Shown: in pieces, positions 1 through 39,437 of the stretch
Layout of the letters: every line of letters starts with the position of its first letter
How positions within the stretch are numbered: position 1 is the first letter of the stretch
Assembly (NCBI GenBank): GCA_015484845.1
Contig: WFUT01000136.1
Coordinates: 1-39,437, forward strand
Origin: Desulfobulbaceae bacterium
Lineage (GTDB): Bacteria; Desulfobacterota; Desulfobulbia; Desulfobulbales; Desulfobulbaceae
Direction: 5' to 3'
DNA length: 39,437 nucleotides
Translations under genes and position numbers: made by a program
The notes under the pieces: generated by a model
The model's input: only the letters and a program-made list of their open reading frames with translations
The model's database searches: none
What the model was told of the DNA's origin: nothing

Positions 1-1466
1 GCGGCCGCGATCGTCGTCACGATCTCGTTCACCTCTTCGATCACCCGGGTGATCTCCCCGATCTCGGTCACCGTGGCCGACGTGGATCCCTGGATCCCCT
101 CGACCCGCTCCCGGATCTCGCCGGTGGCGGCCGCGGTCTGCCGGGCCAGCTCCTTGATCTCGTTGGCCACCACCGCGAATCCCTTGCCCGCTTCGCCGGC
201 CCGGGCCGCCTCGATGGTGGCGTTTAAGGCCAGCAGGTTGGTCTGTTCCGAGATCTTGGTGATCACCTCGGTCACCTTGCTGATGTCATGGGCGGCAGCG
301 CCCAGGGCGTCCACCTTGCCCGAGGCGTTCTGGGAGAGCTGCACGGCATTGCCCGTGATCTGGCGGGCGTTTTCCGTCTGCCTGGCGATCTGCTGCACGG
401 TACTGGTCATCTCCTCGGTGGCCGTGGCCACGATGTTGACATTGGTGGCTGCCTGTTCGCTGGCCGCGGCCACGGTGTTCATGTTGGCGGACATCTCCTC
501 GGTGGCCGCGGCCACGGTGGATGAACGCTCCGACGCCTCGGTGGCCGCGTCGGTGAGCTCGCCCGAGATGCCGGTCAGGGCGTCCGCGTTGTCATTGATC
601 TCCCGGGTCTCGCCGTTGATATCACTGATCAGGGTGCCGATCTTGTCCACCATGGAGTTGAGGGCCGCCGCCATCCGGCCCACCTCGTCTTTCTGGCTGA
701 TGGGCAGGGTATGGGTGAAGTCGCCCTCGGCGAGCTGGGCGGCAAAGAGGGTGACCTGGTTGATCTGGCGGCTGAGGAAACGGGCAAAGAGAAAACTGAA
801 GATCGTGCCGGCAAGCAGGGCCACGAGGGTCAGCAGGACCACGTTACGCTTGATGGAGGCGGCCAGCTCTGCCTGCCGCCTGTTTTCCTTCTCGCTCAGA
901 TCCTTGGCCATGGCCACGGCCTCGTGCATGAGGGCGCGCACCTCCTTGAGGGCGGGACGGGTCTCGGTCCGGAAGACCCGCAACATGGCCGGACCGGCCG
1001 CCACCTTGTCACCGTGGTGCTCCTCCAGGATCTTCTCGATGGTGATGGCCGAGCGGTGCAGCCGTGCGTGCGGGGCCTTCATCTTCTCCAGCAGGGCGAG
1101 GATCGCCGGCGCCCTGTCCCGCAGGAGTTCCTCTGTCGCCGGATCATAGAGCCACTTGCCCAGGGCGCACAGGTGGTCGTTGGTCTGTACGCTGAGGCGC
1201 TGGCCGCCCATGCCGGCGGCACCGGCAGGAGAAGCCCCCTCTGATTCCAGCAGAAAGCGCATCACCGCGTTGGCCCACTGCAGGTGGTCCACCTCCCTGG
1301 CGGTGATATTGATACCCAGGTCATCGAGATAATGCGCGTTCTTGCTCTCGTCCACCTGCTGCTGCATGCCGCGGATGGCCATGCCGCCCACCGCGACCAG
1401 CAGCAGGAGGACAAGGGCGAAGATGAGGCCGAGTTTGGTGCCAATGGACAGGTCTTTGAATTTCAT
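1..1466 (-). CDS. Methyl-accepting chemotaxis protein with periplasmic CZB-like domain (3' end cut off by window)
   Basis: Transmembrane chemoreceptor that would signal to CheA/CheW. About 488 codons are visible and the C-terminus lies outside the window. A first membrane segment lies near residues 12-30. The following periplasmic part carries His in DHLQW, then Cys100 in [10 protein letters not shown], then two His in PHARLH. That is the His/Cys pattern of the CZB zinc-binding domain. A second membrane segment, a HAMP region (QINQV...DEVGRM) and a signalling coiled coil follow, including the highly conserved hairpin tip ([19 protein letters not shown]). The ATG at 1466 is preceded by a strong AAGGAGG ribosome site. 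CZB domains in other receptors bind zinc and sense zinc or oxidants; the ligand here is not known. The gene stands alone, with no che genes in view. Confidence 0.93.
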
Positions 1467-1983
1467 CGTTCCTCCTTTGCGTCCCGCCGGTGCCCGGCCG
1501 TGCGCGGGGCAGGATTGCGTCCTGGCCAGCCGGGCCCCTGGGGTCGCCTTCTGATTCCGTTATTCCGGAACTTTTCCCGGCAAGGAAGTGGTTTCGGAAT
1601 TCGGCACTCCATGATGCAGTAACAGTTCCTATTTCAATTTCATGGTACCACGGGATACGAAAATCAAAAAATTTTTTTTCGCGTCAATGTCATTTTTTTC
1701 TTGTGCCGCAAGGAAAAACAGCGGCTGTGGTAGTTGTGTATAGATGGTATCTACTTGGATTCAAAAAGAAGAATCTTTTCTTGTCAGGAAATATTATGAA
1801 GAAGGGGTGGGGGGAAAGTCCTGGCCCAAGGGCGGTCATGGCCACGATAATTGCTGCTGATGGGTCAAAATGGTTCCCTGGAAGCACCACGCTGTTACAT
1901 TATGGCGACAGGGAGGGGGTGTGGCCATGGGCAGGTTTCGATAATGGTAATAACCGGGAAGGGATTTTTTCTGCCAGTAATCA

Positions 1984-2011
1984 TTGACAGATTGGAAAAA
2001 TTAGTTATTGT
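1984..2011 (+). promoter_or_regulatory. Putative sigma-70 promoter of rubredoxin
   Basis: TTGACA (1984-1989) is followed after 16 bases by TATTGT (2006-2011), in an AT-rich stretch about 100 bases before the rubredoxin start. The -35 is a perfect match and the -10 matches 4 of 6 bases. Transcription would begin near 2018. Confidence 0.5.
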
Positions 2012-2019
2012 TAATGGAA

Positions 2020-2036
2020 CCGTTTATCATAAACGG
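2020..2036. promoter_or_regulatory. 17-base palindrome, candidate operator
   Basis: CCGTTTA-TCA-TAAACGG has perfect 7-base arms. It lies just after the expected transcription start of the putative rubredoxin promoter, a position where a repressor would block initiation. It could also form a small 5' hairpin in the mRNA. No regulator family is recognised from the motif. Confidence 0.4.
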
Positions 2037-2110
2037 CAGCCGAGGAACAGCAATCAGGTCGGTCCGGGCCCGGATCGGCGAACAATACCGGAACTTTGCG
2101 GAGGACAGTT

Positions 2111-2272
2111 ATGCAGAAATGGGAATGCCCCTGCGGCTACATCTATGATCCAGAGGAAGGCGATTACGAACACGGCATAGACCCGGGAACCCCTTTCGAG
2201 GATCTCCCCGACGACTGGGTCTGCCCGAAATGCGGAGCAGCCAAGGAGGATTTCTGGAAGTACGATGAGTAG
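2111..2272 (+). CDS. rub: Rubredoxin
   Basis: Small cytoplasmic one-iron electron carrier, 53 residues, the usual rubredoxin length. The two iron-binding loops are visible: [13 protein letters not shown] near the N-terminus and VCPKCGAAK near the C-terminus. The four cysteines are in CxxCGY and CPxCGA arrangements. The linker containing [14 protein letters not shown] is typical of the family. ATG at 2111 follows a good GCGGAGGA ribosome site. It is a single gene with its own putative promoter and a terminator at 2311-2342. In anaerobes rubredoxins commonly feed superoxide reductase or rubredoxin:oxygen oxidoreductase; no such partner is adjacent. Confidence 0.97.
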
Positions 2273-2310
2273 GCACGGGTTCCGCCGGCCGGCGGAACCC
2301 CGATGACGGC

Positions 2311-2342
2311 GCCGGGACAGGTTATCCTGTTCCGGCTTTTTT
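2311..2342 (+). terminator. Intrinsic terminator of rubredoxin, overlapping the end of uup
   Basis: GCCGGGACAGG (2311-2321) pairs with CCTGTTCCGGC (2326-2336), leaving a TTAT loop, and is followed by six T. The loop contains the stop codon of the convergent uup gene (2322-2324 on the other strand). A separate 24-base perfect palindrome lies just before it at 2277-2300. Confidence 0.8.
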
Positions 2343-4160
2343 CTGCTCCAGCTCCTGCCACCGCTCGTAGAGTTTTTCGATTTCCTGTTCCAGGACCTGG
2401 CTCTGTTGCCAGCATTCCTGTAACGTGTCCGCGTCCGCCTGGATCCCGGGATCCTGCATGCGGCGCAGCAGCTCCTTATGTTCCTGTTCCCTGGCCAGGA
2501 TGGTCTCCTCCATCCGGTCATATTCCCGCTGGTCCAGGTAGGAGAGCCGACCCTGCCGGGGTTTTTTCTCTTTTTTTCGCCTTTTTCGGTCCCTGCCCCC
2601 TGCCCGGGGCTCTTCCTGTTCCCTCAACGCGGCCAGCCACTGCCCATGGTCGGCAAAGTACTGTACCCCGCCCCGGCCGTCGAAGCCCAGGACCCGGTCG
2701 CAGAGACGCTCGAGCAGGAAGCGGTCATGGGTCACCAGGACCAGGGCGCCGGCAAACTCGCGCAGGCTCTCCTCCAGCACGTCCAGCGAGGCAATGTCAA
2801 GATCGTTGGTGGGTTCGTCAAGAAGCAGGATATCGGCGGGCTGCAGCATGAGGCGGGCGATGAGGATCCGGGCCTGCTCGCCGCCGGACAGCCTGCTGAC
2901 CGGGGTCTCGAGCTGGTCGTTGCGGAAGAGAAAGCGGCCGGCCCACGCGGCCACGTGCACGCTCCGGCCCTGGTAGACCACCGAGTCGCCGTCCGGGGCC
3001 AGGGCCCGGCGCAGGGTCAGGGACTGGTCCAGCTGTTCCCGTTTCTGGTCAAAGCTGACGATGCGCACGCCCTCGGCCAGGACGATGCTGCCACTGTCGG
3101 GCCGGGGACCGTCCGGCAGCGCGGCCCCGGCCAGGATGGCCATCAGGGTCGACTTGCCGCAGCCATTGCGGCCCAGCAGGCCCAGCCTGGTGCCGGGCGA
3201 AAGCACCATGTCCAGGTCCCGGAACAGGACACGGCCGCCAAAGGCCTTGCCCAGGCCGGTTGCGGTGAGCAGCTTTTTTGTTTTCCTGCCCGTGCCATCG
3301 AAGCCGATGCCCACCCGGCCCTCGCTGCGATTGCGCGCACGCACATCAGAGAGTTCCTCCTGCAGCCGGTGTGCCTCGTCGATGCGGTAGCGTGCCTTGG
3401 TGGCCCTCGCCTTCGGTCCCCGGCGCAGCCATTCGGTCTCGCGACGGACCTTGTTGGCCAGCCGCTCTTCCATGTCCTGTTGCCGGGCCAGGAACTGGGC
3501 GCGCTTTTCAAGGAAGTCCGAGTAGTTGCCCCGGACCTGGAAGGAGCCGCCGGGATAGAGGCGGGACAGTTCCACCACCCTGTTGACCGTGTTTTCCAGG
3601 AACCGCCGGTCATGGCTCACCAGCAGGAAGGCGGACGGGCTCTCGGGCAGGTTGGCGGCAAGGAACCTCTCCAGCCACAGGATGCCCTCGATATCCAGGT
3701 GGTTGGTCGGCTCGTCCATGACCAGGATGTCGGGACGCGTCACCAGGGCCCGGCAGATGGCGAGCCGCTTGCGCCAGCCGCCGGAAAGCAGGCGTACCGG
3801 GCCCCCGGTCTCCGGAAACTCGGCCCGGCTCAGGATGGCGTGCACCCGCTGGTAGCGTTCCGCCTCGTCCAGGTCCTGGTCCTGCAGGGCCAGGACCAGG
3901 TTGTCAACAGCGTTCTTTTCCTCGGCAAAGGTGTCGCTCTGGGCCAGGTAGCTGATGCGGGCGTGACGCCGCAGGATGACCCTGCCCCTGTCGGCCGTTT
4001 CGAGGTCGCAGAGGATCCTGAGCAGGGTGGATTTGCCCGACCCGTTGGGACCGATGAGACCTACCCGGTCACCGGGTTCCAGGACCAGGTCGATGCCGTC
4101 GAACAGTTGCTGGCCGCCGAAACTCTTGCCCAGCTCCTGGCAGCTTAACAGGGAGGCCAT
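2322..4160 (-). CDS. uup: ABC-F family ATPase, Uup type
   Basis: Soluble tandem-ATPase protein of 612 residues without membrane segments; ABC-F proteins act on the ribosome rather than in transport. The first cassette has Walker A GPNGSGKST (37-45), signature LSGGWRKR and Walker B LVMDEPTNHLD. The second has GRNGCGKST, LSGGEQAR and LLLDEPTNDLD. A C-terminal basic stretch and coiled coil (REYDRMEETILAREQEHKEL... to ...WQELEQKK) is the hallmark of the Uup subgroup, in which it binds DNA or ribosome. The gene lies 57 bases after pheA on the same strand and is probably co-transcribed with it. Confidence 0.93.
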   Translation of the reverse strand: MASLLSCQELGKSFGGQQLFDGIDLVLEPGDRVGLIGPNGSGKSTLLRILCDLETADRGRVILRRHARISYLAQSDTFAEEKNAVDNLVLALQDQDLDEAERYQRVHAILSRAEFPETGGPVRLLSGGWRKRLAICRALVTRPDILVMDEPTNHLDIEGILWLERFLAANLPESPSAFLLVSHDRRFLENTVNRVVELSRLYPGGSFQVRGNYSDFLEKRAQFLARQQDMEERLANKVRRETEWLRRGPKARATKARYRIDEAHRLQEELSDVRARNRSEGRVGIGFDGTGRKTKKLLTATGLGKAFGGRVLFRDLDMVLSPGTRLGLLGRNGCGKSTLMAILAGAALPDGPRPDSGSIVLAEGVRIVSFDQKREQLDQSLTLRRALAPDGDSVVYQGRSVHVAAWAGRFLFRNDQLETPVSRLSGGEQARILIARLMLQPADILLLDEPTNDLDIASLDVLEESLREFAGALVLVTHDRFLLERLCDRVLGFDGRGGVQYFADHGQWLAALREQEEPRAGGRDRKRRKKEKKPRQGRLSYLDQREYDRMEETILAREQEHKELLRRMQDPGIQADADTLQECWQQSQVLEQEIEKLYERWQELEQKKAGTG

Positions 4161-4217
4161 TGTCCTGCCTCCGGTAGTGGCCGGGTCTGTACTGCAGTCC
4201 GGGGGAGCCGGCCGCCA

Positions 4218-5321
4218 TCAGGTGCCATTGTTCAGGTCGATGTTGTCGGCGCGGGGGTAGGAACCGAGCCACTCGTAATAGGCGCAGATCTGCCTGAGGA
4301 TGTCGCATCCCTCCCGGATGATCGGGTCGTCGATGTGGCCGGCGATATCGAGGAAGAAGAGGTACTTCCACTGTTTGCCCTTGATGGGGCGCGACTCGAT
4401 CTTGGTCAGGTCGATGTTGCGGGTGGCCAGCACGGTGAGGACCTCGTTGAGGGCACCGGGCCGGTTGACCAGCAGGCCGAGGAGCAGCGAGGTCTTGTCG
4501 GCGCCGCACCGGTCCGGGGACTGGTTGCCGATGACCAGGAAGCGGGTGGTGTTGCCCTGGTAGTCCTCGATGCCCTTGACCACCACCTGCAGTTCGTAGG
4601 TCTTGATGGCCAGCGAACTGGCAATGGCGCCGATATTGGGGTTGTTGGCCGCCATCTGTGCCGCCGCGCCCGTGGAAAAGACCTGCAGGGTGGGGATATC
4701 GGGCAGGTTCTTTTTCAGCCACTCCCGGCACTGGGCCAGGGGCTGGGCATGGGAGGCCACGGTCTGGATATCCTTTATGTCGCCGGAACGGCAGACCAGG
4801 TTGTGGGAGATGGCAAGCTGCAGCTCACCGCAGATCTTGACATTGTACTTCATGAACGAGTCCAGGGTCGAGAAGACCGCGCCCTCGATGGAGTTCTCCA
4901 CCGGCACGATGCCATACTCGACCCGGCCCTTTTCCACCTCGTTGAAGACCTCGTCGATGGAGTCCATGGCCTTGTACTGGGCCGACTGGCCAAAGTACTT
5001 GACACCGGCCAGGTGGGTGAAGGTGGCCTCGGGTCCCAGGTAGGCCACGGCCGTCTTTTTCTGCGACAACCGGCAGGTGGTAATGATCTCGTGGAATATG
5101 GAGCGCAACGCCTTGTCCGGAAAGACGCCCTGGTTGTTCTTGAGCAGGCGCTCGTAGATCTCGCGCTCGCGGCGGGGGTCCCACTTGGCCCGGTTGGTCT
5201 CCGACTTCAGGCGGCCGATGGTCTTGGCGCACTCGAGACGTTCCTTGAGCAGGTCCAGGATCGTGTCGTCGATGGTGTCGATGCGTTTACGCACCTCGGG
5301 GATGCTCGGTTTTTCGTCCAT
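4218..5321 (-). CDS. pheA: Bifunctional chorismate mutase / prephenate dehydratase (P-protein)
   Basis: Makes phenylpyruvate from chorismate via prephenate for phenylalanine synthesis. It has 367 residues from the ATG at 5321. An upstream in-frame TTG at 5378 would add 19 residues with no family match, so I rejected it. Residues ~1-90 are an AroQ-type chorismate mutase (RKRIDTIDDTILDLLKERL... and RREREIYERLL). Residues ~95-280 are the dehydratase (AYLGPEATFTH, VPVENSIEGAV, and the TRF motif in GNTTRFLVIG). The tail is an ACT domain with the ESRP motif for phenylalanine feedback. The 5' region carries a weak attenuator-like hairpin but no phenylalanine-rich leader peptide is evident. Confidence 0.96.
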   Translation of the reverse strand: MDEKPSIPEVRKRIDTIDDTILDLLKERLECAKTIGRLKSETNRAKWDPRREREIYERLLKNNQGVFPDKALRSIFHEIITTCRLSQKKTAVAYLGPEATFTHLAGVKYFGQSAQYKAMDSIDEVFNEVEKGRVEYGIVPVENSIEGAVFSTLDSFMKYNVKICGELQLAISHNLVCRSGDIKDIQTVASHAQPLAQCREWLKKNLPDIPTLQVFSTGAAAQMAANNPNIGAIASSLAIKTYELQVVVKGIEDYQGNTTRFLVIGNQSPDRCGADKTSLLLGLLVNRPGALNEVLTVLATRNIDLTKIESRPIKGKQWKYLFFLDIAGHIDDPIIREGCDILRQICAYYEWLGSYPRADNIDLNNGT

Positions 5322-5823
5322 GCCGATGTTTCCGGTATGAGGAGGGGCGCCGCGTCCACCTGGATGACAGGGCGGCAACCCCTGGGATTATTGTTTCGGC
5401 CAAACCCTATAGCATCAGCGGGATGTTGCAAAGAAAAAATTGCCCTGCCGCAGGGAAAATCACCTGGCGCGGGCCGGGGTGCATCCCACCGCCGTCTGCG
5501 TTGCTGTCGAAAAAATATTCCCGGCCCTGGGGAGTTGAATTTTCTAAATTGTCCGAGAATACGGCCCGTTGTCCACGCAGCAGCCGCAGCAGCGCCTGGC
5601 AGGGACCGAAAATGGGTTGCGCTTGCCCCGGTTTTCCGTAATATACGGGCCTGGGCGAACAGCCTGCGGGACCGGCAGACGTGGATTCGATGCTCCCCTC
5701 GCGGGTTACGGCCACGCAGGTTCAACCAACCGCATGTGCCATGTGGTGGTCGCTGGGTCGCCGATTTCTCCCCCTCCCCCGGGCGGTACCGGAAAACATC
5801 TATTCATCTGTTGGGAAGAGACC
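5322..5823. other. 502-base divergent region between pheA and DUF39 gene
   Basis: Non-coding between divergent genes. On the minus strand CCCTG-CGG-CAGGG (5443-5455) is followed by CAATTTTTTC, a weak terminator or attenuator about 110 bases before pheA. On the plus strand a candidate promoter lies near 5617-5644. The ~170-base stretch from there to the DUF39 start contains a hairpin at 5729-5747. No known riboswitch consensus was recognised. Confidence 0.5.
5617..5644 (+). promoter_or_regulatory. Candidate promoter for the DUF39-larE pair
   Basis: TTGCGC (5617-5622), a 16-base spacer, then TAATAT (5639-5644). Each box is an imperfect match. A small CCGTA-ATA-TACGG inverted repeat (5636-5648) overlaps the -10 box. 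If correct, the transcript has a leader of about 170 bases. Confidence 0.35.
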
Positions 5824-7017
5824 ATGAGCGAACACCAGGTAAACAAGACCTATGCCGAGATCAATGCCCGCATCAAGGCGGGTGAGGCCGTTGTCGTCAC
5901 CGCCGAGGAGATGGTCGATATCGTGCGCCGGGAGGGACCGGTGGGGGCGGCGAAGAAGGTGGACGTGGTCACCACCGGCACCTTTTCCACCATGTGTTCG
6001 TCCGGCGCCTTCTTCAATTTCGGCCAGACAACGCCGACCATCAAGGCGGCCAGGGTCTGGATCAACAAGGTACCGGCCTATGCCGGCCTTGCTGCCATTG
6101 ACATCTACCTGGGCGCCACCGAGCCGGCCGAGGACGATCCCCTCAACAAGGTCTATCCCGGCGAGTTCCGCTACGGCGGAGGTCACATCATCGAGGACCT
6201 GGTGGCGGGCAAAAAGGTCTTTCTCGAGGCCAAGGCCTATGCCACCGACTGCTATGCCAACACCAAGTGCAAGAAGGAACTGACCCTTGCCGACATGCCC
6301 CATGCGCTGCTCTGCAACCCGCGCAACGGCTACCAGAACTATAACTGCGCCGTCAACCTGTCCGACAGGACCGTCTATACCTACATGGGCATGCTCAAGC
6401 CCGGTTGCCGCAACGCCAACTACTGCAGCGCCGGCGAGCTGAGCCCCCTGCTCAACGATCCCCTCTACCGCACCATCGGCGTGGGCACCCGGATCTTCCT
6501 CGGCGGCGGAGTGGGTTATGTCACCTGGCATGGCACCCAGCACAACCCGGGCGTTCCCAGGGGGGACAACGGCGTCCCCCGCCGGCCCGCCGGCACCATG
6601 ATGGTCCAGGGCGACCTGAAACAGATGTCCGCCGACTGGCTGCGCGGGGTCAGTATCCAGGGCTATGGCTGTTCCCTGGCCGTGGGCCTCGGCGTGCCCA
6701 TCCCCATCCTCAACGAGGAGATGGCACGGTTCACCGGCGTCTCCGATGCGGAGATCTTCACCCAGGTCGTGGACTACGGCCATGACTATACCAACGGCAT
6801 CCAGCGCAACTATGGCGAGGTGAGCTATGCCCAGCTCAAGAGCGGCATGATCGAGGTGGCCGGTAAAAAGGTACCCACCGCGCCCCTGTCGTCGGTGGTC
6901 AAGGCGCGGGAGATCGCCGAGATCCTCAGGCACTGGATCCTGGATCGCGGTTTCCAGCTCACAGAGCCGGTGGCGAACTTTCCCACGGTGGACTTCTCCT
7001 TTGATGTTGCCGAGTAA
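5824..7017 (+). CDS. DUF39 homocysteine biosynthesis protein (aspartate semialdehyde sulfurtransferase family)
   Basis: 397 residues from the ATG at 5824, preceded by GGAAGAG. The family was shown in methanogens to take part in converting aspartate semialdehyde to homocysteine with sulfide-derived sulfur, and many sulfate reducers carry it. Recognisable blocks are TGTFSTMCSSGAFFNFGQT (with Cys58), AYATDCYANTKCKKE (Cys143, Cys149), GLGVPIPILNEEMA and GIQRNYGEVSYAQLKSG. Conserved cysteines are expected to carry a persulfide. It ends after the DUF39 core and lacks the CBS pair of archaeal versions. The NIL-ferredoxin partner known from methanogens is not adjacent; instead a LarE-type protein starts 29 bases downstream. 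The reaction in this organism is inferred. Confidence 0.9.
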   Translation: MSEHQVNKTYAEINARIKAGEAVVVTAEEMVDIVRREGPVGAAKKVDVVTTGTFSTMCSSGAFFNFGQTTPTIKAARVWINKVPAYAGLAAIDIYLGATEPAEDDPLNKVYPGEFRYGGGHIIEDLVAGKKVFLEAKAYATDCYANTKCKKELTLADMPHALLCNPRNGYQNYNCAVNLSDRTVYTYMGMLKPGCRNANYCSAGELSPLLNDPLYRTIGVGTRIFLGGGVGYVTWHGTQHNPGVPRGDNGVPRRPAGTMMVQGDLKQMSADWLRGVSIQGYGCSLAVGLGVPIPILNEEMARFTGVSDAEIFTQVVDYGHDYTNGIQRNYGEVSYAQLKSGMIEVAGKKVPTAPLSSVVKAREIAEILRHWILDRGFQLTEPVANFPTVDFSFDVAE

Positions 7018-7046
7018 GCGGCCGCCGGGGACGGAAGCGGAGAGCC

Positions 7047-7847
7047 ATGCGCCTTGAAGACAAGGTCCGGCGGCTGCAGGAGATCCTGCTCGATTGCTCG
7101 CGGGTGGCCGTGGCCTATTCCGGCGGCGTTGATTCGTCGCTGCTCCTGAAGACCGCCCTCGATACCCTGGGTGCGGGCAATGTCCTGCCGCTCTTTGCCA
7201 GTTCCCTGCTGGTGACGCCGGCCGACCGCGAACGGGCGCTCTCCTGGCCCCGGCGGCATGGCTACGGCAGGGGGGTGGTGGTTGAGGCCGTTGATCTCTA
7301 TCCGCTCTCGTGGAAGGAATTTGTCCGCAACCCGCCGGAACGCTGCTATCTCTGCAAGTTCCGGGTCTATTCCCAGTTCATCGCCATCATGGAGAAGCGG
7401 GGTATCCGGGTGCTCATGGACGGAACCAACACCGATGACCTCAAGGACCGCCGGCCGGGCCTGCGCGCGATCCATGAACTGGGGGTCCGCACGCCGCTGG
7501 TCGAGGCCGGGCTGTGCAAGGATGATGTCCGGGCCAGGAGCAGGGAGCTTGGTCTCGATACCTGGCAGCAGCCTTCCTCCTCCTGCCTGGCAACCCGCCT
7601 GCCGCACGGCATGGCGGTGACCGAGGAGCGGCTGCAGCAGGTGGCCCGGCGGGAGCAGGGCCTGGCCCGGCTTGGCTTTGCCGGCTGCCGGGTGCGGCTG
7701 GACCGCGAGGACGAGGGCACGGCCTATGTCCAGGTCCGGCAGGAGGACCTGGAGCGCTTCCTGGACCAGGGGATGCGCATGGCCGTGGCGAGGCTGCTGG
7801 GAAAGGAGGGCGTAACCAGGGTCTACCTGGACCTTGCCGGACGCTGA
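7047..7847 (+). CDS. larE: ATP-dependent sulfurtransferase LarE family, three-cysteine type
   Basis: 266 residues, a PP-loop enzyme that adenylates a substrate and transfers sulfur. The PP-loop SGGVDSS is at 25-31. RCYLCK gives Cys100 and Cys103, and PSSSCLATRLPHG gives Cys180, which aligns with the sulfur-donor cysteine of Lactobacillus LarE. Having all three cysteines is the pattern reported for LarE proteins that hold an iron-sulfur cluster and use external sulfide, rather than sacrificing their own cysteine. No larB, larC or larA is nearby, so a role in nickel-pincer cofactor synthesis is not supported by context. Its closeness to the DUF39 gene suggests a shared sulfur-transfer role, which is inference. 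Confidence 0.85.
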   Translation: MRLEDKVRRLQEILLDCSRVAVAYSGGVDSSLLLKTALDTLGAGNVLPLFASSLLVTPADRERALSWPRRHGYGRGVVVEAVDLYPLSWKEFVRNPPERCYLCKFRVYSQFIAIMEKRGIRVLMDGTNTDDLKDRRPGLRAIHELGVRTPLVEAGLCKDDVRARSRELGLDTWQQPSSSCLATRLPHGMAVTEERLQQVARREQGLARLGFAGCRVRLDREDEGTAYVQVRQEDLERFLDQGMRMAVARLLGKEGVTRVYLDLAGR

Positions 7848-7930
7848 GATCCTGCTGCCGTTTCATGTCCCGACAGATACCCTGATCGGCCGCAAACGGC
7901 CTGTATACGGAAGAAGAGGCTTTTTTTCCT

Positions 7931-7959
7931 TTGACAAAGCAGGTGTTTTTGATTTTAAT
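7931..7959 (+). promoter_or_regulatory. Strong sigma-70 promoter of the HU gene
   Basis: TTGACA (7931-7936), an exact 17-base spacer, then TTTAAT (7954-7959). This is the best promoter match I found in the window. It lies about 80 bases before the HU start in a short AT-rich segment that follows a T-run (7921-7927). Confidence 0.8.
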
Positions 7960-8039
7960 CCATTCGGATGAAGGAAGGAAGCAGATCAGGTGGGATCCTG
8001 GTTGGTTTGGCAAAGCCATATAACTATTGGGAGGGAAGA

Positions 8040-8312
8040 ATGAATAAAAAGGAGCTCGTTGAATCCATGGCAGGTGCGGCAGACATCAGTAAGGCCACTG
8101 CGGAAAAGGCACTCAATGGAATGCTGATGGCTGTGACCGAGGCCTTGACCAACGGCGACAAGGTCACCCTTGTGGGCTTTGGAACCTTTTCCACCGCCAA
8201 ACGTTCAGCCCGCAAGGCAAAGAACCCTCGCACCGGTGAGATGATCGAGATTCCCGCCAAGACCATTGCCAAATTCAAACCGGGTAGCAAGCTGGCAGAT
8301 GCGGTAAAGTAA
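8040..8312 (+). CDS. hup: HU-family DNA-binding protein
   Basis: 90-residue nucleoid protein that bends DNA as a dimer. The N-terminus MNKKELVESMAGAADISK and the core VTLVGFGTFSTAKRSARKAKNPRTGE are diagnostic. They include the GFGTF turn and the R-x-x-R-NP-x-T-G-E arm whose proline intercalates into DNA. The ATG at 8040 follows GGGAGGGAAG; an upstream in-frame start would add 24 unrelated residues. The gene has its own strong promoter and terminator and is monocistronic. Confidence 0.96.
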   Translation: MNKKELVESMAGAADISKATAEKALNGMLMAVTEALTNGDKVTLVGFGTFSTAKRSARKAKNPRTGEMIEIPAKTIAKFKPGSKLADAVK

Positions 8313-8339
8313 CAACGCCCGGCTGAAAATAGGTAAAAG

Positions 8340-8368
8340 ACAGCTGGCAGACCTGTCGGCTGTTTTTT
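8340..8368 (+). terminator. Intrinsic terminator of HU gene
   Basis: ACAGCTGGCAG (8340-8350) pairs with CTGTCGGCTGT (8353-8363), with two G-U pairs, and the T-run continues to 8368. Confidence 0.8.
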
Positions 8369-8373
8369 ATTTA

Positions 8374-8402
8374 TTGCCAATCTGGCCGGAGCAGGGTATA
8401 GG
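8374..8402 (+). promoter_or_regulatory. Putative promoter of tRNA-Pro
   Basis: TTGCCA (8374-8379), a 17-base spacer, then TATAGG (8397-8402), followed by a GC-rich stretch as at many stable-RNA promoters. It sits about 90 bases before the mature tRNA. Confidence 0.45.
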
Positions 8403-8493
8403 TTCCGGGGCTTTTTCAGCCAGGTAATGTCGCAGCAACAGTGGTGGCCTGCGGGTCGTGGAAACACCTGGCAGGAACCCGCGCAATGCGGGT

Positions 8494-8570
8494 CGGGAAG
8501 TGGCTCAGTCTGGTAGAGCACAGCGTTCGGGACGCTGGGGTCGGAGGTTCGAATCCTCTCTTCCCGACCA
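8494..8570 (+). tRNA. tRNA-Pro, anticodon CGG
   Basis: A 77-base cloverleaf. The acceptor stem CGGGAAG/CTTCCCG is perfect. The D arm is GCTC...GAGC, the anticodon stem CAGCG/CGCTG with loop TTCGGGA (anticodon CGG, reading CCG), the variable loop GGGTC, and the T arm GGAGG-TTCGAAT-CCTCT. The discriminator A and 3' CCA are encoded. Proline tRNAs in bacteria characteristically start with C as here. Confidence 0.97.
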
Positions 8571-8577
8571 GTTATTG

Positions 8578-8617
8578 AAAGGGAGCTTCAGGGGTTGTCC
8601 CGGAAGCTCCCTTTTTT
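8578..8617 (+). terminator. Intrinsic terminator of tRNA-Pro
   Basis: GGGAGCTTC (8581-8589) pairs with GAAGCTCCC (8603-8611), extendable by A-T pairs, and is followed by six T. Confidence 0.9.
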
Positions 8618-8745
8618 GATGATTTCGCCGGGGCCTGTTGTGCGCAACAGGTTGCATGTGATTTCATCCGTGCCCGCTTCTCTCTCCCTGCCGGACGGCG
8701 GCAATCCCCTGGGCAGCCACCCGTAATTTCCTACCGGTTACTGCC

Positions 8746-10056
8746 GTGTCAGACCCTTCTCAAGAGCGCAGCAGTGTTGCCGGCAAAAAACGCCCCTCTT
8801 CCCTGTCCGGCGGGAGTCCGCGGGCCTACCTCGGCCTGCTGCGCGCCAATCCCTCCTATCGCCGTTTCTGGTCCGCCGGTGTCATCAGCCAGGCCGGGGA
8901 CTGGTTCAACTATATCGCCATCTTCGTTCTCCTGAGCCGCCTGACCGGCTCCGGCGAGGCGGTGAGCTGGTTCCTGATCGCCAAGTTCCTGCCTTCCGCC
9001 CTCCTCGGTCCCCTGGCCGGCGTGGTCGCGGACCGGTTCCGGCGCAAGAGCATCCTGGTGAGCTGTGATCTCTGCCGCGCCGCCCTGGTGCTCTGCTATC
9101 TCCTGGCCGGCCGCCTGGAGATGGTCTGGCTGATCTACCTGCTGGCCTTTGTCCAGGAGTCCCTGTGGACCTTTTCCCATCCTGCCCGCCAGGCCTCCAT
9201 TCCCGACCTGTGTCGGCCGGAGGAACTGAACGTGGCCAATGGCCTTTCCGGGTCAACCTGGTCCATCATGCTGGCCATGGGCGCGGCCCTGGGCGGTTTT
9301 GTCACCGCTGTTTTTGGCTGGCAGACAGCGATCATGATCGACGCGGGCTCGTTTCTTGTCTCGGCCGGCCTGCTGTCCGGGGTGCCGCTGCCAATGGCAC
9401 CGCACCGGCGCAAGGGCCCCCTGTCGCTTGCCCGTCTCACCGGCCTGGCCGACCTGGTGGAAGGATTGCGCTACGTACTGGCCCACCGGCGGGTTGCCGC
9501 CCTGCTCATGGTCAAGAGCGGCTGGGCGCTCTCCGGGGGCATCCTGGTCATGCTGACCGTGTTCGGCGAGCAGGTCTTTGCCCACGGCGGCAGGGGCGGT
9601 CTCAGCGGCGTGCTCTATTCCATGCGCGGCCTGGGCGCGGCAGTGGGGCCCATCCTGGCCTGGCGCCTCTTCGGCGACAGCCGCCAGGGCATGCGCCGGG
9701 CCATCGGCCTGGCCTTTTTCATCTCCTCCCTGGCCTACCTGCTCTTCAGCCAGGCGCCCGGCATCGTCACGGCCGCGCTCTGTGTCTTTCTTGGCCATGT
9801 CGGCGGCGCCATCCAGTGGGTCTTTTCCACGACCCTGCTCCATCACCGGGTCGAGGCCAGGTTCCGCGGCCGGGTCTTTGCCGCCGAGATGACCCTGCTC
9901 ACCCTGGTCCTGAGCCTCTCGAGCTGGCTCACGGGCCTCTCCCTGGACCGCGGGGCCGATCCCCGCACCATTGTTCTCTGCCTGGCCCTGCTCTTCCTCC
10001 TCCCGGGCACGCTCTGGATCCTCTACCTTGGCCGCCTTCGCGCCGGCCGTTCCTGA
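8746..10056 (+). CDS. MFS transporter, EntS/MFS_3-like
   Basis: 436 residues with about twelve hydrophobic segments. The N-terminal pattern FWSAGVISQAGDWFNYIAIFVL followed by LLGPLAGVVADRFRRKSILVSCDL contains the MFS loop motif between helices 2 and 3 (GxxADRFRRK). This arrangement is typical of the MFS_3 group that includes enterobactin and macrolide exporters. The start is a GTG at 8746 without a convincing ribosome site; no ATG occurs before the first membrane segment, so the exact start is uncertain. The substrate cannot be told from sequence. It stands between a tRNA and msrAB on the same strand, 108 bases before the latter. Confidence 0.85.
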   Translation: MSDPSQERSSVAGKKRPSSLSGGSPRAYLGLLRANPSYRRFWSAGVISQAGDWFNYIAIFVLLSRLTGSGEAVSWFLIAKFLPSALLGPLAGVVADRFRRKSILVSCDLCRAALVLCYLLAGRLEMVWLIYLLAFVQESLWTFSHPARQASIPDLCRPEELNVANGLSGSTWSIMLAMGAALGGFVTAVFGWQTAIMIDAGSFLVSAGLLSGVPLPMAPHRRKGPLSLARLTGLADLVEGLRYVLAHRRVAALLMVKSGWALSGGILVMLTVFGEQVFAHGGRGGLSGVLYSMRGLGAAVGPILAWRLFGDSRQGMRRAIGLAFFISSLAYLLFSQAPGIVTAALCVFLGHVGGAIQWVFSTTLLHHRVEARFRGRVFAAEMTLLTLVLSLSSWLTGLSLDRGADPRTIVLCLALLFLLPGTLWILYLGRLRAGRS

Positions 10057-10094
10057 TCCCGGCCAGCGGTTCTGCAGGCGCCGGGTTTTGCCAC

Positions 10095-10129
10095 TTGTCC
10101 TGTCTGGAAAAAGTTCTTATTGTTAAGAA
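10095..10129 (+). promoter_or_regulatory. Putative msrAB promoter with overlapping inverted repeat
   Basis: TTGTCC (10095-10100), a 17-base spacer, then TATTGT (10118-10123). The palindrome TTCTTA-TTGT-TAAGAA (10114-10129) covers the -10 box, a position fitting a repressor or redox regulator site. Both calls rest on pattern only. Confidence 0.45.
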
Positions 10130-10164
10130 GTGGTTTGTCGTCCGCCCTACTTCCCGGAGGTCCC

Positions 10165-11256
10165 ATGAACGGTTCTTGGATCATTTTACTTGCTGCTGCC
10201 TGCATTGTTGTGCTCTTCTCCTCGCCCGCCGCGGCAACGCCAACGCGGGCCGCCATCTTTGCCGGTGGCTGTTTCTGGTGCATGGAGCCGCCGTTCGAGG
10301 CGCTCGACGGCGTGATCGGGGTGGAGGCGGGATACACGGGCGGCCGGACCGCGAATCCCACCTATGAAGAGGTCTCCACCGGCCGCACGGGCCACCTGGA
10401 GGCGGTGCGGGTTGTCTATGACCCGGCGGTGGTCAGCTATGACAGGCTGCTCGAGGTCTTCTGGCGCCAGGTCGATCCCACTGATAGCGGCGGCCAGTTC
10501 GCGGACCGGGGCGGCCAGTATGCCACGGCCATCTTCTACCTGGACGAGGAGCAGCGCCGGCTGGCCGAGGCGTCCAGGAAGCGGCTGGATGCCTCTGGTA
10601 TCTTTGACCGGCCCGTGGTCACCGCCATCCTGCCGGCAGGGACCTTCTACCCGGCCGAGGAGTACCACCAGGACTATTACCGCAAGAACGTCCTCCACTA
10701 CACGCTTTACAAGAAGGGGTCGGGCAGGGCGGATTTCATCGAGTCCACCTGGAAGGGCAGGGCGTTTCCCGGCAGGGAGGAGGATGGTTTCAACCGGCCT
10801 GCGGACGATGAGCTCAGGAAACGGCTCACCCCGCTCCAGTATCGCGTGGTCCGGGAGGGTGCCACCGAGCCGGCCTTCCGGAATGCCTACTGGGACCACA
10901 GGGAAGAGGGAATCTACGTGGACGTGGTCTCGGGTGAGCCGCTCTTTTCGTCCCGGGACAAGTTCGATTCCGGCACCGGCTGGCCCAGCTTCACGCGACC
11001 GCTGGCAGCGGAGAATATCGTCGAGCGGGAGGACCGGCGCCTGTTTTCGGTCCGCACCGAGGTCCGGAGCCGGCACGCTGACTCCCACCTGGGCCATGTC
11101 TTTACCGACGGTCCGCCGCCCACCGGCCTGCGCTACTGCATCAACTCCGCGGCCCTGCGCTTCATCCCGGTTTCGGAACTGGAAAAAGAGGGATATGGCC
11201 GCTACCGCTCCCTGTTTGCGGATGCACCACCACCCGGCCCGGGCCGGGAGAAGTGA
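10165..11256 (+). CDS. msrAB: Exported bifunctional peptide-methionine sulfoxide reductase MsrA/MsrB
   Basis: Repairs oxidised methionine: the A half acts on the S form, the B half on the R form. It has 363 residues from the ATG at 10165, preceded by CCGGAGG. Residues 1-25 are a signal peptide ending in SPAAA, so the enzyme acts in the envelope. The MsrA domain starts with [12 protein letters not shown] (Cys36). The MsrB domain starts near [17 protein letters not shown] and includes DSGTGWPSF and the catalytic YCINSAAL (Cys325). The MsrB half lacks the zinc CxxC pairs of zinc-type enzymes. No thioredoxin-like reducing domain is fused, so a separate reductant is needed. Confidence 0.95.
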
Positions 11257-11278
11257 CCCGCGCCGGCCGCTGGTGCGG

Positions 11279-11854
11279 TCAGCCGCGGCTGTCCCGCTCG
11301 GCGGCCTCCCTGGCCGCGGGATCGTAACGGCTGAGCACGCCGTAGAGCATGTCGGGCAGGTCGTCCTTCTGGCGGGAGCTGCGCTTGATCTGCTTGAGGC
11401 ACTTGGCAAAGGTCAGCCGCTCGCCGAGAAAGATGTGCCTGAGGATGAGCGAGATCAGGCGGGTGATGGTGGTCAGGTTGGAGATCCGGGACTGCAGTTC
11501 ATGGTCACGGTCAAAGGCGGTGGAGGCGAAGACCTCCACCGGGTTGCCGTTCATCTCGCTGATGGAGAGGTACCACTTGTTCTGTTCCCGGTCGATGGTC
11601 CGGTAGCGCTTGCCGTCCAGGACATCGGGCAGCTCGGTCTCGGTGGCCGGAGGACCGTCCCCGGGCAGGATGGGCTCGTTCTGGAACTCCTGCCAGATCC
11701 TGCGCACCACCTCGGGCTGGTTTCTCACCCTGGCGATCAGGGTCCGGCAGGCCGAACAGGCCTGAAAGCCGTGGCAGGTGGAGGTCTTCCTGTCAGCTCC
11801 GCAGAGCTGGCAGCCCCGGGGCTGGTTCTGGTCGGTTGCTTGCTCGTGGGCCAT
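11279..11854 (-). CDS. Zinc-finger protein with domain resembling the C-terminal tail of class II ribonucleotide reductase (TSCPD-like)
   Basis: 191 residues from the ATG at 11854, preceded by CAGGAGA. The N-terminal third has a cysteine cluster (Cys15, Cys18, Cys27-His28, Cys33, Cys36) typical of a zinc ribbon. Residues ~75-160 (LPDVLDGKRYRTIDR..., WYLSISEMNGNPVEVFAS, ITRLISLILRH) resemble the domain at the end of B12-dependent ribonucleotide reductase NrdJ, where LYVTISE..G.PFEVFA and AIGRLISLALR occur. No catalytic reductase domain is present. It may be a regulatory or assembly partner of NrdJ, or a detached piece of it. It converges on msrAB (22 bases apart) and diverges from trmH-cobO; CobO works towards the NrdJ cofactor adenosylcobalamin. 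Confidence 0.65.
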   Translation of the reverse strand: MAHEQATDQNQPRGCQLCGADRKTSTCHGFQACSACRTLIARVRNQPEVVRRIWQEFQNEPILPGDGPPATETELPDVLDGKRYRTIDREQNKWYLSISEMNGNPVEVFASTAFDRDHELQSRISNLTTITRLISLILRHIFLGERLTFAKCLKQIKRSSRQKDDLPDMLYGVLSRYDPAAREAAERDSRG

Positions 11855-12044
11855 GGTCTCCTGCGTTCTCCCGTGGTTGCGGTCCCTGCCGGCCAGGGCT
11901 CTGGTGGCGGCCCGGCATGGCCTTGTTTTTTTTCGTCCGACAGAGTACAACGTGTCGGCAAAAAGAACAACCGTAAGGGACAACCCCATTCTCTTCAATC
12001 CTGCCGTCGTCCGTGTACCCGGGGCGACATCCGGAGCATACCCC

Positions 12045-12638
12045 ATGGCACGACGTCGAAACCGCTATCTTGACATGGAGAGCCGCCATGCCAGGGCGGT
12101 GCGGCGGAACATGGTCTCGGCCCGGCCCGGCATCCATTCCTGTATCCTGGTCCTGGACGGCCTCAAGCCGGACTTCAACATCGGCAAGATCTTCCGTTCC
12201 GCCGATGCCTTTGGCGCCCGCGAGATCCACCTGGTGGCCGTGGATATCTTTGATCCCGAGCCGGCCAAGGGCTCGGTGCGCTGGGTTCCCTTTACCCACC
12301 ACCCGGATTTTGCCACCTGTTACGGCCTGCTCCGTGAACGGGGCTACAGTGTCGTCACCTTTGAGCCGGGCCGCGGCCAGCGGCTCGACCGGATGGACCT
12401 GCCCCGGCGCGTTGCCTTTGTCCTCGGGCACGAGGAATTCGGCCTCAGCTTCGACCCGGCCGGGTATCCGGATATCCTGCCGGTCTCCATTCCCCAGTGG
12501 GGCCATGTCCAGAGTCTCAATGTCAGCGTGGCCGCCTCCCTTGCCCTGTACGAGTATGTGCGCCAGCACGGCCGGCCCCTGGAAGAGGGGTTCGTGCGCA
12601 CGGGCAGGGAGCATGCGGCCGGGGAGGAATGGCGATGA
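12045..12638 (+). CDS. SpoU/TrmH-family RNA 2'-O-methyltransferase
   Basis: 197 residues from the ATG at 12045, preceded by CCGGAG. SPOUT fold signatures are in order: motif 1 NIGKIFRSADAFGA, motif 2 VAFVLGHEEFGLS, and motif 3 IPQWGHVQSLNVSVAASLALYEY, which form the S-adenosylmethionine knot. The short N-terminal extension is basic (MARRRNRYLDMESRHARAVRRN), suiting RNA binding. Which tRNA or rRNA ribose it methylates is not deducible. Its stop overlaps the start of the next gene in an ATGA junction, implying coupled translation. Confidence 0.9.
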   Translation: MARRRNRYLDMESRHARAVRRNMVSARPGIHSCILVLDGLKPDFNIGKIFRSADAFGAREIHLVAVDIFDPEPAKGSVRWVPFTHHPDFATCYGLLRERGYSVVTFEPGRGQRLDRMDLPRRVAFVLGHEEFGLSFDPAGYPDILPVSIPQWGHVQSLNVSVAASLALYEYVRQHGRPLEEGFVRTGREHAAGEEWR

Positions 12639-13162
12639 AAAAGACCCGCGGACTCTTTCTGCTGTTCACCGGCAACGGCAAGGGCAAGACCACGGCGGCG
12701 CTCGGCCTCGCCTTCCGCGCCCTGGGCCATGGCCAGCGGGTGGCAATGATCCAGTTCATCAAGGGGAGCTGGAAGTATGGCGAGCTGGAGTCGGCCAAGC
12801 GTTTTGCCGACCTGCTCGATTTCCACGTCATGGGCCGCGGCTTCACCTGGAAGTCCGATGACCTGGACAAGGACATCGCCCTGGCCCGGGAGGCCTGGCG
12901 GTTCGCCCAGGCCACCATTGCCGAAAACCGTCACCAGCTCGTCATCCTGGACGAGCTCACCTACCTGGTCAGCTACGGCATGCTCCCGGAGCAGGATGTC
13001 ATTGACACCCTGGCCGCCCGTCCGCCGGCCATGCACGTGGTGGTCACCGGCCGCGGCGCCGGCCAGGGGTTGATCGAGGCCGCCGACCTGGTCACCGAGA
13101 TGCGCGAGATCAAGCATCCCTACAGCCGGGGCATCAAGGCCCAGAGGGGAATCGAATTCTAG
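12635..13162 (+). CDS. cobO: Corrinoid adenosyltransferase, CobO/CobA(BtuR) type
   Basis: Transfers the adenosyl group from ATP to reduced cobalt of corrinoids, making adenosylcobalamin. It has 175 residues. The P-loop TGNGKGKTTAALG is at 12-24, followed by VAMIQFIKGSW, the Walker-B-like VILDELTYLV and the C-terminal TEMREIKHPYSRGIKAQRGIEF, all characteristic of the CobA/CobO family. The start at 12635 is preferred over 12629 because it has proper spacing from GGGGAGGA, and it overlaps the preceding stop by four bases. No other cobalamin genes are adjacent. Confidence 0.94.
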   Translation: MKKTRGLFLLFTGNGKGKTTAALGLAFRALGHGQRVAMIQFIKGSWKYGELESAKRFADLLDFHVMGRGFTWKSDDLDKDIALAREAWRFAQATIAENRHQLVILDELTYLVSYGMLPEQDVIDTLAARPPAMHVVVTGRGAGQGLIEAADLVTEMREIKHPYSRGIKAQRGIEF

Positions 13163-13306
13163 GGTGTCAATCCGGCCCTGATCCCACCTTTTCCCTTGCA
13201 ACTTCCCGCCCAGTTGGTAAATTTCCCTGTTCTGCAGGGCCAGGGGATCCTGACCCGTAGAGTGCAATCCCGGCCGGAGCCTCCGGCCATTTCCGCGAGA
13301 GAGACC

Positions 13307-16123
13307 ATGGATTACCGGGACACGCTGAATCTGCCCAAGACCAAGTTCAAGATGAAGGCCAACCTGACGCAGAAGGAACCCATGTACCTGAAGCGCTGGG
13401 ACAGGGAGGATCTGTATCACAAGCTGCAGGAGGCCGCCGCCGACCGGCCGCTCTTCATCCTCCACGACGGCCCTCCCTATGCCAACGGCAACATCCATCT
13501 TGGCACGGCCTTCAACAAGGTCCTCAAGGATATCATCCTCAAGTCCCGGTACATGGCCGGCTTCCGGACCCCCTACGTGCCGGGCTGGGACTGCCACGGC
13601 CTGCCCATCGAGCACAACGTGGACAAGGAGCTGGGCGACAAGAAGGATATCCCGATCCTGGCCAAGCGCAAGGCCTGCCGCAGGTATGCGGAAAAGTGGA
13701 TCAAGACCCAGAAGGAACAGTTCCGGCGCCTGGGGGTGCTGGGCGACTGGGACGATCCCTACCTGACCATGAACTATGGTTACGAGGCGACCATTGCCCG
13801 CGAATTTAACAAGTTCCTGCTCTCCGGCGCCGTTGTCCGGGCCAAGAAGCCGGTCTACTGGTGTGCCACCTGCCGCACCGCCCTGGCCGAGGCCGAGGTG
13901 GACTATGCCGACCACACCTCGCCGTCGATCTATGTCAAGTTCCCGGTGGCCGACGACCTGGCCGATGTGGCGCCGGAACTCGGGGGCCGCGACCTGTACG
14001 TGCTCATCTGGACCACCACGCCCTGGACCCTGCCGGCCAACATGGCCGTGGCCTTTCACCCCGACTTCACCTATGCGGCCGTGGAGGTGGACAACGAGGT
14101 CTGGATCCTGGCCGAGGACCTGGTGGAGCCGTGTTTTACCGCCTTTGGCAGGGAGACGCCCCGGGTGCTCGCCACCTTTGCCGCCTCCGGCCTGGAGGGG
14201 AAGAAGTGCCGCCATCCCTTCCTGGACCGCGACTCCCTCATGGTGCTGGCCGACTATGTCACGGCCGAATCCGGCACCGGCTGCGTGCACACCGCGCCCG
14301 GTCACGGCGCCGACGACTACCTCACCGGCCTGCGCTACGATCTTGATATCCTCTCGCCCGTGGACGATGCCGGCCGCTTCACCGACGAGGCGGGCCGGTA
14401 CGTGGGCGAGCAGGTGCCCCATGTCAACCGCCGGATCAACGATGACCTGAAGGAGGAGGGCAGCCTGGTCCTGGAGACGGATATCGTCCACAGCTATCCC
14501 CACTGCTGGCGCTGCAAGCAGCCGGTCATGTACCGGGCCACCGCCCAGTGGTTCATCTCCATGGAGAAGAACGACCTGCGCAAGAAGGCCCTGGCCGCCA
14601 TCCGCGAGGTGAAGTGGACCCCGGCCTGGGGTGAGCAGCGGATCTACGGCATGGTGGAGAACCGGCCCGACTGGTGCCTGTCCCGGCAGCGGGCCTGGGG
14701 GGTGCCTGTCACGGTGCTTACCTGCGAGGAATGTGGCGAGATCCTCAGGGACAGCAGGGTCTGCGAGCGGATCGAGTCCCTCTTTGCCAGCGAGGGCGCC
14801 GATGCCTGGTTCCTTCACGAGGCGGCCGACTTTATCCCCGAGGGCGTGCACTGCTCCTGCGGCGGCACCAGGTTCCGCAAGGAGAGCGATATCCTCGATG
14901 TCTGGTTCGATTCCGGCACCAGTCACGCCGCCGTGCTTGAGCCGCGGCCGGAACTGCGCTCACCGGCCGATCTCTACCTGGAGGGCAGCGACCAGCACCG
15001 CGGCTGGTTCCAGTCCTCGCTGCTGACCTCGGTGGGGACACGCGGCCGCGCTCCCTACCTGGGCGTGCTGACCCACGGCTACGTGGTGGACGGCCAGGGC
15101 AAGAAGATGTCCAAGTCGGTGGGCAACGTGGTGGCGCCGCAGGAGGTGATCGACAAGTACGGCGCCGAGATCCTGCGCCTCTGGGTCTCCAGCGAAAACT
15201 ACCAGGACGATGTCAAGGTCTCGGACGAGATCCTGCGCCACGTCTCCGACGCCTACCGCAAGATCCGCAACACGATCCGCTTCCTGCTCAGCAATCTCTA
15301 CGACTTTGACCCGCAGCAGGACCGGGTGGCGTACGGCGACCTGGCCGAGATCGACCGCTGGGCCCTGGCCCGGTTCGCCGACCTGGTGCGCCGGGTGAGC
15401 AGGGCCTATGACGAGTACGAGTTCCACGCCGTTTACCACGGCCTGCATAACTTCTGCGGCACCGTGGTCTCCAGCCTCTACATGGATGTGCTCAAGGACC
15501 GGCTCTACTGCTCGGCGCCGGACGATCCCGGCCGCAGGGGCGCGCAGACCGTGATCCACCGCATCCTGGACGGCCTGCTCCGGCTGATGGCGCCGGTGCT
15601 GAGCTTTACGGCTGCCGAGGCCTGGGAGCATATGCAGGGCCTTGCCGCCGACGCGCCCGTGGAGCAGTCGGTCTTCTTTGCCCCTTTTCCCGTGGTGGAC
15701 GACATCCCGGAGGACCGGGACCTGGATGCGCGCTGGGAGCGGTTACTCGCCCTGCGCGGCGAGGTGACCCGGGTCCTGGAGGCCGCCCGTCGCGACAAGG
15801 TGATCGGCCTGTCCCTGGATGCCGAGGTCCTGCTGAAGGCCGACGGCGAGACAGCGGAGTTTCTCGCCGCCAACCTGGAACTGCTGCGTGAACTCTGCAT
15901 TGTCTCGGCCATGGGGCAGGTGGACGAGCTGGCCGGTGGCGAGGGCGTGGAGGTCATGGACAGCGAGAGCGTGCCGGATCTGAAGATCGCTGTCCGGCCG
16001 GCGCCGGGCAGCAAGTGCGAGCGCTGCTGGATCATCTCCGAGAGCGTGGGCAGGGACGCCGGGCATCCGACCCTCTGCAGCCGCTGCGCCGGGGTCGTCC
16101 GTTCGCTTGCGCAGGCGTCATGA
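13307..16123 (+). CDS. ileS: Isoleucyl-tRNA synthetase
   Basis: 938 residues, the usual length of the bacterial type I enzyme. The ATP-binding HIGH-type motif is PYANGNIHLG (57-66) and KMSKS is at 600-604. The connective editing domain lies between, with the threonine-rich stretch in WTTTPWTLPAN and the TAPGHGADDY block. The C-terminal zinc ribbon has Cys904, Cys907, Cys924 and Cys927. The start ATG at 13307 follows a modest GAGAG. A 144-base spacer separates it from cobO; it holds a GGCCGGAG/CTCCGGCC-type hairpin but no clear T-run. The stop overlaps lspA. Confidence 0.98.
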   Translation: MDYRDTLNLPKTKFKMKANLTQKEPMYLKRWDREDLYHKLQEAAADRPLFILHDGPPYANGNIHLGTAFNKVLKDIILKSRYMAGFRTPYVPGWDCHGLPIEHNVDKELGDKKDIPILAKRKACRRYAEKWIKTQKEQFRRLGVLGDWDDPYLTMNYGYEATIAREFNKFLLSGAVVRAKKPVYWCATCRTALAEAEVDYADHTSPSIYVKFPVADDLADVAPELGGRDLYVLIWTTTPWTLPANMAVAFHPDFTYAAVEVDNEVWILAEDLVEPCFTAFGRETPRVLATFAASGLEGKKCRHPFLDRDSLMVLADYVTAESGTGCVHTAPGHGADDYLTGLRYDLDILSPVDDAGRFTDEAGRYVGEQVPHVNRRINDDLKEEGSLVLETDIVHSYPHCWRCKQPVMYRATAQWFISMEKNDLRKKALAAIREVKWTPAWGEQRIYGMVENRPDWCLSRQRAWGVPVTVLTCEECGEILRDSRVCERIESLFASEGADAWFLHEAADFIPEGVHCSCGGTRFRKESDILDVWFDSGTSHAAVLEPRPELRSPADLYLEGSDQHRGWFQSSLLTSVGTRGRAPYLGVLTHGYVVDGQGKKMSKSVGNVVAPQEVIDKYGAEILRLWVSSENYQDDVKVSDEILRHVSDAYRKIRNTIRFLLSNLYDFDPQQDRVAYGDLAEIDRWALARFADLVRRVSRAYDEYEFHAVYHGLHNFCGTVVSSLYMDVLKDRLYCSAPDDPGRRGAQTVIHRILDGLLRLMAPVLSFTAAEAWEHMQGLAADAPVEQSVFFAPFPVVDDIPEDRDLDARWERLLALRGEVTRVLEAARRDKVIGLSLDAEVLLKADGETAEFLAANLELLRELCIVSAMGQVDELAGGEGVEVMDSESVPDLKIAVRPAPGSKCERCWIISESVGRDAGHPTLCSRCAGVVRSLAQAS

Positions 16124-16638
16124 GCCCGCCGGCCCCGGGGGAGCGACGCGGCAGTGGCCGGACATGGTTCTTTCTTGGCATGGCCCTGGTCCTTGTCCTG
16201 GACCAGGCCAGCAAGTTCCTGGTCACGCGGGAATTTGTCCTCTACGAGTCCAGGCAGGTCATTGCCGGCCTGTTCAGCCTGACCTATCTCACCAATACCG
16301 GCGCCGCCTTCGGCATCCTGGCAGGCCATCCCACCTGGTGGCGGCAGGCGTTTTTCACGGGTGTCGCCCTGGTGGCCCTGGCGGTCATCGTCTGGCTGCA
16401 GGGCCGCCTGGCCGGCCAGAGCCGCTGGTATACCGTCAGCCTGTCCCTCATCGGCGGGGGCGCCCTGGGCAACCTGGTGGACCGGGTCCGTCTCGGCGCT
16501 GTGGTGGATTTCCTTGATTTTTATATCGGCTCCCACCACTGGCCGCCCTTTAACCTGGCGGATTCCGCCATCTGCGTGGGCGTTTTCCTGTTCCTGGTGC
16601 TCCAGTTTTTCAGCGACGATCATCGAAAGAAAAAATAA
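16120..16638 (+). CDS. lspA: Lipoprotein signal peptidase
   Basis: Inner-membrane aspartic peptidase that cleaves diacylglyceryl prolipoproteins, 172 residues with four membrane segments. Family blocks are DQASKFLV, LTYLTNTGAAFGIL, GALGNLVDRV (first catalytic Asp) and FNLADSAI (second catalytic Asp). The start overlaps the ileS stop in an ATGA junction; ileS-lspA is a widespread bacterial pairing. The two lipoproteins at 25522-28094 would be among its substrates. Confidence 0.97.
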   Translation: MSPPAPGERRGSGRTWFFLGMALVLVLDQASKFLVTREFVLYESRQVIAGLFSLTYLTNTGAAFGILAGHPTWWRQAFFTGVALVALAVIVWLQGRLAGQSRWYTVSLSLIGGGALGNLVDRVRLGAVVDFLDFYIGSHHWPPFNLADSAICVGVFLFLVLQFFSDDHRKKK

Positions 16639-16644
16639 AAGATC

Positions 16645-17592
16645 ATGAAAAAGACAGCAATCCTCTTCCCCGGCCAGGGGTCACAGTATATCGGCATGGG
16701 CAAGGAGTTTTTCGAAAGCGATGCCCATGCCCGCGGCCTGCTGGAGATGGCAGAGGAAAAGAGCGGCGTTCCCCTGGAAAGGCTCTGCCAGCAGGGGCCC
16801 ATGGAGGAGCTGACCCGGGTCCTGAACCTGCAGCCGGCCCTGACCGTGGTCAACCTGGTCTGCTGGCAGCAGCTCCGCACAATGCTGCCTGACCTGGAAC
16901 CGGCCTGGTTGGCCGGCCACAGCCTGGGCGAGTACAGCGCCCTCCATGGTGCCGGTGTCCTGGCCGCGGACGACACCATGGCCCTGGTCACCCGCCGCGG
17001 CGAGCTCATGGAGCGCGAGGGCGCGGCCCATCCCGGCGGCATGGTGGCGGTGCTCGGCCTGACCATCGACGAACTGGAGGGACTGCTGGCCGGTTTCACC
17101 GGGCCCGGCGTCTGCGTGGTGGCCAACCACAACTCGGAAAAACAGGTGGTCCTTTCCGGCGACCGGCAGGGACTCGAGACCGTGGCCGACCTGTGCCGGG
17201 AACAGGGCGCCAAGGTGATCCCGCTCAAGGTCAGCGTCGCCAACCACAGTCCGCTGGTGGCCGGTGCCGTGGAGGACTTTGCCGCCTTCATGGAGGGCAT
17301 CCGCTTTCATCCGCCCCGCAGTCCGGTCCTTTTCAACGTCACCGCCGGGGACGAGGACGATCCGGCCGTGATCCGTTCCATCATGGCCCGCCAGATCGCC
17401 TCCCGCGTACGCTGGTTCGAGATCATCAACCGGATGCTGGCCGACGGGGTCGAGGTCTTTGTCGAGCTCGGACCGGGCAAGGTGCTGACCGGCCTGATGC
17501 GAAAGATCGTACCGCGCGGTGCCGCTGTTACCTGCCTGCAGGCCGATACGCCCCGGGCCCTGGAAAAGGTGGCGGCCGCCATTGCCTCCTGA
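16645..17592 (+). CDS. fabD: Malonyl-CoA:ACP transacylase
   Basis: Loads malonyl groups onto acyl carrier protein for fatty acid synthesis. It has 315 residues, the normal length. It begins with FPGQGSQYIGMG and carries the nucleophile Ser93 in GHSLGEYSAL; the catalytic-His region is KVSVANHSPLVAGA, and VFVELGPGKVLTGLM lies near the end. It starts six bases after lspA with only a weak ribosome site in an A-rich stretch, so translation may depend on lspA. Other fab genes are absent from the window, which is unusual because fabD commonly sits beside fabH, fabG and acpP. Confidence 0.96.
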   Translation: MKKTAILFPGQGSQYIGMGKEFFESDAHARGLLEMAEEKSGVPLERLCQQGPMEELTRVLNLQPALTVVNLVCWQQLRTMLPDLEPAWLAGHSLGEYSALHGAGVLAADDTMALVTRRGELMEREGAAHPGGMVAVLGLTIDELEGLLAGFTGPGVCVVANHNSEKQVVLSGDRQGLETVADLCREQGAKVIPLKVSVANHSPLVAGAVEDFAAFMEGIRFHPPRSPVLFNVTAGDEDDPAVIRSIMARQIASRVRWFEIINRMLADGVEVFVELGPGKVLTGLMRKIVPRGAAVTCLQADTPRALEKVAAAIAS

Positions 17593-17679
17593 CCGTTTGT
17601 TCAGACCTCGTAACACACCAATAATATGGTTTATTTTTGGACAATCTACTTCTCGTTATTCCTTACCCATAATCCTCCA

Positions 17680-17696
17680 TGCCCGCAGAGCGGGCA
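17680..17696. repeat. AGA-loop hairpin 1
   Basis: TGCCCGC-AGA-GCGGGCA, a perfect 7-base stem. It shares the CCGC-AGA-GCGG core with the next hairpin. Confidence 0.75.
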
Positions 17697-17704
17697 CAAC
17701 CAAC

Positions 17705-17727
17705 GTGACACCGCAGAGCGGTGTCAC
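17705..17727. repeat. AGA-loop hairpin 2
   Basis: GTGACACCGC and GCGGTGTCAC form a perfect 10-base stem around an AGA loop. The 3' arm is also the beginning of the first unit of the tandem repeat. Confidence 0.8.
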
Positions 17728-17830
17728 GAGGTTGAAAATGAGCGGTGTCATGGGGTTGAAAATGGGTGGTGTCATGGGGTTGAAAATGGGTGGTGTCACG
17801 AGGTTGAAAATGGGCGGTGTCACGGGGTCG
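17719..17830. repeat. 24-bp tandem repeat, four full units plus a partial one
   Basis: Units start at 17719, 17743, 17767 and 17791, with a partial unit at 17815. Each reads (C/T)GGTGTCA followed by a G-rich step and GTTGAAAATG(A/G)G, and copies differ by only a few bases. The units abut with no spacers, so it is not a CRISPR array. Confidence 0.9.
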
Positions 17831-17943
17831 AGGTACGCCCGGAGTTTAGGGGAGGACCTGGAGGGTGGTTGCTCTTGTTGCACCGCCCTGCTGTGCAACA
17901 CCTCACCAGGCGCTCTGCGCCATTTACGTAATGCTCCTGTTGT

Positions 17944-17973
17944 CAGTTTTCAGTAGTCAGTACCTGAAAACTG
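17944..17973. repeat. 10-base inverted repeat
   Basis: CAGTTTTCAG (17944-17953) and CTGAAAACTG (17964-17973) are perfect complements with a 10-base spacer containing TAGTCAGTAC. A further half-copy (CTGGAAACT) follows near 17986. Confidence 0.7.
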
Positions 17974-18114
17974 CCAACTCGATACCTGGAAACTCAGACC
18001 GCCTTGTGTCCAACTACCATGTAATATTTTGATATGTCTCCATGTTACAAATAGTTTGTCATACTATTTAACGATGTCTGTGGTACCCGGGAAACGGCAA
18101 GTTCCGCTTCCTCC

Positions 18115-18143
18115 TTGACATGGAGGGGGAGGTAGTGTAAAAA
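18115..18143 (+). promoter_or_regulatory. Putative ffh promoter
   Basis: TTGACA (18115-18120), a 17-base spacer, then TAAAAA (18138-18143). The -35 box is perfect, the -10 only fair. It lies about 200 bases before ffh. Confidence 0.45.
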
Positions 18144-18346
18144 TTTAGGATTTTGGTTGCGGATCTGTCCCGGGCTGGAGCAGGACAGCCGGTGGCGTGG
18201 TGCGCTGCCCGCGTGGCAGCGGCCGGTCGCCGGCGCCGCCGTTGCGGGGACAGAAAGAACCAATCCTGCACTTCGAAGATGAAGAAAAAAATTACAGGCA
18301 GGAAACCGGGGCGCATCGCGACTCCTGGTCCACGGGTGAATTTGCT

Positions 18347-19696
18347 ATGTTCGAAAATCTCACAGACCGCCTGGAAGGCGTATTCAAGAAGCTCCGTGGC
18401 CATGGCAAGCTGACCGAGGAGAATATCCAGGAGGCCATGCGCGAGGTACGCACCGCGCTCCTGGAGGCCGATGTCAACTACCAGGTCGTGAGGGAGTTTG
18501 TCGCCGCGGTGACCGAGAAGGCCGTGGGCCGGGAGGTGCTGGCCAGCCTCTCGCCGGGCCAGCAGGTGATCAAGGTTGTTCACGATGAACTGGTCACCCT
18601 GCTCGGCAGCGAGACCGCCGGGCTGCGCCTGGACGGCCGCCAGCCGGTGACCATCATGCTGGCCGGCCTCCAGGGCTCGGGCAAGACCACCACCGCCGCC
18701 AAGCTGGCCCGCCAGCTCAAGGCCAAGGGCCGCAGGCCCCTGCTGGTGCCGGCCGATGTCTACCGGCCGGCGGCCATCGAACAGCTCCATGTCCTGGGTG
18801 AACAGGTCGAGGTGCCGGTCTTTCCCTCCTCCACCGAGCAGAACCCGGTGGACATCGCCCGCCGCGCCGTGGCCGAGGCCGAGGCAAAGCAGTACGATAC
18901 CGTGATCATCGACACCGCCGGTCGCCTGCACGTGGACGAGGCCCTGATGACCGAGCTCCGCGAGATCAGCAGGGCCGTGCCCCTGACCGAGGTCCTGTTC
19001 GTGGCCGATGCCATGACCGGCCAGGACGCGGTGACCGTTGCCGCCAGGTTCAACGAGGACCTGGAGATCACCGGTGTTGTCCTGACCAAGATGGAGGGTG
19101 ACGCCCGCGGTGGCGCCGCGCTCTCGGTCAAGAAGGTGACCGGCAAGCCCATCAAGTTTGTCGGTGTCGGCGAGTCCCTGGACGCCATCGAGGTCTTCCA
19201 TCCCGACCGGGCCGCGTCCCGCATCCTGGGCATGGGCGACGTCCTGTCGCTCATCGAGAAGGCCGAGGCGGTCGTTGACCAGAAAAAGGCCCGTAAGCTG
19301 GCGCGCAAGATCCAGAAGAACGCCTTTACCCTGGAAGACTTCCTGGAGCAGATCCAGCAGATCAAGAAGATGGGCAACCTGGAACAGCTCATGGACATGA
19401 TCCCCGGGGTCAACAAGCTCAAGCAGCTCAAGGATGCGCCCAAGCCGGATGAAAAGGAACTGATCAAGACCGAGGCCATCATCCGGTCCATGACCAGGAA
19501 GGAGCGGCTGAACCACCGGATCATCAATGCCAGCCGCAGGCAGCGCATCGCCAGGGGTTCCGGTACCAGTGTCGCCGAGGTGAACCGGGTCCTGAAGAGC
19601 TATACCATGATGTTGAAGATGATGAAGAAGTTCAAGGGCAAATCGGTCATGCGCGGCGGCAGGCGCCGGAAGCTGCCCAAGGGACTCGCCCGTTAG
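18347..19696 (+). CDS. ffh: Signal recognition particle protein Ffh
   Basis: GTPase that binds signal sequences and 4.5S RNA and delivers ribosomes to the membrane through FtsY. It has 449 residues. The N domain is at 1-95. The G domain has GLQGSGKTT (107-115), DVYRPAA, DTAGRL (189-194) and TKMEGDARGGAAL. The methionine-rich M domain has SRRQRIARGSGTSVAEVNRVL, the RNA-binding helix-turn-helix. The C-terminus is basic (GGRRRKLPKG). The ATG at 18347 follows GGGTGA. It leads the operon into rpsP after an 87-base spacer. Confidence 0.98.
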   Translation: MFENLTDRLEGVFKKLRGHGKLTEENIQEAMREVRTALLEADVNYQVVREFVAAVTEKAVGREVLASLSPGQQVIKVVHDELVTLLGSETAGLRLDGRQPVTIMLAGLQGSGKTTTAAKLARQLKAKGRRPLLVPADVYRPAAIEQLHVLGEQVEVPVFPSSTEQNPVDIARRAVAEAEAKQYDTVIIDTAGRLHVDEALMTELREISRAVPLTEVLFVADAMTGQDAVTVAARFNEDLEITGVVLTKMEGDARGGAALSVKKVTGKPIKFVGVGESLDAIEVFHPDRAASRILGMGDVLSLIEKAEAVVDQKKARKLARKIQKNAFTLEDFLEQIQQIKKMGNLEQLMDMIPGVNKLKQLKDAPKPDEKELIKTEAIIRSMTRKERLNHRIINASRRQRIARGSGTSVAEVNRVLKSYTMMLKMMKKFKGKSVMRGGRRRKLPKGLAR

Positions 19697-19783
19697 CGCC
19701 GGTTCCCAGCCAGGACCGGCCCGCCGGATTGTCGGCACCCCATGCAAGAACGCACGAAATATCCACTGGAGGATAGTTGAAAG

Positions 19784-20041
19784 ATGGCAGTACGTATCCG
19801 TTTGACCCGCAAAGGCCGCAAGAAACATCCCTTCTACCGTATTGTCGTGGCCGACAGCCAGGCCCCGCGTGATGGCAAGTTTCTCGATATCGTGGGAACC
19901 TACGACCCCATGCAGGATCCGGCCGAGGTGAAGATCGACCATGACAAGCTGCAGACGTGGATGAGCCGGGGCGCCAAGCCCACCACCACGGTGCAGAGCC
20001 TTATCAAGCGGCATGGGTCCCTGCAGGCCGAGTCTGCCTAG
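19784..20041 (+). CDS. rpsP: Ribosomal protein bS16
   Basis: 85-residue small-subunit protein with the diagnostic N-terminus AVRIRLTRKGRKKHPFYRIVVADS and the block GTYDPM. It is followed immediately by khpA (TAGATG, no gap), and heads the classical rpsP-rimM-trmD-rplS set. Confidence 0.98.
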   Translation: MAVRIRLTRKGRKKHPFYRIVVADSQAPRDGKFLDIVGTYDPMQDPAEVKIDHDKLQTWMSRGAKPTTTVQSLIKRHGSLQAESA

Positions 20042-20272
20042 ATGAAGGAGCTGATAGCCTTCATTGCCGCCCGGCTGGTGGATCATCCCGACGCCGTGGA
20101 CACGAGCCTGCACGAGGAAGAGGAGTGCATCACCGTGGAGCTGCGCGTGGCCAAGGACGATCTCGGCAAGGTGATCGGCAAACAGGGACGGACGGCCCGG
20201 GCCATGCGGACCGTGCTCGCCGCAGCGGCCGCCAGGGAGGAGAAGCGTTCGCGCCTTGAAATCGTCGAGTAG
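20042..20272 (+). CDS. khpA: KH-domain RNA-binding protein KhpA
   Basis: 76-residue single KH domain. The nucleic-acid-binding GxxG loop is GKQG (46-49) inside LGKVIGKQGRTARAMRTVL. The family binds structured RNA, often with KhpB/Jag, and commonly sits between rpsP and rimM as here. Its ATG directly follows the rpsP stop, so translation probably relies on reinitiation. Confidence 0.95.
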   Translation: MKELIAFIAARLVDHPDAVDTSLHEEEECITVELRVAKDDLGKVIGKQGRTARAMRTVLAAAAAREEKRSRLEIVE

Positions 20273-20274
20273 GC

Positions 20275-20790
20275 ATGGATGATTTCGTTCTCCTTGGCAA
20301 GGTGACACGGGCGCACGGCATCAGGGGCGAGATCAAGGTCTACCCCTATTCCGGCGATCCCGGTAATTTCAAAAAGTACAGGACGCTCTATCTCTCCTCC
20401 GGGGCCGACACGGCCAGGCGGGCCTTTGTCTGCCAGGGGGCCAGGATCCAGGGGAACCAGGTCCTGCTCCGGCTGGAGGGGTGTGGCGACCGCGACCAGG
20501 CCCAGCGCCTGGTCGGCAGGGAGGTCTGGCTGCGGCGCGAGGATCTGCCGGAGCTGGACGAGGACGAGTTCTACCTGCACGAGCTCGAGGGCAGGCTGGT
20601 GGTGACCAACCAGGGAGACGAGGTCGGCCGGGTGACCGGCATCCTGGCCACGGGCGCCCATGATATCCTGGTGGTGCGGGACGGAACCCGCGAACATCTT
20701 GTTCCCCTGGTTGCCGAGTTCCTGGTCCGGATCGAAGACGACAGGGTGGTGCTGGACCTGCCGCCGGGTCTGCTCGAGATAAACGACTGA
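20275..20790 (+). CDS. rimM: 16S rRNA maturation factor RimM
   Basis: 171 residues. The N-terminal domain starts with LLGKVTRAHGIRGEIKVYPYS, the family signature. The C-terminal PRC-barrel holds FYLHELEGRLVVTNQGDEVGRVTGIL and ends with VVLDLPPGLLEIND. It helps the 30S head mature through S19. It lies two bases after khpA. Confidence 0.97.
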   Translation: MDDFVLLGKVTRAHGIRGEIKVYPYSGDPGNFKKYRTLYLSSGADTARRAFVCQGARIQGNQVLLRLEGCGDRDQAQRLVGREVWLRREDLPELDEDEFYLHELEGRLVVTNQGDEVGRVTGILATGAHDILVVRDGTREHLVPLVAEFLVRIEDDRVVLDLPPGLLEIND

Positions 20791-20816
20791 GGCGGATACC
20801 GGCAGAGCACAGGTCC

Positions 20817-21578
20817 ATGCGCTTTGATGTCCTGACCATCTTTCCCGACCTGTTCACCTCGGTGCTGCAGGAGGGCATCCTGCGGCGCGCCCTGGCACGG
20901 GAACTGATCTCGGTCCGGCTGCATGACATCCGCGATTACGCCACCGACCGGCACCGCATGACCGACGACCGTCCCTTTGGCGGCGGCGAGGGCATGGTCA
21001 TGAAGCCCGAACCGCTGGCTGCCTGCCTGCGGGCGGCCCTGGGCGGGGAAGCGGTGGGGCGGGTGATCCTGCTTTCGCCCCGTGGCCGGCCCTACAGCCA
21101 GCAGGTGGCCCGCGAGTATGCCGGGCTGTCCCGCCTGGTCCTGGTCTGTGGCCGCTACGAGGGCGTGGACGAGCGGTTCCGGCGCCACTACGTGGACGAG
21201 GAGCTCTCCATCGGCGACTATATCCTCACCGGTGGCGAGCTGGGGGCCATGGTGGTCATCGACTCCGTGACCCGGCTGCTGCCCGGGGTGCTGGGTTGCC
21301 GGGACTCGGCCGCCAATGACACCTTCAGCCGCGGCCTGCTCAAGCACGGACAGTATACCCGGCCGCGTGTCTTCGAGGGCAGCGGGGTGCCGGAGGTCCT
21401 GCTCTCCGGTGACCATGCCGCCATCCAGCGCTACCGGTTCCTGGAATCGGTGCGGGAGACCCTGCAGCGGCGGCCGTCCCTGCTGGCCACGGTGCAGTTC
21501 ACGGCCGAGGAGAAGAAACTGCTTGCCAGGGAAGGACTGCTGGAGCAGGTCCAGGTGGCGGCGGCACCGGAGAAATGA
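20817..21578 (+). CDS. trmD: tRNA (guanine-37-N1)-methyltransferase
   Basis: SPOUT-class enzyme of 253 residues that methylates G37 to prevent frameshifting. It begins MRFDVLTIFPDLFTSVL and carries DDRPFGGGEGMVMKPEP, the knot segment LVCGRYEGVDERFR and SIGDYILTGGELGAMVVIDSVTRLLPGVLG. The stop overlaps the next start in an ATGA junction. Confidence 0.98.
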   Translation: MRFDVLTIFPDLFTSVLQEGILRRALARELISVRLHDIRDYATDRHRMTDDRPFGGGEGMVMKPEPLAACLRAALGGEAVGRVILLSPRGRPYSQQVAREYAGLSRLVLVCGRYEGVDERFRRHYVDEELSIGDYILTGGELGAMVVIDSVTRLLPGVLGCRDSAANDTFSRGLLKHGQYTRPRVFEGSGVPEVLLSGDHAAIQRYRFLESVRETLQRRPSLLATVQFTAEEKKLLAREGLLEQVQVAAAPEK

Positions 21579-22147
21579 GGGAAGCAAGACTCGATGTGGC
21601 CCTGGTCCACTACCCGGTGGTCAACCGCAGGGGCGAGACCATCGGCTCGGCGATCACCAACCTGGACCTGCACGATATCGCCAGGGCAGGGCGGACCTAC
21701 GGCGTGGGCACCTACTGGGTGGTGACGCCCTTTGCCGAGCAGCGGGATCTTGCCGCGCGGATCATCGGCCACTGGACAGAGGGGTATGGCGCCAGGGCCA
21801 ACCCGGACCGCGGCAGCGCCCTGGCCATTATCCGGATCTGCAGCGCCCTGGACGAGGCCATTGCCGGCATGAGCGCCGACTGCGGCCGGCGGCCGCTGGT
21901 GGTGGCGACCTCGGCCCGGTGCAAAGGCGAGCGGCTGGATTTCCGGGACCTGCGGCAGCGGCTGGCCGGGGGGTGGCCGGTACTGCTCCTCTTCGGCACC
22001 GCCTGGGGCCTGGCCCCGGAGCTGCTCGAACGGGTGGACGCGACCCTGCCGGCCATCAGCGGTCCGGGTGGGTACAACCATCTCTCGGTCCGCTCCGCAG
22101 CGGCCATTGTCCTGGACCGGCTTCTGGCCGGCCCGGACAGGGTGTGA
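21575..22147 (+). CDS. RNA methyltransferase, SAM_MT_RNA / COG4752 family
   Basis: 190 residues, a SPOUT-like protein. The N-terminus VALVHYPVVNRRGETIGSAITNLDLHDIARAGRTYGVGTYWVVTP is the family signature, and LLFGTAWGLAPELLE with GGYNHLSVRSAAAIVLDRLL forms the C-terminal knot. It lies between trmD and rplS as in other deltaproteobacteria. The RNA target is not known to me. Start overlaps trmD by four bases. Confidence 0.9.
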   Translation: MREARLDVALVHYPVVNRRGETIGSAITNLDLHDIARAGRTYGVGTYWVVTPFAEQRDLAARIIGHWTEGYGARANPDRGSALAIIRICSALDEAIAGMSADCGRRPLVVATSARCKGERLDFRDLRQRLAGGWPVLLLFGTAWGLAPELLERVDATLPAISGPGGYNHLSVRSAAAIVLDRLLAGPDRV

Positions 22148-22370
22148 AGAGGAGGTTGCCGGCCCATGCGCCAGGGGCAGGAAAGGGTCCGGGAAGGTCC
22201 CTGCCCGCGCAACAACAGGGGCGGCGGTATTTTGGGTTGCGGCCGGAACTCCCGGCCAGGTCATGCAAGCATATTGACAACAAACGGCATATGCCGATCC
22301 GGATGGAGTGGAGGCATCCATCGGGTAGCGGAACAAGCGTGTCTTTTCCGTACCCGTGAATTGAGAGACA

Positions 22371-22724
22371 ATGGCTATGAATATTATCGACAGGATTGAC
22401 CAGGAGCAGATGCGCTTTGACCATCCCGACTTTCGTGCCGGCGACACGGTCAAGGTCCATGTCCGCATCATCGAGGGCAACAAGGAGCGTGTCCAGATCT
22501 TCCAGGGCGTTGTGCTCAAGCGCAAGCGCGGCAAGATGAATGCCTCGTTTACGGTGCGCAAGATCTCGCACGGGGTCGGCGTGGAGAAGACCTTTGCCCT
22601 GCATTCGCCCCGGATCGAGAAGATCGAGGTGGTTTCCCTGGGCCGGGTTCGCCGTTCCAGGCTCTACTACCTGCGCGAACGCCGTGGCAAGGCCGCCCGT
22701 ATCCGGGAGCGGCGCGTGCGCTGA
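22371..22724 (+). CDS. rplS: Ribosomal protein bL19
   Basis: 117 residues. Diagnostic blocks are [60 protein letters not shown] and [19 protein letters not shown]. The ATG at 22371 and another at 22377 are both possible. A 223-base spacer precedes it, with TTGACA (22274-22279) and a perfect CGGCATATGCCG palindrome (22285-22296), so rplS may have an extra promoter or a structured leader. Confidence 0.97.
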
Positions 22725-22749
22725 GGCCGCAGGCTTCCCTTGGCACTGC

Positions 22750-22799
22750 AGAGGCACATGGTTCTCCGATGAACAGGGACCCGTGTGCCTCTTTTTCTT
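22750..22799 (+). terminator. Strong intrinsic terminator of rplS, overlapping the rnhB start
   Basis: A 12-base stem (22750-22761 with 22781-22792, one G-U pair) closes a 19-base loop and is followed by a T-rich tract to 22799. The only canonical rnhB start codon (22769) lies inside the loop. Confidence 0.85.
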
Positions 22800-23473
22800 T
22801 TGTCACCGCCGCTGGCCGGCGGGATGACACCTTCCTCTATGAAAAGGATCTCGCCCGGCAGGGATTTTGCCATATCGCCGGCCTGGACGAGGCCGGCCGT
22901 GGTCCGCTCGCCGGCCCGGTGGTGGCCGCCTGCGTGATCCTGCCCCTGGAGTGCGACTACCGCCGCTTCCGCGATTCCAAGCAGCTCAGCGCCCGCCAGC
23001 GCCAGGAACTCCATGGCTATCTTTGTTCCTGCGGCGCCCGGATCGGGGTCTCGGTGGTGGATGCCGCCGAGATCGACCGGCTCAACATCCTCCAGGCCTC
23101 CCTGCAGGCCATGAAGCGCGCGGCCGAGACCTGCCTGGATGGCGGCCTGCCGGACTTTCTCCTGGTGGATGGCAAGTTCACCGTGCCCATGGCCCTGCCG
23201 CAGCTGGCCCTGGTCAAGGGTGAATCCAGGAGCGCCTCCATTGCCGCGGCCTCCATTGTTGCCAAGGAGACCAGGGACCGGCTGATGGAGGAGTACCATT
23301 CCCGGTTCCCTGTCTACAACTTCCTGCGCAACAAGGGCTATCCCACCCGGGAGCACCGGCAGGCCCTGGCCGAGCACGGGCCCTGCCCGATCCACCGCCG
23401 GACCTTCAAGGGAGTGCGCGAGTTCTTTGGCCATGACCGCCCCGTGCCGCCGCAGCAGCAGGGGTTGTGGTGA
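22769..23473 (+). CDS. rnhB: Ribonuclease HII
   Basis: Removes RNA from RNA-DNA hybrids, including single ribonucleotides. It has 234 residues. The active site begins with AGLDEAGRGPLAGPVVAA (Asp40, Glu41) and continues with LLVDGKF (Asp134) and SASIAAASIVAKETRD. The first ~35 residues are not conserved. ATG at 22769 is the only ATG, GTG or TTG in frame between the rplS stop and the first motif, yet it sits in the rplS terminator loop without a ribosome site. Transcription into the gene therefore requires reading through that terminator or a promoter not seen. Followed seven bases later by yraN. Confidence 0.95.
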   Translation: MNRDPCASFSFVTAAGRRDDTFLYEKDLARQGFCHIAGLDEAGRGPLAGPVVAACVILPLECDYRRFRDSKQLSARQRQELHGYLCSCGARIGVSVVDAAEIDRLNILQASLQAMKRAAETCLDGGLPDFLLVDGKFTVPMALPQLALVKGESRSASIAAASIVAKETRDRLMEEYHSRFPVYNFLRNKGYPTREHRQALAEHGPCPIHRRTFKGVREFFGHDRPVPPQQQGLW

Positions 23474-23480
23474 GGACCAG

Positions 23481-23861
23481 ATGGCCGGCGAAAAGAAGAA
23501 CACCATGCCGCTCGGGCGCAGGGGCGAGGAACTGGCGGCGCGCCATCTCGCGCAGCAGGGGTACCGCATCCTGGCCCGCAACTACCGGCGCCGTTTTGGC
23601 GAGATCGATATCATTGCCCGCCATCGCGGCCAGCTGGTCTTCATAGAGGTCAAGACCAGGCTGTCGACCCGGTACGGCAGCCCGTTTGCGGCCGTGGACC
23701 GGCGCAAGCAGCACCAGCTTGTCCGGGTGGCCACCGACTACATCGCCCGCCACCACCTGGAGGACGAGGTGGCCCGTTTCGACGTGGTCGCCGTGACCAG
23801 GGACCGCGATGGCCGCACCCGCGTGGACGTCCTGGAGGACGCCTTTCATCCCGATTACTGA
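23481..23861 (+). CDS. yraN: YraN/UPF0102 nuclease-fold protein
   Basis: 126 residues. The signature is GRRGEELAARHLAQQGYRILARNYRRRFGEIDIIARHRGQLVFIEVKTR. It contains the GEIDII and FIEVKTR elements of a PD-(D/E)XK nuclease core (Asp, Glu-x-Lys). Function is not firmly established. The ATG at 23481 follows GAGGA with ideal spacing. It neighbours rnhB in many bacteria. Confidence 0.94.
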   Translation: MAGEKKNTMPLGRRGEELAARHLAQQGYRILARNYRRRFGEIDIIARHRGQLVFIEVKTRLSTRYGSPFAAVDRRKQHQLVRVATDYIARHHLEDEVARFDVVAVTRDRDGRTRVDVLEDAFHPDY

Positions 23862-23912
23862 GCTGCCGTGAAACCTCAATCCAGCAACTGGCACCATTGT
23901 GCAACCCGTTCC

Positions 23913-24914
23913 ATGGAGCCCATCGGCATAACCATGGGCTGCCCGGTGGGCATCGGGCCCGAGATCATCCTCAGGTTGTTTGCCGACCCCGGCCGGTCCG
24001 GCGATGGCCGGTTCGTGGTCCTGGGGGACAGGGGTGTCCTCGAGGCAACCAGGACCCTGCTCGGCCTGGACGTGGAGGTGGTCTCCTGGCAGCCCGGCTC
24101 GGCCGTGCCCGCCGGCGCCGTGCCGGTGCTCGAGCTCTCGCATCTCGAGCCCGGCCGCCTGCGGTGGGGACAACCGGACCGGGAGACCGGCCTGGCCATG
24201 GCCCGTTACATCGAGGAGGCGGTGCGGCTGATCCACCAGGGGAGGCTCGCCGGCATGGTCACCTGTCCCATCACCAAGACCGCCCTCAACCGTGCCGGTT
24301 TCCATTTTCCCGGCCACACCGAGATGCTTGCCCACTTGACAGAACGGTCCGATTTTTGGATGATGATGGCGGGCCGCAGGCTCAAGGTGGTGCTGGTGAC
24401 CATCCATGAGCCCCTGGCGCGGGTTCCGTCCCTGCTGACCCGGGAGCGGGTGGCCGCCTGCATCAGGGCGACCGCGGATTCCCTGGCAGGGGATTTCGGC
24501 ATCCCGCAGCCACGGATCGCGGTGGCCGGGCTCAACCCCCATGCCGGCGAAGGGGGGATGTTCGGCAACGAGGAGGAACGGGTCATTGCCCCGGCCGTGC
24601 GCGACTGTGCCGCGGCCTGCTCGGTCAGCGGTCCCTGGCCGCCGGACACGGTGTTCCACCGGGCGGTCTCCGGCGACTGTGACGCCGTGGTGGCCATGTA
24701 CCATGACCAGGGCCTGATCCCCTTCAAACTGCTCCACTTCAGCGATGGCGTCAATGTCACCCTGGGGTTGCCCATTGTCAGGACCTCGGTGGACCACGGC
24801 ACGGCCTATGACATTGCCGGCAAGGGACTGGCTGATCCTGCAAGCCTTGGCGAGGCCTGCAGGATGGCGGCACTGATCGTGGCCAACAGGCAACAACAGG
24901 AGGTTGTGCCATGA
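23913..24914 (+). CDS. pdxA: 4-hydroxythreonine-4-phosphate dehydrogenase
   Basis: NAD-dependent step of the DXP-dependent pyridoxal phosphate pathway. It has 333 residues from the ATG at 23913. An in-frame GTG at 23868 would add 15 residues; the family normally begins close to IGITMG. Metal-binding histidines are visible in GHTEMLA, TIHEPLA and MYHDQGL, and GLNPHAGEGGMFG is diagnostic. The usual N-terminal GDPAGIGPE reads GCPVGIGPE here, so an Asp is replaced by Cys. The stop overlaps tmk by four bases. Confidence 0.94.
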   Translation: MEPIGITMGCPVGIGPEIILRLFADPGRSGDGRFVVLGDRGVLEATRTLLGLDVEVVSWQPGSAVPAGAVPVLELSHLEPGRLRWGQPDRETGLAMARYIEEAVRLIHQGRLAGMVTCPITKTALNRAGFHFPGHTEMLAHLTERSDFWMMMAGRRLKVVLVTIHEPLARVPSLLTRERVAACIRATADSLAGDFGIPQPRIAVAGLNPHAGEGGMFGNEEERVIAPAVRDCAAACSVSGPWPPDTVFHRAVSGDCDAVVAMYHDQGLIPFKLLHFSDGVNVTLGLPIVRTSVDHGTAYDIAGKGLADPASLGEACRMAALIVANRQQQEVVP

Positions 24915-25534
24915 GCCGGCAGGGGCTGCTCATCGCCTTCGAAGGCATTGACGGCACCGGCAAGTCCACCCAGCTTGCCCTGTTGGCCGATTTTCTCAGG
25001 AGCCGGGGGTGCGAGGTGGTTCAGACCAGGGAGCCCACGGACGGGGAATACGGCCGCCGGATCAGGGAGCTGTACCAGGATCGCGGCCAATGCACACCCG
25101 AGGAGGAGCTGGAACTCTTTATCCGGGACCGGCGGCAGCACGTGCGGGACTGCATCGAACCGGCCCTGGCCGCGGGCAGGATCGTACTCACCGACCGCTA
25201 CTACTTCTCCACCGCCGCCTACCAGGGAGCGGCCGGTTGCGACCCGGAGCAGGTCTTTGCCGCCAACAGTTTTGCGCCCGAGCCCGACCTGGTGCTCCTG
25301 CTGACCATGGAGCCGGAGCAGAGCCTGGCCAGGATCAGGGAACTGCGGGGTGATAAATTAAACGACTTCGAGCAGCTCGACCAGTTGCGCAGGGTGGCGC
25401 GCCTCTTTGCCTCCTTTCGCCACCGGTGCATTACCCGCATCGATGCGGCCGCGCCCCTGGACAGGGTGCAGGCGGAGGTCCGCCGGGCGGTCCTGGAGCT
25501 GATGGACAGAAGGGGATACAGGTGCAGCACGTGA
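24911..25534 (+). CDS. tmk: Thymidylate kinase
   Basis: Phosphorylates dTMP to dTDP. It has 207 residues, the normal length. The P-loop FEGIDGTGKSTQ spans about 10-21. REPTDGEYGRRIR is the dTMP-binding loop, and LTDRYYFSTAAYQGA is the DR[YH] segment. The lid region is RELRGDKLNDFEQ. It is translationally coupled to pdxA through an ATGA junction, and its 3' end overlaps the next gene. Confidence 0.96.
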   Translation: MSRQGLLIAFEGIDGTGKSTQLALLADFLRSRGCEVVQTREPTDGEYGRRIRELYQDRGQCTPEEELELFIRDRRQHVRDCIEPALAAGRIVLTDRYYFSTAAYQGAAGCDPEQVFAANSFAPEPDLVLLLTMEPEQSLARIRELRGDKLNDFEQLDQLRRVARLFASFRHRCITRIDAAAPLDRVQAEVRRAVLELMDRRGYRCST

Positions 25535-27300
25535 AGAGAACACAATGGCCGCTACTGCTGGCCGTCGCGATCCTGCTGGCCGTGGCACCGGTGATGAACG
25601 GCTGCGCGCCGCGGGCAGCGGTGCCCGGCCAGGCCAGGCAGACGCCGGTCACCGGTCATGACCGGCAGCAGGCAGGGGAGACGGCCGCGGAAGAGAACGA
25701 CCACGGCTGCTCCTATTTCTACTTTCTCTGGGGCCGCTATGCCGAGTTGAACGGCCGCTATGCCGAGGCCCTGGAGGCCTACGAGAAGGCCCTTATCTGT
25801 GATCCCGCCGCCGACTACATCGCCCGCAAGATCCCGGTGCTCCTGCTCCGCACCGGCAAGGACGACAAGGCCGTGGCCTGGCTGGAACGCTACCTGGCGG
25901 ACCATCCCCGGGAGACCGGCTCGCGGATGCTGCTGGCCAAGATCCTGATTCGCCGCGGCAAGTTCGACGCCGCCGTGCGCCAGTACGCCATCATCCATGA
26001 ACAGGACCCGCGGGACCTGATGCCGCTGCTCCTGCTTTCCGAACTCTATGTCACGGAAAAGAAAAACGACCTTGCCCTGAAGACCCTCCGCCAGGCCCTG
26101 GCCATTGATCCCGACTCCTATCCCGCCCGTGTCCTGCTGGCCCGGTTCTACGTACGTACCGGCAGGACGGACAAGGCGCTGGCCGAGTACCGCCGGGCCC
26201 TGGCCATCAACTGGTCAGCCGACCTGGAGATGGAGATGGCCGAGCTGTTCATGCAGAAAAAGGCGTATGCGCAGGCGGAGAAGGTCTATCGCCGGATCCT
26301 GGACAGGGAGGAGAACAGGGAGGATGCCCGCATCGCCCTGGTCCATGTCTACCTCCTGCAGGGCAGGGAGGACAGGGCCCTGGCCGAGCTGGACCGGCTC
26401 AAGGCCATCACCCGCTACCCGGCCCGGGTGGACCTGACCATTGCCCGTATCTATGCCAGGAAAAAACAGTATGACAAGGCCATCTCCATCCTGCGCGAGG
26501 TGCTCAAAAAGGAAAACCTGCCCCAGGCGCGCTACCTGCTGGCCCTGATCGAGTTCCAGACAAAGCAGTACGAGGACGCCCTGGTCCAGCTTCGCCAGAT
26601 CGGCCGCGATGCCGAGGAGTACCGGGACGCCATCTTTCTCCGCGTCCGCATCCTCCGGGTCATGGACCGGGAGGACGAGGCCATCCGGCTGCTGGAGAAG
26701 GCTGTTGCCGACAGGAAAACCCGCAATCCGGACATGTTCGTCCTCCTCGCTGCCCTCTACCAGCACCAGGGCAGGGGCAGCCAGGGAGAAAAGACCTTTG
26801 CCAGGGCCCTGGCCGCCTTCCCCGACAACGGGGAGCTGCTCTACCAGTATGGGTTGTTTCTCGACTCCAGTGGCGACAGGCAGCGGGCCATGTCGGTGAT
26901 GCAGAAGGTGATCAGGCTGCAGCCCGAGCATGCGGCGGCCCTGAACTATGTCGGCTACACCTGGGCTGACCGGAAGGTCCACCTGGACAAGGCCCTGGAG
27001 TACATCCGGCGGGCCGTGAAACTGAAACCGGACAACGGCTATATCCGCGACAGCCTGGGCTGGGTCTATTTCCGGCTTGGCCGCCTGAAGGAGGCCAGGA
27101 AGGAGCTGGAAAAGGCCAACCACCTCTCGCCCGATGACCCGGCCATCCTGGAGCATCTCGGCGATGTCTACCTGGCGCTGGGCCGCAGCGGCGATGCCCT
27201 GCATGCCTACCGCAGGGCCCTGGAGCTGTTCAAGAAGGAGGCGGACCGGAAAACGGTCCAGGAGAAGATCCGCATCCTGGAAGAGCAGGAGGCACGCTGA
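25522..27300 (+). CDS. Tetratricopeptide-repeat lipoprotein
   Basis: 592 residues from a GTG at 25522, with AAGGGGA six bases upstream; a second in-frame GTG at 25531 has worse spacing. Residues 1-28 form a signal peptide ending VMNGC, a slightly irregular lipobox, so it is probably a lipoprotein. From about residue 75 to the end it is a chain of roughly a dozen TPR helices (for example ALKTLRQALAIDPDSY, ALAEYRRALAINW). The closing block NYVGYTWAD...IRDSLGWVYFRLGRLKEA is common in proteobacterial TPR proteins of the outer envelope. It likely scaffolds an outer-membrane assembly or export process; the partner is unknown. It overlaps both neighbours. Confidence 0.88.
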   Translation: MQHVKRTQWPLLLAVAILLAVAPVMNGCAPRAAVPGQARQTPVTGHDRQQAGETAAEENDHGCSYFYFLWGRYAELNGRYAEALEAYEKALICDPAADYIARKIPVLLLRTGKDDKAVAWLERYLADHPRETGSRMLLAKILIRRGKFDAAVRQYAIIHEQDPRDLMPLLLLSELYVTEKKNDLALKTLRQALAIDPDSYPARVLLARFYVRTGRTDKALAEYRRALAINWSADLEMEMAELFMQKKAYAQAEKVYRRILDREENREDARIALVHVYLLQGREDRALAELDRLKAITRYPARVDLTIARIYARKKQYDKAISILREVLKKENLPQARYLLALIEFQTKQYEDALVQLRQIGRDAEEYRDAIFLRVRILRVMDREDEAIRLLEKAVADRKTRNPDMFVLLAALYQHQGRGSQGEKTFARALAAFPDNGELLYQYGLFLDSSGDRQRAMSVMQKVIRLQPEHAAALNYVGYTWADRKVHLDKALEYIRRAVKLKPDNGYIRDSLGWVYFRLGRLKEARKELEKANHLSPDDPAILEHLGDVYLALGRSGDALHAYRRALELFKKEADRKTVQEKIRILEEQEAR

Positions 27301-28094
27301 TGCGCCTGCTGCAGGGGCTGGCGCTGCTGCTCCTCTGCCTGACCCAGCTCTGGGGCTGCGCCGGCAGGCTGCCGCCGGCAACGCCGCTGGCGCCTGGCGA
27401 GGAACCGCATGCCAGGGAGCTGCTGGACCGGTTCCTGGCCAGGTCCTGTCCCGGGGCCCTGGACGCGGACGTGACCCTGGGCTGGCAGGGATATGGCAGT
27501 CACCGAACCGTGGCCGCCACGCTGCAGGCGCGGCAGCCCGGCCTGTTGCGGCTGTCGGTGAACGATCCCCTGGGCCGGCCGCTGCTGCTGGCGGTGACCG
27601 ATGGCAGCAGGTTCACCCTGGTCGACGTCACCAGGAGGCAGGCCACGGTCGGCCCGGTGGCCTCACCCTTCTGGCACCAATACGTACCGGCCGCGATCCA
27701 TGGCCGCGACCTCTTTGCCTGGCTCACCGGCCTGCTGCCGGCCGGACCGGTGCAGGTCCGTTCTGTGCTCCGTGCCACGGAGAACAGCGACTACTGGTTC
27801 GTGCTCGACTATGGCGACGGCCTGCTGCACAGGGTCCGGCTCGACCCGGAGCGTCTTCTTGTCCGGGAGCACCTGCTGCTGGATGCCGGGGACCGGGTGG
27901 TCCTTGACGTGGTCTACAGGTACGGCAAAAGCGGCAAGAACGCCTGCCCGCTGCCCGCATCCCTCCGGGTCACGGGCCGTGACCTGGACGGCACCTTTAC
28001 CCTGGCCGTGGACCGGGTCTATGCCAGGACCGGGGTTGCCGATGCCGCCTTTCGCCTGCACCTGCCGCCCCATTACACTGTCGTTAAGAAGTAA
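27300..28094 (+). CDS. LolB-like outer-membrane lipoprotein
   Basis: 264 residues. The signal peptide ends in the lipobox LWGC (Cys20). The mature part resembles the LolB/DUF4292 half-barrel: LQARQPGLLRLSVNDPLGRPLLLAVTDGSRFTLVD, then FAWLTGLLP and a C-terminal strand-rich region. LolB inserts lipoproteins into the outer membrane; whether this protein does so is not shown. It starts at TGATG, overlapping the TPR lipoprotein stop by one base, so the two are probably made together and act in the same envelope process. Confidence 0.75.
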   Translation: MRLLQGLALLLLCLTQLWGCAGRLPPATPLAPGEEPHARELLDRFLARSCPGALDADVTLGWQGYGSHRTVAATLQARQPGLLRLSVNDPLGRPLLLAVTDGSRFTLVDVTRRQATVGPVASPFWHQYVPAAIHGRDLFAWLTGLLPAGPVQVRSVLRATENSDYWFVLDYGDGLLHRVRLDPERLLVREHLLLDAGDRVVLDVVYRYGKSGKNACPLPASLRVTGRDLDGTFTLAVDRVYARTGVADAAFRLHLPPHYTVVKK

Positions 28095-28109
28095 CTCCCC
28101 GGAATGATC

Positions 28110-28574
28110 ATGACAAAGAAGGTCACCATCTATACCGATGGCGCCTGCCTCGGCAACCCCGGGCCCGGCGGCTACGGCGTTGTCCTGCTCCATGGCGCCC
28201 ACCGCAGGGAGCTCTCCGGCGGTTTTGCCAGGACCACCAACAACCGCATGGAGCTCCTTGCCTGCATCAAGGGGCTCGAGGCCCTGAAATATCCCTGCGA
28301 GGTGAGCCTGTACAGTGATTCGCGCTACGTGGTGGACGGCATCAGCAAGGGCTGGGCCGCCCGCTGGAGGAGAAACAACTGGATGCGGACCAGGACCGAG
28401 AAGGCCGTGAACGTTGATCTCTGGCAACGGCTCCTGGAGCTGGTCGAACAGCACCGTGTCCGGTTCCACTGGGTGCGCGGCCATGCCGGCACCACTGAAA
28501 ACGAGACCTGTGACCGGTTGGCCACCAGCGCGGCCCGCGGCAGGGACCTGGCCGAAGACGAGGGGTACAGGTAA
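28110..28574 (+). CDS. rnhA: Ribonuclease HI
   Basis: 154 residues from the ATG at 28110. This start gives proper spacing from CCGGA and places the catalytic residues at Asp10 ([15 protein letters not shown]), Glu48 (NNRMELLA), Asp70 ([11 protein letters not shown]) and Asp135 (ENETCDRLA), close to the E. coli numbering; the ATG at 28104 adds two residues. The basic protrusion [25 protein letters not shown] is the substrate-binding handle of proteobacterial RNase HI. Together with rnhB the window holds both RNase H types. It converges on the universal stress gene. Confidence 0.96.
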
Positions 28575-28601
28575 GCGGCCCTTGGGCGGCCGGCGGCCAC
28601 G

Positions 28602-29054
28602 TTATTCTCCTGCCACCAGGACCGGGACCCGGGCGAATTCAACGATCCGCTCGGCCACGCTGCCGAGCAGTATCCTGCTCACCCCCCGCTTGCCCAGCTT
28701 GCCGATGACAATCAGGTCCGCACCCCAGTCATCGGCCTCCTGCAGTATGACCTCGTGGGGTGATCCCTCCCTGAGCACCGTCGACACCCTGACCCCGGCC
28801 CTGCGCAGCCGGCCGGCCATGTCGTCCAGGAAGGCCTTGCCGCTCTTTTCCATGTTCGCATGGACCGTTTCATAGGGTTCCCGGCTGAACCGGCACAACT
28901 GGTGCATGACCACCGAATCGACCACGTGCACCAGGCGGACCTCGGCATCGTGGTCCATGGCGAGCCGGTTGGCCAGCTCCACGGCCTTCATGCTGAACCT
29001 GGAACCGTCCACCGGCACCAGGATCCTGGAAAACAGGCCAGCGCAATGTGTCAT
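28602..29054 (-). CDS. Universal stress protein (UspA family)
   Basis: 150 residues from the ATG at 29054, preceded by GGGAGG; an upstream ATG at 29081 is less well placed. It begins FSRILVPVDGSRFSMKAVELA and has the ATP-binding motif GKLGKRGVSRILLGSVAERIV near the C-terminus, in the usual G-x2-G-x9-G-(S/T) form. It lies 61 bases after the last ATPase gene on the same strand, so it may be co-transcribed with it. Confidence 0.93.
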   Translation of the reverse strand: MTHCAGLFSRILVPVDGSRFSMKAVELANRLAMDHDAEVRLVHVVDSVVMHQLCRFSREPYETVHANMEKSGKAFLDDMAGRLRRAGVRVSTVLREGSPHEVILQEADDWGADLIVIGKLGKRGVSRILLGSVAERIVEFARVPVLVAGE

Positions 29055-29683
29055 CCGGACCTCCCGGCCCTGCCGGGCCATTTCCCGGGGCAGATCCCGG
29101 CTGTTTCGGAACTGATTACTTCTGTCGTTTCCGCATCCGCTTCATCTGGAACAGTGCCTCCCGTTCCTTTTCCTCCAGTGTCTCCTCCATGGCCTTGACC
29201 GTTACCCGGTAGGAGGGGATATAGATATGCTCCAGGGCGTTGATCCGCTTGAGGGTCTTTTTCAGCTCGGCCAGCAGCCGCTTGATGCCCACCTCCAGCT
29301 CGGCCAGCTCGGCCAGGGATTCCAGGGCCTGGTGGACGGCTGTTGCCGTGGCGTCCATGGTGCCGCTGGTGCCGAAAAGCCCGTAGCCGGGCCGCTGCAC
29401 CCCCAGCCTGATATCGACCAGGGGCAGGACCACACCCATCAGGCTCCGTTCCCTGATCCCGATCTCCTCGCCCGCCCTGACTGCCAGGCCCGCCGCTGCC
29501 ACCGCGGCGCGGCCCTCGTCGAGCAGGGCCTCGTCCAGGTGGACGTAGCAGCGGCCGAGTTCCCTGTTGACCCGGCTGCGCACGTGGTCGGCCCTGGCGG
29601 CGAGCAGGTTGATCTGGCCGATGAGGATCTCTTTTTTCTGGTCCAGGAGGTCGAGTCCGTCCAGGGCCAGGGCAAGCTCCTCC

Positions 29684-31146
<1,463 letters not shown>

Positions 31147-31150
<4 letters not shown>

Positions 31151-32991
31151 TGTTCCTCCTCCCTGTCGCCGCCCGTGGCGGCCGGGCCGGCCTGCCGGCG
31201 CAGGATCCCGTCCATGGCCTCGTCTATCCTGGCGCGCAGGGCTGCAAACGGCGCCGGGTCGTCCCCTTTCCAGCTGAATTTCGCCCGGTGCAGTTCGGCC
31301 ACCACCTCCAGTTCCATGGCCTGGTAGAGGGGGATCCGGGACTCGACGATGTCGCGCAGCCGGTGGATGAAATGCATGATGACGCCAAGGAGCAGGTTCT
31401 GCTTTTCCGGCCCGGCATAGGTATCCACCGGGTCAAAGGCGCTCTGCTGCAGGAAGTCGTCCTTGATCAGCCTGGCCGACTCGATGATCCGCCGCTGGTC
31501 ATCGGGCAGGGCCTCCTCGCCCAGCAGCTTGACGATGTTCTGCAGCCTGGCATCCTCCTGCAGGATCTCCATGGCCTCCAGGCGCAGCTCGTTCCATTGC
31601 CCGCCCACCCGCTCCTGCCACCACCGGGCCACCTGGTCGCCATAGGCGGAGTAGCTCTGCAGGTAGTTGATGGCCGGGAAGTAGCGGGCGCTGGCCAGCT
31701 CCTTGTCCAGGGCCCAGAAGCACTGGACAAAGCGCTTGGTGTGCATGGTGACCGGCTCCGAGAAATCACCGCCCGGCGGCGAGACCGCGCCGATCAGGGT
31801 GACCGAGCCCGTGTCGCCGCCCAGGGTCGTCACCTGGCCGCCGCGTTCGTAGAAGGCGGCCAGCCGCGAGGCGAGATAGGCGGGAAAGCCTTCCTCGGCG
31901 GGCATCTCCTCCAGGCGGCCGGAGATCTCCCGCAGGGCCTCGGCCCAGCGGGAGGTGGAATCGGCCATCAGGGCCACGTCATACCCCATGTCGCGGTAGT
32001 ACTCGGCAATGGTGATGCCGGTGTAGATGGAGGCCTCCCGGGCCGCCACCGGCATGTCCGAGGTGTTGGCGATGAGGATGGTCCGCTCGATCAGGGGATG
32101 GCCGCTCCTGGGATCGAGGAGCTGCGGGAAATCCACCAGCACGCCGGTCATCTCGTTGCCCCTCTCGCCGCAGCCGATATAGACGATGATATCGGCGTCC
32201 GCCCACTTGGAGAGCTGGTGCTGGGTTATGGTCTTGCCCGTGCCGAAGCCGCCGGGGATGGCGGCCGTGCCGCCCCTGGCCAGGGGGAAGAAGGTGTCGA
32301 TCACCCGCTGGCCGGTGATCAGCGGCTCGGTCGGCAGCAACCGTTGCGCGCAGGGCCGGAGCCTGCGGACCGGCCACCGCTGGTAGAGCCTGAGCGGCCT
32401 CCGGTCGCCATCGTCGGTCTCGATCTCGGCCACGACCTCCTCCACCGTGTACTCGCCGGCGGCCGCGATCCGGCGCAGGGTGCCGCCCATGCCCGGCGGC
32501 ACGAGCAGGAAATGGTCCACGCCCCTGGATTCCGGGATCCTGGCCAGCTTGCGGCCCGGCGTCACGGTGCTGCCGGCCGTGACCAGGGGGGTAAAGGACC
32601 AGGCCCGGTCCCGGTCCAGGGCGGTGCCGATCCTGCCCCGGTGGATGAAGTCGCCCCACCTCTCCTTCAGTCCCTTCAGGGGCCGCTGGATTCCGTCAAA
32701 GATCTCGCCGACAAGGCCGGGCCCCAGCTCCACGAACAGGGGCATCCCCTGGCCATGGACCGGGGTGCCGGGCCGGATGCCGGTGGTGTCCTCAAAGACC
32801 TGGATGGTGGCAACCCCCTTTTCCAGGCCGATGACCTCGCCGATCAGCCGCTCCGGGCCCACGTCCACCACCTCGTTCATGGCAAACCCGGAGGCGGGCG
32901 TGGCCCGGACCACGGGGCCGCTCACCATGATGACCCTGGCCTGCCGCCTGTCGGCGGGGTCTGTGTGCGTGTTCTGCTCAGCCGTTGTCAT
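31147..32991 (-). CDS. atpA: V/A-type ATPase subunit A (catalytic)
   Basis: 614 residues from the ATG at 32991, preceded by GGGAGA. The P-loop is GGFGTGKT (247-254), where most relatives have GPFGSGKT. Other blocks are the non-homologous insert around residues 115-190, [67 protein letters not shown] and [23 protein letters not shown]. The start lies 14 bases inside the end of atpE. An open frame running antisense through most of the gene is a GC artefact. Confidence 0.98.
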
Positions 32992-33598
32992 CCGGAATCT
33001 CCCGGGAGAGGATTTCCTGCAAAAGGGACCTGTTCCGCTCCAGCAGGGTATCAAGGGAAAAGTCGACAAAGACCCGCCCGTCCCTGCCCAGGGCAAGGCA
33101 GCCGCCGCTGATCGCCGCCGGTTCTTCTGCCAGCAGGACCTGTTGTCCGCTCCGCTCCGACAGCTCCCGCAGCCGCGCCTCGGGAAAAAGGGACATGTCC
33201 TCCTGCCGCAGCCGCAACCGGCATTCGCCCGGCGGCAGGGCCCGGACGGCCCGCAGGGCCAGCTCGTCGAGGATCTTTCCGTACCGTGGCGTGTGGCGCA
33301 GGGCAAGCAGCCGCGACCGGGCCTGCCGGAAGAGGTCTGCCAGGACCTCCTGCCTGGCGGCCATGATCCGCTGCCTGGCCTTGAGATCGGCGCTGTCCGT
33401 GATCCGGCCGGCCTCGCGCCGGGCATGGCGCCGCCTGCGGGCGATCTCTGTTTCCGTCTTTGCCGCACTCTCCTCCCGGGCCCGCTTCACGAGCTGTTCG
33501 GCCTCGGCCCTGGCATGGGCCAGGATCTCCCCGGCCTCGGTCCGGCCCTTTTCCATGATGGCCCGGCAGAGCAGTGCTGTCTGGTCCGGCAATACCAT
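32978..33598 (-). CDS. atpE: V/A-type ATPase subunit E (peripheral stalk)
   Basis: 206 residues from the ATG at 33598, preceded by GGAGGA. The N-terminal half is a charged coiled coil (AIMEKGRTEAGEILAHARAEAEQLVKRAREESAAKTETE) that would pair with subunit H. The C-terminal globular part ends in DGRVFVDFSLDTLLERNRSLLQEILSREI, as expected for AtpE. Sequence identity within this family is low, so the call leans on position and architecture. Confidence 0.9.
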   Translation of the reverse strand: MVLPDQTALLCRAIMEKGRTEAGEILAHARAEAEQLVKRAREESAAKTETEIARRRRHARREAGRITDSADLKARQRIMAARQEVLADLFRQARSRLLALRHTPRYGKILDELALRAVRALPPGECRLRLRQEDMSLFPEARLRELSERSGQQVLLAEEPAAISGGCLALGRDGRVFVDFSLDTLLERNRSLLQEILSREIPDDNG

Positions 33599-33645
33599 TT
33601 TTCTTTTCCTCCGCTGGCGCCCCGCGGCCATTTTCCGGCAGGGGC

Positions 33646-33951
33646 TCAGCTTCCCATCAGGGTGACCATCCGTTCCCTTGTCGATTTCCGGCCCGGCACG
33701 GGCCCGTCCCGGTCCGGTATCTCCAGCAGCAGCGGAATGGTCGTCTCCAGGACGAGCCGGTCCACCTGCTCCCGGATGGTGTCGGCGACCCGTTCCGTGA
33801 TCAGGACCAGGCCGGTCCCGCCCCCTTGCTGCACGGCCGCCAGGGCCGCGGCCGCCTCTGCCGCACCGTGGACCGGCCGCGTCTCGATGCCGGCCAGACC
33901 AAAGGCGAGGCAGGTGAGCGGATCGGCAATGACCGTGATCCGCAGGGGCAT
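33646..33951 (-). CDS. atpF: V/A-type ATPase subunit F
   Basis: 101-residue Rossmann-like stalk protein: MPLRITVIADPLTCLAFGLAGIETRPV, then GLVLITERVADTIREQVDRL and TTIPLLLEIPDRDGP. The start ATG shares one base with the atpK stop (TGATG). The family binds the central stalk D subunit and influences direction of catalysis. Confidence 0.94.
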   Translation of the reverse strand: MPLRITVIADPLTCLAFGLAGIETRPVHGAAEAAAALAAVQQGGGTGLVLITERVADTIREQVDRLVLETTIPLLLEIPDRDGPVPGRKSTRERMVTLMGS

Positions 33952-34268
33952 CAGATCTTGCCCAGGATCATGATGGCCACGATAAGGCCGTAGATGGCGA
34001 TACCCTCGGCCAGGCCAAGAAAGATCAGGGCCCGACCAAGGATCTCGGGCCGCTCGCTGATCGCGCCCATGGCCGCCGAGCCGACCATGGCGATGGCTAT
34101 GCCTGCGCCGATGGTGGAGCAGCCCACCGACAGGGCCGCGCCGATGAAGGCCCAGTTGGCGGTCTCGGCCGACACGGCCGGCCCGGCTGTTTCCCCGGCC
34201 ATGGCCAGGACGGGCAGGGCGGCCAGGACAAGGGCGCAGACAGGTGCAAGCAGATGGTTTCTCTTCAT
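33951..34268 (-). CDS. atpK: V/A-type ATPase membrane ring subunit K (c/proteolipid)
   Basis: 105 residues. A signal-like hydrophobic leader (residues 1-24, ending LAMAG) precedes two ring helices, as in the Thermus homologue. Helix 1 is glycine/alanine-rich (GAALSVGCSTIGAGIAIAMVG) and helix 2 has the ion-carrying Glu88 in GLAEGIAIYGLIVAIM. No glutamine occurs in the ring helices and the residue after Glu88 is Gly, not Ser or Thr. Typical sodium ligands are thus missing, which favours proton coupling; this is inference. Start overlaps atpI by four bases. Confidence 0.95.
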   Translation of the reverse strand: MKRNHLLAPVCALVLAALPVLAMAGETAGPAVSAETANWAFIGAALSVGCSTIGAGIAIAMVGSAAMGAISERPEILGRALIFLGLAEGIAIYGLIVAIMILGKI

Positions 34269-36280
34269 TGGTGTGTGCCTCCCGTTGATGTGGTTCCTGC
34301 ATCTTCACTGCTGGTCAGGATCGGCCTGAACGGTCTGCCGCCGCCGCGGAAGAAGCGGCTGAAGAATTCATAGTACTCGAGCCTGAGGGTCTGGATCGAG
34401 ACCACCATGCCCTCCAGCAGGATGATCACCAGGTTGCCGACCGCGATGATCAGCCAGTAGGAAAAACCGCGGCCATGGGCGCCGCGGACCATGTCGGCCA
34501 GGGAAAAGACGGCCATGAACAGGGCGGCGTGGGTCAGGCCGAAGGCCGCCACCCGGACAAAGGAGACCGTGTTGGCCAGGTAGCGCAGGATCTCGTCGCC
34601 GACCTCGATCAGTGACTCGAACAGGGAAAGCCCCAGGCCCTTTGTCAACCCCTGGGTCCTGTTCCTGCCGCGGAGCCGGAGCAGGAGACGGCGCACCGGT
34701 TTCTGCAGCAGCATGACGGCAAGGAGCAGGGCCAGGACGATCCCGGCAGACAGGATCTCGCCGTGGCCGGGGGCGCCGGCGAGCATGTAGCGGACGCCGA
34801 GCCCGGCCATCAGCCAGTAGAAGAGGGCGCCGGCAAGGCCGGAGGCGGAGAGGAGATCGCCATATTTCCCCTGGCGGAGAAGGTTGACCACGTTACAGGC
34901 AAAACCAAGGCTGATGATGCCGATGCCCAGCAGGATCGAGACCTTCATGAAGGAGTCGATGTTCTTCATGGGGTGCATCCAGAGGGGCGGCAGCAGGTCC
35001 TCGAACCCGAAAACACTGCCGTACAGGAGACCGAAGACCATGGAAGAGACACCGCATTCCATGAGGATGACACCATAGTCCATGAAGCGGAACAGCCTGC
35101 GGAAGATCGCGTAGCCGGCAGCGGCCAGGACAGCGCCCTGGCCCACGTCGCCGAACATCATGCCGAAGAGGACAAGGAAGCTCACTGCCAGGAACATGGT
35201 CGGCTCCACCTCGCCGTACATGGGTGTGCCGTAGAGGGTGGTGAATTTTTCAAAGGGCCGGAGCAGCAGGGGATTGTTGAACAGGATGGGGATCCGGAGC
35301 GTGCCCGCGCGGACCTCCCTGATGGTCTCCGGATCGACCTGGTCGACCAGGGCCCTGCCGGCCGTGGCCTGGTCGATCTTCTCCTTCAGGTCGGCAAAGA
35401 GATCCACGGGCATCCAGCCGGTGATGATGAAGCTGTGGTCAATGGCCCCGAATTTTTCCTGGGCCCGGAGGAGCTGGCTGCAGAGGATGGCCTTTTCCCT
35501 GGCCTCCAGCAGGGCCTCGCCATACTCTTCGGCCAGGGCCTGCCGCTGCTGGTCAAGGAGGGCCAGCCTGTCCTCCAGGTCCCGGAGCTGGCCGGCCAGG
35601 CGGCCGATATTGGCGCTGACGGGCCCGGCCAGGTCGGACGGCAGGTCAAGGGGCTCGAGAAAGCCGCTTTTGAGCGCCCGGCCGAGCACCTCCCGGTCAT
35701 CTTCCAGGGCCATGGCCACGAGGACGAAGCGGCCTTCCTTCTTCTGCACCGGCACCAGGACATGGTAGACATCGGAGAGGCTTTCCTCGAGCCGGTCCAG
35801 GTTCTCCTCCGGCAGGAGGCCCGCTGTCCAGACCGCGTAGTGCAGGGCGGACAGGCGGTCGAAATCCAGGTCGGCCGGTTCCAGGAGCCTGAGCCGCTCC
35901 AGGACCTCCGTGTCGGCTGCCAGCCGCTGCCGGGCCTGCTCCTCTTCCCCGAGAACCGGCAGGACCCTCTTTTCGATCCTGGCCAGTATCTCGCCGATGC
36001 GGAAGTGTTCCCGGTCCGGCCTGGGGATGGTGGTGATCTGCGGCAGGGGGGCGGCCGGCCGCAGGCCGTCCAGCAGTCTCCTGATCCGGGCGAGCAGGTC
36101 CTGGTAGCGGCCAAGCTGTTCCCGGTCGACGTGGGCCACGAACCCCATCCGTCCCAGGTGGGTCTCCTCGATCCTGATCAGGTGTAGCAGCCGCAGCTCG
36201 CCCAGGACGGTCATCACCGGGGAGATCAGCTCCTCGGGACACTGGATGGTGACCCGGCTCAGGCGCACGGTTCTAAACAT
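34265..36280 (-). CDS. atpI: V/A-type ATPase subunit I (a-subunit, ion channel)
   Basis: 671 residues. The N-terminal ~320 residues are the cytoplasmic arm with coiled coils (for example GRLAGQLRDLEDRLALLDQQ). The C-terminal part has about seven or eight membrane segments starting at MFLAVSFLVLFGMMFGDVGQG. The essential arginine is Arg576 in TVSFVRVAAFGLTHAAL, facing the ring glutamate. The tail LRLEYYEFFSRFFRGGGRPF is conserved in V/A ATPases. The start ATG overlaps atpC by eight bases. Confidence 0.96.
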   Translation of the reverse strand: MFRTVRLSRVTIQCPEELISPVMTVLGELRLLHLIRIEETHLGRMGFVAHVDREQLGRYQDLLARIRRLLDGLRPAAPLPQITTIPRPDREHFRIGEILARIEKRVLPVLGEEEQARQRLAADTEVLERLRLLEPADLDFDRLSALHYAVWTAGLLPEENLDRLEESLSDVYHVLVPVQKKEGRFVLVAMALEDDREVLGRALKSGFLEPLDLPSDLAGPVSANIGRLAGQLRDLEDRLALLDQQRQALAEEYGEALLEAREKAILCSQLLRAQEKFGAIDHSFIITGWMPVDLFADLKEKIDQATAGRALVDQVDPETIREVRAGTLRIPILFNNPLLLRPFEKFTTLYGTPMYGEVEPTMFLAVSFLVLFGMMFGDVGQGAVLAAAGYAIFRRLFRFMDYGVILMECGVSSMVFGLLYGSVFGFEDLLPPLWMHPMKNIDSFMKVSILLGIGIISLGFACNVVNLLRQGKYGDLLSASGLAGALFYWLMAGLGVRYMLAGAPGHGEILSAGIVLALLLAVMLLQKPVRRLLLRLRGRNRTQGLTKGLGLSLFESLIEVGDEILRYLANTVSFVRVAAFGLTHAALFMAVFSLADMVRGAHGRGFSYWLIIAVGNLVIILLEGMVVSIQTLRLEYYEFFSRFFRGGGRPFRPILTSSEDAGTTSTGGTHQ

Positions 36281-37328
36281 GGGGACTCTCCCTGAGCAGC
36301 GCCGCGGGCAACCGTTCTGCAACAGTCTCCGGTGCCAGTCCCTGCGCCCTGGCCTCCATGATGGTGATGACGGCCCGGATCTCCATCTCCTTTTCCAGGA
36401 GATACCCTGCCTCCACGCCGACATGGAAGGGGAAGGAGGCCAGGGTGCGGCGCAGGAGGCGCAGCAGCATCGACTGCAGGGCCGGCCGGAATTCCGGCCA
36501 GTCCCGCAGGGATCCAAGCCGGGCCGCCATGCCGGTCGGCAACCGGGCGATGAAGCGGGCCACGGTGTCGGCCTTTGCCAGCCGGTGCAGGTCGCGCAGG
36601 GAGATATCCCGGCCGCCGGGAAGGCTGTAGTTGACGATCTCCTCCGGGCTCAGGCCGAAATGGACCCGCAGGCGGATCACCCAGAGGCAGTTGAGGATAT
36701 CGACGTATCCCCCCAGCACGCGGCGGGCCGCCTTCCGGTCGCTCCTGCCGGCAAGGGCGGCCACGGCGCCGGCCAGGTGGCGGAACGCGGCCAGGTCCAG
36801 GGCGGCCTCCAGGGGCGGTATCGCGCCCCCGGCCTGGTACTGGGCCATGGCATGGGCAAGGGGCCGGGCAAACGCGCTGCCCTCCAGGGCCCGGATCAGT
36901 TCCTCCGGTGTTGCGCATTCGGAGAGCCGCTCCCAGGCGAGCGTGCTGAGAGGACCCAGGGGGTAGAGCAGGGGGTCGGTAACAGCGTGATCATGACCGG
37001 CGGCAATACCGCGGAGCAGGATCTTCAGGTTTTCGGCCTCGAAGCGGGCAAAGAGGGCCAGGATGACGCGGCGGCCGGCAGCATGGCGCAGCGAACCGGC
37101 GATCTTGTGGTAGTGGGTGAAAAGGGTGGTGAACAGGTGGCGCTGCACGCTCCGCAGGGGGAGGTCCGGCCTGACGTGGCCGTAGGAGGTGGTGGCAAGG
37201 TAGGCGAGCAGGCCGGCCAGGTCGTCTGCCTGGAGGAGAAAATAGAAATCCTCGCCCGAAAGCCTCTTGCTTCGTAGTGCCCGAACCCTGGCATTGGCGA
37301 ACGAATATCTGGCGGCTGCGAGCAGCAT
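36273..37328 (-). CDS. atpC: V/A-type ATPase subunit C (d-subunit, rotor socket)
   Basis: 351 residues from the ATG at 37328, preceded by CGGAGG. The N-terminus AAARYSFANARVRALRSKRLSGEDFYFLLQADDLAGLLAYLATTSYG matches the vATP-synt_AC39 family, which joins the ring to the central stalk. Internal repeats of helical hairpins fit its three-fold funnel shape. Its place in the operon, between H and I, differs from the Thermus and Enterococcus order, where C lies between E and F. Confidence 0.93.
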   Translation of the reverse strand: MLLAAARYSFANARVRALRSKRLSGEDFYFLLQADDLAGLLAYLATTSYGHVRPDLPLRSVQRHLFTTLFTHYHKIAGSLRHAAGRRVILALFARFEAENLKILLRGIAAGHDHAVTDPLLYPLGPLSTLAWERLSECATPEELIRALEGSAFARPLAHAMAQYQAGGAIPPLEAALDLAAFRHLAGAVAALAGRSDRKAARRVLGGYVDILNCLWVIRLRVHFGLSPEEIVNYSLPGGRDISLRDLHRLAKADTVARFIARLPTGMAARLGSLRDWPEFRPALQSMLLRLLRRTLASFPFHVGVEAGYLLEKEMEIRAVITIMEARAQGLAPETVAERLPAALLRESPHV

Positions 37329-37484
37329 ACCATGGCCTCCGGGCAAGGGTTGAGGGTGTCGCAAGGCAGGGGCCGGGGGAACAGGGGCCGCCACGGTTCG
37401 CGGCCGCGGCCGCAACAACGGTGTCCCTTCTCGGCCGCGTGGCCCTGCTTCGCGGTGTCAGGCCGCGCTCTGCGGGTAGAGCAT

Positions 37485-37811
37485 CTATCCGGCGGGTCCG
37501 CCGGGCGGAAGGACGGCGGCGAGAAATTCGTCCAGGATACGGTCCTGCCGCTCGGCAACAGTGGCCCGCAGCCGCTGGATGTACTGTTCTGCCCTGTCCA
37601 GGGTCTGTTTCGCCTCCTCTTCGGCCGTGCTGATGATCGGCCCTGTCTCGGTCTTTTCGAGCTGCGCAATCCTCCGGCGGCTGGTCTCGACAACAGCCGC
37701 TGCCTCCTTGCCGGCCTGCTCCAGCAGGGCATCTGCCCTGGCGCGGGCCTCGGCGACCGCGTCCCTGGCAGATTCATCGCTTGCCACGACCTGATCGATT
37801 GCTGTCTGCAT
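37485..37811 (-). CDS. atpH: V/A-type ATPase subunit H/G-like peripheral-stalk coiled coil
   Basis: 108 residues from the ATG at 37811 with an AGGGGG ribosome site; the TTG at 37844 was rejected. Almost the whole protein is a charged coiled coil (ARDAVAEARARADALLEQAGKEAAAVVETSRRRIAQLEK...), the form expected for the H subunit that pairs with E. Sequence alone is not diagnostic; being the first gene of the ATPase operon, as in archaea and Enterococcus, supports the call. A 156-base very GC-rich spacer separates it from atpC. Confidence 0.8.
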   Translation of the reverse strand: MQTAIDQVVASDESARDAVAEARARADALLEQAGKEAAAVVETSRRRIAQLEKTETGPIISTAEEEAKQTLDRAEQYIQRLRATVAERQDRILDEFLAAVLPPGGPAG

Positions 37812-37858
37812 GGAGCTGTACCCCCTGCCCGGCGGTTTTTTCAAGGGCTGTTAAGAAC

Positions 37859-37886
37859 AAGATAAGTCCGCCCGGGCCGTTGTCAA
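37859..37886 (-). promoter_or_regulatory. Putative promoter of the V/A-ATPase operon
   Basis: On the minus strand TTGACA (37886-37881), a 16-base spacer, then TATCTT (37864-37859), 48 bases before the atpH ATG. It is the only good promoter match before the nine-gene operon. Confidence 0.6.
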
Positions 37887-37964
37887 TCAACGCCTCGGGA
37901 TGGCGGCGGCCACGGGGGCCACATTCTGTTCCGGGACAGAACCGGGGCGCACCCGGTACGCCGC

Positions 37965-39242
37965 CTACAGGCTGCCGTCGACCATGTCCCTGTCCAGGAG
38001 GTGCTTGACGTCGTAGATCACGGACAACTGCCTGCAGATACGGGAGAAATCTTCCGCGGAAAGATCCGCGAACTCGCGGTGCGCAACCGCCAGGACCACG
38101 CCGTCGTAGTGGTTGACCGGCAGGTCCTCGATCATGGTGACCCCGTAGAGCTGGTGGGCCTCCTCCCGGTCGGCCCAGGGATCGTAGACCTCGATATTGG
38201 CGCCATAGGTCCTGAGTTCGTCGATGATATCGATCACCCGGGTGTTGCGCAGGTCGGGGCAGTTCTCCTTGAAGGTGATGCCCAGGACGAGGATGTTGGC
38301 ATCGGCGACGTGGATACGTTTTTTCAGCATCAGCTTGACCACCTCGGAGGCGATGTAGCGGCCCATGTCGTCGTTGAGCCGGCGGCCGGCCAGGATCATC
38401 TCCGGGTGATAGCCCACCTCCTGCGCCTTGTGGGTCAGGTAGTAGGGATCGACACCGATGCAGTGGCCACCCACCAGGCCGGGCCGGAAATGGAGAAAAT
38501 TCCACTTGGTGCCCGCGGCCTTGAGGACCTCGATGGTGTCGATGCCCATCCGGTTGAAGATCAGGGCCAGCTCGTTGACCAGGGCGATATTGACATCGCG
38601 CTGCGTGTTCTCGATGACCTTGGCGGCCTCGGCCACCCGGATGGAACTGGCCTTGAAGGTGCCGGCGGTGATGATGGTGGCGTACAGACTGTCGACAAAG
38701 TCGGCGATCTCGGGCGTGGAGCCGGAGGTGACCTTGACGATGGTCGGCAGCCGGTGTTCATGGTCGCCGGGGTTGATCCGTTCCGGGCTGTAGCCGGCAT
38801 GGAAGTCCTCGTTGTAGACCAGCCCGGAGACCTCCTCCAGGACCGGGATACAGACCTCCTCCGTGGCGCCGGGGTAGACCGTGGACTCGTAGATGACCAC
38901 GTCGCCTTTCCCGAGCACTTGGCCCACTGTTTTCGAGGCACCGATCAGGGGCCGCAGGTCCGGCCGCTTGTTGGCGTCGATGGGCGTGGGCACGGCGACG
39001 ATGAAGACGTTGCACTCTGCCAGGTCTTCCACGCTGTCGGTGAAGCGAAGCCCTTCAGCCTTCCTGAGCTCGTCGCTGCTCACCTCGCGGGTGACATCGA
39101 TATGGTTGCGCAGCTCCTCGATACGCCGGCTCTTGAGGTCAAAGCCGGTGGTGGGCAGCTTGTGGCTGAATTCAACGGCCAGGGGCAGGCCGACATAGCC
39201 CAGGCCGATGACCGCGATGCGGGTTGATGCAAGATCCGGCAT
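37965..39242 (-). CDS. Nucleotide-sugar 6-dehydrogenase, WbpA/TviB type
   Basis: NAD-dependent enzyme oxidising a UDP-sugar (UDP-GlcNAc or UDP-GalNAc in the characterised WbpA and TviB) to the uronic acid for surface polysaccharide. It has 425 residues from the ATG at 39242, preceded by AAGGAG. The NAD-binding start is [17 protein letters not shown]. The catalytic Cys261 is in [42 protein letters not shown] is the C-terminal domain signature. [12 protein letters not shown] and [11 protein letters not shown] are typical of the TviB branch. No polysaccharide genes are in view; any cluster would lie beyond the window. Exact substrate unproven. Confidence 0.92.
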
Positions 39243-39280
39243 ACTTGTCTCCTTGTCAGTCTGTGATGGACTCGTAAAAA

Positions 39281-39437
39281 GTCTCCCTTCCGGCTAAGAC
39301 CGACATTTTCGGGACGGTTTTCTGGCCGGCGCTAAAACTCGCGAACTCGGCTATCGCCTCAAACAAGCGAGTTTTTTAACGCACCGGCCAGGAAACCGTC
39401 TGTATCCGAAAATTGTCGGATACGCCTCCAGGGAGAC
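39281..39437. repeat. Large imperfect inverted repeat at the window edge
   Basis: Left arm 39281-39342 and right arm 39367-39437 are complementary in nested blocks: GTCTCCC/GGGAGAC at the outer ends, CGACATTTTCGG with CCGAAAATTGTCG, GACGGTTT/AAACCGTC, CTGGCCGG/CCGGCCAG and AAAACTCGC/GCGAGTTTTTT around a 24-base loop. The motif GATGGACTCGTAAAAA (39265-39280) directly abuts the left end, so the element probably extends beyond both the listed ends. No gene lies within it. Confidence 0.85.

Follow-up and report, generated by a model that had tools for sequence, protein, structure and literature searches.

Attenuation of the E. coli pyrBI and rph-pyrE genes involves a terminator that overlaps translated sequence and is prevented from folding by a closely following ribosome. 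In both cases, translation of an upstream ORF proceeds into the hairpin, with pausing that depends on UTP as the signal. Expression of dnaG is kept low in the macromolecular synthesis operon of the same species. A bifunctional element acting as a terminator and as a sequestrator of the ribosome-binding site (RBS) was reportedly proposed by Naville and Gautheret. According to the description of rpsU-T1-dnaG-rpoD, the conserved Rho-independent terminator T1 of E. coli is located between rpsU and dnaG, allows readthrough, and controls the abundance of the rpoD transcript (PMC7863352). Dual riboswitch platforms have been described in which a terminator is located near the ORF, the ribosome site is included in the hairpin, and translation could stay inhibited upon failed termination (PMC2258182). 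Concerted transcriptional and translational attenuation was presented in 2010 as never experimentally demonstrated, in a study that indicated 18 E. coli candidates located less than 15 nt from the start codon (PMC2965389).

The junction between rplS and rnhB analyzed here resembles rpsU-T1-dnaG-rpoD in its succession of a ribosomal-protein gene, a terminator for which readthrough is predicted, and a replication gene. T1, as described, is a 31-nt terminator located between genes, whereas the start codon is enclosed and both the 3' arm and the T-tract are coding at the rplS-rnhB junction (PMC7863352). The riboswitch platforms, as reported, carry the ribosome site on the 3' side, with folding controlled by an aptamer (PMC2258182), whereas the loop of the rnhB hairpin holds the start codon, its 5' arm carries the GAGG motif, and a search of the junction with Rfam at the gathering score revealed neither an aptamer nor a ligand sensor. 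The concept of the bifunctional terminator and RBS sequestrator is shared by the rplS-rnhB hairpin, and rnhB is absent from the main text of the corresponding study (PMC2965389). A Streptococcus sRNA survey names rnhB and rplS, at unrelated places (PMC2765633). No account of the rplS-rnhB junction was found in the open-licence literature searched, in which a start codon in the loop, a coding T-tract, and conservation without a sensor appear to be undescribed. Translation of an upstream ORF and UTP-dependent pausing, which characterize pyrBI and rph-pyrE, would both be hypothetical at the rplS-rnhB junction.

The window, i.e. the entire stretch of 39,437 nucleotides that was analyzed, corresponds to contig 136 out of 233 in a genome of 3.38 Mb, for which two congeners (G002 and G001) are included among the relatives. 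The gene order is rimM, trmD, an RNA methyltransferase gene (PF09936), rplS, rnhB, and a UPF0102 gene, with tmk also located downstream. The rplS gene, encoding ribosomal protein L19 (plus strand, 22371-22724; Pfam PF01245, E 7e-49; NCBIfam TIGR01024), has its stop at 22724, and rnhB, encoding ribonuclease HII, follows on the same strand (22769-23473; Pfam PF01351, E 5e-34, the domain covering residues 37-214). The SAM-dependent RNA methyltransferase (PF09936) is encoded at 21575-22147, between trmD and rplS, and is separated from the latter gene by a gap of 223 bases. Searches of the window with Rfam at gathering scores matched a distant tRNA alone and no known RNA family at the hairpin described below.

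A 12-base stem, a 19-base loop, and a T-tract had been predicted at the rplS-rnhB junction, and all three were read directly from the plus strand at the expected positions. The 5' arm (AGAGGCACATGG, 22750-22761) lies in the untranslated stretch following rplS, contains GAGG (22751-22754), and displays compensatory changes with the 3' arm. The latter (CCGTGTGCCTCT, 22781-22792) encodes rnhB residues 5-8, and one of the 12 pairs is G-U. The loop (22762-22780) is long for an intrinsic terminator, and predicted inner pairs leave an apical portion of 8 nt, which surrounds the start codon. The T-tract (TTTTCTTTT, 22793-22801) encodes residues 9-11, in agreement with the original assignment of residues 8-11 (S-F-S-F, 22790-22801) to this region. 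These four residues are written TCT TTT TCT TTT, a choice with a probability of 1.6e-4 at the codon usage of the window (TCT, 3.7% of Ser codons; TTT, 35% of Phe codons), as tabulated from 26 ORFs, two of which (minus strand, 20083-20697 and 21431-22561) overlap known genes of the plus strand and are probably false. An 81-nt stretch had a folding energy of -30.3 kcal/mol (z -2.81), equaled by 2 of 200 shuffles, and a 56-nt stretch around the hairpin had a folding energy of -26.7 kcal/mol. The hairpin was missed by a simple terminator scan because the loop limit of the scan was 8 nt. The G+C-rich 12-bp stem immediately followed by TTTTCTTTT has the organization of an intrinsic terminator, the T-tract being weak in relatives of genus g14. 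The start codon in the loop and GAGG in the stem correspond to a dual attenuator, in which translation signals of the controlled gene (ribosome site or start) are overlapped by a terminator.

The rnhB ATG was the only one among the 1,115 ATG of both strands of the window to be both enclosed by an equally strong stem and followed by a 10-base stretch with 7 or more T. Twenty terminator-like sites were detected in 271 kb of the source genome (about 8%, including the window). These sites contained five start codons of open frames of at least 80 codons, two of which, those of rnhB and of an 82-aa ORF (L182:1822), were in the loop, the others being located in the arms. The 82-aa ORF, which has no Pfam match and lies behind a longer ORF, was rejected as spurious, and rnhB alone among the 20 sites is a recognized gene with its start in the loop. 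For comparison, 400 kb of genome G087 contained 40 terminator-like sites and six start codons, two of them in the loop, the frames being taken as found.

All but one of the 57 relatives of a first set, and 66 of 73 genomes of the family, yielded an rnhB gene. At the 56 first loci, rplS was present in 53 cases, and the rnhB motif was located 85 to 451 nt past the rplS stop in 52 of the 53. The family comparison comprised 65 loci from the 66 rnhB-bearing genomes, the fragment in G089 being left out. Enclosure of the start codon was tested at 63 of them, following exclusion of L060 and L078, which have no canonical start in range, and at 20 usable loci from 21 genomes outside the family (L056 does not have the motif). 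For each locus, we tested the ATG closest to a fixed distance from the motif or else GTG, or else TTG, a rule under which L055 and L013 were assessed at starts different from those in their hairpins. The start-enclosing stem was superior to that of shuffled flanks (p ≤ 0.05) at 26 of the 63 unselected family loci versus none of the 20 loci from the other families of the order, related genomes being treated as independent in counts and shuffles. The number of family loci at p ≤ 0.01 was 17 of 63 for loops of up to 40 nt. With the earlier limit of 30 nt, which was raised because g14 loops had been seen to be longer, 26 of 63 loci were also obtained at p ≤ 0.05, but 14 at p ≤ 0.01. The comparison of relatives, by which the overlap was to be judged, cuts both ways: relatives in seven genera have it, whereas no significant start-enclosing stem was detected at 37 of the 63 family loci and at any of the 20 loci from other families.

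Twenty-three hairpins of the form GAGG...start...CCTC, chosen by eye, were assembled in alignment A1, with three rows from g1, one from g3, six from g8, one from g10, two from g11, four from g13, and six from g14. Pairing was observed for 84.7% of the cells. Double-sided changes were present at 8 of the 12 pairs, a number reached by 9 of 500 shuffles, and the covariation score was 0.359 versus 0.193 ± 0.024 for shuffles (0 of 500 as high), the best slid register reaching 0.206. These figures and the proportion of rows at p ≤ 0.05 (20 of 23) apply to a chosen set containing register faults in the 5' arm of L061 and at the start codon of L059; the unselected proportion is that of the 63 family loci. 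Compensated arms are exemplified by L007 (GAGGTACA/TGTACCTC) and L009 (GAGGGATAT/ATATCCCTC) in comparison with the window (GAGGCACA/TGTGCCTC). RNAalifold recovered the outer seven pairs unaided. Taken individually, the g11 hairpins of L006 and L008 did not reach significance (p 0.13 and 0.15). The four-fold-degenerate third base of the residue-7 codon, in the 3' arm, was invariably C in the 23 aligned relatives, while the first base was G in 15, C in four, and A in four, with changes mostly tracked by the non-coding 5' arm. Since the third base is invariant while the first base varies and is mostly compensated, selection at the RNA level is indicated, and the T-rich S-F-S-F codons, used against the codon preference of the window, point the same way. 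Comparison of the relatives establishes that the hairpin is under selection as an RNA structure and is conserved in part of the family, and this conservation makes plain coincidence unlikely.

Model R1, with which 23 genomes were scanned, gave E values below 1e-7 at rnhB only (65 candidates scored per genome), these 23 matches being the sequences from which the model was built. Eight weaker matches were obtained (E 1e-5 to 1e-3), of which that of G004 is the L011 hairpin by position and the second one of G057 is the same palindrome on the opposite strand. A repeat or mobile element as the origin of the hairpin is unsupported, as R1 finds no second strong copy in the 23 genomes. A chance origin is ruled out by the covariation, the uniqueness among the ATG codons of the window, and the difference in start enclosure between the family and the other families.

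The ATG at 22769-22771 had been identified as the sole canonical start in frame with rnhB upstream from its first motif, and this proved correct, as the interval from the rplS stop to the DEAGRG motif contains no other in-frame ATG, GTG, or TTG. The same position is occupied by ATG in 21, GTG in one, and TTG in one of the 23 aligned relatives. No stop interrupts the frame between this codon and the motif in any of the 23, the distance being 117 nt in 20, 111 nt in two, and 120 nt in one, and the N-terminal peptide M-N-R-D-P-C-A-S-F recurs in variants. Since both the frame and the class of start codon are kept, rnhB very likely does begin at the loop codon. Initiation further down, at a non-canonical codon, would leave the N-terminal stretch untranslated; the RNase HII domain does begin only at residue 37, and the loop ATG of the terminator-like hairpins of L014 and L060 is one base out of the rnhB frame, but the open frame, the retained start codons, and the recurrent peptide make such a downstream start highly improbable.

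The original prediction also stated that readthrough mRNA would present the start codon in a hairpin without a ribosome site. The start codon is indeed in the hairpin; a site exists, although GAGG is located 14 nt before the rnhB ATG and within the stem. The duplex of this motif with the anti-Shine-Dalgarno (SD) sequence has an energy of -5.8 kcal/mol, its unpaired probability is 0.00, and it is the only SD-like GAGG. A poorly placed SD is not peculiar to rnhB in this region since the matches of rimM, trmD, and rplS, which belong to the same operon, are weaker still (-2.5 to -2.8); those of the downstream UPF0102 gene (-6.4) and tmk (-11.0) are better. Among the 23 aligned hairpins, the start codon was predicted to be mostly unpaired (P ≥ 0.7) in 19 and the GAGG-like site to be paired in all 23.

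GAGG sits 3 nt from the ATG (22758) of a putative mini-ORF (plus strand, 22758-22772; ATG GTT CTC CGA TGA), the stop of which overlaps the rnhB start (ATGA). An ORF ending in an ATGA or GTGA overlap with the rnhB start is present at nine of nine hairpin-bearing loci of g1 and g8, the shortest reading comprising 4 or 5 codons. Overlapping ORFs with ATG starts were detected at 20 of the 63 family loci versus 6.8 (sd 2.2) in shuffles, and at 25 versus 15.3 (sd 2.8) if GTG and TTG starts were also counted, both expectations taking the family loci as unrelated. The ATGG of the 5' arm is fixed in nine of nine g1 and g8 rows and several of its partners no longer pair, as if the ATG of the mini-ORF mattered in itself. 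The overlap is a lead hinting at ribosome-driven antitermination or coupling. Inspection of the mini-ORF revealed no run of regulatory codons of the kind found in leader peptides. No upstream sensor shared between genera supports the suggested tie to antitermination, as the stretch preceding the hairpin in the alignment showed no conservation from one genus to another. A ribosomal-protein leader was not recognized either, with no Rfam match at the gathering score and a predicted consensus structure consisting of the stem alone.

The reading that we favor, with a probability of roughly 0.64, is that the intrinsic terminator of the rimM-trmD-methyltransferase-rplS genes has merged with the translation start of rnhB in part of the family, which would throttle RNase HII twice. 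RNA polymerase leaving rplS would mostly halt at 22793-22801, and the minority of readthrough events would yield rnhB mRNA in which the stem sequesters GAGG and nothing but the start codon is exposed, in the loop. One small hairpin would thus probably limit both the making and the reading of the rnhB message, and RNase HII would be held low relative to L19 at two levels through a single element. If a ribosome reached the start codon or the mini-ORF ahead of synthesis of the 3' arm, it would keep the hairpin from closing and enable both readthrough and translation. Output would then depend on whether ribosomes load faster than the hairpin folds, a ligand or a sensor being unnecessary. The competition between terminator folding and rnhB expression that had been anticipated is a fair inference from the overlap, the very likely real start, and the compensatory conservation. 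The observation at the origin of this work is confirmed and its interpretation partly supported. It is unlikely, if conceivable, that the hairpin operates as a sensor-less antitermination switch, in which a ribosome on the 5' arm, at the mini-ORF or the start, keeps the terminator open. If so, the event that starts translation of RNase HII would also permit synthesis of its mRNA, and the supply of RNase HII would follow the supply of free ribosomes and the coupling between transcription and translation, circumstances in which R-loops and ribonucleotide problems could also change.

The hairpin might be nothing other than the terminator of rplS, the genes having been pushed together and rnhB tolerating an overlap of no regulatory meaning. 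Terminator-like hairpins located wholly inside the rnhB ORF (L024, L029, L033, and L034) or just before its ATG (L052) are compatible with such compaction, as is genome G027, which also agrees with the favored reading and where rnhB is about 8 kb from rplS, the rnhB start has no significant hairpin (p 0.22), and a different hairpin with a T-tract follows rplS (by eye). However, compaction is opposed by the predicted accessibility of the start codon in 19 of the 23 hairpins and pairing of the GAGG-like site in all 23, and by L008, L009, and L065, where extra sequence separates rplS from the hairpin and the latter remains at rnhB. Retention of the stem in g14 despite a poor T-tract (4-7 T of 10 at six loci) and a different start-enclosing hairpin at 7 of 21 g7 loci also speak against it. 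We consider compaction alone to be rather unlikely.

The g14 loci, together with L018, which has 5 T, also bear on the relative importance of the two proposed activities: the hairpin is kept with a poor T-tract, and therefore termination is not its sole role there. Control of rnhB initiation, by a buried SD and a start codon in the loop, could accordingly be the main role of the hairpin, with termination being secondary, and the seven g7 loci with an interrupted T-tract and L040, which has none, point in the same direction. Such a primarily translational hairpin is quite improbable: the T-tract is strong in g1, g8, and g13 (6-9 T of 10 at 13 loci), and in the window it is maintained against codon usage and no other terminator was detected between rplS and rnhB by the simple scan and by eye. 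The favored reading is itself weakened by the separation of rplS from the hairpin in L008, L009, and L065, by the non-significant g11 hairpins, and by the length of the 19-nt loop. Finally, rnhB could be served by an unmapped promoter, which would count against the favored reading; a simple promoter scan of the plus strand of the rplS-rnhB junction revealed none.

Terminators and start codons are usually annotated separately, whereas a single selected hairpin provides both here, within coding sequence and in several genera. If it works as proposed, the junction would be a naturally replicated case of joint attenuation of transcription and translation without a ligand, and a simple system for measuring how terminator folding competes with the loading of ribosomes. 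For annotation, it calls for caution, as it would be a mistake to set the rnhB start downstream from the terminator.

Other arrangements were observed at divergent junctions. The g7 loci concerned (L035, L064, L066, L069, L072, L073, and L074) have a GCATGG/CCATGC hairpin enclosing the rnhB start (p ≤ 0.05 at six of the seven) and, in all seven, an ORF with an ATGA overlap onto the start. Among four g7 junctions examined in full, some seem to have a separate hairpin after rplS, and the g7 arrangement would fit a translational role better. At L040 (G013), the rnhB ATG is in the 4-nt loop of an 18-position stem. The family thus retains start-enclosing hairpins of more than one type at rnhB, and termination is not the full explanation in all branches. 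Four loci (L024, L029, L033, and L034) have a 10-11-bp stem followed, after one or two bases, by six T. This terminator-like element lies a short way past the rplS stop and entirely within the rnhB coding sequence, an alternative way of embedding a terminator in this gene. The hairpin of L052 immediately precedes the ATG (by eye). In L014 (G024) and L060 (G091), the loop ATG is shifted from the rnhB frame by one base, identically in both. Within the range used, L060 is devoid of canonical in-frame starts and L014 offers only a TTG, in the 3' arm. The stop of the loop ORF overlaps an in-frame rnhB ATT in both (ATTAA and ATTGA, by eye), making an AUU start through coupling or a +1 frameshift possible.

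A second rnhB-like match with 48% identity, at G011:C103:8476-9003, may be a contamination or a paralogue. Extra sequence is present between the hairpin and rnhB at L011. The extra rplS-rnhB sequence of L009 and L038 opens near-identically (GTGTCTGTCCA and GTGCCTGTCCA) and closes in a near inverted copy, and that of L011 looks related in its inner part (by eye); the three are perhaps a small mobile repeat.
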